From contig NC_088304.1 of NCBI RefSeq assembly GCF_032854445.1, positions 19,665,704-19,729,703 of the forward strand: a stretch of DNA of 64,000 nt, in the 5' to 3' direction. Position 1 is the stretch's first letter. The number at the start of each line of letters is the position of its first letter. The translations under genes were made by a program, and so were the position numbers. The notes below the pieces were generated by a model that was not told the DNA's origin, did not search any database, and worked only from the letters and a program-made list of their open reading frames with translations. Positions 1 through 64,000 of this stretch are shown in pieces. Source of the DNA: Liolophura sinensis. Taxonomy: Eukaryota; Mollusca; Polyplacophora; Chitonida; Chitonidae.

Positions 1-19
1 AACATTTTATTTTTTTTAT

Positions 20-165
20 TTAGATATGTGTTTGTTTGGTGGTTTGCTTTGGGTTATCAAGACGGCGTCTCCTTGCAGCTCACCGACATATTTATGGTAG
101 TGAATTACTGGAACGCAATGCCGAAGACACCAACTACGACACCCCACCAAGTCACGTTACACTGA
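20..165 (-). mobile_element. SINE family 2 body fragment
   Basis: This stretch shares a block (CGAAGACACCAACTACGACA and its surroundings, then a CACCCCACC..GTCAC block) with the better preserved copy at 14890-15065. It is a diverged internal part of a second, shorter SINE-like family whose sense strand is minus here. The 3' end with its tetranucleotide tail is absent. Confidence 0.45.
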
Positions 166-768
166 CACTCAGTCCACTATTACTTCGCCTATTTACTTGG
201 CAAAGAAGAGCCAACGTTACTATAAAGTTCTGGTTTTATTTGTTGCTTGATTCCTTATCCTGGGTTAGCCCATTTGTAATAAGGCAATAAATTTAAAACA
301 AATCTGCCTGGGTGAATCACACAATGAGGGCTGAAAATCAGTGCCATTTTGAGAACTGTGTGCCTTTAAACCAGGATTCTACTGGTGAACTAAGCATCCC
401 CGAAGCCTTGGTTTAATGATACTCTATGTTAACTGTAACGACAACGCCACATTTTGAGTAATTCTATAGCTCAGTGACGTCTGATAAATTGCAATTACAA
501 GGGTGCAGGCTAGACGACGTGAAATTAGCTGCTACTTAAGCATTTGAATGAACATCGGGAGTAAAACTATAACAGAAGTGAACTGGCAAGAGGACGGTTA
601 CTTGTAATAATTTGCCAGTTACACTTTCGTCGCTTCTCTTGTTCCATTCTCTATGGCTGTAAGTCTTTTATTATAATCAAATGCGAAAAGTCGCATTTCG
701 TGCATTATCTGTTACTTTTTTCAAAACAATACCAGACAGTGAAGTCCAGGTCATGTGAACCTCCTTAC
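166..768. other. No gene seen; probable P450 intron 4
   Basis: I see no coding exon on either strand. In particular there is no P450 heme-binding motif (F-x-x-G-x-R-x-C-x-G) on the minus strand, where the next exon would be expected. The stretch is most simply the start of intron 4 of the P450 gene, whose donor GTAAGG begins at 768 on the minus strand. Confidence 0.5.
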
Positions 769-1034
769 CACAGTGTGCTTCGGAATAAAATAATCTCGAA
801 ACTGGGCCTCGCGTGTGGTAGTATGTACGACACCTAGCGGGAGAACAGTGTAATAGCGGAGAGATTCCAACGTGGCTGCCTCGGTGTAGGGCATGTGACC
901 TTTGTCTGTCAGTCGTGGAGGTCGTTCTCGTCCAATCACAGCGTCGATCTCCTGCTGAATCTTTTTCATCACATCCGGGCGGTGCAAAAGGATAAGAAAG
1001 AAGGCTAGTACAGAGATGCTTGTTGTGCCCAGGC
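769..1034 (-). CDS. P450 coding exon 4 (I-helix end to K-helix)
   Basis: The exon is preceded by a pyrimidine-rich acceptor ending TTTTGACAG and ends at ...AAGCACACTGTG before the donor GTAAGG. It enters in phase 1, completing the split Gly of the I-helix motif, and leaves in phase 0. It encodes GLGTTS, the J helix (HRPDVMKKIQQEIDAVIGRE), the MPYTEA block and ExxR (E353, R356), then FRDYFIPKHTV, the beta strand before the meander. It is 88 codons long without stops. An upstream in-frame GTG makes a longer reading frame, but the splice acceptor defines the true start. Confidence 0.92.
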
Positions 1035-4000
1035 CTGTCAAAATGAGAAGAAAAAAAGAGACGTGAATTTCTATAAATCCATATTTATTGAATCCGTTAT
1101 GCGTGCATGTACCAAACACAGGCTAACTTTTAAATCAAATATAGGTCTGCCAAGCAAGTATCTATTAAACCGGATAGAGGACTGCCAAAGAAACATCTCA
1201 CAAATCGAAAATAAGTCTGCTAAACAAGAATCTCACAAACCCAATATAGGTCTGCCAAACAAGTATCTCTAAAACCTATTGTAGATTTGCCAAACAAGCC
1301 TCTCACAAACCGCATATAGGTCTGCCAAACAAGCCTCTCACAAACCGCATATAGGTCTGCCAAACAAGCCTCTCACAAACCGGATATAGGTCTGCCAAAC
1401 AAGCCTCTCACAAACCAGATATAGGTCTGCCAAACAAGCCTCTCACAAACCGGGTATAGGTCTGCCAAACAAGCCTCTCACAAACTGAATATAGGTCTGT
1501 CAAAAAAGCCTCTCACAAACCTGATATAGGTCTGCCAAACAAGCCTCTCACAAGCCGAATATAGGTCTGCCAAACAAGCCTCTCACAAACCGAATATAGG
1601 TCTGCGAAACAAGCCTCTCACAACCCGAATATAGGTCTGCCAAACGAGCCTCTCACAAACTGAATATAGGTCTATCAAACAAGCCTCTCACAAACCCAAT
1701 ATAGGTCTGTCAAATAAGCCTCTCACAAACTGAATATAGGTGTGTCAAACAAGCCTCTCACAAACCGAATATAGGTCTGTCAAACATGCCTCTCACAAAC
1801 TGAATATAGGTCTGTCAAACAAGCCTCTCACAAACCGGATATAGGTCTGTCAAACAAGCCTCTCACAAACTGAATATAGGTCTGCCAAACAAGCCTCTCA
1901 CACACCGGATATAGGTCTGCCAAACAAGCCTCTCACAAACCTGATATAGGTCTGCCAAACAAGCCTCTCACAAACCGGATATAGGTCTACCGACATACAT
2001 CTTACAAACCGTATACAGGTCTGCCAAAGCTGCATCTTACAAACCGTATACAGGTCTGCCAAAGCTGCATCTGACAAACCGGATATAGGTCTGCCAAACA
2101 AGCCTCTCAGAAACCGAATATAAACACAACTTGTGGTCAAGTAACAGAAACGTTTTGGTTACAGGGGATGTAATTAAGTAACTTCTTGTAGTTAGCTTTG
2201 TTCGGGAGACGATTATTCGGTTTCGGAGATGCTTGTTTGGCAGAGATTTATTCACTTTGGAAGAGGCTTATCCAACAAACCTTTCTTTGGTTTAATAGAA
2301 GATTGTCTTGTTTGGAAGATGTATTTTAGGTTTTGGAGATGGTTATCTGATAAGAGACTTACTTTTGGCGGTGTTCTCACACCATTTACATGTATTTTTC
2401 AAAGTGTCCACCCTAATTTTTCTCATTTTTTTGGACAGATATTAGCAGTGCTGAAAACAAGGTATTACATTTCTCTCCCAGTTTTTTTGAAAAGTAAAGA
2501 CATGAATAAACTAACCATGAGAAAAAAAAAGAGAAATTATATATTAATGGTACAATTAGAGGTATATTGGCGAAGAAGAACAGGATAGGTGTCCCGAAAA
2601 TTAGAAGAATTAGGGTAGTGGTTCGCCAGGAAACTCCGTTGGCGAACTTTGTTCCTCTGCCAGACATCTTCACATTATTATCAGTTCTTTTTCGCTGCGT
2701 TTTAGGCTGAAGGAATGAAAGAATGGCCTCTGATATAGCGATAATGCTGCAAGACTCTCCGTTGGATTTTAGGCAGACAGCATGAATCTGTACGGATTTA
2801 CGGCGACTGGTTTCTTGATCTGGCGTAGAATGTAGATATAGTAAATCAGAATTACCTTGTATTTTGGGTGAATGAATAGCAAGCACTGCAGTGTACATGT
2901 GAGTAGCCTACCCGCACTGACTATCTCCCGCACAATGCCCCGGATGTTGTCGTCTTTCAGCCACGGCGATTCTGATTGCAGCCGTAAGAGCTCGTTCACA
3001 CATCCTCCGGAGGACTCCGAGTCAAACCTTTCCTGGAAAGAACACATTTATATGCTTTGTTTATCTCTTTACTAGATACACAGTATAATAGACGCACGGT
3101 TCGATAACGTAGTCAAAGAAAGAGCTAAACAAACAACAAATGTATCATGAGTTTCGGTTGTTTAAGCCCTTGCGGTATTTATTTATTCATTGATTATTCA
3201 CATGTGTAGTTTGCACATCTGTTTATTTTTAACTGGTGGTTTTTTTTGTACATGTGTGTAATTCTTTTGTAAATATGTGAACGTTTTGTAGAAATTGAAT
3301 TTTTATTTGCACATATGTACAAAAGATTTCCACAAGTACAAAAGATACACACGTGTTTACACAAGATTTTCACATACGTATACAAAATTTCCGCGTGTGC
3401 AAAAATTTTCACATCGGTACAAAGATTTTCACGTATGTACAGAGACTTTCACATACGTGCCAAAGAATGTTATATACATGTATGTATAAATAATGACAGG
3501 TATGTATAAAAGACTGAGAGATATGTATAAAAGAATTTTACATGTACATTTTCAAATTTACATCAAAACTATACGTATGTACAGTTCTTTTGCACATATG
3601 TATAACAGAAAAAATATATTTTTGGCATTAACAGAAAAAAAACATGTACAAATTAGTTAGCCGTAAACGGTCCTGCTACTCAAACAACTCTCGGGTTTAA
3701 AAATGCTTAACACTTATTTTAGATGACTTGTTTGAGATAGTCACGGAAGAGTTATATCGGCTTAAGATTTTTATAAGAATAGTAAAATTAAATTATGATT
3801 GCTGGCCCATATTTCTACAGAATTATGGTTACCGAAAGATGCTTTCTGCCCAATTTCAATCGCAGACAAAATATTTTGCAGAGGTAAAAAAAAATCCGTA
3901 CAGTCCCATTCCTACCTTCGGGATCTCGAACATGAAATACAAATATCTCTCGAAAGCTCGTTTATGATCTCGATACAGCCGTCCGTACCCAAAGGGAAGA

Positions 4001-7000
4001 TGACGTAAGAAGGGAAACAGGGTCATCACGTAAACAATTTGACCCGTCAGGATCTCAAGATCAACGCGCTCAAAATCTATAGCGGCCTGAACAGCGGGAT
4101 GGCCGAGTGGGTAGCGCTCTCCTGTCATCTGAAGTACAAGGTTAGATCATTTTATTACCACTGATAATTTTTAAATGAAATAATACCTTTAGCCTGTAAT
4201 TAGTTTAGACTTGGCTGCGGCTTTTATTCACGATGTTTTTTGATGACTGGCGAAGGTCGCTGCTTTCCTCCAGACATAAGGGTTTTCTGACTATATATAA
4301 ACCTCACCATCATAACATACAAAATACACTTCTTCTGTAAAGCAAATTTATGTTCTTTCCAACACGAAGTCTTCTATGATATTTGAACAACTCTATCTTG
4401 TGTACAATTAACACAAGTTCTTGTGCTGAAAGAATTGAATTTGGATGTTGTACACAATACTTGTTGTAAAATATAGAAGCTTTTGCTGTTTTGCATAAAT
4501 GACCTCATTTTGCTTTAACACAAGTTTGTGTTTTATTATTTTGTAACACAAACATGTTTACTTCACACTTACTTCACACATGTTCATGTTGGGATAACAT
4601 ATTTCTGTGTGGAATGAGAACAACAAAAGCGTTTTTTGTGCATATAAGAAAATTCTTTAGTGCAGCCTCAAACACAATTGAAATAAATAAATAAATAAAA
4701 ACATTGGCATGGAAATGCGTAAGGTAGGGTCAACAATTCGTGAAAACTGTTATGATTGAAAGCACAGCATAGGGAAGATATTGACGTTGTACGGGAGGAT
4801 GACATAGCTGAGGTGACTTATCAGAATGGTGAGGATATTGGCCAAAGACGGGAGGATGACAGAGCTGAGGTGACTTATCAGAATGGTGAGGATATTGACC
4901 AGGGACGGGAGGATAACAGAGCTGAGGTGACTTACCAGAATGGTGAGGATATTGACCAGGGACGGGAGGATAAAAGAGCTGAGGTGACTTACCAAAATGG
5001 TGAGGATATTGACTAGGGACGGGAGGATGACAGAGATGAGGTGACTTACCAGAATGGTGAGGATACTGGCCAAAGACGGGAGGATAAAAGAGCTGAGGTG
5101 ACTTACCAGAATGGTGAGGATATTGACCAGGGACGGGAGAATAAAAGAGCTGAGGTGACTTATCAGAATGGAGAGGATATTGACTAGGGACGGGAGGATG
5201 AAAGAGCTGAGGTGACTTACCAGAATGGTGAGGATATTGACTAGGGACGGGAGGATGACAGAGATGAGGTAACTTACCAGAATGGTGAGGATATTGACTA
5301 GGGACGGGAGGATGACAGAGCTGAGGTGACTTACCAGAATGGTGAGGATATTGACCAGGGACGGGAGGATAACAGAGCTGAGGTGACTTACCAGAATGGC
5401 GAGGATATTGACCAGGAACGGGGGGATAACAGAGCTGATAACAGAGCTGAGGTGACTTACCAGAATGATGAGGATATTGACTAGGGATGGCAGGATGACA
5501 GAGCTGAGGTGACTTACCAGAATGGTGAGGATATTGACCAGGGACGGGAGGATGACAGAGCTGAGGTGACTTACCAGAATGGCGAGGATATTGACCAGGA
5601 ACGGGGGGATAACAGAGCTGATAACAGAGCTGAGGTGACTTACCAGAATGATGAGGATATTGACTAGGGATGGCAGGATGACAGAGCTGAGGTGACTTAC
5701 CAGAATGGTGAGGATATTGACCAGGGACGGGAGGATGACAGAGCTGAGGTGACTTACCAGAATGGTGAGGATATTGACTAGGGACGGGAGGATGACAGAG
5801 ATGAGGTGACTTACCAGAATGGTGAGGATACTGGCCAAAGACGGGAGGATAACAGAGCTGAGGTGACTTATCAGAATGGAGAGGATATTGACTAGGGACG
5901 GGAGGATGGCATAGGTGAGGTGTCTTACCAAAATGGTGAGGATATTGACCAGGGACGGGAGGATGACAGAGCTGAGGTGACTTACCAGAATGATGAGGAT
6001 ACTGACTAGGGACGGGAGGATGACAGAGCTGAGGTGACTTACCAGAATGGTGAGGATATTGACTAGGGACGGGAGGATGACAGAGATGAGGTGACTTACC
6101 AGAATGGTGAGGATATTGACTAGGGACGGGAGGATGACAGAGCTGAGGTGACTTACCAGAATGGTGAGGATATTGACTAGGGACGGAGGATGACATAGGT
6201 GAGGTGACTTACCAGAAGGGTGAGGATATTGACCAGGGACGGGAGGATGACAGAGCTGAGGTGACTTATCAGAATGGTGAGGATATTGACCAGGGACGGG
6301 AGGATGACAGAGCCGTGGTAACTTACCAGAATAGAGAGGATATTGACTAGGGACGGGAGGATGACAGAGCTGAGGTGAGTTATCAGAATGGTGAGGATAT
6401 TGACCAGGGACGGGAGGATGACAGAGCCGTGGTAACTTACCAGCATGGAGAGAATATTAGCCAGGGACGGAAGGATGACAGAGCTGAGGTCGAAGGGCTC
6501 TGTTTTGGTGTCTCTAATAATCTGTACGGTCTCTTCTAACTGCTTACGAGTTATCGTCTCAAACTGGTGATGTGGGTCATCGAACCGCTTCAAAGTTTTC
6601 ACCATGAAATTTCGCTGCAGCTTCCAAATCTCGCCGTAGTCCATAAAGGCTGTGGACGGACCACGGTCGCAATAGCTGAGATGACTTACCAAAATGGTGA
6701 GGATATTGACCAGGGACGGGAGGATGACAGAGCTGAGGTGACTTACCAGAATGGTGAGGATATTGACTAGGGATAGGAGGATGACAGAGCTGAGGTGACT
6801 TACCAGAATGGTGAGGATATTGACTAGGGACGGGAGGATGACAGAGCTGAGGTGACTTACCAGAATGGTGAGGATATTGACTAGGGATAGGAGGATGACA
6901 GAGCTGAGGTGACTTACCAGAATGGTGAGGATATTGACTAGGGATAGGAGGATGACAGAGCTGAGGTGACTTACCAGAATGATGAGGATACTGACTAGGG

Positions 7001-7926
7001 ATAGGAGGATGACAGAGCTGAGGTGACTTACCAGAATGGTGAGGATATTGACTAGGGACGGGAGGATGACAGAGCTGAGGTGACTTACCAGAATGGTGAG
7101 GATATTGACTAGGGACAGAGGATGACATAGGTGAGGTGACTTACCAGAATGGTGAGGATATTGACTAGGGACGGGAGGATGACAGAGCTGAGGTGACTTA
7201 TCAGAATGGTGAGGATATTGACTAGGGACGGAGGATGACATAGGTGAGGTGACTTACCAGAATGGTGAGGATATTGACCAGGGACGGGAGGATGACAGAG
7301 CTGAGGTGAGTTATCAGAATGGTGAGGATATTGACCAGGGACGGGAGGATGACAGAGCCGTGGTAACTTACCAGCATGGAGAGGATATTAGCCAGGGACG
7401 GAAGGATGACAGAGCTGAGGTCGAAGGGCTCTGTTTTGGTGTCTCTAATAATCTGTACGGTCTCTTCTAACTGCTTACGAGTTATCGTCTCAAACTGGTG
7501 ATGTGGGTCATCGAACCGCTTCAAAGTTTTCACCATGAAATTTCGCTGCAGCTTCCAAATCTCGCCGTAGTCCATAAAGGCTGTGGACGGACCACGGTCG
7601 CAATACCGCGCGTAGAAGCTATCCGGGCGTCCAGCGAAAACGTCCCTAGTCTCTTCGGACAAGAAGGCTTCCCGAATCGCCTTTGCACTGTTCAGTACGA
7701 CGACCTTTGTCTCCATCATCGTAATAGAGCAAACATCGCCGAACGGCTTGGTAACACGGGTGACGTTCAAATGAGCATTATTTGAGTAAATGCTCAGAAA
7801 ATTACCTAGTATCGGCAAGCCTATGGGCCCTGGGGGGAATTTGTAGCGCCTGTATTTGATTCTCCTGTACAGCAAGAAAAAGACTGGTATTGTTACGGCC
7901 AAAGCTAACGTCAAGAAAATAGCCAT
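769..7926 (-). CDS. Cytochrome P450, CYP2 clan, four exons, 3' end outside window
   Basis: The gene encodes a heme-thiolate mono-oxygenase of the ER membrane; its substrate cannot be read from sequence. Coding exons on the minus strand are 7926-7372, 4128-3916, 3032-2912 and 1034-769, with GT..AG introns in phases 0, 0 and 1, giving 385 residues. An N-terminal membrane helix (about 3-20) is followed by the hinge PPGP (31-34), C-helix WKLQR (W124, R128), the I-helix and the K-helix E353-S-L-R356. The GEIWKLQRNF and PFDL blocks and the phase-1 intron cutting the I-helix motif are CYP2-like. About 110 residues, including the PERF region and heme cysteine, must lie left of position 1. The I-helix reads A-G-L-G-T-T, so the usual acid before Thr is glycine. 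Introns 1 and 3 are mostly minisatellite. A complete gene is likely, but a decaying copy cannot be excluded. Confidence 0.9.
1130..2115. repeat. 35-bp minisatellite in P450 intron 3
   Basis: About 28 head-to-tail units of 35 bp contain AGGTCTGCCAAACAAGCCTC followed by TCACAAACCGAAT. Units differ by scattered single-base changes. The array fills about half of the 1.88-kb intron between P450 exons 3 and 4. Because 35 is not a multiple of 3, the open frames across it are short, and they look like by-products of the array rather than genes. Confidence 0.93.
2206..2365. repeat. Inverted degenerate copies of the 35-bp unit
   Basis: On the plus strand this segment contains GGAGATGCTTGTTTGGCAGA, GGAAGAGGCTTATCCAACAA and GGAAGATGTATTTTAGG. 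These match the reverse complement of the 35-bp unit (GAGAGGCTTGTTTGGCAGAC). About four diverged units run opposite to the main array, separated from it by about 90 bp of other sequence. Confidence 0.6.
2912..3032 (-). CDS. P450 coding exon 3 (start of I-helix)
   Basis: The acceptor GTTCTTTCCAG precedes GAAAGG at 3032, and the exon ends at 2912 with the first base of a split Gly codon before the donor GTAGGC. It encodes 40 full codons (residues 257-296): ERFDS (the usual KxxFDP-like element), a linker, and the helix I start DDNIRGIVREIVSAG. Joined to exon 4 it gives A-G-L-G-T-T-S. Phase 0 in and phase 1 out matches the neighbouring exons exactly. Confidence 0.9.
3240..3625. repeat. Degenerate ~20-bp repeats in P450 intron 2
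   Basis: Variants of GTACAAAGATTTTCACGTAT and ACATATGTATAAAAGA recur at about 18-22 bp steps, with strong divergence between copies. This is an old, decayed tandem array in the 883-bp intron between exons 2 and 3. Confidence 0.6.
3916..4128 (-). CDS. P450 coding exon 2
   Basis: The acceptor TTGTACTTCAG precedes ATGACAGG at 4128, and the exon ends AAG at 3916 before the donor GTAGGA. It has 71 codons (residues 186-256), phase 0 at both ends. MTGERYPLGHPAVQ follows the exon 1 end as the FGxRF element follows NVIC in CYP2 proteins. LTGQIVYVMTLFPFLRHLP matches the F/G helix region (FPWLRYLP type). The ATG at 4128 is an internal methionine, not a start. Confidence 0.9.
4129..4768. other. P450 intron 1, 3' part, no feature seen
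   Basis: AT-rich intron sequence between the 57-bp array and the acceptor of exon 2. ACACAAGTTTGTG-like motifs (about 4400-4600) recur loosely, but I see no coding sequence, SINE or clear tandem array. Confidence 0.5.
4769..7419. repeat. 57-bp minisatellite built from the P450 exon 1 end and its splice donor
   Basis: There are about 42 units of 57 bp (19 codons), a few with 12-bp insertions (near 5429 and 5617) or 1-bp deletions (near 6180, 7110, 7230). On the minus strand each unit corresponds to the last 48 coding bases of exon 1 (residues 170-185, LSSVILPSLANILSML) plus the first 9 intron bases GTAAGTTAC. By eye roughly 34 units keep the CTG|GTAAG or TTG|GTAAG donor and about 8 have GT changed to AT. 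Since 57 is divisible by 3, long frames such as the 488-codon minus-strand frame at 4730-6196 are by-products. Confidence 0.95.
6350..6674 (-). pseudogene. Duplicated fragment of P450 exon 1 inside the minisatellite
   Basis: Nearly identical to 7281-7605 at a fixed offset of 931 bp. The copy includes coding sequence for residues 108-185 (CDRGPSTAFMDYGEIWKLQR onward), the donor site (exon end 6441, GT at 6440-6439) and flanking array units. The one difference I noticed is GAGAATATT against GAGGATATT. The copy stops inside the exon at CGCAATA, where array sequence resumes. It lacks the exon 1 start and an obvious acceptor, so it is a pseudo-exon. Confidence 0.93.
7372..7926 (-). CDS. P450 coding exon 1 (N-terminus to B-D region)
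   Basis: The ATG at 7926 opens 185 codons ending ...NILSML at 7372 before the donor GTAAGT. The N-terminus MAIFLTLALAVTIPVFFLLY is a signal-anchor helix, followed by basic residues (RRIKYRRYK) and the PPGP hinge. FAGRPDSF and GEIWKLQRNF (C-helix, heme propionate Arg128) fit CYP2 spacing. The last 48 bases are the seed of the 57-bp minisatellite that follows. The frame stays open past the donor as far as 7222, so two further array donors would be in frame, though one of these is mutated. Confidence 0.93.
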
Positions 7927-8060
7927 GTTGTCCCTTGGCCGACTGTGTTGCTCTCCTTCTTTAGTTGTCCTACTTATTTTTACTGTGCTGCACGCACTGC
8001 GGCCGCATTAAGAAACTCCTGAGTCTGCGCTAGCGGGCTAACAACCTCAGCCACTAGATC
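7927..8060 (-). promoter_or_regulatory. Upstream region of P450 with SINE-head-like fragment
   Basis: This is the 5' flank of the P450 start codon. At 7991-7996 CACGCA is the reverse complement of TGCGTG, the core of an AhR/ARNT site, 65 bp upstream of the ATG. At about 8010-8057, TGCGCTAGCGGGCTAACAAC followed by CTCAGCCAC matches the tRNA-like head of the local SINE in minus orientation. No TATA box is evident. A core promoter here is inferred only from position. Confidence 0.35.
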
Positions 8061-8199
8061 TCATGACCCAGTTATGTAAATAGATCACTGTCTCTACCAC
8101 AGTCGTATTTTTAAAAACTCATCATCATTGCATTTGGCTACGTTAAATGTTATGTCAAATTTGAGACCTTCCCTGCTTGCGGATTTCACTTTGTGTCAG

Positions 8200-8474
8200 G
8201 ATTTATTTATTTATTTTATTTCATTGGCGTTTTACGCCGTACTCAAGAATATTTCACTTATACGACGGCGGCCAGCATTATGGTCGGAGAAAACCGGGTA
8301 GAGCCCGGGGGAAACCCACGACCATCCGCAGGTTGCTAGCAGGCATTCCTACTTACGGCCGGAGAGGAAGCAAGCATGAGCTGGACTTGAACTCACAGCG
8401 ACCGCATTGATGAGAGGCTTCCAGGTCATTACCCTGAGCTAGCTCGCTAACCAACTGAGCCACTGAGGCCCCAT
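8200..8474 (-). mobile_element. tRNA-derived SINE (family 1), full length with TSD
   Basis: Read on the minus strand, a tRNA-like head (GTGGCTCAGTTGGTTAGCG as box A, GTGAGTTCAAGTCC as box B-like) is followed by a conserved body (ACCCACCATAATGCTGGCCGC type), the 3' core TTGAGTACGGCGTAAAACGC and an AAATAAATAAAT tail. Target-site duplications TTTGTGTCAG flank it at 8190-8199 and 8475-8484, confirming retroposition. Its small open frames are not genes. Confidence 0.93.
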
Positions 8475-8524
8475 TTTGTGTCAGTATCTATCAGTACAAA
8501 GACGGCTCAATGTTCGTCAAGTTG

Positions 8525-8930
8525 GATGCCATTTCGCGGTTGTCAGTTCGATTTTCAAAAGTAACTTAGATACCAGTTGCTAGTTCGATATTCAGGAGTA
8601 ACTTACATGCCAGTTATCAGTCCGATATTCAGGTTAAAACATATATATCAGGTTAATCTAAAAGAATGTTACCACCAAACTTGGTACGTTTGACACACAC
8701 ACATACACAGAGCACACTTTTGTGACATCAGTTTTGGATTTGGCCCTCAGGGGGCGAATTGGCAACTGGGTTCGTAATTAACTTCTGGCATACTAACTCC
8801 ACTAATTTTTATCACATGCCACCAAACTTGGTACGTTTACACACACACACACACGAACGCACCGTGCACACATTCGTGATATTAGTTTATGATTTGACCC
8901 GCAGGGGACGAATTGGCAATTGTTTCTGTC
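8525..8930. repeat. Small local duplications
   Basis: Three loose ~45-bp copies (CAGTTCGAT..TTCA..AGTAACTTA) occupy 8535-8635. A 147-bp-spaced pair at 8672-8770 and 8819-8916 shares CCACCAAACTTGGTACGTTT, a CA run, and GGGGCGAATTGGCAA. I see no coding sequence. Confidence 0.6.
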
Positions 8931-9540
8931 CACCCAAACAGTAATTCAGTCGCTTGGATTTGGTATATAGTCACCCTTGTAGATTAATATATAGTATTGT
9001 TTTCTCATCGAATGTCACTTTTTCTTATTTTTATTCCATTAACCTTGCCAAAGCTGATCGTGATTGCATTCTGCTGTTGTATTTCTACTATATAATATGT
9101 ATATAAAGACATATTTTTTTTCACTTGTCAATGCTTTCACAGTGACACTCGATAATAAATTTCCATATCTCAGCGTAAATATCATACTTTACTATCAAGT
9201 CACGTATATGTACCATTCTAGTTTCGTAATGAAGTTACTTATTTGGATCTTTGTAATATACTACTTATTGAATATTATGTTTTTGTATCAATTAATTTTC
9301 CCCCACCGTTTATAAATAAAATCAGTAAGGAAGATTTCCTTTGTAAATGTTGTAAACAATATCAGTACCATTTTGGTATTGTATATTATTTATTGATTTG
9401 AAATCTTTTTTCGTTGTATTAGCGTCGTAGTCTGGCAATTTAGTACTATGTGCTCTAAGTGCCCTGTCTAATTGTAAGTACTCGCTGATTGTATATACTA
9501 GTGTCATCCTTTTGCTGTAACGTGGTGATATACACCAGTA
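8931..9540. other. AT-rich DNA, nothing recognised
   Basis: AT-rich sequence with hydrophobic-looking short frames typical of base composition. No domain, repeat or RNA gene is recognised. Confidence 0.4.
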
Positions 9541-9549
9541 CCCCAGGGC

Positions 9550-11110
9550 TTTCCCATCGAAATAACTTGTCGTGTTGTCACATTGACGCAAGGTGTTTAC
9601 TCACGCAAGGCGATGACCAGCTTTCCCCGAACTTAAAAGCAGATGTGATATCAACTGTTCTTTCACATGAATATCACTTTGACTTCATCTGTGTCAGTGA
9701 AACCTGGCTAAGTTGCGAAATTTCAGACGACTTAGTATATATTAATGGGTTTTTTGAGAGAAATAAAAGATTGGAATAGACATGGAGGAGGCATAAAATA
9801 TGTCTTAATGTCACTCGACGAAAAGGTTTGGAAAATTAAATGGTGTTGATCAACTTGAAATATAATGATAAACATGTGTTTATTACTGTCTGCTATCGCC
9901 CGCCTAATCAATCTGCTAATGAACGGGAGCTCTCCATAACTAATCTAAATGATTCTATTATAACTGTCTTAACAGAACACCCAGATGCCGTTTTAATTTT
10001 GGGAGACTTCAATGACAAATACACCAAATGGGACGACTTCCATGACAAGAGTAAACTAAAAATTAACTAGTTTGACTTGATTACGGTAAACAATCTCTTT
10101 AAGCTTATTGACAGATCTAGGGCTTGTAAAAGACGTGTTTGGAACTTCAAATGTGCCGAATTAGTCGGTTAATTCCATCTCCTATCTGTTACACCATGGG
10201 ATATTATTGGTGAAATCTTTACTGACATGAATGATAAAGTTTATGTTTGGTATAAATTATTCCTGTCATGTTTTAATGAATGTTTACCAAACAAAACTGT
10301 CACAATTCGCCCTCGTGACAAACCCTGGATGACGAATGATATTAGTTTTGAACTACGGATCAGAAATAGATGCTTTAAAAATTCAAACATACCAAAAAGA
10401 GAGGAAGACACATTCCCGTTCTATATTGCCAGACTTGAAGCTAATACTGCTAAACGAAATGCAATATTGCGTTACTCTGAAAATTTGCGTTACTCTTAAG
10501 ACAGAAAAACGTACTGATCAGTGATGAAATCTTTATTTGCCCCTAACACAAAGCCCCCAAATCCTCCTCTTAATCTTAACGGAGAAAATGTGTCGAGCAA
10601 CAAGGACAAAGCTTAGGAATTCTGCAGCTTCTTTGCCTCCCATTCCATTCTACCGCAAACAGTACCCTTTTTACATACGTTACCAACTCACAATTTCACT
10701 GCATATAAACCAGTGAAAAGGAAGTAACTTATTTTCTTAAAAATCTAAGTACAGAAAAGCGCCTGGTGGTAATTGTATAAGTAACTTCGTATTCAAATAC
10801 AGTGCTGAAACATTGCCCTATCTCTAACTAAAACTTTTTTCATTTTTATAGTCTGGAGTATTCCCGACTTCAGGGAAACTCTCTCATGTTAGCCCAGTAT
10901 TTAAGAAAGGGGTTAGGCTTGGTATCTCAAGCTGTCGATCGGTATCTCTACAACCTTCTCTTTCTAAAGTTTTGAGAAAGTTGTATATAAACACCTGTAT
11001 GAATATTGTATCAATAAATATCTTCTCATGCCAAATAACTCTGGATTCAAACAAGGAGACTCTACAATAAATCAATTAATGAAGGTAGCTCATATAATTT
11101 ACCGAAGTGG
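9550..11110 (+). mobile_element. Broken non-LTR retrotransposon (endonuclease plus partial RT)
   Basis: Pieces of an apurinic-like endonuclease domain are readable in shifting frames: HIDAR.LL then FDFICVSETWL, a GGGIKYV stretch in another frame near 9785, then VCYRPPNQS and ILGDFND near 9895-10015. Next comes the linker (KPWMTNDI..R.RNR) at 10320-10370, and finally the RT start (SHVSPVFKKG near 10890, SVSLQPSLSKVL near 10945, NQL..AHIIYRS near 11075). Frameshifts near 9775 and 9835 and many stops show it is dead; the rest of the RT is missing. The order fits CR1/jockey-type elements, but the clade cannot be fixed by eye. Confidence 0.85.
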
Positions 11111-11600
11111 CCATTAGGCAGTGGGGAATCCTCATTAAACAAATAAAGCATTACATAGGTGACTCGCTAAAAGAAATAGTCTATAACAGTGCGTATGGCG
11201 TTAAATAGCCAATCTAAGAAAGGTAAGTCCAGTAAGGAGTTTTATGTATTTGTTCTGTTTCACCTACAAGGGCTGTGACAAGTAATTTTGTACAGGAATC
11301 GGTGACGAAAGGACATGAATATTCAGTGAGAAATGCTACTACATGTAGGTGATCAACGTTACCCAGGGTATTCACAGCTACTCCATCCAGTGCAAGAGTC
11401 AAGTCGCTCGGGCTAGCACAGGTTAACCTGTTTTCATGCGGTACATTCGCACTCATAATAAGTACATTCTTAATGATGAAATTCTGTTCAACCTTTCTGT
11501 GTGGGGACAGTCCTCACTACTCCATGCATTCATTTATTAAGTTGCCAGGTCCCCTGACATTGGCAACTCACCACCTTAAAGTCATAATACTATGTCTTTA
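11111..11600. other. Possible integrase-like remnant; otherwise nothing
   Basis: A minus-strand frame of 80 codons at 11456-11214 contains GNVDHLHVVAFLTEYS and SCTKLLVTALVGE, which loosely recalls the core of an LTR-retrotransposon integrase (GNxYLLVVIDxFTKY). Catalytic residues cannot be assigned. The rest is unremarkable. Confidence 0.25.
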
Positions 11601-11603
11601 TAA

Positions 11604-11784
11604 ATATTTATTTATTTGATAGGTGATTTACGCCGTACTGAACAATATTTGACTTGTGCAACGGTGCTCAGCATCATGGTGGGAGGAAACCGAGCAAAGA
11701 AAGGGGGAAATCCACGGACAAAATCAGGTTGCTGGAAGACGTACGGCCGGAGAGGAAGCCAGCATTAGCTGGACTAGAACCCTA
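11604..11784 (-). mobile_element. SINE family 1, diverged, head missing
   Basis: The tail and 3' core (ATTTATTTATTTGATAGGTG, TTACGCCGTACTGAACAATA) and the body (CATCATGGTGGGAGGAAACC, CGGCCGGAGAGGAAGCCAGC) are present in minus orientation. It stops after AGCTGGACTAGAACC, so the tRNA-like head is lost. It is more diverged than the copy at 8200. Confidence 0.9.
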
Positions 11785-14054
11785 ATGTAAGTAAGTGTCT
11801 ATTGAGCGTGTCTATATGGGAATTTATCTCACCCAGCGGTGTAATAATTCATTAAGATGCCATCTTTCGCAGCAGCCCAGCTTTGCCCTCTTTGCCCTTT
11901 TGTCCGTAGCCCTAACGCTCTCAAGGGGGTTTGTTTAAGTGACCCCTGCCCCTCTGGTTATGACATTCTCCCCACGGCACACTTACAAGTACATCTTTGG
12001 AAAATATCCGAAATAACAGGACTCTCCTGGCAACTCTCAAATCGGCAGCAAACAGTTTAAGATGTAAATTGGAATGTGTGGTTACAAAGCAATGCCTGAT
12101 TTTAACATGACTGATGTAGAGGGACAGTGTATCAAGGTCACTCCATCAAACGCCTTCACCCCAATTTTACAATGAGTATAATTCTCTTGTAAGTAAATAT
12201 GGACACAGTGTCCAGAATCTCTGGCGCTCTGCTTCATGATTGTGCCTAATTCCGCTTAACCCGAGGCTAGGGACTGTACATTCATCATGTGGAATTAGAT
12301 CTCCACGTTGGATATATGAACAGTTGCAATCGAAGCGCAACTGAGATTACAGAATTTTGTTAGCAGTGAGCACAATAATAAGTTGAATGTGTTATTACAA
12401 TCAGCACGGCAGTTTAAACGTCCTTAAATCTATGATAAAACAAAACAATGTGCATAGGATGAAATAATCCTAGGTTGACACAATCCAGTTCAGTTGTTTT
12501 GATTTAAAAACAGAGAACAACAACTGTTTTCAAAAAATGTACCGTATAATAGGGAACCATCCACACTGCAACAAAATACTGTTCAAAAACAACGGCAGCC
12601 AAGAACTCGTCGTTGGCACCAGATAGTTGAGATTCTAACGGTTTACGGGTTGAAAACAACAAGCGTAGGAACTAGTCGTATGATAGACAGTTAATTAATA
12701 TGCAAAAAGATGGCTCAAACGACAGCAATGGTAGTAGTCATTGGTCGGGAGTCACCAGATAGTTTCAATGACTCACTAATAGATAAAAACAACAACTGAC
12801 TTGAAAATGTTAGTCAATATACAGATGAACTATCTGAAATAATGGAACGTTGATAGGAAAGCCTTTAACCATGACTACTGATGAATGGAAACCTGTTAAG
12901 GTCAACATCGTACCGTCATACTACAGAGAGGAAGCGAAGGCATGATGTAGTGGAGACAGTACGAGTAACACGACTTTCCTAAAAAAGAAACGACGAGGCG
13001 CGATAGCGCCAAGTCTATTCTTCTTCCAGGAAAGCACTGTTACGAGTGCTTTCTCCGTCTTAAACGATAGCCACTAACAATATCCTTGTACCTGAGTGAC
13101 TCTCTACATTTCTGAAATGATAGGTGGAGTAAACATTTGACATATTGTCCCTATTTTATGCAGTGAAATGTGGACTGTATATATATATCTACAAGACTAA
13201 AAACTTCATTACCATCCTTTATGTAACACGTGCGCGAATTTATAACTGGATTCTTTATACATGCGCCCAGTTAAATTGTATCGGATATATATGCGTGGAT
13301 TTTTCTTGGATCTTTGAACAAATGCGCTAACTGAACAGGACTTGCCGTGGTAGAACATAATATGGCATTTGCATCACAAAGGCAGTGGTTTGCATGGGTG
13401 TCTTGTGCAAGGCTGGGATGGCGTAGTTGGGGAGAGCTTCATAAGATCCAACCCACATAGCACAATGCGCTAGTTCACCATGTAATAATCATTTCGATGA
13501 CCACTGTACACTAAGTGCTAGGTCGAACTGTACTTTCCAGAAAAAGAATGTGCACTACCTGTAGTTTCCTTAAAAAGAAACTACAGTTTGACAATAGGGT
13601 GACGTCACAACTATCACTTAAATAGTGAGAAACGATGGGACGTTACTGGTGATCTGTGGTACATCAGCAGACTTAACCTTCTGGAATCATCGTGATTTCT
13701 GACAGTGGCTTATTCAGAGAAAATGACTGTGATTTGTGCATGCTCTATACCAGTGACAATAAACAATGCATCAGTGACAGTAAACAATGCATCATTGATA
13801 TTGACAATTTTTCGTGCATGGGCGGTTAGAGTGCAGCATTCAGGTAATCTGACAAGAGGCCGTATTTCACCGATTATACGCGTGGCCATTTGCCGACTAT
13901 CGCACCAGCGTAGCTGCTCCGGCTTTACTCTCTATGCCGTAAGTTTTTTTTAGATCACAAAGCTTTCCTGCACTCAGAAACATTGCGCATGCCCAAAAAC
14001 CGATATTCCTGAAACGTAACAAATATTCTTATTTCTTTCAGATTCATTTGCATT
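11785..14054. other. No gene; three perfect short hairpins
   Basis: No coding domain is recognised. Perfect inverted repeats occur at 12996-13009 (GGCGC-GATA-GCGCC), 13030-13053 (GAAAGCACT, 6-base loop, AGTGCTTTC) and 13559-13586 (CTGTAGTTTC, 8-base loop, GAAACTACAG). A CRE-like TGACGTCA lies near 13601. There is no match to a known RNA family that I can name. Confidence 0.5.
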
Positions 14055-14312
14055 TTAATATTTACTTATTTACTTATTTGATTGGTGTTTTGCGCCCGCA
14101 CTCGAGAATACTTCAGTTATACGACGGCGGACAGCATTATGCTGGGATTGAACCGAGTTCTGGAGGGAATTTTCGACCAACCCGATGTAGCTGCCAGACT
14201 TTTTTTGACGTGCGACCAGGGAGAAAGTCAGCATGAGCCTGACTTGATCTCACAACGACCACATTGGCGAGAGGCTCTTACGTCAAAGTACTCTGAACTC
14301 ACTCAGCCTTAA
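14055..14312 (-). mobile_element. SINE family 1, old copy
   Basis: Minus-orientation SINE with tail TATTTACTTATTTACTTATT, core TTTTGCGCCCGCACTCGAGA, body TTATACGACGGCGGACAGCA and a decayed tRNA-like head at the right end (GAACTCACTCAGCC). The many substitutions make it one of the oldest copies here. Confidence 0.85.
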
Positions 14313-14880
14313 GCCATAATGACGTCACTGCTGACTTACGCTGGTGTATTCTGGGAAAACCCGCAGTTTCGTTTGAGACTTGGTTTGCATAACAGGTGCG
14401 ACTATCGGGGCTTGCTTAAATCTGGCAGTTAACATGCAACATCTTGTGTGCCGTCGTGGGTAATAGTAAAATGTGCAAAGGTCAGGAAGGTGTAACTGTA
14501 AAATCTTTCTCCAAACAGACGCTTGTAGGGATGATGTCGGATATCATGGTAACGAGGGCGTGAAACCGGCTTTAAGCAACAATGCTTCGCACCCTCGTTT
14601 CTCCCCCATAAACTTTACCACCATTGTACAAATGAAAAATTCTTGAATATCAAATTCTTGGCCTATCAAAAGGCTACATTATATTATATTTAGTCTCTAC
14701 AACTTATATTTTTTCAGAAGGATCTCCTCATTCTACAACTTCCAAACAAACCTCAAAAACAACTTTGTAAGATCAGTAAAACTCACGGAATCATTATTAA
14801 TGGATCTATTTCATTAATAACAACCGGTCCTTGGAATCTTCTCCCTGGTCAATGCTTTTCGGAAGTCTTACATTTTGATT
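14313..14880. other. Nothing recognised
   Basis: No coding domain, tandem array or SINE is seen. Confidence 0.4.
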
Positions 14881-14889
14881 TATTATGTG

Positions 14890-15065
14890 TGTGATTATGA
14901 ATGCTTGGGTTTAACGTCGTACTTAACAATTTTGTGTCATATGACGACGAAGAATCCTAACGTGTGTGTACATCTACTGTGCCTTCTTGTTGCAGAGCGA
15001 GTCCATGTTGTTAAAGTGTTCACCGAAGACACCAGACATGACACCCCCACCCAGTCAAATTCCTG
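14890..15065 (-). mobile_element. SINE family 2 copy
   Basis: The core GGTTTAACGTCGTACTTAAC and TCATATGACGACGAAGAATC are followed by the body (GCCTTCTTGTTGCAG, ACCGAAGACACCAGACATGA, CACCCAGTCA). It matches the cores at 35519 and 37617 and the body at 20-165. The sense strand is minus, since the tail side is at the left. Confidence 0.75.
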
Positions 15066-15689
15066 CATATCGCAAGACATCTCGCCTATGCGACGATTTT
15101 TACTCAACTTCATTTGTTCTTACTTCTAGCGTGTCAAGGCTATTCCATCAAATATAATTAAAAACGTACAGCACAGAGAGTAAGACCAGACCAGCGATGA
15201 CAGTGTGATAGCTTGTAAATGGCCACACGTAACCCGTGAAACACGGCTTCCTGTCAATTTACCTCAGTCAGGGTTTATTGTAACTATTTATGTAAATGCA
15301 CAAATAGTAGCAAATAAAACACACCCCGTAGCATCATGGCTTAAGCAGAATTAGGCAAGAAAAAGTATGCAGTGATGTTAAATACAATTTATTGGACATC
15401 ACTGGTCTAGAAGTACTCAACTATGTACTCAGTACTCAATAACATTAAAACAAAGCAAAGGAACCACCGCCAAGGGGGATGCTTAGTCCACCCAGAAGAA
15501 TCCTGTTTGTATAGGAATACAATATAATTAGTTTTACGATGGGTATATTTCCTTTTTGTAAGTAGATATGGACAACCTGGAGGTAGGTGCTATATCTCCT
15601 CCGTGTTGTTTGATATAACGAAGAGTTGAGATACATTGTTTTATTATCGACAAGTTATATTCTAGCATGGTACACGATCTGAATACTGA
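15066..15689. other. Nothing recognised
   Basis: No supported gene or repeat is seen. Confidence 0.4.
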
Positions 15690-15905
15690 TTTCACTCCGT
15701 CGCCTAGAGCATACCTTGCGTGTTTCTGACACCACTGAAAACTGTGAATGCTTCTGTTTGCAAGATCTCGTCCTATTTTCTCACTTAATATACTTCTTAT
15801 ACATTTTGGTGGTTTGTGTTAAGCGTCATTTTGGTATATGGTCTTGCGATTGTGGATCTGGAATGTTCATTTTCGTTGACCGCTGATCTTTGAATAATTA
15901 TGACG
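15690..15905 (+). repeat. Unnamed dispersed repeat D, copy 1
   Basis: Contains CGCCTAGAGCATACCTTGCG, a TGAATGCTTCTGTTTGCA block and GGTGGTTTGTGTTAAGCGTC followed by TTGCGATTGTGGATCTG. The same blocks occur in the same order at 28955-29160 and, more diverged, at 33890-34090. There is no coding potential and no clear termini. Confidence 0.65.
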
Positions 15906-15924
15906 TCATCTGAGGCAATGAGTT

Positions 15925-16310
15925 CTTGATGTGGGAACCAAGGTTATGAATTATAAAAGGTATTTTAACTCTTTCACTCTGTGAAAGTCCAGCATATCAA
16001 TGCCAAGAGCTTGAATTGTTTCGTGTCACTGACAAAACGCAGCTTTGCTAGTGAACGTGCCTGGTTTTACAGGGAACTGTATGCTGTCAACAAGTTAAAA
16101 GAAACAGACTATAAAAATTAAATTTATGACTTCCCGGCGTACGGATTTTCAAAGCAATCACGCTTTAACCGTTAGGTGAGGTACAGACCAAAATTTCATT
16201 TTTGAAGCTTACTTCTTTTATCTGTTAACCCCTCTTCTGTATTTCATGCGTGCATGGTGGGACATTTTCAGAAATGACGTGTCGGCTTGATACTTCAGTG
16301 TCGACAGCAT
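15925..16310 (+). repeat. Duplicated block, left copy
   Basis: Homologous with 17225-17600. Shared blocks are TTCTTGATGTGGGAACC, a CAAGTTAAAAGAAACAGACT region running into TTAAATTTATGA, TATCTGTTAACCCCT and TCAGAAATGACGT. The two copies flank the 32-bp minisatellite. The right part resembles the Kolobok-like element seen elsewhere. Confidence 0.7.
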
Positions 16311-16446
16311 TTTGGCAAATAGGTCAAATTTTGTGAACGTTCGAAAAAACGCCTGCGCTTTACTCTTATCACAGTTTTTTTATTTGATTTTAGTAGTAAA
16401 TTCCTTATCGTTACATGTACTCTGTAAATGATATATTATTGCACAG

Positions 16447-17035
16447 AGGAATAATGTGGTACAGACATAAAATGGTGTAGAGCTAAAATGGTACAGACAT
16501 AAAATGGTGTAGAGCTAAAATGGTACAGACATAAAATGGTGTAGAGCTAAAATGGTACAGACATAAAATGGTGTAGAGCTAAAAATGGTGTAGACATGAA
16601 AATGGAGTAGAGCAAAAAGGTTCAGAAATGAAAATGGTATAAAGCTAAAAGGTGCAGACATGAAAATGGTGTAGAGCTAAAAGGTGCAGACATAATAATG
16701 GTGCAGAGCTAAAAGGTGCAGATGGTGTAGAGCTAAAAGGTGCAGACATGAAAATGGTGTAGAGCTAAAAGGTGCAGACATGAAAATGGTGTAGAGCTAA
16801 AAGGTGCAGACATAATAATGGTGTAGAGCTAAAAGATGCAGATGGTGTAGAGCTAAAAGGTGCAGACATGAAAATGGTGTAGAGCTAAACGGTGCAGACA
16901 TGAAAATGGTGTAGAGCTAAAAGGTACAGACATAATAATGGTATAGAGCTGAAAGGTGCAGACATGAAAATGGTGTAGAGCTAAAATGATAAAGAGCTAA
17001 AATGGTACGAACATAAAACATGGTATGGTATAGAA
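16447..17035. repeat. 32-bp minisatellite
   Basis: About 18 units of GGTGCAGACATGAAAATGGT followed by GTAGAGCTAAAA, 32 bp each. Several units are shortened by loss of the middle (GGTGCAGATGGTGTAGAGC, twice). The left units carry ATAAAATGG and the right units ATGAAAATGG, showing local homogenisation. Confidence 0.92.
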
Positions 17036-17224
17036 CTGATGGACATGACAGGCCAAGGCTCGCTCCGTCTCTGAGAAGATGTTCCTTTGCTAGTCTGAGT
17101 CAAAGAGAAGCCGTGTGTAGCCGATAGCAGCTTAGGTAGCTGGTGTCAGAATCCGTCCAAAAATACTGAACTCAATACCCACCATACCACTGTTTTCTTT
17201 AATAAAAAGGACGTCACACAAAGA

Positions 17225-17600
17225 CTTCTTGATGTGGGAACCGTGTTTATAGAGACAAGCTAACAGAAACACATTATAGAAACTAAATTTATGAATTCCT
17301 GGCGTGTGGAGTTTTAAAGTAACCACAAGAAACCAGAGTAAAATGGCGTCAACAAATGCTACACGCACACAGTGGCCCGTTACATACCTGTAGATCATTG
17401 AGTCTAGAGCCCAAGGGATGGCTCAAATTTATTTGATATGGGAGCTACAAATCTTAGACTGTTTGGTGATGTTTGATGAAGTTTTAATTTTGAAGCATAT
17501 ATCTTTTTTTATATCTGTTACCCCTTCTGTATGATATATATATTCGGTCAATGGTCGAAAACTTTCGCAAATGACGTCATCGATGAACTTACCGCCTAAG
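17225..17600 (+). repeat. Duplicated block, right copy
   Basis: Counterpart of 15925-16310: CTTCTTGATGTGGGAACC, then GACAAGCTAACAGAAACACA and CTAAATTTATGAATTCCTGG. After an interruption come ATATCTGTTACCCCTTCTG and CGCAAATGACGTCATCG. It runs directly into the Kolobok-like right end. Confidence 0.7.
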
Positions 17601-17836
17601 CGCCCCCTATTCACAACCACACACACACGTAAAGGTGTTTTCACAGCTCTCACCGTTGATTGCACCACCGCAGATTGCTTAATTTCCGGACTGGGCGCTT
17701 AGGCTTAGGAATACTTTAGCTCGAAGTCATTTTTATGCCCCAAGAAGAAAGATGAGAATTTTTTTTTTGTAGTTTTATATGTTAGGCCACAACCTAAACT
17801 ATATATTAGAGATAACAATCGTTTCATGTATCCTTT
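17480..17836 (+). mobile_element. Kolobok-like element, right end
   Basis: Shares GCTTAATTTCCGGACTGGGC and neighbouring blocks with 27558-27588 and 63450-63485. It ends in TTTCATGTATCCT, the inverse of the left terminus AGGATACATGAAA at 26741 and 19365. The adjacent target sequence is TTGT rather than TTAA. The left end overlaps the duplicated block and is not resolved. Confidence 0.65.
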
Positions 17837-17924
17837 GTTACCTTTTCACTAAATAACGTGGTTTTATATGGGTGATCATTCATGAAGACAAAAAACTCTA
17901 TATGTTTCAGCTCTGTATGGTCTA

Positions 17925-18250
17925 TGTCAATTAAAGTAGAATCAATGGTCATTGGGACTAAACTGACCTTTCACCTGGTCTATAGTGAGCATCCCACAAT
18001 AGGAACTGGTCTAATCCCGATGATTATTGGTGAAGTAGAATAGAGTAGCATTTGAAGCAAACTGACCTTTGACCTTGTCTTAAGTGATAATCCCACCACG
18101 AGAGCTGGTCGAATGTGGATGATTATTGAAGAAGAGATAATAACTCTGCATTTTCGAAATTTCTTTCCTGGACTTTTTTTCGTGAATTAAAGTAGAATCA
18201 AAGGTATTTCGAAGAAAATTGACCTTTGACCCTGTCTTACGTGACCTTAA
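17925..18250. repeat. Three diverged ~115-bp tandem copies
   Basis: AACTGACCTTTCACCTGGTC, AACTGACCTTTGACCTTGTC and AATTGACCTTTGACCCTGTC recur at about 17960, 18060 and 18215. Each follows a region with AAGTAGAAT and precedes text like GAGCTGGTC..GATGATTATTG. No gene is seen. Confidence 0.65.
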
Positions 18251-18375
18251 CCGCTGTGACTGCCAAACCTCTGATAAGTATCACAGATTAACAAATGAGT
18301 AGGATATCATAGAGTTAAATGGAGAGCCCTTCGACGTCGGTTTTGGGCCAGTCCTTGGCGGAGGGGGGACGGAGG

Positions 18376-18665
18376 CGGAGGGGGGGGGGGGGGGGGGCTC
18401 CGTGACGTGTGGTTAGCACGCCAGCATGACACAATGACTCGTGAGCTTCTCACCAATGTAATGGCTGTGAGTTCAGGTTCAGCTCATTCTGGCTTTCTCG
18501 CCACCCGTACATAGGTAGGTCCTTCAGCAACGTGCAGATGGTCATGGATTTCCCCCTAGCTGTGCCCAGTTTTCTCCCATCATAATGCTGGCCGCCGTCG
18601 TGTAAGTGAAATACCATTCTAATAAATAAATAAATCAATAAATAAATAAAAAAAAAAAAAAAAAA
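18376..18665 (+). mobile_element. SINE family 1, plus strand, behind a poly-G tract
   Basis: The head is decayed (GTGTGGTTAGCACGCC; box B-like GTGAGTTCAGGTTC). The body TCATAATGCTGGCCGCCGTC and tail AATAAATAAATAAATC with a poly-A run are intact. The 3' core is internally deleted between GTGAAAT and ACCATTC. Immediately left is a run of about 19 G, a likely slippage-prone site. The gene-like minus frame here is just the SINE. Confidence 0.85.
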
Positions 18666-18719
18666 TCTAATAGTAAGTTTGAGCTGTAAACGGCACGTAT
18701 TAACTTCCCGTGGCACGTT

Positions 18720-19095
18720 TAATCTAACGTGCCTAACCCCTAACCCTAACCCTAAGCTTTAAACTATAAACTTTAAAACGGCAAGTATAAACGTCCAACA
18801 ACTCACACGGCAAGTATAAGCTGTAAACGGCATGTATAAACCTCAAACCGCACGTTTGAACTCACACGGCAAGTACAAACAGTAAACGGCAAGTAGAAAC
18901 TTTCAGCGGCACGTTTAATCTCACACACCAAGTATAAGGTTACTAACCTCTAACCCTAACCCTAACCCTAAGTTTTAAACGATAAGTATAAACTTCCACT
19001 GAGACGTCTGAACTCATACGGCAAGTATAAACTTCAAGCTCTAAGCATTAACTACAAAATGAAAGTATAAAATCAAACGGCAAGTGTCAAAACTG
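18720..19095. repeat. Degenerate CGGCAAGTATAAAC repeats with two telomere-like tracts
   Basis: ACGGCAAGTATAAAC and variants recur about every 20-30 bp. Two (CCCTAA)n tracts are embedded: about 18732-18755 and about 18943-18972, each of 3-4 units and each followed by AAGCTTTAAAC or AAGTTTTAAAC. The repeated junction suggests the telomere-like sequence belongs to the array's larger unit. Confidence 0.8.
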
Positions 19096-19360
19096 TTTCA
19101 AGTTCATGAAAGTAATAAATCATGGAGTCTTAACAGAGGGAAAGTAAAGACAGAAGCGTCCAGTCTGTTAATCATGAAGACGTTGATGTACTGATGTGGT
19201 TTTCGAGATGTTCGTATTTAAATGATGAGTTTTCTCTCTCCCCCACCCCCTCCCCTGCCCCACACAGGATTGGCGGTTGTATTCCGAGCTGCCTGGCCTT
19301 TGTCCTCGCTGGCTTGGCATGTATTGGTTCAGGTTTTGGTTACAGTGACAGTCAGTCAGT

Positions 19361-19545
19361 TTAAAGGATACATGAAACGCTTGGGATTTTTTTTTCTTGT
19401 TATGGAGTTTAGTATGTGGCGTAACAAATAAAAGGGCAAATAAAATATTTCAGCTTTTTTCTTTGAGTGAAAAAGTGGCTTTACGCCCTAACGATCAGTT
19501 CGAAAATTAACGTAGCCAGTAGTATGTGGCCTAACATATAAAAGT
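19361..19545 (+). mobile_element. Kolobok-like element, left end
   Basis: TTAAAGGATACATGAAA at 19361-19377 is identical to the terminus at 26737-26753. It starts with TTAA, the target duplication of Kolobok and piggyBac elements. The right end is not found; a SINE tail follows at 19548. The segment TAGTATGTGGCGTAACA recurs with a few changes about 110 bp further on. Confidence 0.55.
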
Positions 19546-19547
19546 AC

Positions 19548-19672
19548 ATGGGCTTCCCCAGGCCTCTGCCCAGTTTCCTTTCATCATAATGCTGGCCGCC
19601 GTCGTATAAGTGAAATATTCTTGAGTACGGCGTAAAACACCATTCAAATAAATGAATAAATAAATATTTCAA
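19548..19672 (+). mobile_element. SINE family 1, 5'-truncated
   Basis: Only the body end (GGGCTTCCCCAGGCCTCTGC, TCATAATGCTGGCCGCCGTC), the 3' core CTTGAGTACGGCGTAAAACA and the tail AATAAATGAATAAATAAAT remain, in plus orientation. Truncation at the 5' end is usual for LINE-driven retroposition. Confidence 0.92.
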
Positions 19673-21265
19673 CATCGGCATATTTCAACATAAAGCATTA
19701 CTTTATTTGAAAGCTTTCATTTTTTTTTATAGTAGGCCAGCCAATGTACAGGTTACCTTAACCTCTTGGAGGTTTGAATGGTTTAATAAGAATTTTAGTA
19801 AGTATTAATAAGTTTAATAAGTATGAGTTTTAGGAATATTCTTATTGCGGATGGCTGATGCCTGCTACATCAGATGACAATCACGCCTATGTTGACGGGT
19901 AGTTCAGAGCATGGAGAAAATAACAGATATACATAAACAGATTTTTTTCCCTTTATAGTTAGAAAAATTGTTGGAAGACAGAAAAACAGTTAAGAAATAA
20001 ACCTGCATTCTTTTATTGCTTTTTTCCAAATGAAATATAAGTTTTTTTTGCGTGTACTTAGGTGTCCAGTATCGCTGGATCCATCTCATTCCCTAGTCGT
20101 TGGCACCGTATCCATACCGCAGTGGTCCAGTATCCTAATATAGCCTTTACGAACCTCCAAACCTTTATGTATTTGGCTGCTTTCTCACGGGATGGGCAAA
20201 CTACGTGTAGGCACCAATACTTAATGGCCATGGAATGTTTGGGGCTGCTTATGAAACATTAAGGATACTCTGATGTGGCATTTGTCAGAAAATGTGCAGA
20301 TCTGTGTTTAGCTGTATATTTATCTCCATTTTAGACTGCACAACAGCCAACCCCCAAAAATGCCAATCAGAACATATAAAGTATAAACACCGTAATGAGA
20401 CTAATTAAATCCTTTTTAATTTCATATATGGCATTATGTTGTAAGGCAATGGCATGGACAAGAATGCGCAGAACTGTCTAAATTTTAAACTTAATGACGC
20501 AGATTATGACACAAGATAACCATTGTCTTGTGCATCCGTTAGGGGCATCCTACCCACGTTTAGGGGAATTTCTGGTAACATCAGCGTCGAACTATTAATC
20601 CAAAGTTTATGGTTTATGCCGGTTATATTTCTGTACCTGCTTAATGGTAGGGAGTGTGATTTTTTGAAAAATCACTGGTGGAGTGCCGTAAATTATCACA
20701 TGAGTGTTGTTTTACATGACAGTTTATATATGTATATAAGAAATACGAAGGGATATACCATGCTTTAGTCCTTGCCATTATCTTTGGTCATAATTAGGTC
20801 AATCTTAATTTCTGGTAGCTTTATATATATTGTATGCGTTCACTGTTTGATAACAGTTGTGTTGAGCCTTTTGTTGTTGTGCTATCTTTAGTATAAACCA
20901 AGATACGATCGAAAGCAAACTTGTTGATATATACATCAAGAGACCCGTAACAAGGATCTGAATGCCATATAGGTATGCAAAGGCACAGACAAGGGACAAT
21001 ACTCCTGACACGTGTACTAAAGAGTTAACTCCCTTTATTTCCATTGTAAATCTGTTTCCCCTGAGTTCCCGCATATGAGGGTCACCGAGTCCACGCCACG
21101 TTTATCGCTTACCTCTTGTAATACTCGAGTCCTACGTTACTAGTTCGTCCACAAATCTTTATCGCAATGGCAGCAATAACCGATAGCTAGACTACACAGT
21201 TTGGGCGCGAATTAGTTCATTGGGGTAAAGGTCTGCTTGGGATGTGTAGTTAATACCGGTACCTT
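19673..21265. other. No supported gene; one hydrophobic 89-codon frame
   Basis: A minus-strand frame at 21074-20805 encodes 89 residues with two hydrophobic stretches (VHVSGVLSLVCAFAYLYGI and LVTGLLMYISTSLLSIVSWF). I do not recognise it, and without splice or homology evidence it stays a candidate. The rest shows nothing. Confidence 0.3.
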
Positions 21266-21267
21266 AT

Positions 21268-21392
21268 TTTTATTTATTTATTTATTTGATAGGTGTTTTA
21301 CGCCGTACTCCAGAATATTTCACTTATACGACGGCGGCCAACATTATGGTCGGAGGAAGCCGGGCATAGCCCGGGGGAAACCCACGACCATC
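21268..21392 (-). mobile_element. SINE family 1, 3' half
   Basis: Tail (TTTATTTATTTATTTGATAG), core (GTTTTACGCCGTACTCCAGA) and body to CCCGGGGGAAACCCACGACC in minus orientation. The head half is missing. It is the first of three SINE pieces within 760 bp. Confidence 0.92.
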
Positions 21393-21482
21393 AATATTTT
21401 CACTCAATGTTAGTGATACTTTCATCCTACAGATATGGGTTTGGTTTGTTGTTAACGAATCCATTTTATTCATTTATGTATC

Positions 21483-21557
21483 TATTTATTTATTTATTTA
21501 TTTATTTGACTGGTGTTTCACGCCTAGATTATTTCGACGTCGGCCAGCATTATGGTT
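21483..21557 (-). mobile_element. SINE family 1, short 3' piece
   Basis: Only the tail, a shortened core (GTGTTTCACGCCTAGATTAT) and GCCAGCATTATGGTTG survive, in minus orientation. Confidence 0.85.
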
Positions 21558-21767
21558 GAAGGGAGCTTTATGCATGAAACGTACATGTGCGGGCAATCTC
21601 ATTTTAATCTCCAGCTCACAGGAAATATCTCAAGTTACGATCAGTTATTTCTGTATCCGCTTTCTATACATCTGAACCAGCTTATGTGCGGTGTGCATTC
21701 TAGTAGTAGGTCATGGACGAGGCATGATACTGGAACCACTCACCTGTCCAGACCTAACTGGCATTTA

Positions 21768-22022
21768 ATTTATTTATTTATTTATTTGATTGGTGTTTTA
21801 CGTTCAAGAATATTTTACTTATACGACGGCGGACAGCATTATTGTGGGTGGAAACCGGGCACAGCCCGGGGGAAACCCACGACCATCCGCAGGTTGCTGC
21901 CAGACCTTCCCACGTACGGCCGGAGAAGAAGCCAGCATGAGCTGGACAGCGATCGCATTGTTGAGACTGGTGGGTCATTACGCTGCGCTAGCGCGCTAAC
22001 CAACTGGGCCACGGAGGCGCCC
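21768..22022 (-). mobile_element. SINE family 1, near full length
   Basis: All parts are present in minus orientation. The box A-like region CGCGCTAACCAACTGGGCCA is preserved, but a ~15-bp deletion removes most of box B (AGCTGGACAGCGATCGC). Imperfect target duplications AACTGGCATTTAA and AATTGGTATTTAA flank it. Confidence 0.92.
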
Positions 22023-22868
22023 CAATTGGTATTTAAATGTTTATAGGATTAGCGGAAGTAAATTAAGACATGATAGCCTTTCTGCTGTGTTAGCTTTATC
22101 ACATATTTTGATAAAACAAAAAATCCCCTTATAAGGCGTGTGCAAATTACAAAAAGTCAGAAAAATGTCGATATATCGTGGACTTTTAGTTATTTATATA
22201 ATTAGACCAATTTAAAAGGGTGGTTTGTATTGTTTATGAAGCAAAGAAAAATTAGCAGTCCACATTTTGTCTATATTTCATGTACACTATTAGCTAAATT
22301 CTCAGTTTACCTGTACATTTACATGTAAGATTTGCAAGGTTTTCAGCTGGGTTGGTAACAGTTTATCAGCAGTTTATATGCCCAGCTGTGTACTTCTTTT
22401 GTTTACGCCCATTTTAACGGTGATTTAAGGTAGATCAGTACAATGTCAGAGCAGATCTTTGATCAGATTTTTTGACTTCCCATCAAGAATACCGGTCATA
22501 GAAAGTTCCGCCAAACACTAAGATTAAAGACTAAGTTATTCCGTAACACTCTTTACAGATTTTAAATGTCTACTTCGAAGTTAGACAAGAAAGAGAAAAA
22601 CACTGTTTTGAAGTGTGTTCAGACGAAATACTTTTTTAAAAATTATTACGACCTGGTGAATTGCTTTAACACACTGGATACTTGACTGGCTTTTTCTGAC
22701 CATATTGTGAACAGTTACGTCGCAAAAGATTTTTGCCACTTGACAAATGCAGAGAGCTAAGCTACAACATTAAAATGCACTGGCATACTTGTATAGAGCC
22801 ATAAATGCATTAACAGAATAGACCCTAAAGCAAATAGTTTCTTAATGGATATATCGTTCGTTGGTGAA
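22023..22868. other. Nothing recognised
   Basis: AT-rich sequence with no domain, SINE or array seen. Confidence 0.4.
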
Positions 22869-23815
22869 GACACTGCTTAGTGTGCAAATGAAACAGTTAG
22901 GCATCATTCATTGTTCTAATGATAACTGGATCCTTGATATCGCGAGAAGATTAGGACACTGCTTAGTGTGCAAATGAAACAGTTAGGCATCATTCATTGT
23001 TCTAATGATAACTGGATCCTTGATATCGCGAGAAGATTAGGACACTGCTTAGTGTGCAAATGAAACAGTTAGGCATCATTCATTGTTCTAATGATGACTG
23101 GATCCTTGATATCGCGAGAAGATTAGGACACCGCTTAGTGTGCAAATGAAACAGTTAGGCATCATTCATTGTTCTAATGATGACTGAATCCTTGATATCG
23201 CGAGAAGATTAGGACACCGCTTAGTGTGCAAATGAAACAGTTAGGCATCATTCATTGTTCTAATGATGACTGGATCCTTGATATCGCGAGAAGATTAGGA
23301 CACTGCTTAGTGTGCAAATGAAACAGTTAGGCATCATTCATTGTTCTAATGATAACTGGATCCTTGATATCGCGAGAAGATTAGGACACTGCTTAGTGTG
23401 CAAATGAAACAGTTAGGCATCATTCATTGTTCTAATGATGACTGGATCCTTGATATCGCGAGAAGATTAGGACACCGCTTAGTGTGCAAATGAAACAGTT
23501 AGGCATCATTCATTGTTCTAATGATGACTGAATCCTTGATATCGCGAGAAGATTAGGACACTGCTTAGTGTGCAAATGAAACAGTTAGGCATCATTCATT
23601 GTTCTAATGATGACTGGATCCTTGATATCGCGAGAAGATTAGGACACCGCTTAGTGTGCAAATGAAACAGTTAGGCATCATTCATTGTTCTAATGATGAC
23701 TGAATCCTTGATATCGCGAGAAGATTAGGACACTGCTTAGTGTGCAAATGAAACAGTTAGGCATCATTCATTGTTCTAATGATGACTGAATCCCTGATAT
23801 TGCGAGATTAGGTTC
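22869..23815. repeat. 86-bp tandem array, 11 units
   Basis: Eleven units of exactly 86 bp begin GACACTGCTTAGTGTGCAAA and end ATCGCGAGAAGATTAG; the last unit is diverged and shortened. Sequence identity between units is very high. Three sites vary: CACTGC or CACCGC, ATAACTG or ATGACTG, and TGGATCC or TGAATCC. Their combinations give a three-unit pattern (units 2-4) repeated at units 6-8. There is no coding frame. Confidence 0.96.
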
Positions 23816-25945
23816 GTGGAACATCCTACAACAACCGGTGGACATAAGGCAAGAGGACTTGAACACGAACAAATTTCAAAACAGTAACATGGCTGCTAGT
23901 TCAGTAGCATTTTCACCATGACAAAGACTTGACTGTGCTATCCAGATGTGCTTGTGACTAGCCTGTAACTACTACTTGAAGATTTTCTAAGGATACACCA
24001 ACTACTTCTAGAGCCTTCCACCCAAAAAGTTGTTTGATAGATCCCAGGATGATAGATCTAATGATCTCCTTACGGATGAAATTGTGCGCGCAGACAAACA
24101 AAGAGGTCTCAAGGATTATCATGTAGACGCAGTTGTTCTCTAATGGACGAAAACAAACGAGCCTCCTATCGAGTTTGCTTAGCTTGGTGTAGATGGGAGG
24201 AGACTTAGAATAACAATCCAAAAACTTCTTTGCCCTACACAAGACGGACCTCAACGCTGCAGTGATGCAGTAGAAGCTTTAGATTGTACACGAAGAGGAA
24301 CCTTCCTCCAGAAAAAGCAGTGTGAATCCACCACAATCATTCCTCCAGAAGTAGAATTAAAAACTCTTCTCATAAGGAATGTTCTTCTAAATCAAAAAGT
24401 TCTTCGCTTGACAGATTTTATGTAAAACCCAATACGTCCACAACAATCATTATTTCAGAGTGAGTTGGATTAATCACTTAATTTCGTTTTTCGGATGAGA
24501 AGGGAAACACCTTGTGTTCCGTAATTAAAGCTCCCATGCAATTAACACATGAAATTAAGGAGCATGATGTTGATTAAACATCCATGGCACCCATTCACAG
24601 ATAAATTAGAATGTGAATGTTTCTCTGGAAGAATCAAAAGTCTTACAGTTTCATTTGGTGTTTGGGGTCATGGAAAGACTGTGTGCCATTTCGAATATAC
24701 GATTTGGGTATTTAGACATGAAGTGAACAGTTAATTATTAACACAACCACGATAGAATGTAGTAAAATTTTACAAAACATAAACTTTATGATTTCTGTCG
24801 TTTCCTGGCTGCAAAAAAAAATCCTGATGCAGTCCTTATCACCCTTGGACCTCACCCCTCTCCCAACCGATATAGGGCTAAAATGTCATCTTTCATCAGC
24901 AAATCTGCCATTATGTTTGAGAAGAGCAGCTTGAATTAGTTCAGGAAGCATTCCTAAAGGTAAACGCTCTGTTCATGAGTTGACTGAGGGTTCAAATAGC
25001 GCCGTTATTGTATGACTGTTGGCAATATATGAGTTAGCACGTTGAACAATAGGTGCATTTATTAAAAGGGCCATAACCCATACAAAGCCATCTATCTGTG
25101 AGAGCTACCGTATCAAAACATCAACTAAAGACATGTACCATCTTGAAAATAGCAAGGAGATTTGGCCAACCTGGAAGGTACCAATATGTTAAATTTTGGG
25201 CCTTGGCTCATGAGCTATAGGCGTCGTTATTTCGTCAATCCCTGGACAATATGCATTTGGTATAAACAGTACTGTTTGTTTGTTTTATTGTGGTTTGACG
25301 TCGCTTTCAACATTGTTTTCGAGGTCATATCTCATTTACTAGGCTGACGTGCTATTCGTCCACTACGCGCTATACGCTGTACCGCAGACGGTTTGTATGA
25401 ACACTAAATGGATGACAGGGTCAAGATACAAGTTAAGCCCTACCCTCTATAACACTGTCTATCAGCACCTACTGAGTGCCGTCTGTGTGACGTTATTTTG
25501 CTGAGATTTAAACCTGGTTGCCCCGATGATGTTTGTATTACTAGACAAAGTTCTGTTTTTGTGCCTGTTTTATTAACCACGTATAAGCCGTAGTTTATTC
25601 CACACACAGACGACGGTAGTCAGGCTTGATGTGTGAAGCCGCAATCCACAGTATCTGGTTAACTTCTTCACTTTCTTGATGTGCCTTTTCTTCTAACTGT
25701 ACTATGATAAAACACACCCTTGAGTTTAACTAGAGATAAAATCAGGGGAAATCGGGGTATGGTGAAGAGGTTGTAATCTTTTTCAGATTATACCATTATA
25801 CACACAGCTTATCCCCTGGTAAGTGTGCTGAGCATTGATGTACGGCTTCGTATAGGCGACATACCACTGACAAGGCTTTGTGTGAAACCGTCGATGTGCA
25901 TGGGTGATCGGACGTCCTGTGCGCCCTCGTGCTCTTGCTGAAATG
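23816..25945. other. No supported gene
   Basis: A 98-codon minus-strand frame at 24254-23958 has no recognisable domain. Nothing else stands out in these 2.1 kb. Confidence 0.35.
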
Positions 25946-25947
25946 TT

Positions 25948-26080
25948 ATTATTTTATTATTTGATTGGTGTTTTACACCGTAGTCAAGAATATTTCACTT
26001 ATACGACGGCGGCCACCATTATGGTGGGTGAAAACACGCAGAGCCCGGGGGGAACTTGTTGACAGACCTCCCCACCTTAC
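25948..26080 (-). mobile_element. SINE family 1, 3' half
   Basis: Tail, core (TGGTGTTTTACACCGTAGTC) and body (GCCACCATTATGGTGGGTGA, CAGAGCCCGGGG), then loss of similarity after GACAGACCTCCCCACC. Minus orientation. Confidence 0.9.
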
Positions 26081-26293
26081 ATATGTACATGCGCTATGTG
26101 ATTTAATCGGGCCCATTCACGATATTGCCAGGTTCTTGTAGATGATACGATGGGCACTGATATCTAGAGGCATGCCATGTAACCTCCGGCAAGTCATGTT
26201 TATCATCTCTACTGTTAGTTCCACCGATAACGCGCATAGTCTCAGGCTGCTGGTCTCACATCCAGGCTGTGAAAATATAGGTCATATTAAATA

Positions 26294-26567
26294 TTTAGTT
26301 ATTTATTTATTTATTTGATTGGTGTTTTACGCCGTACTCAAGAATATTTCACTTATACGACGGCGGCCAGCATTATGGTGGGTGGAAACCGGGCAGAGCC
26401 CGGGGGAAACCCACGACCATCCGCAGGTTGCTGTCAGACCTTCCCACATACGGCCGGAGAGGAAGCCAGCATGAGCTAGACTTGAACTCACAGCGACCGC
26501 ATTGGTGAGAGGCTCCTGGGTCATTACGCTGCGCTAGCGCGCTAACCGACTGAGCCACGGAGGCCCC
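26294..26567 (-). mobile_element. SINE family 1, full length with 12-bp TSD
   Basis: One of the best preserved copies. In sense, GGGGCCTCCGTGGCTCAGTC, GGTTAGCGCGCTAGCGCAGC, GTGAGTTCAAGTC, the CGGCCGTATGTGGGAAGGTC body and GAGTACGGCGTAAAACACC are all intact. Perfect target duplications TCATATTAAATA lie at 26282-26293 and 26568-26579, so this is a fairly recent insertion. Confidence 0.96.
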
Positions 26568-26736
26568 TCATATTAAATAAGCTCTCTCGATGTTAGCCTT
26601 TGCCATCAATGTTTCTTTCAGAAGATGGCGACTCGGCACACCCTGACACAACCACAGATTTAAGAAAACGGAGTTCGGTTTTTCAGTCTCCGGTATGTGG
26701 GTTTTAAAACAGGCCCGAAGTACTGATCAGTTCTTG

Positions 26737-27727
26737 TTAAAGGATACATGAAAAAGAACTCTAGAACAAAAGTTATGTTTCTATGCCATATGTAGAAAAT
26801 TATGCCCAACAATTTTCAGTTTTGGGAGTATTTTTTATACATGTTAATTACCTCTCTATACTATGCATATTTTCCGCCAGTGGTCGCATTTTTCGAAAAT
26901 TACGTCATCGTTGATCTTGCTCAGAGCTCGGTGAACACCGCCGAAGTGCCCCGAGCCCGGTGAATCGTGACAATCCCCGGTACATTTAACTGATCAGTCA
27001 GCGTCACTTTTTTTTTCGCTGAGATTGCCTCAAGTCAACTACATATTCATTCATAAATATTTCCTACTCTCAGGGATGGTTTCTTATGCCATTATTAGCT
27101 GTTCCAAAAAGTGTGGGATGATTTCGGGCGTCAGATTCTTCCGATTTCCACTTGATGTGACATTTCGACATGAATGGAAAATGAAGCGATCCATATTTCC
27201 CCCAAATGACTGGATAAGAATGCTCTAAGCAGCCACTGTCAAACTCCTCTATTAAATGATCGTAGATTTTTTTGTTCAAACTGATACTGTTGTATGTTGA
27301 ATGATGTGTGTTCCATGGTGTGTAAATTTACGTTGGTCTCTGTTCACTGACTGTCGCCTGGCTGCCACAGCCCTATATACACGCACATGTTTAAACAGTG
27401 TGGGCAAGCTGACATATACTGAGGCACTGCATGGCTTCTGTGTGTTGGCTTAGCGCCCCCAATCCCCCGCGTCCCTATACACCCGCTCTCATTTGGCGCC
27501 CATCCCCCACGGAGTTCTTTTAAAGCAGGGTTCACCGTTGACGCCACCGCTGCAAGCTACTTAATTTCTGGACTGACCACTTGGGCCTTAAGAAAACTGA
27601 ACTTTGAAGCTATTTTTACCCCGCAAAAGCCAGAGTTGAATTTTTTTTGTACTGTTATATATATGTTATTCCACATCCTAATCTGCATATTAAGGAACAA
27701 AACCAAAGCGTTTTATGTACCCTGTGA
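26737..27727 (+). mobile_element. Kolobok-like TTAA element carrying a THAP-like remnant
   Basis: The left end is TTAA plus AGGATACATGAAA at 26737; the right end is a decayed TTTATGTACCCT near 27713-27725. The internal blocks TGCATATTTTCCGCCAGTGG (26873) and CTTAATTTCTGGACTGACCA (27563) are shared with 63358-63485 and 17480-17836. In those copies the two blocks are about 100-130 bp apart; here they are about 690 bp apart. The extra sequence holds the THAP-like frame, so this copy is probably less deleted. Confidence 0.65.
27076..27228 (+). pseudogene. THAP-domain-like coding remnant
   Basis: ATG at 27076 opens a 50-codon frame starting MVSYAIISCSKKCG, then GVRFFRFPLDVTFRHEW. This fits the THAP zinc-finger pattern (MxxxC-x-C start, then a G-V-x-F-x-x-F-P block and a basic W). 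The first zinc cysteine appears to be alanine, and the later cysteine and CxxH are not found before the stop. A polypyrimidine-AG (CCTACTCTCAG) sits just before the ATG. THAP domains occur in P-element and Kolobok transposases; TTAA at the element ends favours Kolobok. Too short to be functional. Confidence 0.5.
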
Positions 27728-27839
27728 GGGGTTAGAAATGAATTTGACCACTGTTTGGAAACGGTATTTGGAAATGTGACTTGACAACTGGATTTGGTAA
27801 ATAATCTTACCTAGCTCTTTCCAAATAAAAAAAAACACA

Positions 27840-28480
27840 AACACTCCAGGTCAGAACGGCCAAGAGTTACGGCATATGCCGAGGACAATCAAATTCGGCT
27901 ACGTCATTTGCGTAATCGATTCACGACCTCAATGTCAACCGTCAACGTCAACGTGGGCAGAATTTAAACTTCGCTGGAACCAAAGACAATGGAATAGGGA
28001 TGTGCTTAGCGACGAATTACATTTTACGCTGCGATCTGCTGACAGAAGGGCGTCAGCGTGGCGTCGGAGCGGTGAACGTTGGTGCTGCGTACAGGAAGTT
28101 GATCGATCTCGTGGCATTGGGCTATGGTTTGGAGAACTCGCGGGAACGTGTACTCACGTCTTTTTTAACGTTTCTTTATTCCTGGAGATCTTAGTGCAGC
28201 GGCCCTTGTCCCGCAGCTGGCGCCGTTCATGGCTGCTCATGGCCTTCAGTTCAAACATGACAATGCGGCACCACCCACAGCTGTTTTGACACGAAATTTC
28301 CTGGAAATTGTGGGTATTGACGTCATGGAAAGGCCATCAAAATCACCTGACCTCAATCCTAAGACCTGGGTGTCATTGTGGTAGAGCAATGGAGCAGGTT
28401 GCATAATGCTGTGTTCACGGGTGTAGGGCAGTCAATGAGACGACGTTGCCTTACTGTTGTGAATACGAGGGAGGGACATA
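27840..28480 (+). mobile_element. Tc1/mariner-type transposase remnant
   Basis: In broken plus frames I read WNRDVLSDELHFTL (first catalytic Asp region), a VWRR-like block with RSGERWCC and QEVDR, then the typical PLSRSW-like frame-shifted part. After a shift come FKHDNAAPPTA (second Asp; family pattern QxDNAxPH) and SPDLNPKTWVSLW (third acidic position; family pattern SPDLNPIEHxW). Frameshifts and stops show it is dead. Terminal inverted repeats were not found. Confidence 0.85.
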
Positions 28481-28954
28481 CGTGGTACGGAACAAGCTCC
28501 AATATAGATGGCTAGTCCGTGTGAAGTCAAAACGTGGACTCATCATGCTACTGTTGATTGTGGGTGGTGCACCAAGCGCACCTTTATGCCCAATCCTGTT
28601 TTATTGTATGCCCATTACGTCCTAGCTTATTTGATCAAGCTCAATTCAGATTTATCTATTAGCAGCACACTTTGTTCTTATCGGTATGTTTGGAACATAC
28701 AGTGACACGTAAAGTTGTAGTTGTTTATGGTATGAACTTCTCATTGTCCACATTCACAGCACGAAACCCAAATCAAATCTTGTCGTCAACTTTCGGGCTT
28801 GACGCTTAGATGAACTAAATTACCCTCTATTAAGAGCCTTCTTTACATCTGTTGTATTTTTCCACAAATACATTTTATTTCAGTTTAGTCAGCATTTATA
28901 AACTATAAACCAAAAACGACAACTCATAAACTAGCACGCTAAACAACTGGGATA
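28481..28954. other. Nothing recognised
   Basis: No supported feature beyond the end of the transposase remnant. Confidence 0.4.
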
Positions 28955-29160
28955 CTGGTGTCATTCATTCGCCTAGAGCAATCCTTGCGTCTATCCATGA
29001 TCATTCAAAACTGTCGACTGCTTCTCTTTGCATAAATTCGTCTAAATATTGTACTTTGCATGCCTTCTTTGGTGGTTTGTGTTGAACGCTGTTTTGGGAA
29101 TTAGCCTTGCGATTATTGATCTGAAACGTCCATTTTGGCTGGTGACTAGTATATGAATGT
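28955..29160 (+). repeat. Unnamed dispersed repeat D, copy 2
   Basis: GCCTAGAGCAATCCTTGCGT, GACTGCTTCTCTTTGCATAA, GGTGGTTTGTGTTGAACGCT, TTGCGATTATTGATCTG and GTCCATTTTGGCTGG match 15690-15905 in order. Confidence 0.65.
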
Positions 29161-29263
29161 TTGTTTTGACGCATAGGTTTTATTTTTTACTGCTGGAGTC
29201 ACTCACTACATGTTTCCGCCTGAAGTTTACATATAAAACATTGTGGAGATGTGTCTTCTCAGT

Positions 29264-30290
29264 GTATTTGGAGATCTGGGCAAAAAGAGATGAGCTGGAG
29301 AACTTGGTTGACCAGAGATCTGGGTGAAAAGAGATAGGCTGGTAAACTGGGTAAACCAGAGATCTGGGCAAGAAGAGATGAGCTGGAGAACTTGGTTGAC
29401 CAGAGATCTGGGCACGAAGAGATGGGCTGGAGATCTGGAATGACCAGAGATCTAGATGAGAAGAGATGGGCTGGAGATGTGGAATGACCAGAGGTCTGGA
29501 CAAGAAGAGATGAGCTGAAGAACTTGGCTGACCGGAGATCAAGGCACGAAGATATGAGCTGGAGATCTGGAATGACCAGAGGTCTGGACAAGAAGAGATG
29601 AGCTGGAGAACTTGGTTGACCGGAGATCTAGGCACGAAGAGATGGGCTGGAGATGTGGAATGACCAAGGGTCTGGACAAGAAGAGATGAGCTGGAGAACT
29701 TGGTTGACCGGAGATCTAGGCACGAAGAGATGGGCTGGAGATGTGGAATGACCAGGGGTCTGGACAAGAAGAGATGAGCTGAAGAACTTGGCTGACCGGA
29801 GATCTAGGCACGAAGAGATGGGCTGGAGATGTGGAATGACCAGGGGTCTGGACAAGAAGAGATGAGCTGAAGAACTTGGCTGACCGGAGATCTAGGCACG
29901 AAGAGATGAGCTGGAGATCTGGAAAGACCGGAGATCTGGACGAAAAGAGATGTGCTGAAGAACTTGGTTGACCGGAGATCTAGGCACGAAGAGATGAGCT
30001 GGAGATCTGGAAAGACCAGAGGTCTGGACGAGAAGAGATTTACTGAAGAATTTGGTTGACCGGAGATCTAGGCACGAAGAGATGGGCTGGAGATCTGGAA
30101 AGACCAGAGGTTTGGACAAGAAGAGATGAGCTGGAGAATTTAGTTGACCGGAGATCTAGAAAAGAAGAGATGGGCTGGAGAACTTGGCTGATCAGAGATC
30201 TGGGCAAGAAGAGCTGGGCTGGAGAACTGGGTTTACTAGACATCTGGGCAAGATTAGATGGGCTTGAAGCCCAGGTTTGCCAATTGATTG
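29264..30290. repeat. 44-bp minisatellite with 88-bp higher-order unit
   Basis: About 23 units of 44 bp, for example GAGATCTAGGCACGAAGAGA followed by TGGGCTGGAGATGTGGAATGACCA in two halves. In much of the array two variants alternate: one with GCACGAAGAG..GTGGAATG, one with GACAAGAAGAG..AACTTGGCTG. This gives an 88-bp dimer. Long minus frames (up to 195 codons at 29767-29180) arise because three units make 132 bp; they are not treated as a gene. Confidence 0.94.
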
Positions 30291-31900
30291 GAAACTAGGT
30301 GTGGTCAGGGGTTGAGAGACAGATATTGTCCCAGAGTTTGAGAATTACTCGTGGTTAAGCCGTTACGAATTGTTTGAGGCCAGAGGAATTTAACGAATGA
30401 TCTGCGTTGTGCGTAGCACGAGGAAAGCTGGGCAACTTAGCCTGGTCAGGGAGATTAACTTGGCCAGGAGATTGAGGCTGGTATGTCAGAGAATTAGAGA
30501 AGTAGCGTCAGGTCTAGTCAGGTGACAGGACACTGGCGAAGACAAGGAACTTGGGGGACTGGTATCATTCGGCCACTCCAGGACTAGAATTTGTCAGGTG
30601 GCTAGAAACTGGGCGTGGTTAGATTGGTTTTGAAAATGGGTTGACCAGTGGTCTCGTCAATAAAACATATGGCTGGGACTCAAAGCCATGTTTGTTTGAG
30701 TAGGAAGTGAGATGGCCTACAGCCTGTGCGAGAAGAAAATTACGGAGACTTGGAGAAGTGTGTTTTTTTTTCAGGTGGTTTGGAACTTGGGTAGATCAGT
30801 GACACTAAGGGAAGAGTTTTATCAGTGGGTCAATCAGCTACGAAAGAACGGGCTCTTGAAAGACTGGGGTTGTCCCTGAAGTGGAAAACATAGTTTGGAT
30901 ATGTTGTCATTGACTAGGTGTTTCCATGATATTGAGTGAAGAGGTTTATTAAATAGCTTAGGGAACGGTAATTGGACAGGAAGATGAAGAATTAGATTGA
31001 GTCTCACAGCTGTAAATTATTCATGGAAAATAGCTTTGGAATGTGGATGGGAAACTGTAAACTCGTGTAAAGGAGGTTCATGGAATGGGTTTCGACAATG
31101 ATTTGGCAACAGGAAAAAAGCGGGAGATCCATGTCTGCTGAGATTTGGTGGTTGGAAAACAGAAAATATTATCCTCATGGTGGATAACTGACTTTTGACC
31201 AGGAGGTAGGGTTTGTCACAGTTGACAACCTTGGAAAATTAGACCACCATTTGCAGACACAAACGCTTCTTGAATGTAAGAAGTCGCTGGCCTGTGCATC
31301 CAGGTCGAGTGACCTGTCGATGGTTGGCAGTAAGATCTCAGGCACTGGTAAACATCCAGCAATAATGCGTAATTGTGAATCCGGAGGATTAAACTTAAAA
31401 ACTGTCACGAAAAGCCCTTCTGAATAAGCATTCATAAGTGTGAACTGTTTTTGTCTATGTCGCGTACATATAAGTTGCAGAACTGGTTTCAGTCATACGA
31501 CGGAAAACGTGGCGTTGTTCGGGGCTTGAGGGCTGAAATTGGGCAAGAAATGTTTAAGCATCAGACGGTTTTGATTTACATGTAGGAAATTTTTAGGAAA
31601 GTTTCTATTTTGGGAAGCCGGCTGGAGCAGGGAATCGAGTCAAGGAATGAGTATTGTGTGTGAATGGAAGGAAATATATTGATCTATATTGATCTATTAT
31701 CCAAGTTCCAAGAATAAGGAAAAAGGCTGGTGCAGAATGGGGCTTGGTTAGGGCTGGGCATTGGTTGTGCAAGAAGAGGTTTGGAAGAAATGACACGATC
31801 GATGATCTGAACAAGTGTGGTAGGGAAGCAGGATAGCGGCGAGCCTTTTTCAGGTGCGTTGGGTATTGGGTGTACAGTTGAAACGATTGAAAACCGTCTT
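30291..31900. other. No gene; decayed echoes of the 44-bp array at left
   Basis: GGCTGG, GAACTTGG and GGTCAGG-like words persist to about 30700 and probably are old array units. The rest shows no domain or repeat that I can name. Confidence 0.4.
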
Positions 31901-31904
31901 GGGA

Positions 31905-32300
31905 TACAATTTGGTGCAACTTTCACTGTTCTAGCTCCCATAGTTCTCGAGTTAGAGTTCATTGAAATCACTTACCTCAATTTCAGTTTGTTCACCATAT
32001 CTTGAAAAGTTCCCAAGATAGGCAAAAAATAAAGCAGATTTGGAATCAGCGACTCAAAATGCACCGGAATACGTTTTTAAAAAATTGAAACTTCAAAACT
32101 AGTTTTGACGTCACAACTTCGACCAATGGCGAACTTCCACAATTTTTACCCGAAGTCAACGATTTTTTCAAACTTATTGTACCTACCAACGGTCTACGTG
32201 TATATTAAATTTCAGAATACTCCGTTCAGTGGTACTTGAGAAGATGTTTAAACAGTTTCACATAAAATCCAATATGGCCGCCGAACCACTGCGTCACACA
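31905..32300 (+). repeat. Unnamed dispersed repeat E, copy 1
   Basis: CCATAGTTCTCGAGTTAGAG, AAGATAGGCAAA, TTTGGAATCAGCG, AATCCAATATGGCCGCC and neighbouring blocks occur in the same order at 49035-49400. The motif AAAATCCAATATGGCC is repeated many times between 48340 and 50830. No coding potential. Confidence 0.7.
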
Positions 32301-32439
32301 TATAACATCCCAGTCTCCGCACCGTATACAGGGTTGGAATGCTGGACCAGAAGATAACCAACGCGTTTATGGTCTGGATAACAAGGCTTGTCAAGGCTGA
32401 TAAACTGGAGGGCGTTAAAATTTTCTGTACGTTTGGGCC

Positions 32440-32665
32440 ATGCTATAGCATTGTTTGGGCCAATTAAACTATTGGCCCAACTAAACGTTGTCTTCGAACT
32501 TGACCTGGCGTTGCTTTCAGTTTGGCTGACGGCTGGTATAGGAATGTTGACTAGAGTGAGACATAGATCTGGCGCGTACATGCAGAAATAGACACTGTAC
32601 AGAGATCGATGCTATAACATTGTTTGGGTCATGCTATAGCATTGTTTGGGCCATGCTATAGCATG
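32440..32665. repeat. GCCATGCTATAGCATTGTTT repeats
   Basis: GCCATGCTATAGCATTGTTT occurs near 32437 and again near 32645, with a close variant (GTCATGCTATAGCATTGTTT) between and a further variant ending GGTTT. GCTATAGC is palindromic. The segment also encloses the left copy of a ~125-bp duplication. Confidence 0.75.
32482..32611 (+). repeat. 125-bp duplication, left copy
   Basis: Differs from 34014-34142 at one position that I can see (GGCTGACGG against GGTTGACGG). It begins AACGTTGTCTTCGAACTTGA and ends GTACAGAGATCGA. The right copy is fused to dispersed repeat D, so both may be parts of one repeat family. Confidence 0.9.
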
Positions 32666-32669
32666 GTTT

Positions 32670-33885
32670 AGAAGTGTGGTTGAAAGTAACTACTCTCCCT
32701 ACAGAGGTAGAAATTTCTGCTGTGTGGAAGCAGGCTAGGAAAGTGAGTATTGTCAGAGGTGAATGGGAATTGGGTGTAAGTGTACAAATAACCGAATGAA
32801 GAATTTTATGAATGGAGTGAAAAAATTTGGTTCAAGTAAGGTGAAACGGAGAAAAGTATCGCAAGCATTGGGCATTTTTGCTGAGGAATGTCTAATATGA
32901 CCCCCAGTTTTAGGATGACTTAATCTAGACAATGTTTGAACTGAACAAGAACTGCTTTAGATAACACCAAATATGTAAGGGACATACATATCAGTGAAAA
33001 TAAAAATACTGGCATAGTGCAAGATTGAGAACTGCTTTGCCTGGGCAGTTTTTGGCCTTTGCTTGGGTCACGTGCATTGGACTTTGGTAAGGTGTGAGTC
33101 GTTGCTGAAACTGTTGACTAATGATACGAACAAAAAAGCAGAAGTCGAAAGGAAAGTGGCTCGCTTGGTGCGAGGTTGACAAATAATGTCTTGGTACGAG
33201 CAGCACCCGTCATGAAGGTGTTCCTAGAAAACTGGCTAACATGATTGGCCTTGAAAGTGTGTAATTTTGGCGACACGGAAGACCATACTGCACAAATGGG
33301 ATGAAACCTTTCCGGAAGCTGCTTCTCGACAATTTGTAGTGCCAAGGAGGCCTAAAGGCATGTCATGAATATCTGTGACACCTTTGCCACGTCAGCGTTC
33401 TTCGACCGTCCAGTACCACAGTATCAGAAGGATTATAAACTGGGGGCTGCCTCTGACTGGCGGAAGTGGCTAGTCTTGAACCTGTTACAATCAGGCCATC
33501 TGTTAACGCAGAAATTTTTTTGAATTTTGGAGCTCATTTATATCCGTTACTTCCGGACTGAACTGCCAATTCTTGGCATGGAAATACCAAGCTTTTGTGA
33601 AACAAACCTACAACGCTGCGTTGCCGTCAATCGAGGTACTTGACGGACCAATGAGTGTGAAGAAAAACCGCTTTGAAGCTAGCTCAAACCAGTTGGAACT
33701 GGTGTTTCTAAATTTAGCTCGTATGCAGCGCATAAGAATGACTCAACTCAGCTCGAGCGTTTGGATTGATCGATTCTCTCGAGGCATATTAATTTGTGGA
33801 TTGTGTAAGCCAAAGTATGGCGTAGTTTGTTCTGGAAGTAGATTATAACACCATATAACAATTACATTTGGAAAAAGGTCAGTCA
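32670..33885. other. Nothing recognised
   Basis: A 91-codon plus frame at 33573-33848 has no recognisable domain. No arrays or SINEs are seen. Confidence 0.35.
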
Positions 33886-33889
33886 GTAC

Positions 33890-34142
33890 TGATTTTATTC
33901 ATTCGCCTTGGACATTCTTGGCGTCTTTCAATCATCATTGTAAATTACTGACTTTGGATGAATCCGTCCTGATTCCGTACTTTAAATAGTTTCTTAGTTC
34001 TTCGGTGTGTTGTACTAAACGTTGTCTTCGAACTTGACCTGGCGTTGCTTTCAGTTTGGTTGACGGCTGGTATAGGAATGTTGACTAGAGTGAGACATAG
34101 ATCTGGCGCGTACATGCAGAAATAGACACTGTACAGAGATCG
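33890..34142 (+). repeat. Dispersed repeat D copy 3 joined to 125-bp duplication, right copy
   Basis: ATTCATTCGCCTTGGACATT, GGCGTCTTTCAATCATCATT and the CTAAACGTTGTCTTCGAACT block align to repeat D. From 34014 the sequence is the near-identical twin of 32482-32611. The twin's last ~60 bp (GACATAGATCTGGCGCGTAC onward) have no counterpart in copies 1 and 2 of repeat D. Confidence 0.7.
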
Positions 34143-34233
34143 AAAAGCGTTTTCAATGTCGCTAAAATTTCTTCTACTTAGCTAATACTCAATTAGCTAC
34201 ATTACATTTCATCTCAAAATCATCCAACATACG

Positions 34234-34395
34234 ATGAAAAACTTAGATAATAAAGACATTGCCACCAAGGGAACGATACAGGAGGTCTCATCACGGGCTC
34301 ATATCAGTGCCTTTTACAACGAGGCTTCTGCCCTAGAAAGTATCACCCTGTCGCGCGACGAATGGGATGCTTTAACAGGCAAACAGCTTCTGTAA
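34234..34395 (+). CDS. Unrecognised 53-codon open frame
   Basis: ATG at 34234 to TAA at 34395. The product is mixed-composition and soluble-looking, with TIQEVSSRAHISAF and SITLSRDEWDALTGKQLL. Composition and absence of repeats make it look more coding-like than its AT-rich surroundings, but no family is recognised, and it could be chance or an exon fragment. Confidence 0.2.
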   Translation: MKNLDNKDIATKGTIQEVSSRAHISAFYNEASALESITLSRDEWDALTGKQLL

Positions 34396-34558
34396 AATGT
34401 ATATACTGGTGTTTACCTTTGCTTAAAATGCAGGAGGAAGCCAGTCTGATCTCGGTAGAAACCACCACGTACCCCGCTACGCCAGCCACTCATAAACCCT
34501 TGACGGGTGAACGTCGATCAAAGGGAAGGAATTAGGTCCGAAGATATAAAGCTGTTTT

Positions 34559-34827
34559 ATTTATTTATTTATTTGATTGATGTTTTACGCCGTACTAAGG
34601 AATATTTCACTTATACGACGGCGACCACCATTATGGTGGGTGGAAACCGGGCAGAGCCAGGGGGAAACCCACGACAATCCGCAGGTTGCTGGAAGACCTT
34701 CCCACCTACAACTGGAGAGGAAGCCAGCATGAGCTGGACTTGAACTCTCAGCGACCGCATTGGTGAGAGACTCCTGGGTCATTACGCTGCGCTAACGCAC
34801 TAAGCAACTGAGGCACGGCAGCCCCTC
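34559..34827 (-). mobile_element. SINE family 1, full length with 11-bp TSD
   Basis: Complete minus-orientation copy with tail TTATTTATTTATTTGATTGA, body TTATGGTGGGTGGAAACCGG and head (GCTGCGCTAACGCACTAAGC). Target duplications AAAGCTGTTTT lie at 34548-34558 and 34828-34838. Confidence 0.95.
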
Positions 34828-34838
34828 AAAGCTGTTTT

Positions 34839-35506
34839 GAGATTTCTAGCATCACAAATGCAGTTGTACAATTAGAACATAATAAGAACATGTTTCCTAC
34901 AGCATGGTAGTGGCTGAGAAAATCAGAAGGTAAGAATCTTGGTTATCCAGGAAGTAAAAACATTTGGCCAGATTCTACTTGTACGGTAAATATCGTTCAT
35001 ACAGTTTCGGCTCAGTATATGGAACCGTTGAAATATCTGAAGAGAAGGTCGACAATGACTGTAGTTAAGATTTGGTTTAGAATTGTCAGGGCTGATGAGG
35101 GCGATGACCTTTATTTGTTCACTATATGGGCCATGCGAAAGCATGACTGAGAAGTGTGGCGGAAAATTCCCAAGCCATCGATAGAAGTGGATAATTCTGG
35201 AATGTCTGAGTGTTATATAACATTTTCCACAAGCTCATGTTAACACGTCACAAAACCGATCGATGATGCAAGTCAAGGCGGGTAAATGGGCGGGTTTAGG
35301 CTGGATATTTGGAAAAACCGCTTTGATCATGCAAGAACAAGTCTGAACACGTTCTTCTAAATTTGGCTTGAATTTTGTACAGAGCAAAGAATAAATACGC
35401 AGTTCATAGCAGTACGTTCATAACGCCAAACATCGGCTATACGGCTCAACTTATATCTAGGTTAGTAGACCGGAGTTTTTATGCCAGTCTTTTAGTCTAT
35501 TACAGT
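34839..35506. other. Nothing recognised
   Basis: No supported feature. Confidence 0.4.
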
Positions 35507-35518
35507 TCAAATTGTATA

Positions 35519-35578
35519 TCGTCGTCATATGACTGAAAAATTGTTGAGTACGACGTTAAACCCCAAGCACTCACTCAA
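35519..35578 (+). mobile_element. SINE family 2, 60-bp 5'-truncated insertion with TSD
   Basis: The whole insertion is the 3' end of the element: CGTCGTCATATGACTGAAAA, TTGAGTACGACGTTAAACCC and the (CACT)n tail. Perfect 12-bp target duplications TCAAATTGTATA lie at 35507-35518 and 35579-35590. This fixes both the 3' end and the retroposition mode of family 2. Confidence 0.92.
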
Positions 35579-35649
35579 TCAAATTGTATAAACCACGTCT
35601 TACAAAGGCATCGCTTACTTAAATGATGCTTATATAATATGTAGGGATA

Positions 35650-35722
35650 TGCCGTCGTATAAGTGACATATTCTTGAGTACTGAGAAAAACACCAAATAG
35701 ATAAATAAATAAATGAATAAAT
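35650..35722 (+). mobile_element. SINE family 1, 3' end only
   Basis: GCCGTCGTATAAGTGACATA, CTTGAGTACTGAGAAAAACA and the AATAAATAAATAAATGAATA tail; plus orientation, 5'-truncated. Confidence 0.88.
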
Positions 35723-36630
35723 ACTTCAATGATTCGTTATTATATTTAAATTCAATTTCAATTCCTCAGTCCATAATCTAACATCCGCTGAAGATATATG
35801 CAATTCTTTGTTCAGCAGAGTGTGCATTTTAAACTTTCCATAAACACTTTCTATAAATTTACCTCTGGTATAAGTAGCCAAAAAAAAAAAAAAAATGGAA
35901 CATGGCAAATGGATTTCCAATTCCGACAATTGAGTCACGAAATCATTGCTGTTTCAGGAAATGAATGTTACAGCTTCTATTTTGAACAACTAAATTAATG
36001 CAATTAGACGCAGCTATCGGCTTGATGCGGTTAGCTATTTCCCGTAGCATTAATAGCCATCATGCCTAGTTTCCGCTTCCAGTTTGAGGTGTCGCTGTGC
36101 TAGTGCTTTTCTGATGACCATCAAGCTGGCAAATTCTACAATTTGATGGAATTTCCCAACCCACACAGATTTCTTTGGATTTGAGCACGCCACAAATTCA
36201 TGCAAAATGTTCTACGGGATAGAAAAAACTATTATGCTGTTTTTACAAGCGAACAAATCAGACACACACTGGATCGCTTCAAATTTGAAATTACAGAGAA
36301 CCCGATATCGCAATGAAACTAACTATTTGGGTCACTGTCTTATTGAAGGCAGTCGGGGTCTGTGGATTCTGCCGCTCTCAATGTTCGTAAAGGCCATTAA
36401 AAGTTAAAAGTTTAACTTGTAACGCCAAACTAGAATAGGTAAACTAATTCAAATTTGAAGTTAGAAGTTACAGGTTGTAACTTCTGACTAAAGGTCTCTA
36501 ATAATTCGCTGAAAACAACTTGCCTGTACTACTTATATGATATGTAACTACATAGGTACATGTACTTCACACGTGGGCAATAACTTGCCTAAGGTTGGTG
36601 GTTTATCATGGAACATTCAGGTTTCTTCCA
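35723..36630. other. Nothing recognised
   Basis: AT-rich sequence; no supported feature. Confidence 0.4.
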
Positions 36631-36639
36631 CCTGTAAAG

Positions 36640-36712
36640 CTGGTCGCCCTAGTGTAAGAGAAAAAACATTTGAGTATGGCGTTAAACTACCAACAAGCCA
36701 ATAAATCACACA
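36640..36712 (+). mobile_element. Old SINE 3' remnant
   Basis: GCTGGTCGCCCTAGTGTAAG, TTGAGTATGGCGTTAAACTA and CCAATAAATCA align to the shared 3' core of the SINE families but with many changes. Confidence 0.6.
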
Positions 36713-37600
36713 ATGAAGGCAGTTGCTTCCATTTTATTTTACTAGATGTTTCGATAGTTCGTTAATTCATGCAAAGCGGATGTGTACGTAGAGGGCAATG
36801 TTTATTGTAGTGATCTGATACCATAAAGCAGCAAATTTTGGTCAAATTAAAGACAACGCCATGGACATCACGTAGGCATTGGGCATTCAGTACTTATTAT
36901 ACATGTACTAACGGCTGGGTTTGCTATTTAGTCTTGCGTTTACAAAGGAACGGCTGTTCCCAACCAGCGAGAATCAGGACTGCAGATACAATGCGCTGAA
37001 ACTGCAGCTGGCCTTTAAGGGCAACGTGACCCGCTGTTAACAGACAGACAAGGGATTTGCCCCCAACGCTATAGCGTAAATGAACCTTGCACACACATAA
37101 TGGCCGGGTGGAACACGACTGCAACACCAATGTAACCGTCCGAGGTATGCGTGTATTGTTTCACGGCACAGATATTTTTTTCCCCTGGCGTACATTTAAT
37201 TGTTAATAGTAGTGGCTTTTGTACGAGACACACGCATACATCACTCGTCACAATGTCTAGGCCTATTGAGTGTTGTTATATTAAGGGCGTCCTGCCGATT
37301 TGCAGTGACCACGGTGTCGCCAACATGTAACAACAATAATGAATGCACCGATACTTGCGTGCGACGATGACGTGGCGACGCATTATGCTTCGTTCGACCA
37401 TAGGGCGCTTATTGTAATGCTGGATATTTCCATGCACTCAGTGTGTCGTATGTGGAAAATACTACATGACATCTCTACACTGACCGATTCTAAATTGACG
37501 TCTCTACCGTGAATACAAAGCAGTGTACGTAGTAACACTATGCACGCAATGATACAAAAGTGGCCTTTGTCTTGAACACATTTCTCATGTACGTGACACG
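36713..37600. other. Nothing recognised
   Basis: No supported gene or repeat; CpG becomes more frequent toward the right. Confidence 0.4.
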
Positions 37601-37604
37601 TAAG

Positions 37605-37700
37605 AGTGAGTGAGTGAGTGCTTAGAATTTAACGTCGTACTTAACAATATTTCAGTCATATGACGACGATGACGCGGAAGAGTACGTATTTACTTGTGTA
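37605..37700 (-). mobile_element. SINE family 2, 3' part
   Basis: Tail (GAGT)n, then GAATTTAACGTCGTACTTAA and CAGTCATATGACGACGATGA: the reverse complement of the 35519 insertion, plus about 25 bp more of the body. Confidence 0.85.
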
Positions 37701-38545
37701 CGCTGACGCCGAGCTTGTTTACGAGCATCTGTTACATGTATCCATGTATGGCTGCTATAAGAGCATTACGCCCGCACTAACTTACAATTTAGATACATTA
37801 TACACATGTGTCGATCACTACCAGTGAAAGGAAATGTATCTCACTTGTCTCTTGCTAAACCAATACCGAATGCTCGGCGGCGCTCACTTGGTGGCGTACA
37901 GCTTACGGCGTGCCTACCCTCCTCAAGCGGTATCAGTTGGCTGGCAGCGTGCCAAGACGATAATGACGTGTTTCCGTGCAGAACGTGCCTGACCTACTTT
38001 ATAGCCCGCAAGCAGTATACTGCTCATTGTCTGCTTGTGTAGTGTAGGCCCTACCCACTCTGCGCTATAAAGCTAGACTGAGTGTTACACGAATAAAAAA
38101 ACAAGGTCGCGGCTAGCTAAATCAGGCGGATTTGGGCGAGCTGTGACAGGTCCAGTCTTCAGCTGAAGAATGTCTCGCATCCGGTGTATGTTGACAATAG
38201 TGTCTAGCTACCACCACTCCTCAGCTCCCGTTGCGATAGCTTTAACTCAGGAGCATAGGCTAGTGAGCAGTGGAAAGGCGTTACATGTCCCATACCGCTG
38301 GCCGCTGCGTAAAGAAGGCTGTACAGCCAGTAGGCCTATAGTCCTAGCTATGGCAAAGCGCAGTGGGCTGACTTGAGCGCGAGCACTGTCTATGCCTTCC
38401 CACGCCAGCTGTGGTACAGGCCTAGCCTGTACGTGTCTATATATAGAGACAGGGAGTTAATCTGGAGTTAATAGATTGGGAGCTTTCCTTGTCTACACAG
38501 ACAAGCCGATGAGGAACCCACCCACTATATTCATAAAGGAAGTAC
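37701..38545. other. CpG-richer stretch without a recognised gene
   Basis: Base composition shifts to higher GC and CpG (for example TGCTCGGCGGCGCTCACTTG). A 78-codon plus frame at 37806-38042 has no recognisable domain. This may be the outer part of a CpG-rich promoter zone centred further right. Confidence 0.35.
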
Positions 38546-38549
38546 ATAA

Positions 38550-38668
38550 AATGAAACTACCGGTTTTGTCCCGTTTTCTCCCACAATAATACTGACCGCC
38601 GTTTTGTAAATGAAATATTTTAGAGTACGGATTAAAACATCAATCAAATAAATAAATAAATAAATCAT
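38550..38668 (+). mobile_element. SINE family 1, diverged 3' half
   Basis: CCGGTTTTGTCCCGTTTTCT, ATAATACTGACCGCCGTTTT, GAGTACGGATTAAAACATCA and the AATAAATAAATAAATC tail; plus orientation. Confidence 0.85.
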
Positions 38669-39084
38669 AAAAATCATAAAAAAATGTATTACTAAAACTG
38701 ACAATTAAGAAGTACAAGTACACAGCTTAACAAAATGCCATAAATTATCTTCATTACAAACAAGTATGTTCTTCCATATGCACAATATCTGCATCCATCA
38801 AACATTCTTACTGGTGTTAACACTCTCGGTAGTGGCTACAACCTATCCGTCTCTTTACATCCCACTTCCCAATAAATACGCAGGCTGTGCGGGCCTATGA
38901 GCTAAGTCTGTTGCTCAAGCTTCGGGAATGTTGTTGGGATTTCCGTCCGCCTGACGTCATGTTTATATTTACCCATCCTCTCAGGAAACTGCGCAGTTAA
39001 AAACGCACTATGGTATATATCACTAATGGGGAGAAAAGCTCTCGCGCTGCGATTCTACCAATCAGAATGCAAGACTTGTACCAT

Positions 39085-39115
39085 GTGACCGCCGCGGTCA
39101 CGTGGGGGTATAAAT
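39085..39115 (+). promoter_or_regulatory. Candidate core promoter: palindrome, E-box, TATA box
   Basis: GTGACCGCCGCGGTCAC (39085-39101) is a perfect 8-bp inverted repeat around one central base. It overlaps a CACGTG E-box (39099-39104), the class bound by USF, MYC/MAX or MITF-type bHLH factors. TATAAAT follows at 39109-39115, placing a start site near 39139-39145. Local CpG is high. The candidate exon with a consensus donor lies directly downstream. Confidence 0.55.
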
Positions 39116-39139
39116 GAAAAGCCTGCCATCTGCGGTTTC

Positions 39140-39247
39140 TCGGCCATTCGATTGCCAGACGTCTATTGTTAACAGCGAGCGAACTGTACCTGTGAAAAAC
39201 GTGACTCATAAGTTGATAAAGGAAACATGCGCAACATGATAGAAAAG
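39140..39247 (+). other. Candidate first exon ending at a consensus donor
   Basis: From about 30 bp after the TATA box to AAAG|GTAAGTC at 39247/39248. It contains ATG at 39226 opening ATGCGCAACATGATAGAAAAG in phase 0 to the donor. If joined straight to the acceptor at 54800, this ATG would be out of frame with the zinc-finger start and act as a short upstream frame, while the exon's last G would give the zinc-finger ATG a purine at -3. Whether it belongs to that gene, 15.5 kb away, is not shown. Confidence 0.4.
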
Positions 39248-40780
39248 GTAAGTCAGCATTATTGATTTGTTGTTACCCTCAGCAAGGGACAGTGGGCGAA
39301 TCTACTAGAACTGATAGCATGTTTTCGCTATGTTTCGGCATGGGGAAGTCGATCGGCTGACTGTGGCGCCCGCTGCCACTCAACCCGCATTGGATCGTCG
39401 CTCGTCGCTCAGCTGCGGCCTTACGAGACTGGCCGGCGGGTCACACACTGACTGACAAGGCTGGGCTAAAACCCTATCAACCTCTATCGACCTCTGTGCA
39501 GCTCGGGCTGTGATCGAGGCTTGTACAAGGCTGGTAGGATTACAACTTCTGACTAGGAGAACAGGTTTTTGTAACTTCGCGGTGACTGCTGGACTCAAGC
39601 AGGCCAAGGTCTGCTGAATGTGTGCGTGTCGTCGAACTAGAAACACAATGACTAGCTGGAGGTTTACCGCGACTCGGCCAGACATGTGTTTGCAGACGTA
39701 AATCTAGATACCCGGTACTGTTGTCTTCGCTGCGATCCTGACACACGGTATGACTGTAAACACCACAGACCGTCACTAACCTATGTCTACAGTGGTCCCT
39801 TCTTGTTTTTATCTTATTAATTGTGATTTGTATGAATTGCGTATGAACTGTAAACCACAAGCCCGTTCGTTTAGCCTCAGTTGAAGGGAATTTTCGGGTC
39901 TGTATTTCCTATCTCATGTCGCAAAGTGTACAAGTACAAATTATAAAAATGCAATGTTTTTGTGGCATTAACATTTATGTGCTTCGACAAGGATGATCTG
40001 TGGGACATTTTATTCCTAATTTTCCATTCAGTTATATGGTATAATATGCAATACAATTTAAAACATTTTTTTCACAATTTTTTGTGATGCCTATATGTAC
40101 CCAGAGTAATTATGTCCTTATATCATAGCTGTATCCTTCTTGTTTGGGGCTAATTATGAAGAAATTATTTATTTTTTCAATAAAAGAGTTATTCCCCTTA
40201 CTTTCATTATCCCCCCTGACATTGGCATGGTAGCCAAACTCTTTTATTGATACACATAGCACTGCCTTCAAACAAACTTTTATCTGATAAGGCCAGTACC
40301 TATACTGAAGTCACCTTTCTTTTTTTAAGTTGAATGGAAAATTTCACTCTTAACGCCAGGTGCAATATTACTCTTGCACAGTCTATTGAACTAGTCTCAC
40401 CCATTCCCAGTTTAGACATGTACAGGGTTACACAATCCTTTGAAATTCCATTCAGCCTTTTAAACCTATTTAGTGCTTGAATTGGAGAGTGGAGGCTGAA
40501 AGATGCTTCAAAAACTTCAACTCCTTAAAAGTGGCTTTTAACAACAATCCTAAAAATAAGCTACTTCTACACATAGCTTCTCAAAGTTTGAATGATTCAG
40601 ACAGTAATACATATACGTTTTATTCCAAACATAAAGTGTGGGTAAGTTCACCATGTGTATGATGTTGTTGATGTTTTCATTTAGGCAAGGATTTCGTAAG
40701 TACACGCACAAAAAAAAATGATTTAACCTACATTGAACAAACACATCTGGGACATAAGTAATTCTTTTGCCTATGGGAAT
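39248..40780. other. Presumed intron start, nothing else recognised
   Basis: CpG-rich at first, then AT-rich. Short frames on both strands have no recognisable domain. Confidence 0.4.
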
Positions 40781-41857
40781 TGTCAGCTTCCACCATCTCT
40801 TACTGCTTGTGGGGACATTAAGCAGACCACGATGCTCATGTGGCGTATGGCACAGTCTAATAGTTATAGAAGGGTGCTTGTTTTCCACCCATCTCTCATT
40901 GCTTGTGGTGACATCAAGCAGTTCACGATGCTCTTGTGGCATATGGCACAGTCTGATATTTATTGAAGGGTGCTTGTTTTCCACCCATCTCTCATTGCTT
41001 GTGGTGACATCAAGCAGTTCACGATGCTGTTGTGGCGTATGGCACAGTCTAATAGTTATTGAAGGGTGCTTGTTTTCCACCCATCTCTCATTGCTTGTGG
41101 TGACATCAAGCAGTTCACGATGCTCTTGTGGCATATGGCACAGTCTGATATTTATTGAAGGCTGCTTGTTTTCCACCCATCTCTCATTGCTTGTGGTGAC
41201 ATCAAGCAGTTCACGATGCTGTTGTGGCGTATAGCAGAGTCTAACATTTATTGAAGGCTGCTTGTTTTCCACCCATCTCTCATTGCTTGTGGTGACATCA
41301 AGCAGTTCATGATGCTGTTGTGGCATATGGCACAGTCTGATATTTATTGAAGGCTGCTTGTTTTCCACCCATCTCTCATTGCTTGTGGTGACATCAAGCA
41401 GTTCACGATGCTCTTGTGGCATATGGCACAGTCTAACATTTATTGAAGGCTGCTTGTTTTCCACCCATCTCTTATTGCTTGCGGTGACATCAAGCAGTTC
41501 ATGATGCTGTTGTGGCTTATGGCACAGTCTAATATTTATTGAAGGCTGCTTGTTTTCCACCCATCTGTCATTGCTTGTGGTGACATCAAGCAGTTCACGA
41601 TGCTGTTGTGGCATATGGCACAATCTAATAGTTATTGAAGGCTGCTTCCTTTCCACCCATCTCTCATTGCATGTGGTGACATCAAGCAGTTCATGATGCT
41701 CTTGTGGCGTATGGCACAATCTAATATTTATTGAAGGCTGCCTGTTTTCCATGTGTGGTACACATATATATAGGCTTACAACATATGTAGGAAAGTTCCT
41801 CAGTGGCTTGCACAAGGCACTCTGGTTTGGTCTACCTATAAAACTGATCACCATCAT
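40550..41857 (-). CDS. Open frame of ten 32-residue repeats, possible repeat protein
   Basis: 435 codons with no stop. A 35-residue start (MMVISFIGRPNQSALCKPLR...) is followed by ten 32-residue repeats of the form ENKQPSINIRLCHMPQ then QHRELLDVTTSNERWV, and a unique 80-residue tail. Cys-His and Trp positions are conserved across units. A multiple-of-3 unit lets a minisatellite stay open by chance. I see no TATA box, splice site or homology that makes it a gene. The start overlaps an old SINE 3' remnant at 41805-41895. Confidence 0.25.
   Translation of the reverse strand: MMVISFIGRPNQSALCKPLRNFPTYVVSLYICVPHMENRQPSINIRLCHTPQEHHELLDVTTCNERWVERKQPSITIRLCHMPQQHRELLDVTTSNDRWVENKQPSINIRLCHKPQQHHELLDVTASNKRWVENKQPSINVRLCHMPQEHRELLDVTTSNERWVENKQPSINIRLCHMPQQHHELLDVTTSNERWVENKQPSINVRLCYTPQQHRELLDVTTSNERWVENKQPSINIRLCHMPQEHRELLDVTTSNERWVENKHPSITIRLCHTPQQHRELLDVTTSNERWVENKHPSINIRLCHMPQEHRELLDVTTSNERWVENKHPSITIRLCHTPHEHRGLLNVPTSSKRWWKLTIPIGKRITYVPDVFVQCRLNHFFLCVYLRNPCLNENINNIIHMVNLPTLYVWNKTYMYYCLNHSNFEKLCVEVAYF
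40788..41751. repeat. 96-bp minisatellite, 10 units
   Basis: Ten units of 96 bp contain TTTTCCACCCATCTCTCATT, GTGGTGACATCAAGCAGTTC and TGGCATATGGCACAGTCT. Variants CTCTTGTGGCATATGG and CTGTTGTGGCGTATGG alternate in parts, hinting at a 192-bp higher-order unit. The plus strand has shorter open frames; the minus strand is fully open. Confidence 0.95.
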
Positions 41858-41895
41858 ACAAGTGACAAATCCTTGAGTGCAGCATTAAACAATAG
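41805..41895 (+). mobile_element. Old SINE 3' remnant
   Basis: CTGATCACCATCATACAAGT, CTTGAGTGCAGCATTAAACA align to the SINE 3' core (GCCGTCGTATAAGTGAAATA, CTTGAGTACGGCGTAAAACA) with strong divergence. Confidence 0.5.
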
Positions 41896-43535
41896 TCGGA
41901 TAGCCTTTTTTGCGAACTCCTCTCTTGTATACAGCAAAGCCCGTAAAACATGGTATCTTCTGTATGCTTGCCATTTCTAATGCTGATAGGTTTAGCCACA
42001 AGGATGTCTCCGTGTCTTTGAGACGCCCTATTTTGACAAAATTAGCATGGAAAAGATAGAGAAAATAGGAGGAAATTGGAAATGAGACGTCCTTCAGAGT
42101 TGCTTCATTCTGCATGATACCTGCCCGTATTTGCTAGCTATGTTAACACTTTAAGGAGACTAATGTTCGAGAACTTTACCTGTACCTCATCAACACAATA
42201 TGATAAGGGCATGTCCATCATTCCTTACTAAGGTGTTCTCAGGCTGTATATCTCATGAGGAGTAAATGTAAAATTGAGACAAAGCACTTCAATTTAAATT
42301 GGATGAAGTGACCGCTATGGTCAGAGAGCATGTCAAAATGGAGTCTTCATTCCAGACAAGGGCTAAATTGCATGAATAAAACAAAAAATTGGTGATTTGG
42401 ACTTCCTGTTAGAAGGATGCTCTACCCTTCCGCTATAAATATGCTCCTTGTCCCTTTTTAGTCCAGCACACATTTAATAGTGGAAATTGCCATCCTGTCC
42501 CTTGTTGAGGAATGTATCTTTGCACCCTGCAGGTTTTGACTTCGAGCTAAGGGTCAGCATGATAATTGCCAGGGTTTGAACTCAAGTAGCTACCCTCTTC
42601 TTGTGAGGTTGACTTTCTCAGCCTTTGTTTTTATTAAAGTGCCTTGTTTGGTTGTTTGCACTTTTAGTCATGGTACGGTATGACCACAGTCTCTTCTTGG
42701 ACTGAGACTGATCAACCTAGGTCTGGACAATCATTTGAAATTTGCAAACATTTATACTGTATATTTATATTGTGTAGTTCTGCAGGAGTTATGGCCCTTG
42801 GACAGTTGTGCCCCTTGCATTGAAGAGAATGTTGATTTTATCTGTAACCTGACAACCTTAGTGGAGTCTGACTCCTAGTGATAGATCTCTTTCAGTTTCT
42901 CTTAACAGTACATGGACATCTACCATATGAATGGACTTCAGCAGCTGCAAATGTCCGATTTGCAGAGATGTCATCTTTGCCAGCAAATATCATGTTGTAA
43001 CTTAAGTTTAAGCTTTTTGTGATTTGCAGATTCATTTCCTGGGCAAATGAACATCAGTGTGCTTGCCTAAAGATCTGTCTTTCAGTGTTTACAACACCTG
43101 AGATGTGGGTTCAATCCTGTTCCTGCTCATGACAGACTTTTTGAGGCTTCCGTACCTCTGTCAGCCATTGTATACATGTATGTTCTATCATAATATTTTC
43201 AAAATGGGATTAAACAGCAGTAAAATAAACATATGTAGTTGTGTGATTTATATTTGACCTGAAGGGAAGGGGTTTTCTCTGGTTGCAAAGTTTTCATGTT
43301 GTCCTACACATTTAAAATAAGGATAAGGTAGTGAGATGTACACTGCCTTACACATGTACATGTATCTATGTGCAAGGTGCAATGTACCTGCAGTTATGGA
43401 TTTCTATTTACCATACATATTCTTTGTATGAGAGACTTCATACTTCTGAAGATTGTCTTACTTTACAAGTGTCATTGTTTTTCTTATTGTAATTTAATGC
43501 TAGTTATTCATATCTCCCTGAGATACATGTAGAAC
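41896..43535. other. Nothing recognised
   Basis: AT-rich, no supported gene or array. Near 43180-43215 AATATTTTCAAAATGGGATTAAACAGCAG may be another very old SINE 3' end. Confidence 0.4.
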
Positions 43536-43538
43536 AAG

Positions 43539-43722
43539 TATCCAATGCATGCTGGCTTCCGCTCCGGCCGTAAGTGGGAAGGTCCTCCAGCAACCTGCAG
43601 ATGGTTGTGGGTTTCCCCCGGGCTGTGCTTGGTTTCCTCCCACCATAATGCTGGCCGCCATCCTATAAGTGAAATATTCTTGAGTACGGCGTAAAATACC
43701 AGTCAAATAAATAAATAAAACA
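43539..43722 (+). mobile_element. SINE family 1, 5'-truncated
   Basis: It starts within the body at GCTGGCTTCCGCTCCGGCC and runs through CCCCCGGGCTGTGCTTGG, CATAATGCTGGCCGCCATCC, GAGTACGGCGTAAAATACC to the AAATAAATAAAA tail. A short ACAAGT repeat at both sides may be the target duplication. Confidence 0.93.
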
Positions 43723-45021
43723 AGTGTAAGAGGGTGGAGAAACTGCCAAAGGTTATTCCAAGAGAGATAAATCTGTAATAACAGAACAATGCCTTCTCTT
43801 GCATTGACCAAATTAACAATAAACAGGACTATTCCTACACTGTAATCCTGTCAAGTACAGCTGCTGACGAGTCGTTTAGCTCTTGTAACAGTACAAGATA
43901 TGACCTGTGCTAAATAACAAAAGGGACACAACTGTTGGGATTTATTTCAAGTACAGCTTCAATAGCATGCACCATATTAAAATTTGATGACAATTGAATA
44001 TAATATGCCACTACATTCACACTTGAAATATACATACACACCTATATTGTAATCTAATTTTACAATGCTTTTATTATCATGGGCTGGAAAAAGGGGCAAT
44101 GTTGTACTGCTTCAGTACAACCAAGAGTTGCCTCCCTTCATGTTCAACATAAATACTTTCTGTCTCATGTTAACTGTGTTACAAAATATCAAATGATGTG
44201 ACATCCTTGCCTACAAATATTCAAATAATGCCAGGCAACTGTCCAAAGTCTGTTTTACTCATTTTTAATTCCTTTATTAGAAAATGTAAGTTGATTCATT
44301 TCTAGGTACAGTTGTAGTGACCTTCCTAAACAGTTTCATTGACTCCTCCTGAAAAGGTTTCAGTAGAGCTCCATTGCCTCAGTCCATAGCACATAGGTCA
44401 GTCTAGATTCATATTATTTCATTGTAATTATTGTCGCTTGCTCAATTACACACAATGTAAGCTTGAGGTGATCTATCAAAGGGATCGATTGTTCCCCTTC
44501 ACTTCTGTAGGGGTGATCAGAATTTTGATCTGCTGGCTGAAAATCCAGGAGAACGATTTTCCGATCCCCTTGTTCATCCTCTTGTTGAGGCCTGTGTACT
44601 GTATGTACTGCCTGTCCTACATGTGGCTCTGCTAAGCCATCTGTCTGCTATCTCCTGTCTGTTGCCTATACAAATAGCATGGGCTCGCTCACTACTCAGA
44701 GACTGAAATAGATCCATGTGCTCATTTGTGAGTGCAAGGTAAGAATAGCCTTCTGACTTAAACAAATGCACTAAATTTTGAGGGCTCACAGCTCATTTCA
44801 TCAGATGACTAATTGTTTCATTGTTCTTTTTTTTCTTGCTAAGCAGTGCTGAGCTGTGATTTGCAGCTTGCCTGAGGAAAGTATGGTGTATAAACTAATG
44901 TGATATTAGGAGTGTTGGCATTCAGTAACTAGGAATGAGAATTTACAGCTGATTTTAAGGGAAATCATGATTTCAAATTACCGAAACTTTGACTAAAGTG
45001 GCCAAAACTGATCATTTTACT
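43723..45021. other. Nothing recognised
   Basis: AT-rich sequence without a supported gene or repeat. Confidence 0.4.
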
Positions 45022-45033
45022 AATTGCGGTTAG

Positions 45034-45282
45034 AGGGGCCTCCGTGGCTTAGTCGGTTAGCGCGCTAGCGCAGCGTAGTGACCCAGAAGCCTCTCACCAA
45101 TGCGGTCGCTGTGAGTTCAAGACCAGCTTATGCTGGCTTCCTCTCCGGCCGTACGTGGGAAGGTCTTCCAGCAACCTGCGGATGGTCGTGGGTTTCCCCC
45201 GGTTTCCACCCACCATAATGCTGGCCGCCGTCGCATAAGTGAAATATTCTTGAGTACGGCGTAAAACAACAATCAAAAAAAA
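45034..45282 (+). mobile_element. SINE family 1, full length with 12-bp TSD
   Basis: The head AGGGGCCTCCGTGGCTTAGT, GTTAGCGCGCTAGCGCAGCG, box B-like GTGAGTTCAAGACC, the body and GAGTACGGCGTAAAACAAC are present. A ~15-bp part of the CGGGCAGAGCC segment is missing. The poly-A tail is pure rather than AAAT. Target duplications AATTGCGGTTAG lie at 45022-45033 and 45283-45294. Confidence 0.96.
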
Positions 45283-45294
45283 AATTGCGGTTAG

Positions 45295-46020
45295 GTAGTA
45301 GAAGAAATTTCTGCTGATTTTGAACAACAGTGAACCGGCTGCCCTGCATAACGTGAAAGTAATGTTACGATTAATGTTAGAGGAGGCATCTTAAAAACTA
45401 CTGCAGATATTATTCTCAAGTTTTTCATACATGTGAAGCACAATAACGTGAGGATGTTCCATTGTTGATGGTCTGTGCTGAATTAATTAACTACATTACA
45501 AAATTCATGGCAATGTTCTAAAAGTTAAATGTTAACTGCATGTATTGCGCACAGATTTTGTATACATGACTCTAAAGCACAATAAGATGAGGGGCATGTT
45601 CCATGGTTGATGCCCTACTTGTGTGTTAATTACCATAAATTGCCAAATTTGTGATGTGCACATCTTCTTTATGTATTTGAATCCATGTTAAGGTCAGTAT
45701 TTAAGTCCTTTATGTATCGAGCTAAAGTCTTGCATTCATGCGTCTCCTACGGGCAAGCTCTTGGTAGCCTTCCTACCAAATCTAATTTATTGACTCTGTG
45801 TCCTCTGTGAATATCCCTCCTCAAGAGTTATGTTGTTTAGTCATTCATATTTGACTGTTTGGCAGTGTGTATTTACTGAGATAAACCCAGACATGGAAAA
45901 ATTGTGTGTAGTATACATATGTGTATGTATGCATATGCTTATTATAGTACATACATGTACCTACTGGTATGAATAGCTGAGTTATGACACAGATCATTCG
46001 TTAGAATGGGGCTGCAATTA
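45295..46020. other. Nothing recognised
   Basis: Two loosely similar stretches (AGCACAATAACGTGAGGATGTTCCATTGTTGATG near 45440 and AGCACAATAAGATGAGGGGC near 45575) hint at an old local duplication. No gene. Confidence 0.4.
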
Positions 46021-46022
46021 AA

Positions 46023-46024
<2 letters not shown>

Positions 46025-46065
<41 letters not shown>
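46025..46065. repeat. (TA)n microsatellite
   Basis: About 19 uninterrupted TA dinucleotides. Confidence 0.97.
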
Positions 46066-46067
<2 letters not shown>

Positions 46068-46155
46068 CTAATTTATCCAGGGAACTGACATAGAAACAGG
46101 ACAATCATTTCTGTGAAGTGCTCATGCCTATTCTTCAGTCCTCCAATGCTTACCC

Positions 46156-46418
46156 GGGGCCTGCGGGGCTCAGTCGGTTAAAGCGCTAGTGCAGCGTAAT
46201 GACCCAGGAGTCTCTCACCAATGCGGTCGCTGTGAGTTCAAGTCCAGCTCATGCTGGCTTCCTCTCCGGCCATATGTGAGAAGGTCTTTCAGCATCCTGC
46301 GGATGGTTGTGGGTTTCCCCCGGGCTCTGCCCGGTTTCCACCCACCATAATGCTGGCTGTCGTCGTATAAGTGAAATATTCTTGAGTACAGTGTAAAACA
46401 CCAATTAAAAAAAAAAAA
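46156..46418 (+). mobile_element. SINE family 1, full length with 14-bp TSD
   Basis: The head GGGGCTCAGTCGGTTAAAGC, box B-like GTGAGTTCAAGTCC, the body and the 3' core TTGAGTACAGTGTAAAACAC are followed by poly-A. Perfect target duplications TCCAATGCTTACCC lie at 46142-46155 and 46419-46432, the longest in the window. This is among the youngest insertions. Confidence 0.97.
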
Positions 46419-46699
46419 TCCAATGCTTACCCAAGTTTTCTGTCTGGCAGGTTGCCTACATGTACATGTATCTCCATCACTGACCTGTGGCTTGATCCTG
46501 TACATAAGAAGAACCTTTACAGAAAATGCCCCAGTGGTAAGTTTCTAAGATCTTCATTATAACCCAATATTTTATTTATTTATTTTTTTTGTTCAATGAT
46601 TAAATGTTTTTGTTATTTTTGTGAAATGCACCTACATGTAAATTTTCAGGCCATTCTTAAGAAATTCTGTTACTGAGCGTAACCTAACATTGGATTTTT

Positions 46700-47285
46700 A
46701 TATTTGGGTCAGTTGAATAAGCTTATTTTTTGGGGTCAATTGAGTAAGGTTTTTTGTTTCGGTCAGTTGAGCAAGGGTTTTTGTATGGGTCAGTTAAGTA
46801 AGCTTTTTTTGCTTGGGTCAGTTGAATAAGGTTTTATGTTTGGTTCAGTTGAGTAAGGTTTTTTATGTTTGTGTCAGTTGAGTAAGCTTATTTATTTGGG
46901 TCAGTTGAGTATGGTTTTTTGTTTGGGTCAGTTGAGTAAGGGTTTTTGTTTGGGTCAGTTGAGTAAGGTTTTTTATGTTTGGGTCAGTTGAGTAAGGTGT
47001 TTTATGTTTGGGTCAGTTGAGTAAGGTTTTTTATATTTGGATCAGTTGATTAAGCTTATTTGTTTGGGTCAGTTGAGTAAGGTTTTTTGTTTGGGTCAGT
47101 TGAGTAAGGGTTTTTGTTTGGGTCAGTTGAGTAACCTTTTTTTGCTTGGGTCAGTTGAGTAAGCTTTTTTGCTTGGATCAGTTGAGTAAGCTTTTTTTGT
47201 TTGGATCAGTTGAGTAAGCTTTTTTTGTTTGGGTCAGTTGAGTAAGCTCTATTTGTTTGGGTCAGTTGAGGTTTTATGTTTGGGG
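46700..47285. repeat. ~28-30-bp minisatellite
   Basis: GGGTCAGTTGAGTAAGGTTT followed by TTTGTTT recurs about 20 times with small length changes in the T runs. It ends abruptly at GGTTTTATGTTTGGGGCTAC. Confidence 0.93.
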
Positions 47286-47299
47286 CTACTAGTCTCCCA

Positions 47300-48100
47300 G
47301 TCTTCACATCACCTCCATGAAACTTGGTGAGAATGATGAATATGATCTGGACATTTACTCATTTGATTGTAAATTAGGGATATTTACATTGTTATTCAGT
47401 ATATAGCTGCTTAAGCAGCAATGCCGGGGTTCAAGTCGGTATTGCCCAGCCTATGCAGTGTCACGTCTGGTTACCCGAATGTTGTCCATGTATAGTTATA
47501 TAACCAACTTAATTAGAAAGCTTACATTCTTCGTAGACATTAGTGCATTGTAAGTACACTGTATAGCATGTGTATGTAGATGTGCCGAACGGAATTAATC
47601 GACTTCTGAATAATATTTGAAGGTGTGTATTTCCCCTCTATTTTTCAGCATACATAGAGTACATATATAGTGCTTTGCACTCGGTGATTTTCAAATGTAC
47701 AGTTGTAACAGTTTTCTGTCACGTGACCTCTAAATATGGTGGAAATTGCGCTTTTTCGCAATTTGATCCCAAGTATGGTGTTTTTGCACTGATATATAAG
47801 ATCAGAAAGTGCTCGTTCTTCATAACCATCAATGCATTGTATGTACACTGTATAACATGTACATATAAATGTGTCAAACATAATCAGTCGACCTGTGAAC
47901 AATATTTGAAGCCGTGCATGTCGTCTGTGTTTTTATCACAGCTCAACGATTTTCAGCATACATATATTACATACATAGCCCTTATTACACGGCGATTTTC
48001 AGCTTTACAGCTATAAGAGTTTTGTATCAAGTGACCTGCAAATCTCGGGCATTTTAACCACAACCTGCAACAAAGATATACACCGCAGAACAAAAATAAG
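47300..48100. repeat. Pair of diverged ~300-bp copies
   Basis: ACATTAGTGCATTGTAAGTACACTGTATAGCATGTGTATG near 47540 resembles the ATCAATGCATTGTATGTACACTGTATAACATG region near 47830. The following blocks also match (GTCGAC-type words, TATTTGAAG, TTTTCAGCATACAT, ATTTTCA, GTGACCT). This is a tandem duplication, not a gene. Confidence 0.55.
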
Positions 48101-48339
48101 ACCGGATCCCTGGTGAGGATGTCAAACTATGTGAAGTAACGTGTAAATAATCTTCAAATTCAAATTTTACGTTTTCACATGACGTCACATCTTATGTATC
48201 GGTTAAAACCTAATTTGCAAACATATTGCATCCTTTTTCTGTCCAAATAGTCTCCAGGAAACGCTTGTTATGTGTGCTAAATTTTAAGTTGATTGGACAA
48301 TAAGTTTTGGAGAAAATAACTGTCAAAATGTTTTGAATT

Positions 48340-50830
48340 CAGTCCAAAATGGTCACCAGGTCACGTGATTGAGTACACACAAATCTTTCCTCACAAGAGC
48401 ACATCATTGGGTGTATCCTATATCTGAATTCCACACATTTCTGTTGAGCCTTTTCAGCTGTAAAAGTTTTTCAGTTTTAAAAATGTAAAAATGTCTTTTT
48501 TTTTTTCTCGGCATGTGTTACTTCCAGTTTTTGTAAATGTTGTCTGATTGCCTTGTTATGATGTTAGACCTTAAGATTGTATCTCTAGCTTCATTGGTTA
48601 AGGAGATATGCCCACTTCCGGTTTTGATGATGTCACTTCCAGTTGTGCAAAAATTGCATTTTCGGAATCCGCGTCCAAAACTGCATCAGATATGAGTATT
48701 TGCAGGACATAATCTGAAGAAATGTAGAAATTATGGGCAAACGCAATTTTTTTCACCCAATAAACAACGTGTACAATTTTCAATCAACCAAGTTTTCATC
48801 TTCAAAGTTAACATGCCTAGGCTTTGTGCAACTGCAGTTTAAATTTCAACTCATTTGCATCAGCTGTTCTGGAGAAGAAGATTTTTTTTTTTACATTTAC
48901 GTCAAAATCCAAGATGGCCACCATGTCACTGAACCATATCTGCCCAAAATTTACAATGCACAACTCCAAGTCATACAGACAGATGTATTAAAATTTCATA
49001 AACTTTGGACTAACCATTTTCACCAGAAATGTGTCACAGTTTTGGTGACCAACCATAGTTCTCGAGTTACAGGCCATTGAAATTACGCACCCGAAAAAAG
49101 TTTTTTGAATATATCTCAAAAAGTGACCAAGATAGGCAAAGCAAATTTGAATCAGCGTTGCCAAATACACCAGAATACATATATTAGACACTTTTTATGA
49201 CATCATGACTTCGAACAGACCAATGACTAGCTTCCAAAGCTTTTGGTGAATGTTAAAAGATTTTTTCAAAATTGCTTTAACTTGGATCATTCTACAAGTA
49301 CCTCTGATGTCAAAAGGATCCATTCGTTGGTTCTTCAAGAATATTTTCAAAGGTTTTATTCAAAATCCAAGAAGGTCACCATGTTGGGTGACCAGAGCTA
49401 ACCAAAAACATGCAAAAATTGCCCTGTAACCTTGTTCTTAAAATCACTAAATTTCAACAACATCCAATGAAAACTTTTCGTTTTACATCTCTTAAAGCGC
49501 TCAAAAAACTTTGAAGAAAACAGGAGAAAAATAATAATAATTAAAACATTTTCACGTTCTTCAACATGTCACGTGACTTCTGGAAGCAAATTTCATACAC
49601 AATGCATGCCATATATTTGTCTGTTGTACAAAACAAAAACCAATGCTTTTAATGCTGGTGTTATCCATGTATCCTAATTTGCATATTTAGACACACTAAA
49701 AATGAATTATTTTCAAAAAATGTCAAAATCATGACAAATGTTGAGCTTTGCAAGATTCTTAAAGAATGGTTGGGTTTTTGGAAAAAAGCCAATATGGCCA
49801 CCATGTCACATGACTGATCATCACCAAAAGTTACGGCGCACAGGTTAAGGCCTAGGCCTATCATGTGTTAAACTTTCAGCTTTCTAGCTCTTACCAAGTT
49901 TTTTACAACTCGGCGACAGATTCGTGAGGAATAACAATAACCATAAAAAAAAAAGAAGAATCAGAACAATTGCAATAGGGCTTCCAGTCTTGAGGCTTGA
50001 ACCCCTAACTAGAAGCTTTTTAGAAAAGAATGGTATTTTAGTCAAAATCCAATATGGCCGCCATGTCACGTGACCAATAGTCATTAAAAATAAAAGCGGA
50101 CATACATACACCAATGCCCATCATTTGTCAAAATTTCAGCTTTAGAATGATGCAACTGTTTTTGGCCTACAGCATGACAAATGCTGAAGACTTCACCTTT
50201 AACATGGCCAAGGGACCTCCGTGGCTCAGTTGGTTAGCGTGCTAGCTCAGCGTAATGACCCAGGAGTCTCTCCAATGAGGTCGCTGTGAGTTCAAGTCCA
50301 GCTCATGCTGGCTTCCTCTCTGGTCGTAAGTGGGAATGCCTGTCAGCAACTTGTGGATGGTCGTGGGTTTCCCCTGGGCTCTGCCCGGTTTCCACCCACC
50401 ATAATGCTGACAGCTGTCATATAAGTGAAATATTCTTGAGTACAGCGTAAAACACCAATCAAATAAATTAATAAATATAATATGGCCCATGTTATTTAAA
50501 TGGGGCATGTGTGGGGAAGGTTTCTCTCATTATACAGAAAACTATTTCACCTAGGAATAAGCTTAGCACATACTCATGTTCAGCATGCTAAATAACATAT
50601 GACTAAATTCCTTGCACATTGAAATCCGATCAAATTCATTACATGTCCATATTGTGTCGTTTTTCAAGATGGCAACCAGAAGTGATTTTTAACTAGATTC
50701 CAATTTCTTTCTCAAACTTCATTGCGCTGTCTATTGGCTATATTGTGTCGAAATTTCAGAGTAATTTAAGATTTTCACGTTTTTCCAAATGGCCACCATG
50801 TCACATGACTGCTGGAGGCAAATTTCATGC
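48340..50830 (+). repeat. Dispersed repeat E, degenerate large array
   Basis: The motif AAATCCAATATGGCCGCCAT followed by GTCACGTGAC, in variants, occurs near 48348, 48903, 49363, 49786, 50042 and 50784. Between them are recurring blocks such as AAATTTCAGCTTT and ACCAATG. 49035-49400 aligns with 31905-32300. Units are about 250-560 bp and strongly diverged. One younger SINE is inserted at 50212. No coding sequence. Confidence 0.7.
50212..50476 (+). mobile_element. SINE family 1, full length, inside repeat E
   Basis: GACCTCCGTGGCTCAGTTGG, GTGAGTTCAAGTCC, a body with several changes (GCTGACAGCTGTCATATAAG) and the 3' core GAGTACAGCGTAAAACACC with an AAATAAATTAATAAAT tail. An imperfect target duplication (AACATGGCC, AATATGGCC) is likely. 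Confidence 0.93.
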
Positions 50831-50839
50831 CCTTGCAGA

Positions 50840-51185
50840 GGTGAGGTGTACACCTCACTGTGAGGTATAGATGAAGTGTACTGTACCTCAAATACACCCC
50901 AGCCATTTACCCATACCTCAGATTTATCTCAGGAATTTAGAACACTTAGATGATGTACCTGAGGTACACCTTAGAAACTTTGAGAGTTTGAGCGGTTTTG
51001 AACATGAGATGATGTACCTCAAATACACCTCAGGAACTTTAAAAACAAATCAACTACCTCAGAAACTTTAAAAGTTTGAAAAAAGTAATTGGTGTACCTC
51101 AGGAGACACCTTAGAAACTTGGAGAGTTTTTGATTATAATTTAGTGCTCAGGTACCCCTCAGCCACTGAGATTAGATTTACATTT
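50840..51185. repeat. Degenerate ACCTCAGGTACACCTCAG repeats
   Basis: ATGTACCTCAAATACACCTC, GATGTACCTGAGGTACACCT and GGTGTACCTCAGGAGACACC with AGAAACTTTGAGAGTTTG recur at about 60-70 bp. This is an old tandem array; the 66-codon frame across it is not a gene. Confidence 0.65.
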
Positions 51186-51603
51186 TACTTCAAACAACAT
51201 GGTAAGCACAAAATTACAAATATTTTTATGCAAAAGAAAACTGTGTATTAAGTAAATATAAGCCTTTGTCTCACCCTATAGTGACTTGCCATCCAGGGTT
51301 CAAATATTGACCAATCACAGAGCGTGGTTTTATTTGTCCCTGATTATTCCAAAATGGATGCCGTGAACAAGGTGCACATATATTTCAGGTTGTGGGAAAA
51401 CAACTCAATTATGCATTGATTGATGCTTCCTGGGGCAGAATTTGTAACATGTTTTGACACATGAACAGTTGCAAAAGGCACAGAAAAGGAGTAGCACTAA
51501 ATTTTGATCAAGCAGCTAGAAAGCCTCATGTAAATGTATATCACTATTGTTCTTGTAAGTGAGCTGAGATTTACAGTTACTGTAAACTAAGAACAGCCTG
51601 CAC

Positions 51604-51690
51604 TTATTTATTTGGTTTGTGTTTTACGCAGTGCTCAAAAATATTTCACTATAATGATGGCGGCCAGCATTATGGTGGGAGGAAAGGGTT
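51604..51690 (-). mobile_element. SINE family 1, 3' third
   Basis: TTTATTTGGTTTGTGTTTTA, ACGCAGTGCTCAAAAATATT and GGCGGCCAGCATTATGGTGG in minus orientation, diverged and truncated. Confidence 0.85.
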
Positions 51691-54230
51691 TACAGACAAA
51701 CGTAAGTGTGTATGTCAACAGTTTGACCCGTCTGATCAGCCAGTGGCAATAAAGAACAATACATGATGTAGTAGGGACAATAAGTTGTACCCACATGTTG
51801 ATAAACTTTCCAGTGATAGACCCTATATACAAACATGTATGTTTAAAATTGAATACAAACATGTATGTTTAAAATTGAATACAAACAATACTCTTTTTCC
51901 TGTATGTAATACCTTTCATTTTACACTGTTTATGCATAAGTTACATTATGTTCAATGCCTTTAAAAAATGAAGCTAATTTTTTTAAACACTGTTTTCAGA
52001 GCATTTTTTTATTTATTTCATTATCACACGTTCATGTAGATCCTGTATTTTAATTTACCGTTAAGTTATCAAAGATACATGTACATGGAGTAATGGCGGA
52101 TTTTGGCTCAAAGTGGCATGGTGTTATAATTTTTTTGCCATGTCATGATTTCACTTGTAAAGGATTTTATCTTAATTGTCATTATAAACTATTCACAAAA
52201 ATGTACGTGTGTGGTTATTATTAGGGTTAATTAATCTTCCCAATGTGCTTACAGATGTTTTGTTCAGTTGTTTGTATGGCTCATAAAAGGATTTAAAAAA
52301 CTTTGCTTGTGTTTCCCTCTGTCTAATACATGTAAAGCGAGCAAGCTAATAATATATACATGTATGACTAATGTGGGTAACAAGTCAAGAGTTGTCTCCC
52401 TTTGTAGATGGCATAGGTTTTATCTTGTCCATAACAGCTTCTGCTCACACAGATACATGTATAATAAAAAATATATAGCTCTCCACATTTAGGTGACACT
52501 ATTGACTATATACCAATTGAGTTTTGAGCAGTGGTGTGAGTATCTGGTGAAATTTCCTCAATGATCATTCATCAAACCTGTACCATAGGTGCACCTATAG
52601 TTATGCACCTATTTGTTTTTTATTGAGCAAGACCTATTTTTGAAGAACATTACTCATTGAAGTGATGTTTTGTCACAGCTAGACTTGTAATACATGTACC
52701 TAACCATAAGCAAGTTTCATTAAACTTACACAACGTTGTTGTTTTTCAGTGACCTTGAGCTATTTGTTTAAGAATTCTTCACCGCCAGTTTTATAGGTGG
52801 AGGAACCCAGGGTGCCTTGGAAAAACCACTAACCTTCCGCAAGTTACTAACAAACTTTCCCAGATGTAACCTACACCTGTGTACTGTCTATATGTGAAGG
52901 CCAAAAACACTTAATCTTCATGAACGTTACGGTTAGACTGCACCAAGAGTCGACCGTTTGTTGTCATAAAGGCGTCACATGCGGCAACAGCATGTGTAAC
53001 TACAAATTCCTTTCCCAAGGCCAATTTGTCTTTTGATTACTTCTGGCCAGATTTATCAAAGTTATACCACATGTACACTAAAGCAGTGCAAAGAACCATA
53101 GTTATATATGGTGACATTGGCCTATTTTTTCAAGGTCATTGGGGTTAACTCATTTTTTATTTGATAGGTTTGAGTTTATATATCTTGACTGCTTTAAGCA
53201 ACCCCTTCATTGAACTTGCCACATCAGTGTTCACATGGTCCAGTAGAAGAGTTGTCCAGTTTCCATTGATTTTTCAGAACCTTTTTCAGAATTTTTTTCT
53301 AGATATGGCCATGATAAGGCATGGATCATGAGCAGAAGAGGTCTCCTGTTCATAGACCAATTCAGTCATCACCTATCTAAGTAATTATTAGAATTGTTAT
53401 ATCAAATACAAATTTAACACCATCCAAAAAAGACAGTTTTATTTGGGACCCAGTCATTTAGCCATCAGGGGGTCATTCCTATCATTTATAGGAATGTTTT
53501 GTCGTCAGGATTATTGCTGTAACTTGTTTGGAATTAGAGTTTCCCAAGCTGAAATGAGAGACACTACTTTTAGAGTTCAGTTTAATGGCATGAATCAGTT
53601 TTGAAAATATAATATATGGACATTTCAGTCATTTGCATACATTTGTGTTGATGTAAATTATGACCTCACATGAGACTTTATAATGTTTTGGGGGCTGGTT
53701 ATGACTGTGTTTGTGCTGTTTGTCTTTGAGTTGTCAAACCCAAGAGGAGTTCGTTTAATGTCAGTCCTATATTGGGAACGTGATTGCCTTGCTTCTACTG
53801 TTGTCAAACCCTTGGTGGCAATAAAAGATAAACAAACATTTAGGTGACTGATGTGTTTGGAAATAGTTCTTGCAGTCATTGACCTGCATTGTCCAGTACT
53901 CTAGCTGATTGGTATTGAAGGATCTGTGATGACTCCCAAGATTTCCGACCACAATATGTAGTACATATTGAGTTGACCTTGTGGGTTAGATTTTTAGATT
54001 TTTACTACCGCTTCCACATGTAACTCTTCCAGTGGTTGCGATATCTGATCTGTTGTTTTTTTGCCATGTAACTAATTAACATCTTACTCACACTATTAGT
54101 CCATCTAATGAAAAACATACTTTCATGCTTTCGGAAAAAACTGAGAGAAATGTAATTTTTTCCTGTCAACACTATTAATATCTGCCCTAAAAATGAGGAG
54201 AATTAGGTTTTCTCCATTCATGAAATTGAC
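51691..54230. other. Nothing recognised
   Basis: AT-rich sequence with no domain or array, apart from a 27-bp direct repeat (ATACAAACATGTATGTTTAA onward) near 51828-51885. Confidence 0.4.
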
Positions 54231-54699
54231 CTATAACTTATAATCAAAATAGTGCTTGAGTATATCATTAAACAACAATCAGTGTAGTGAATAGAGCACA
54301 ATGTTTTGGTTGTGTGTGTTGAAAGCTCTCAGTTATAAGGACCAGTTGTATTTCTCCTCAAAATTGCCGTGATAATAGAGAATTTTTGTCCTAGGTTGGT
54401 GTGTTATATTCAGTCCCTTGTTTACATCCAGTTCTGGTTGTTGACATTGTAGGTTGATATCTTTTATGATGTTTGAATACAGCCCTTGCAGCAGGCTTTA
54501 GTCAGGTACCTGGCGAAGGGTGGGGGTGTATTCCAGACATTCTTGTTTCCTCCATCCCAAACCTGATCGCCATCGACATCAGAGAGCATGACATAAAACC
54601 CAGTCAATCAGATCTAATCTGTTGCTTACTTTTGTGGCTAAATCCTTGCTCATTTGATGCATATGAATGGTAACAATCGAAAGCAGGTCTTGAAGTTTT

Positions 54700-54778
54700 C
54701 TTCACCCGTACACTGAACCAAATGTGCACAAGTAATATATGCTTGAGAATGTTGTTAAACCCCTGCAAAATAAATCAT
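54700..54778 (+). mobile_element. Ancient SINE 3' remnant at the zinc-finger acceptor
   Basis: GCACAAGTAATATATGCTTG, AGAATGTTGTTAAACCCCTG and CAAAATAAATCA resemble the SINE 3' core plus tail (TATAAGTGAAATATTCTTGA, GTACGGCGTTAAACACC, AAATAAAT). It ends about 20 bp before the splice acceptor of the zinc-finger exon. A shorter look-alike (GCTTGAGTATATCATTAAAC) lies at about 54253. Confidence 0.4.
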
Positions 54779-54799
54779 ATCTGTTTTTAATTTTCACAG

Positions 54800-57700
54800 A
54801 AATGGAATCCACCAGTTCCCATGCAGTCCCCCAAAATGAGATGAAGGATGAAGAACAACAACTGATTCCACCTAAAGGACATTTGGCTCAAAATCACACC
54901 CAAGACATGGGTGTAGGTACGAGTACAAACCCAGCTTCTGAAACTTCGACATGTGATGGTGATGAATACCTCAGTAAGGTACAAATTGGTGGGCACAAAA
55001 GTCTGGGCTCTATAGGAGGTAGTTTAAGCCAGTGCAGTGATGCTGACCCTGGGCGTGTTAGTGAATGTGCTATTCCTGATAGGGAACCCATAATCAGTTC
55101 TGAAAGTCAGTCTGGAACATCTTTAAAGGAGACAGAATCAAGGAAAGCTCAACCTGCAACCAATAAAGAGAACAAAGATCCAGAAGAATCGACACCTCGC
55201 AACACAGAAACCAATGCAAAAAGTCATTCTACCAGTACTTCTACAAACGAAGGCATTGCTCAACCTTCTGACACATCCGAAGTCAACAAACTGGATGAGA
55301 CGTCACAGGGAAGCAGTAGTCAAGGTCGTATTGGAGCAGAGGATGACAAGACAGGAACCTCTGATATTCTGGGGAAGAAGTCAGTAGAGGACAATGCATC
55401 TGAGAAAGCTTCGCAGAGAGAAGGAGAAATTCCTGCTAGGAAAAGAGACACTGCTGACACAAACACTGAGGTGGCAGACTTTGTTTGCAATTCAAGCACT
55501 GCACAGCTGGAGTTGGAAACGACCACACCATTTGAAGGAAAGTCTTCAGCTGATGTTGTGAATGCCAGTGAGAATTCAAACAACTTTGCTGTTGACCAAA
55601 ATGCATCCAAAAGTTGTGATGCCAAGATAAATACTGTAATTGGTGAGCTTGACACAAACACAGCTGAAAAGGTTGATGGAAATAATGGGAAAGCACCGTG
55701 GAGTTCAGGCGAACCTATGGCGCATGGACCAACGAACACTAACATTAGTGCTAAGCCGTCTCTAATTACTTCGTTGGCATTTCTTCGTGATAGCCAGTCA
55801 GAAGAGGATAGTGAGGATGAGTCTACCTTGAAGATTGATGAAGACAAAGCCTTGGAAGGATCGGAAACCTCCATGAATGCCATAAGTGAAGGACTGGACA
55901 AAAAACAAGATGAATCCTCTAGCAGTATATGTACAGACAAAAGTGGTGGTGACTTCGGTGCACCAGATGGTGAATCAGACACCTCAAGAAACCCTCAAAC
56001 AGAAGACATCCCTCAGGGGTCTGATGGGAAAAATTTGCTTCCTAATGATAGCATCAGGCTGCGAGATCTGAAGATAAAATTAGAAAAGTTCAAAGAAATC
56101 AACAGAACTTGGCAAAGGAGAAAACCTGAATTAAATTCAGAAAAGTCTGGAAGGTCAACTCCTACACTGACCAGGACAAATATTTTTGACGCATTAAATG
56201 CTTCTCTTCCAGCGACATCCGAAGATTCAACTGACACAAATGTGCCTGAGCCAGGAGGCTCAAAAGAAAATTTGATCAATGAATCAGAAAGGGACACATC
56301 TGCCTCTTCAAATAACAACCCTGAGCAGACAAATGTTACGGATATGTTGGAAAAGTCACCAAACGTATCTTCGAATCACTGCAAACAAACGGAAGCCACT
56401 GAAGTACACGCGTCTTCAGGTTCCATTATAGAAGGAGATGCCATTGTTCCCTCTGACAAGAATATTGCACGTGATAACGGTAGTACCATAAGTATGGTGC
56501 GGAAAGAACTTGAAGCACTTACCAATCTGCTTAGTGAGGAGCCTGTTCAGCAGTCAATCGAACATGCCAAGGACAGCACATCGAAACCAGATCCTGCCAA
56601 CAGTGTTAAGCTTACGAGTGAAGCTGACAATAACTGCCCCAGTGCGACAGAATTGAGCCAGGCAGAGCCAAATGGAAGCAGCAGTACGAACCATGGAAAA
56701 GAATTAGTCACAACTTCAGTCCTAGCAAGTCCATCTGCAGACCAGAACTGTACTGAACATGATACCGCTGCGAGCAAAGGGTCCGAAAAGACACCTAGCG
56801 ACAGTGCAATACCGTCCACACTTTCGGCTCATGAGCCCTTAGAAGATGAAGAACAGAACATGAGAATAGCCGAGATATTCACCTTGCATGAGAATCCAGA
56901 AAAGTCAACCACATCAGCCAAGAACAGCGCCCTCCATATGAATAAGGAGAACCCTACAGTCAGCTCCAAGACAGTTGGTACAGCATCAAACGAGTCTTTG
57001 CTTGATATATTAAATAAGAGTGCTGATGATCCATCAGCTCCACTAAAGCGAACACCTCAGAAACCTGCTGAAGTAAATTGGCCTGACTTCGGAGTGAAAC
57101 GCTGTCAGCGATGCAGCTTCACAACATCGGATGACGCTATTCTGCAAGTGCACACATGCAAACGAACCATGGGCGGAATTTCTGCTTCATCCACTGAGAA
57201 GCCTTCTCCAACTACAGAACTTCTCAGATCTAGCCAAAGTCGATTACCCAGCGTTAACCCAGAGACACAATCACAGAAATCCAGTAAGGACGGTGACCTT
57301 TCTTCTGCTTCGCCTGTCACAAGGAAAAAAATATACATGCCTCCACCTTCACCAAAAGTACAAAGGGGCATTAATTGTCGAATTGTTCGAATAGATAAAA
57401 CCCAGTATCTGTGTACTATATGTAACTACCGAGCAAGTTATGCCCTTTTCATTGGTCATCTAGTTGAGCACATGATTGAATATCCATATACATGTCCTCA
57501 CTGCACATCTCCAGGAACTCTATATTTTCAGCGGTGTTCTGATGTAACTGCCCACATAAATACTCATAAGAGTGCATCTCACAAGTTTAGTATGTTCGGC
57601 TATACAGCAGCAAAAGAATTTCTGGACCGATTAGCAAAAAGTGGAGCAGAGATATTGTCTAATATTTGGATAGACCCGAGCGTGAAAGTGTCTGAAAAAG

Positions 57701-60700
57701 TTTCCGATCCAGCGGGCCTATTGCCACCTGTAGCGAAGCCCTATATGACACCCACAACTACAATATCCCAAACAGGGACAAATTTAAGCACGACCAAATC
57801 TTTGACACAACCAGTTTTTTCGTCTGTGCCAATACCTAAAAGCATTCCAACAACACCGGTTTCATCGCTACAAAATTTTTCGCCGTCTCTAGTGTCGCCG
57901 CCTGCTACAGCGACAAGCTGTTCATCTACTGTACGTGGCGTCGGACCATTTAACGTACTTCATCAGGGCAGTGTGCAAGTCCAGAGGACTGTGGTTCCTA
58001 CATTGGTACAGTCGGGACCTATTGCTGGAAACCCTCTGCTATTGCTTGTTCCTTCTGCAACGGTTGGCCAAGGCGCAGTGGTTCAACAAACTGCAACATT
58101 GCCAAATATTATTCCAACAGTCTCCATGCCAAATGCAACTAGACATCCCCACAATCAAACTGTCTGGTCAACACAAATGCAGCAGTCATTGCCAACAAAT
58201 GTTCAGCAAAGAGAGCAACCAGCAAAATCAGACGTCGCATCAAAACCGAGCTCAGCTTGTGAACCCAGAGCTGCAATTCAACAGAATTCATCCAAATCGC
58301 CCAATATTCATAAGAAAACTAATAATACAAAAGGTGTTACTGTCGGCAGAATAAGAGACAACATGTTCTGTTTTGGTTGTAACTACAAAACTGTTTCAGA
58401 GGCTGAGTTCAAGAACCATATCTGGAAACATTTACATGGGAATAATACACATTGTTCTCATCAGAGAGGTCCAGGGGATCCATCGTCAACGCTTTACTGT
58501 CCGTTTATGGAGAAAATTTATGCCGCTGTGCCTGTTATAAGTTCAGGAAGTATGTCAACCACTGGGTCGCAAGGGCCTTCCAAACAGAAGAGTTCATCAA
58601 CAGAGGGTCAGAAAGACACCACATCACAAGTTGAAGGCGTATCTATGAAGTCCGAGAAAAAAGAAGACAACTCTGTGAACGAGGAGGATGACAGTGATTG
58701 CGAGATCATTTCTGTTGGTAAACCTAAGCCTTTGTGCATTGATCTCACGGAGGACGAATCGTCCTCATATGCTGAAGCAGCAACTGAAATTCAGAAGCAA
58801 GAAGGTGAAAGCAAATTAATGATCCAATCATCATATTCCTTAAATACAGAAAACAGCACAGCTGTAGATAATAAAGTTTCGCTAAGTGAAAACGTCAGGA
58901 CAAATGTAACTAATGGAATGGGGCAAGAAGTGGAACAACAGGCTACAGCAAATGAACAAAACGCAACCTCGCCAAAACCGCCACAACCTGGGGGATCGTC
59001 TCAGAATAATGCAGTTAGAGATTCCATGTTTTATGTGTGTGGCTTTTCAAACTGCAAATTTTCCGGTATCACATCTGAACAGTTCAAGCATCATCTTCTT
59101 ATACACCACCAAGGAGCAAGCCAATATCCATGTGCCCACTGTGGTCACAAAAATCCTGGAGAAGAAGAGCTGTTTCGTCACATGCTGAGCCACAGTTCTG
59201 CAAAGGTCTTCCTTTTATACAAGTGTGGGTTTACAAAATGCCGTTTTGGGACAAATCTGATTTCGGAATTTCAGCAACATAATGACATCTTTCACAACGA
59301 TGCCGAGTCTTTCACATGCGCGTCTTGCAAGTCGAATTATTCGTCACTAGCTGCTCTCTGCAGCCATTTTACAGCCAGCCTTCTGAAATTTGTACAATGC
59401 CCCTACTGTAGTGTGAAAACTAAAGATAGAAGGACTATCCTGCAGCATATTGGGCAAACACATCCAGACAAACCGCGGCAGATAACTGTTACGTCTCAGC
59501 TGATATGCAGTTCAATTAATCAGGAGAAAAAAATGTTAACTGAGAAAAGCCACCAAAGTCCTGATGAAGCTGCCAATGGTCCTCTTAGAAAAAACCAAAA
59601 ACCTTCAGTCGACACACCTACAATGACTGCGTCAGTTGACACCTCAGACAAAGCTACATCGGATGCTCCAAACACCAGCCAAGCCACTCTGTCAGACAGA
59701 CTTCAAGAAGCAAAGAACCTTCGATGCCTCCTTTGTTCTAAGGTCTTCAAATCTGTCGCTGAACTTACTAAGCATTATGGAAGTTCTCACAAAGGTCCGC
59801 ATGAATTAACTATTCATGACTGTAAATTCTGTAAGTTTAGCACAAATGACACCGTTCACATGGAAAAGCACATGGCCGATTTCCATCCAAATGAATTAAT
59901 GCTTTACAAATCAACGAAGAAATTCATTCCTCGGAAAGAATTTAAATGCCAAGTCTGCACGTATGCTACGTTCTGTCCGGAAGAGCTATCTGAGCATTTT
60001 AACAGCCACGAAGTTGTTTATGTACAATTCGAAACTGCATCCATAGATCCTGCTGCATTAGGTAAAATCAGTAAGTTTACTTGCCGAATATGCGAAAAGA
60101 ACTTCGAACGCTATGCAAAACTAGCAGCACATACATATAATAAGCATCCTGATGTGAAAAGCATCCAGGTATACAAGTGTGAACTTTGCGCCTTCTTGTC
60201 TACAGCTTTGCGTGCAACTTTTCAACATTGCAACAGGGCGCACTCCGGTAAGGAGAAAATTCTTCGTTTCCAACGCGTTATAAACCGTGCTTCTGAACCA
60301 AAAACGATACCAACAGATTCTTCTGAGCACGATTTTAGTGTGCATTGGTTTCACTGCGAAAACTGTTCCTTCAGTTCAAGTATTCGGGAAGACCTTCTGG
60401 AACATCTAAAATCTCATAACACAGCTGATGATTCTGCTAAAACCTCTAAGGAAAGCCCCCAGTTGGAGAAATCCACGGAAAATAAGGAAAGCGTGGACGT
60501 CCCACCTGAAGGTGTACTGAACTCTAGTATGAAGTGTCCTCACTGTCAGTATTCTACAAAAGTAAAGGTCAACCTTTTCCGGCATATGAAACATCACAAG
60601 TCTACAGACTTCTCTTCCATCAATGATAACAACTTCAATGACCTTCCATGGAAAACGTCACCTGTGAAAAGCGTACCTAAAAATGACACGTCTTCTCCAA

Positions 60701-62828
60701 ACAAAAGTAAGGAACATTCTCCTGACGCCAAAGGAAAACTTGAACAGCACAACGATGAACCTAAAGTGTCGCCAAATTCTCTGAAACATGGGAAATACGA
60801 CATTCGTCCTACAGGATCTCCCACCAAATCTGGACAAGAATTTTATAAGTGCCGACTTTGCTCATTCAAGGCATCAAATATACAGAGTTTGTCCGGACAT
60901 CTGAGCTCCCACAAGTCAACCACATACCAGAAGTGCTCATATTGCCCCTATAAATGCACCACCAAGTCAGTGATGATTAAACATCTCAAAAAACGACACA
61001 AGAATATGCCTAGAAAATATGACAAAGCTACGAACGTTTTGTGTGCAGAGACCAGCAGCCCTGATGGAAAGCAGTCTGCTGCAAAGAGAAAAGCCCATGA
61101 CAGCACAGAATCTCCGGCGAAAAAACTAAAAGGCAATGTCACTGACACTCCTGCATATGAATGTGTGTTGTGTGGTTTTAAAACTAAGACCATTAATGCC
61201 TTAGAGGAGCATTTCAAGAAACGTCACGACGTCAAAGCTTTCGTGTGCAGCCGATGTAAATTCAACACCTTGAGATTATTAGATATGGAGGAACATTTAG
61301 AAACTGTTCATAATCAAAAGCAGATGTTATACAAAATGTCTGATGTGAATTCTTCCCCAGCTAAAAGCGATGGTGTCCTTTCAAAACAGCACATGAAATG
61401 TGGACTCTGCTCCAGTATCACGGCTTCCAAACCTGCCCTAATTGAACACTCTCTCCTCAAACATGGTGTCGATGTTAAACCAGTGATGTCTCCTGTTCAG
61501 GTGCATAAATGTGTTGACTGCGGGAGGCGTTTTAGACATAGACAGGAGGCGAAGGAACACAATGACGGATGTATGAAAAGAGTCCTGAAAGAAAGTGAAC
61601 GGACGGCTGCTTCTGAACAAGCCAAGCAGAGCACTTCTGTGGAGACAGACTCGAATGATAAGATACCGTCTCCAATTCTGACAGGTGTCTTTCCAAAAGA
61701 CGAGTCCACCCCTGTGAAGGAGAAACCTATACATCCTTCGAGTAACAAAAACTCCCCTAAAGAAAACTTTAACAATGAGGACAAATCTAACGAAGGTCTG
61801 CAATCACTTGAAAGTTCCCACAGCAAGGACTTGGAAACACCGCTCATGTGTCATTCCACAGGTTCCAGAGAAAAGTACAAGTATTTTTGCCATTTATGCG
61901 AACATTCCGTATTGTCCAGACGAAGAATGAAAGAGCACTACTTCGTACATTTTAAATACTACCCATACAAATGTGTGTACTGTCCAAAAGTGGCTTCCAG
62001 GGCTGATCGTCTTCATAAGCATATTTTGCGTATTCACCCAGGAAAGGTGTTGGATTCCAAGCTACGCAAAAATGAACAATTTGAGTTGAAAATTGACCGG
62101 TTGCTCAAACAGAAAAGACAATTATTATCCGATGTAGAAGGAAATCCTGATGACAAAAAAGAGAAACAATTAAAAGCTGAGAAGAGCTCTCCCCAAGGTA
62201 GGTACAGTAGAGGGAGCACTCCGCTGTGGGCAAAGCGAGACTATGATCCATCGAATCCATTTCATTGTGAACATTGTAATTTTACCACTCGGAACAAAAG
62301 CAGTCTCCAGAATCACATCATCTTGCATAGTCCTCCGAGAATTAAATGTCATATATGCAGTTATACAGGACATTTCCCATATTTAATGAAAAGACATTAT
62401 GAAAGATGGCACCCTGGTAAAGAGGTGGCTTTCACCCGGATTCAGTCCGAAGATGATACCCTTCATAACTCTACCCCGCTGCCTGCTGAAGCCTCACTTC
62501 CTGGTTACAACCCACTGTCCGGCTTAGAAAGTTCAAGATCAAGTCCTACAACTAGCACCTCAGGTTTGAAAAGGAAAGCAGGGGAAAGCTCTCCTGATAT
62601 GGACAATTTCAAAATTATAGCGGATGAGGATTCAGAGTCAAAAATTTTGGCGCATTTACCTTTGCAGGAACTGTATGAAAAATACCAAGATGAAACAGGA
62701 AAAACAGCGTTCAGGTGCTTAATGTGTGCTTTTTGCAGTCATACTTCAGGACTTATTGCAGCACATATGTACAAGCATATGCCCAAGTGTTTTCAATGCT
62801 GCTACTGCAACTACAGGGCATATCCAAG
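54800..62828 (+). CDS. Zinc-finger gene, 8-kb coding exon
   Basis: A single uninterrupted exon of 8029 bp. The frame is also open upstream of the acceptor to 54739, but the residues there (MLENVV...) come from intron and old SINE sequence. The exon ends at CCAAG|GTGGGT in phase 2, inside the last finger after CCYCNYRAYP. Reading on past 62828 gives 50 unrelated residues to a stop at 62979, which is intron. Only two exon bases precede the ATG, so the 5' UTR is in an upstream exon. Confidence 0.92.
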
Positions 62829-64000
62829 GTGGGTTCCATTTATATCTACGTGTATTGCTCGAATAATTGTGGTTCATTGTCTTCTGATCTGTGATCCAAG
62901 AAAAGACGCCATTCCCGGTATTAGGTGCACCACTTTCTCGCGGTTTGAACGGTCAAAGATTGTGTATTTGACCCGCTAGTTAGCAACACTTGGCGATAAA
63001 AGATTCACTCAACTTTAAAATAATAAAATGAAAATAAAGTCAAAGAAAATGATATTAAAAAAAAATCAAAGAACAAAATTATTCATTCGACTTTCTCTGG
63101 CTCTGAAGTGCATACCGGTACCTGAAATGCTGTTTTCGAGAAATACTTTTTCGAACGATTTGATCTGCCTAAGTTATCCCAATGGCGTGTTTAGTTAAGC
63201 TTGAACTAGATTCCTGTTTAGATTGGGGATGTCATTTTGGGGATGCGCAGTCCACCAGCAGAAATGAAGATTATGGTTATGTGGAAATAAGGGAAATGAC
63301 AGCAAAGAACATTTTTAATCTTGCATATTTTGCGGCTCAAATTTACCATTATATTTTATGCATATTTTCCGTCAATGTGTGGGCATTTTCACAAATGACG
63401 TGATCGGTGGACCCGCGGGATTAGCAAGCTATCCGTGTTAGCATCACAACGGCAGCCTGCTTAATTTCCAAACTGACCGCGCAGGCCACAGGAAGATTAT
63501 CATTCAATTTTCACTACATACACACAAAAAAAGAAGGATTCCCCAACCCACCCCATTTTTCTCTTTTGAACGTCCTAAAAGTGCATGTTAACATAAAAAA
63601 AACTTACGTGTCATGTATCCTTTAAAAAAGAAGTATCCCTTTCAGTGTCGATGACTTGACATTTTTTTCCGAAGGTCAGCAGTGTTCTTACCTAAAATAT
63701 GTTCTGTTTCAGCTCCAGTATTACAGCTCATATGAAACGAAGCCATGAAGGTGAACCTCGCAGATTTAAGTTCTTCGAGGAATTGGCGCTCCTACAATAC
63801 AACCAGATGCTAGCGACCATAGGTAAATTGCCTTTCGAAATGCCCAAGACTAAAAAGCGCAGGATCTCGTTGGATATTAATGGCGAAACCAGCAGTAGTG
63901 ATGAATCTGATTCAGAGAAGAGTAGTAAATTTCAGATCCCCACGGATTCGAAGAAATGGAAAAGTTGCGTTAAGGAGGGGAAATTTTCGGACACGGGCCC
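54800..64000 (+). CDS. Very large multi-C2H2 zinc-finger nuclear protein, 3' end outside window
   Basis: Likely a DNA-binding transcriptional regulator. The exon starts after TTTTAATTTTCACAG at 54799, with ATG at 54802. The first exon runs to 62828 (2675 codons plus 2 bases); after the intron it joins 63713, open to the window end (at least 2771 residues). Residues 1-760 are Ser/Thr/Glu-rich and probably disordered. About 28 C2H2 or C2HC fingers follow, at roughly 767, 869, 897, 1188, 1411-1531 (five), 1640-1910 (seven), 2015-2235 (six), 2360, 2389, 2487, 2514, 2637 and 2664. Most are isolated or paired, without TGEKP linkers, unlike KRAB-type arrays. A SUMO-interaction-like segment lies at about 1301-1319, and basic NLS-like clusters at about 2095-2110 and 2720. 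The architecture recalls ZNF462, ZNF407 or REST-like proteins, but I cannot name an ortholog. Confidence 0.93.
62829..63712 (+). other. Intron of the zinc-finger gene
   Basis: 884 bp from GTGGGT to TATGTTCTGTTTCAG. It contains a Kolobok-like element end. The 73-codon frame at 63182-63403 has no recognisable domain. Confidence 0.9.
63340..63625 (+). mobile_element. Kolobok-like element, right part, in zinc-finger intron
   Basis: TGCATATTTTCCGTCAATGT, CACAAATGACGTGATCGG and CTGCTTAATTTCCAAACTGA match 26873-26917 and 27558-27588. The right end TCATGTATCCT is followed by TTAA (63622-63625), an intact copy of the expected target duplication. The left end is not clear. Confidence 0.7.
63713..64000 (+). 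CDS. Zinc-finger gene, second coding exon (continues past window)
   Basis: The first base completes the split codon (AG|C, Ser). SSITAHMKRSH then supplies the two histidines of the last finger, C-x2-C-x12-H-x4-H, which independently confirms the splice. A basic stretch KTKKRR (about residue 2720), a Ser/Asp/Glu cluster (SSSDESDSEKSSK, CK2-like) and further charged sequence follow. No stop before the window end. Confidence 0.92.

Follow-up and report, generated by a model that had tools for sequence, protein, structure and literature searches.

A minisatellite in intron 1 of a chiton P450 gene, founded on the exon 1/intron 1 junction

Intron 1 of a CYP2-like P450 gene of the chiton Liolophura sinensis is occupied over 80% of its length (2,607 of 3,243 bases) by a 57-bp minisatellite that originated at the gene's own exon 1/intron 1 junction. 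The array is a mollusc example of the mirages of amphioxus, and further genes of this chiton carry arrays of the same type. Mirages are minisatellite-like tandem duplications of exon/intron boundaries and have been reported for a handful of amphioxus genes, namely Adh3, BflGb6, BflGb9, troponin C and PGBD5 (PMC3087553, PMC3902484). We put the probability at about 0.8 that the P450 array is a mirage on the donor side which arose as a near-neutral consequence of vigorous minisatellite birth, in a gene that is spliced from the first donor.

The window, the whole stretch of 64,000 nucleotides that was analysed, carries the gene on its minus strand (Table 1). The gene is predicted to be an intact six-exon CYP2-like P450 with canonical splice sites, of which exons 5 and 6, with FGTGKRACFG, lie beyond the window. 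The predicted product of 497 amino acids matches Pfam p450 over residues 31–492 (E 2e-93), and its best PDB match is CYP2D6. The full domain is present with FxxGxRxCxG, the heme-binding motif. Exon 1 ends in ...ATATCCTCTCCATGCTG/GTAAGTTACC, with the boundary at 7372/7371 of the minus strand.

Table 1. Features of the P450 gene and its intron 1 array (positions in the window).
Feature	Position	Strand	Basis
P450 exon 1, ATG at 7926, to ...NILSML, phase 0 end	7372..7926	-	
Founder of the repeat unit: 50-nt exon 1 tail, ACCTCAGC...ATGCTG	7372..7421	-	Comparison with array consensus
Authentic 5′ splice site, CTG/GTAAGT	7366..7374	-	Junction common to 15/17 paralogs examined
Intron 1, 3,243 nt	4129..7371	-	
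57-bp minisatellite with 42 donor slots, the authentic one counted (34 GT, 8 AT)	4765..7371	-	
234-nt copy of the 3′ part of exon 1, within the array (931-bp tandem duplication)	6441..6674	-	
Exon 2 (MTGERYPLGHP...)	3916..4128	-	
Exon 3	2912..3032	-	
Exon 4	769..1034	-	

Each unit consists of 50 bases of exon 1 and 7 of the intron. The first-pass annotation had divided it into 48 coding and 9 intron bases, which is equivalent because the dinucleotide AC is common to both sides of the join. Its estimate of about 42 copies with some 34 good donors also holds if the real junction is counted, since the donor slots run from 7371 down to 4821 and number 42, with GT in 34 and AT in 8. Compared with the exon tail plus donor, the array consensus has 7 differences in 57 positions, and 41 units can be aligned as rows. 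The notion that a multiple-of-3 unit keeps the frame did not survive. Units 3, 5 and 18 are 56 bp long and break it, the frame continued from exon 1 into the array meets a stop at 7224, and the periods of the seven other verified junction arrays described below are 40, 44, 48, 52, 52, 59 and 64, so that unit length keeps no frame across junction arrays. The same stop and 56-bp units contradict a coding repeat, in which 19-residue leucine-rich repeats would lengthen the P450. Long open frames do run over the array, in two of the three frames of the minus strand, but a unit whose length is a multiple of 3 and which has no stop in those frames would give just that, and exon 2 carries on the P450 fold without the array; a coding function is thus scarcely credible.

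The origin of the array is indicated by related genes. In 15 of the 17 P450 paralogs examined, exon 1 ends at the same junction, and paralogs without an array have intron 1 at the same position. Since the junction is conserved in this way, the exon is the founder of the array, which backs the proposed birth from an exon–intron junction. Invasion of the exon by the array, which the first-pass annotation had named as a refutation, is ruled out, for residues 170–185 are genuine, conserved CYP sequence and the junction is conserved as well; its other refuting condition, an exon 1 that ends elsewhere, was addressed through the paralogs. Creation of the intron by duplication is likewise ruled out, since the intron position is ancestral and shared by paralogs that lack the array. 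A reported intron gain by tandem duplication resembles the P450 array in that both duplicate across an exon/intron boundary and copy splicing signals, but the former lies on the acceptor side and made a new intron, whereas here many copies lie on the donor side of an ancestral one. Similarly, internal tandem repeats at exon–intron boundaries were described in human segmental duplications, with 27 intron modifications (De Grassi and Ciccarelli 2009, PMC2812944). Those repeats are also boundary minisatellites and are reported to be able to change splicing; on average they comprise 4 units of about 30 bp, and they were proposed to make new introns, in contrast to the long array in an old intron found here.

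The following steps would account for the array. A short stretch across the CYP2-like exon 1/intron 1 junction would have been duplicated in tandem, and ordinary minisatellite turnover, either unequal exchange or slippage, would then have raised the number of copies within the intron and homogenised them. One 931-bp duplication may have taken 234 nt of exon 1 along. The spliceosome would use mainly the first donor, and the remaining copies would leave with the intron. Junction-founded arrays could persist because a duplication spanning a donor alters neither the upstream exon nor the first donor. Splicing probably proceeds mainly from the first donor with the array removed, and the array is probably close to neutral. 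The P450 array and the amphioxus mirages share tandem units with an exon end, a splice site and an intron start beside the authentic boundary; here too the array is minisatellite-like, its unit spans the boundary with the splice signal, and boundary and gene are predicted to be intact. Units of 10–160 bp, concerted evolution and divergent array ends are reported for amphioxus (PMC3087553, PMC3902484). Copy number differs, with 42 slots in the P450 array against 3 and 6 units in two BflGb6 haplotypes and 2–7 in PGBD5, as given in those accounts. Unlike the amphioxus mirages, the P450 array also holds a nested 234-nt exon copy, which the first-pass annotation had missed, and its host is a mollusc, a difference of host range and not of structure. 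Eight haemocyanin units in tandem (PF14830) bear out the mollusc host; PF01353 (GFP) gave no match, a weak negative against an amphioxus host because no control gave a signal.

Alternatively, the copies could act as a splicing rheostat. Decoys would compete with the real donor, and array length would set the share of P450 pre-mRNA that goes to a premature stop and NMD. CTGGTAAGT occurs in 31 of the 42 slots, among them the real donor and the one that follows the internal exon copy, and all 31 have an identical computed U1 duplex energy (-9.1). By sequence alone the real donor is therefore indistinguishable from 30 others, and donor competition is possible. In a 282-nt stretch sampled from the array (about 5 units), the fold is less stable than in 199 of 200 shuffles; therefore the decoy donors look accessible. 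The identity of the donors and their accessibility weigh against the near-neutral reading. If spliced to exon 2, 32 of the 33 GT decoys would bring in a premature stop (codon 235) that precedes the next junction by 77 nt or more; the decoy at 7257 alone would keep the frame (+38 aa). The array also contains 22 CCCTAG sites after a pyrimidine tract, 15 of them with 12–13 pyrimidines, as compared with 10–13 at the real acceptors of the gene. An intronic VNTR can switch splicing, as reported for TERT VNTR6-1 (PMC11830802), whose copy number of 24–66.5 is comparable; that effect, however, is tied there to G-quadruplex expansion and not to copied donors. Nevertheless, we consider a rheostat unlikely, for GT is without constraint and similar arrays occur in BTAF1-, OGDH-, BMS1- and POLR3A-like housekeeping genes, which are presumably essential. 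Amphioxus mirages, moreover, reportedly leave splicing undisturbed and do not make aberrant mRNAs (PMC3087553, PMC3902484).

The conservation of the copied donors bears on this choice. Of the 41 aligned units of the P450 array, 8 depart from the consensus G at +1. When its 57 windows are ordered by low diversity, GTAAGT comes 29th and the donor 9-mer 13th, the latter slightly less variable than average. Across eight arrays, 7 of which were found through their perfect donors, the conservation rank of the GT dinucleotide is at chance (mean 0.51). In the same eight, conservation is somewhat above average for GTRAGT (mean rank 0.32; Wilcoxon p 0.055; KS p 0.11) and for the donor 9-mer (mean rank 0.27; Wilcoxon p 0.07; KS p 0.02). 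The lean of the longer motifs towards conservation would suit a rheostat. GT itself is not specially conserved and decays at about the same pace as the rest of the unit.

A platform for U1 has also been considered, in which the repeated donors recruit U1 snRNP and either titrate it or suppress premature polyadenylation in intron 1 (telescripting). There are 34 GTRAGT sites within one intron, and the array is followed downstream by AATAAA/ATTAAA hexamers at 4537, 4228 and 4156. Protection against premature polyadenylation, suggested in the first-pass annotation, nevertheless finds no backing in their number, since three hexamers in the 635 nt of non-array intron compare with 2.1 expected from base shuffling (P 0.35 for at least 3). 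The array itself puts the real donor 2.6 kb from the hexamers, so that it would at most repair a problem of its own making, and titration of cellular U1 by one intron seems implausible. We regard such a platform as very improbable.

Equally slight is the probability that misassembly accounts for the array length or for the internal exon copy. The two exon copies differ by a single base over the first 326 nt of the duplicated block, and HiFi depth is given as just 14x (PMC11068029). However, the average HiFi read of 8,347 bp, according to the same source, can span the 2.6-kb array, and past these 326 nt the units flanking the internal exon copy diverge from those beside the real exon. The junction origin is in any case independent of copy number.

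The birth of a VNTR from a junction had been called unusual, a view that finds no support. Amphioxus mirages were already on record (PMC3087553), and in this genome 7 of 18 sampled donor-bearing minisatellites, a sample in which only the donor side was looked for, begin at the end of an exon whose gene can be recognised (BTAF1-like, OGDH, SLC5A7, BMS1, ABCC, POLR3A at locus L040, and Fe-hydrogenase-like). Motifs of the next exon, tried at five loci, are present for BMS1 and ABCC and absent from the examined stretch for SLC5A7, OGDH and BTAF1. Junction founding was not shown in the other 11 of the 18 sampled loci. The unit extends back over the first donor in L035 and L032, and a search for a named protein at L035 found none; just 3 exon bases fall within the match in L038 and L045; L043 has no copy spanning the junction; and no founding exon end was recognised in L031, L034, L036, L039, L044 and L047, although upstream in L044 there is an exon-like frame, which has no Pfam match. 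Donor 9-mers fall in arrays more often than control 9-mers, which are imperfect controls. A 7-mer pattern gave 3,289+3,681 matches against 2,963+3,062 for its reverse, and is too unspecific for junctions. Extrapolation gives about 85 junction arrays genome-wide (range 38–140) for perfect CAG/GTRAGT donors and 37–67-bp periods alone, and the number would be far higher if weaker donors behave alike. It is tentatively proposed, with the odds rather against it, that minisatellites in chitons arise preferentially at 5′ splice junctions and form a large junction-founded class, and that in many ordinary genes the spliceosome meets tens of copied donors yet keeps to the first.

Mirages in several mollusc genes suggest a general route of minisatellite origin at splice junctions. 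The junction arrays supply many natural introns with up to tens of donor copies behind a single real one. The choice that the spliceosome makes among equal donors is a long-standing question, for which the chiton arrays offer a natural test. Reports of such arrays in molluscs were not found in the CC-licensed literature, a weak negative obtained mostly at listing level; a minisatellite in an intron of an abalone TSSK1-like gene has been reported (PMC6905558), where the available text does not state that it spans a junction. A search of the window against Rfam gave zero matches at gathering score. A 361-base array query gave 11 matches in the genome, every one at the P450 locus, in a search that skips very common words. 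Minisatellites as a whole make up 12.2% of the window.

The array in intron 1 of the CYP2-like gene is a donor-side mirage, that is, a minisatellite-like tandem duplication of an exon/intron boundary, in a chiton. The gene (window at C10:19665704-19729703) has a predicted product of 497 aa, in which Pfam p450 spans 31-492 (E 2e-93) and for which CYP2D6 is the top PDB match. Exon 1 ends in ...SLANILSML (residue 185) with a complete codon, CTG at the boundary being followed by GTAAGTTACC. The repeated stretch comprises 50 exon and 7 intron bases; the first-pass annotation's division into 48 and 9 is equivalent, since AC is common to both sides of the join. With the authentic donor counted, a donor-position scan of the array gives 42 slots (GT in 34, AT in 8), and the 9-mer CTGGTAAGT occupies 31 of the 42. 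The array consensus differs from the exon tail and donor at 7 of 57 positions. The ATGCTG end of the exon is kept by the last and most divergent unit, and is absent from internal units except the exon copy. One base is missing from units 3, 5 and 18, and 12 are additional in units 27 and 30. A 931-bp duplication, whose block has 1 mismatch in its first 326 nt, has left 234 nt of exon 1 within the array at 6441-6674. When a 361-base array query was searched against the genome, all 11 matches lay inside the P450 array. Intron 3 holds a further minisatellite (1139-2122, 35 bp x 28) about 105 bp upstream of exon 4, in which no exon derivation is recognisable by eye.

Features of the P450 gene and the proteins whose exon ends found other donor arrays
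Feature	Window position or locus	Strand	Remarks
57-bp tandem repeat	7371 to 4765	-	80% of 3,243-nt intron 1
Exons of P450 gene	7926-7372, 4128-3916, 3032-2912, 1034-769, and two past the window's left edge	-	six exons placed, GT-AG introns (predicted)
High-affinity choline transporter	L041		PDB E 7e-14
SNF2, presumably BTAF1/Mot1-like	L033		PDB E 2e-18, entry named helicase-like protein
2-oxoglutarate dehydrogenase	L037		E 4e-20
BMS1	L042		E 2.5e-25
ABCC1-3	L048		E 2e-15
RNA polymerase III RPC1	L040		E 8e-9; Pfam without match
Iron-hydrogenase-like, which we take to be CIAO3/NARFL	L046		Pfam E 3e-13; PDB E 1e-7

The order of events, exon or repeat first, can be read from paralogs. Used as a genome query, exon 1 found 36 matches, and 18 fetched loci besides the gene itself (L002, L004-L020) served for comparison of the junction. 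All except L017 had a tblastn match. A GTRAGT or GTRAGC donor stands at the expected exon 1 end in 15 of these 17, the place in L019 being an extrapolation from an alignment that stops at residue 109; in L016 and L018 the intron is absent there. The latter two (C6:36.26-36.29 Mb) are P450 genes with the entire domain in a single open frame. With exon 2, the remaining four matches all begin immediately after CAG at the homologous codon, and no exon-tail array was found in the first 1.4-1.5 kb of 15 paralog introns. This makes the intron an old one and the exon end a piece of P450 sequence, from which the array derives. Judged by sequence comparison, birth of the array from the exon 1/intron 1 junction is shown, and the shared junction bears out the earlier view that the exon end is genuine CYP sequence and not array invasion. 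Intron 1 of L008, L009 and L011 contains a single 17-19-nt echo of the donor region, which perhaps resembles the first step of a junction array; L009 and L011 have additional 11-base matches. The echo is an exact 17 nt about 310 nt into the intron in L009 and L011, and 19 nt at 89% about 365 nt in for L008. Another paralog (L027:1860-2829, C10:32.70 Mb) has its own intron 1 array, 55-bp x 18, not built from its exon end.

The P450 gene is not the only host. The 5' array flank was read at all 18 sampled donor-array loci (L031-L048), and in 7 the first unit is the exon end of a recognisable protein, so that a VNTR born from a junction is less unusual than first supposed. The unit repeats exon end and donor in all seven, with exon tails of 28-51 nt (the longest with at least 80% agreement) matching the array consensus at 80-91%. 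The next exon was located beyond the array for BMS1 and ABCC, and was not found with the motifs tried at three further loci. The seven periods (64, 48, 52, 59, 52, 44 and 40) are of mixed length and thus follow no frame rule, contrary to the proposal that a multiple-of-3 unit keeps the frame. At L045:1814, an exon-like frame, presumably alpha-L-fucosidase-like (Pfam E only 0.2), precedes a 38-bp x 60 array in which the donor is copied and nearly all else is intron sequence.

Frequency was addressed by searching the genome for three CAGGTRAGT at 37-67-base spacing. The donor pattern gave 516+698 matches against 19,904 single sites (0.061 per site), as compared with 188+94 against 7,585 (0.037) for the reversed control, 151+151 against 13,870 (0.022) for the GT-swapped and 117+98 against 10,295 (0.021) for the swapped reversed. 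Among the matches listed for C1:1-18.84 Mb, 18 donor-array loci were counted vs 4 reversed and 3 swapped, where genome-wide single sites predict 12.0, 4.6 and 8.4 (chi-square p 0.04, binomial p 0.014). Donor 9-mers exceed controls in arrays, an excess that is suggestive only, because controls are unmatched for position in genes, matches are clustered, and loci were counted among about 100 matches listed. Extrapolation from 18 loci per 100 matches listed would give about 218 donor-array loci genome-wide vs about 54 and 30 for two controls; the junction-founded share (95% interval 17-64%) would account for about 85 (38-140) of the 218.

Whether the copied donors, or decoys, are used is a separate matter. 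The authentic donor and 30 decoys have an identical 9-mer and U1 duplex energy (-9.1), and in 199 of 200 shuffles the fold is more stable than that of a 282-nt array RNA sample; decoys should therefore be accessible. Splicing of decoy 7257 to exon 2 is predicted to stay in frame and add 38 aa. From 32 of 33 decoys, the predicted product would stop prematurely at codon 235, at least 77 nt upstream of the junction, as regulation of expression through NMD would need; such regulation is nevertheless unlikely, since in the alignment of 41 units (unit 13, with its exon copy, excluded) 8 depart from the consensus G at +1, which places that position in the four most variable sites, while GTAAGT comes 29th of 57 six-base windows. 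The donor 9-mer, at rank 13 of 57, has slightly below-average variability. Over the P450 and seven other verified arrays, the GT dinucleotide shows no more conservation than other pairs (mean rank 0.51). GTRAGT (0.32; Wilcoxon p 0.055, KS p 0.11) and the 9-mer (0.27; p 0.07 and 0.02) lean towards conservation, seven of the eight arrays having been selected for perfect donors and the P450 array, not so selected, giving 0.46 and 0.28. CCCTAG behind a pyrimidine tract occurs at 22 sites (5013-7227), with tract richness equal to that of the gene's own acceptors. Many units bear an acceptor-like together with a donor-like site, and in the consensus 20 nt separate the two. The three AATAAA/ATTAAA hexamers of intron 1 all fall in the 635 nt downstream of the array, against an expectation of 2.1 for that stretch.

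For amphioxus globins, PMC3087553 describes tandem, minisatellite-like copies of exon/intron boundaries and refers to an earlier Adh3 report in which these were termed mirages; it takes the Adh3 evidence, together with RT-PCR of its own, to suggest that regular splicing is undisturbed. PGBD5 and troponin C are further amphioxus cases (PMC3902484). Minisatellites at exon-intron boundaries are also reported for human duplicated genes (PMC2812944). A single acceptor-side case, documented in PMC4974935, created an intron. Choice among competing donors can be shifted by SRSF1, with hnRNP A1 cited as opposite (PMC5585400). The P450 array is the same boundary-type duplication as in amphioxus, whereas its host is a chiton. 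The host is indeed a mollusc, since the PF14830 profile detects a tandem run of eight haemocyanin units on C8; a profile search, a weak test, found no GFP family match, in agreement with a non-amphioxus host. Mirages in a mollusc, and their recurrence across genes of one genome, are new as far as our searches reach. Given an intact gene, seven further genes with such arrays and the precedent in amphioxus, the P450 mirage appears to be tolerated, with splicing probably proceeding normally from the first donor.

Tandem arrays of period at least 20 and at least 5 copies make up 12.2% of the window, where a 96-bp x 10 array (40788-41751) lies within a 444-aa minus-strand open frame. Open frames at 9489-10499 resemble by eye a putative endonuclease/reverse-transcriptase retroelement, and 54736-62979 is one open frame of 2,747 aa, by eye rich in C2H2-like zinc-finger motifs.
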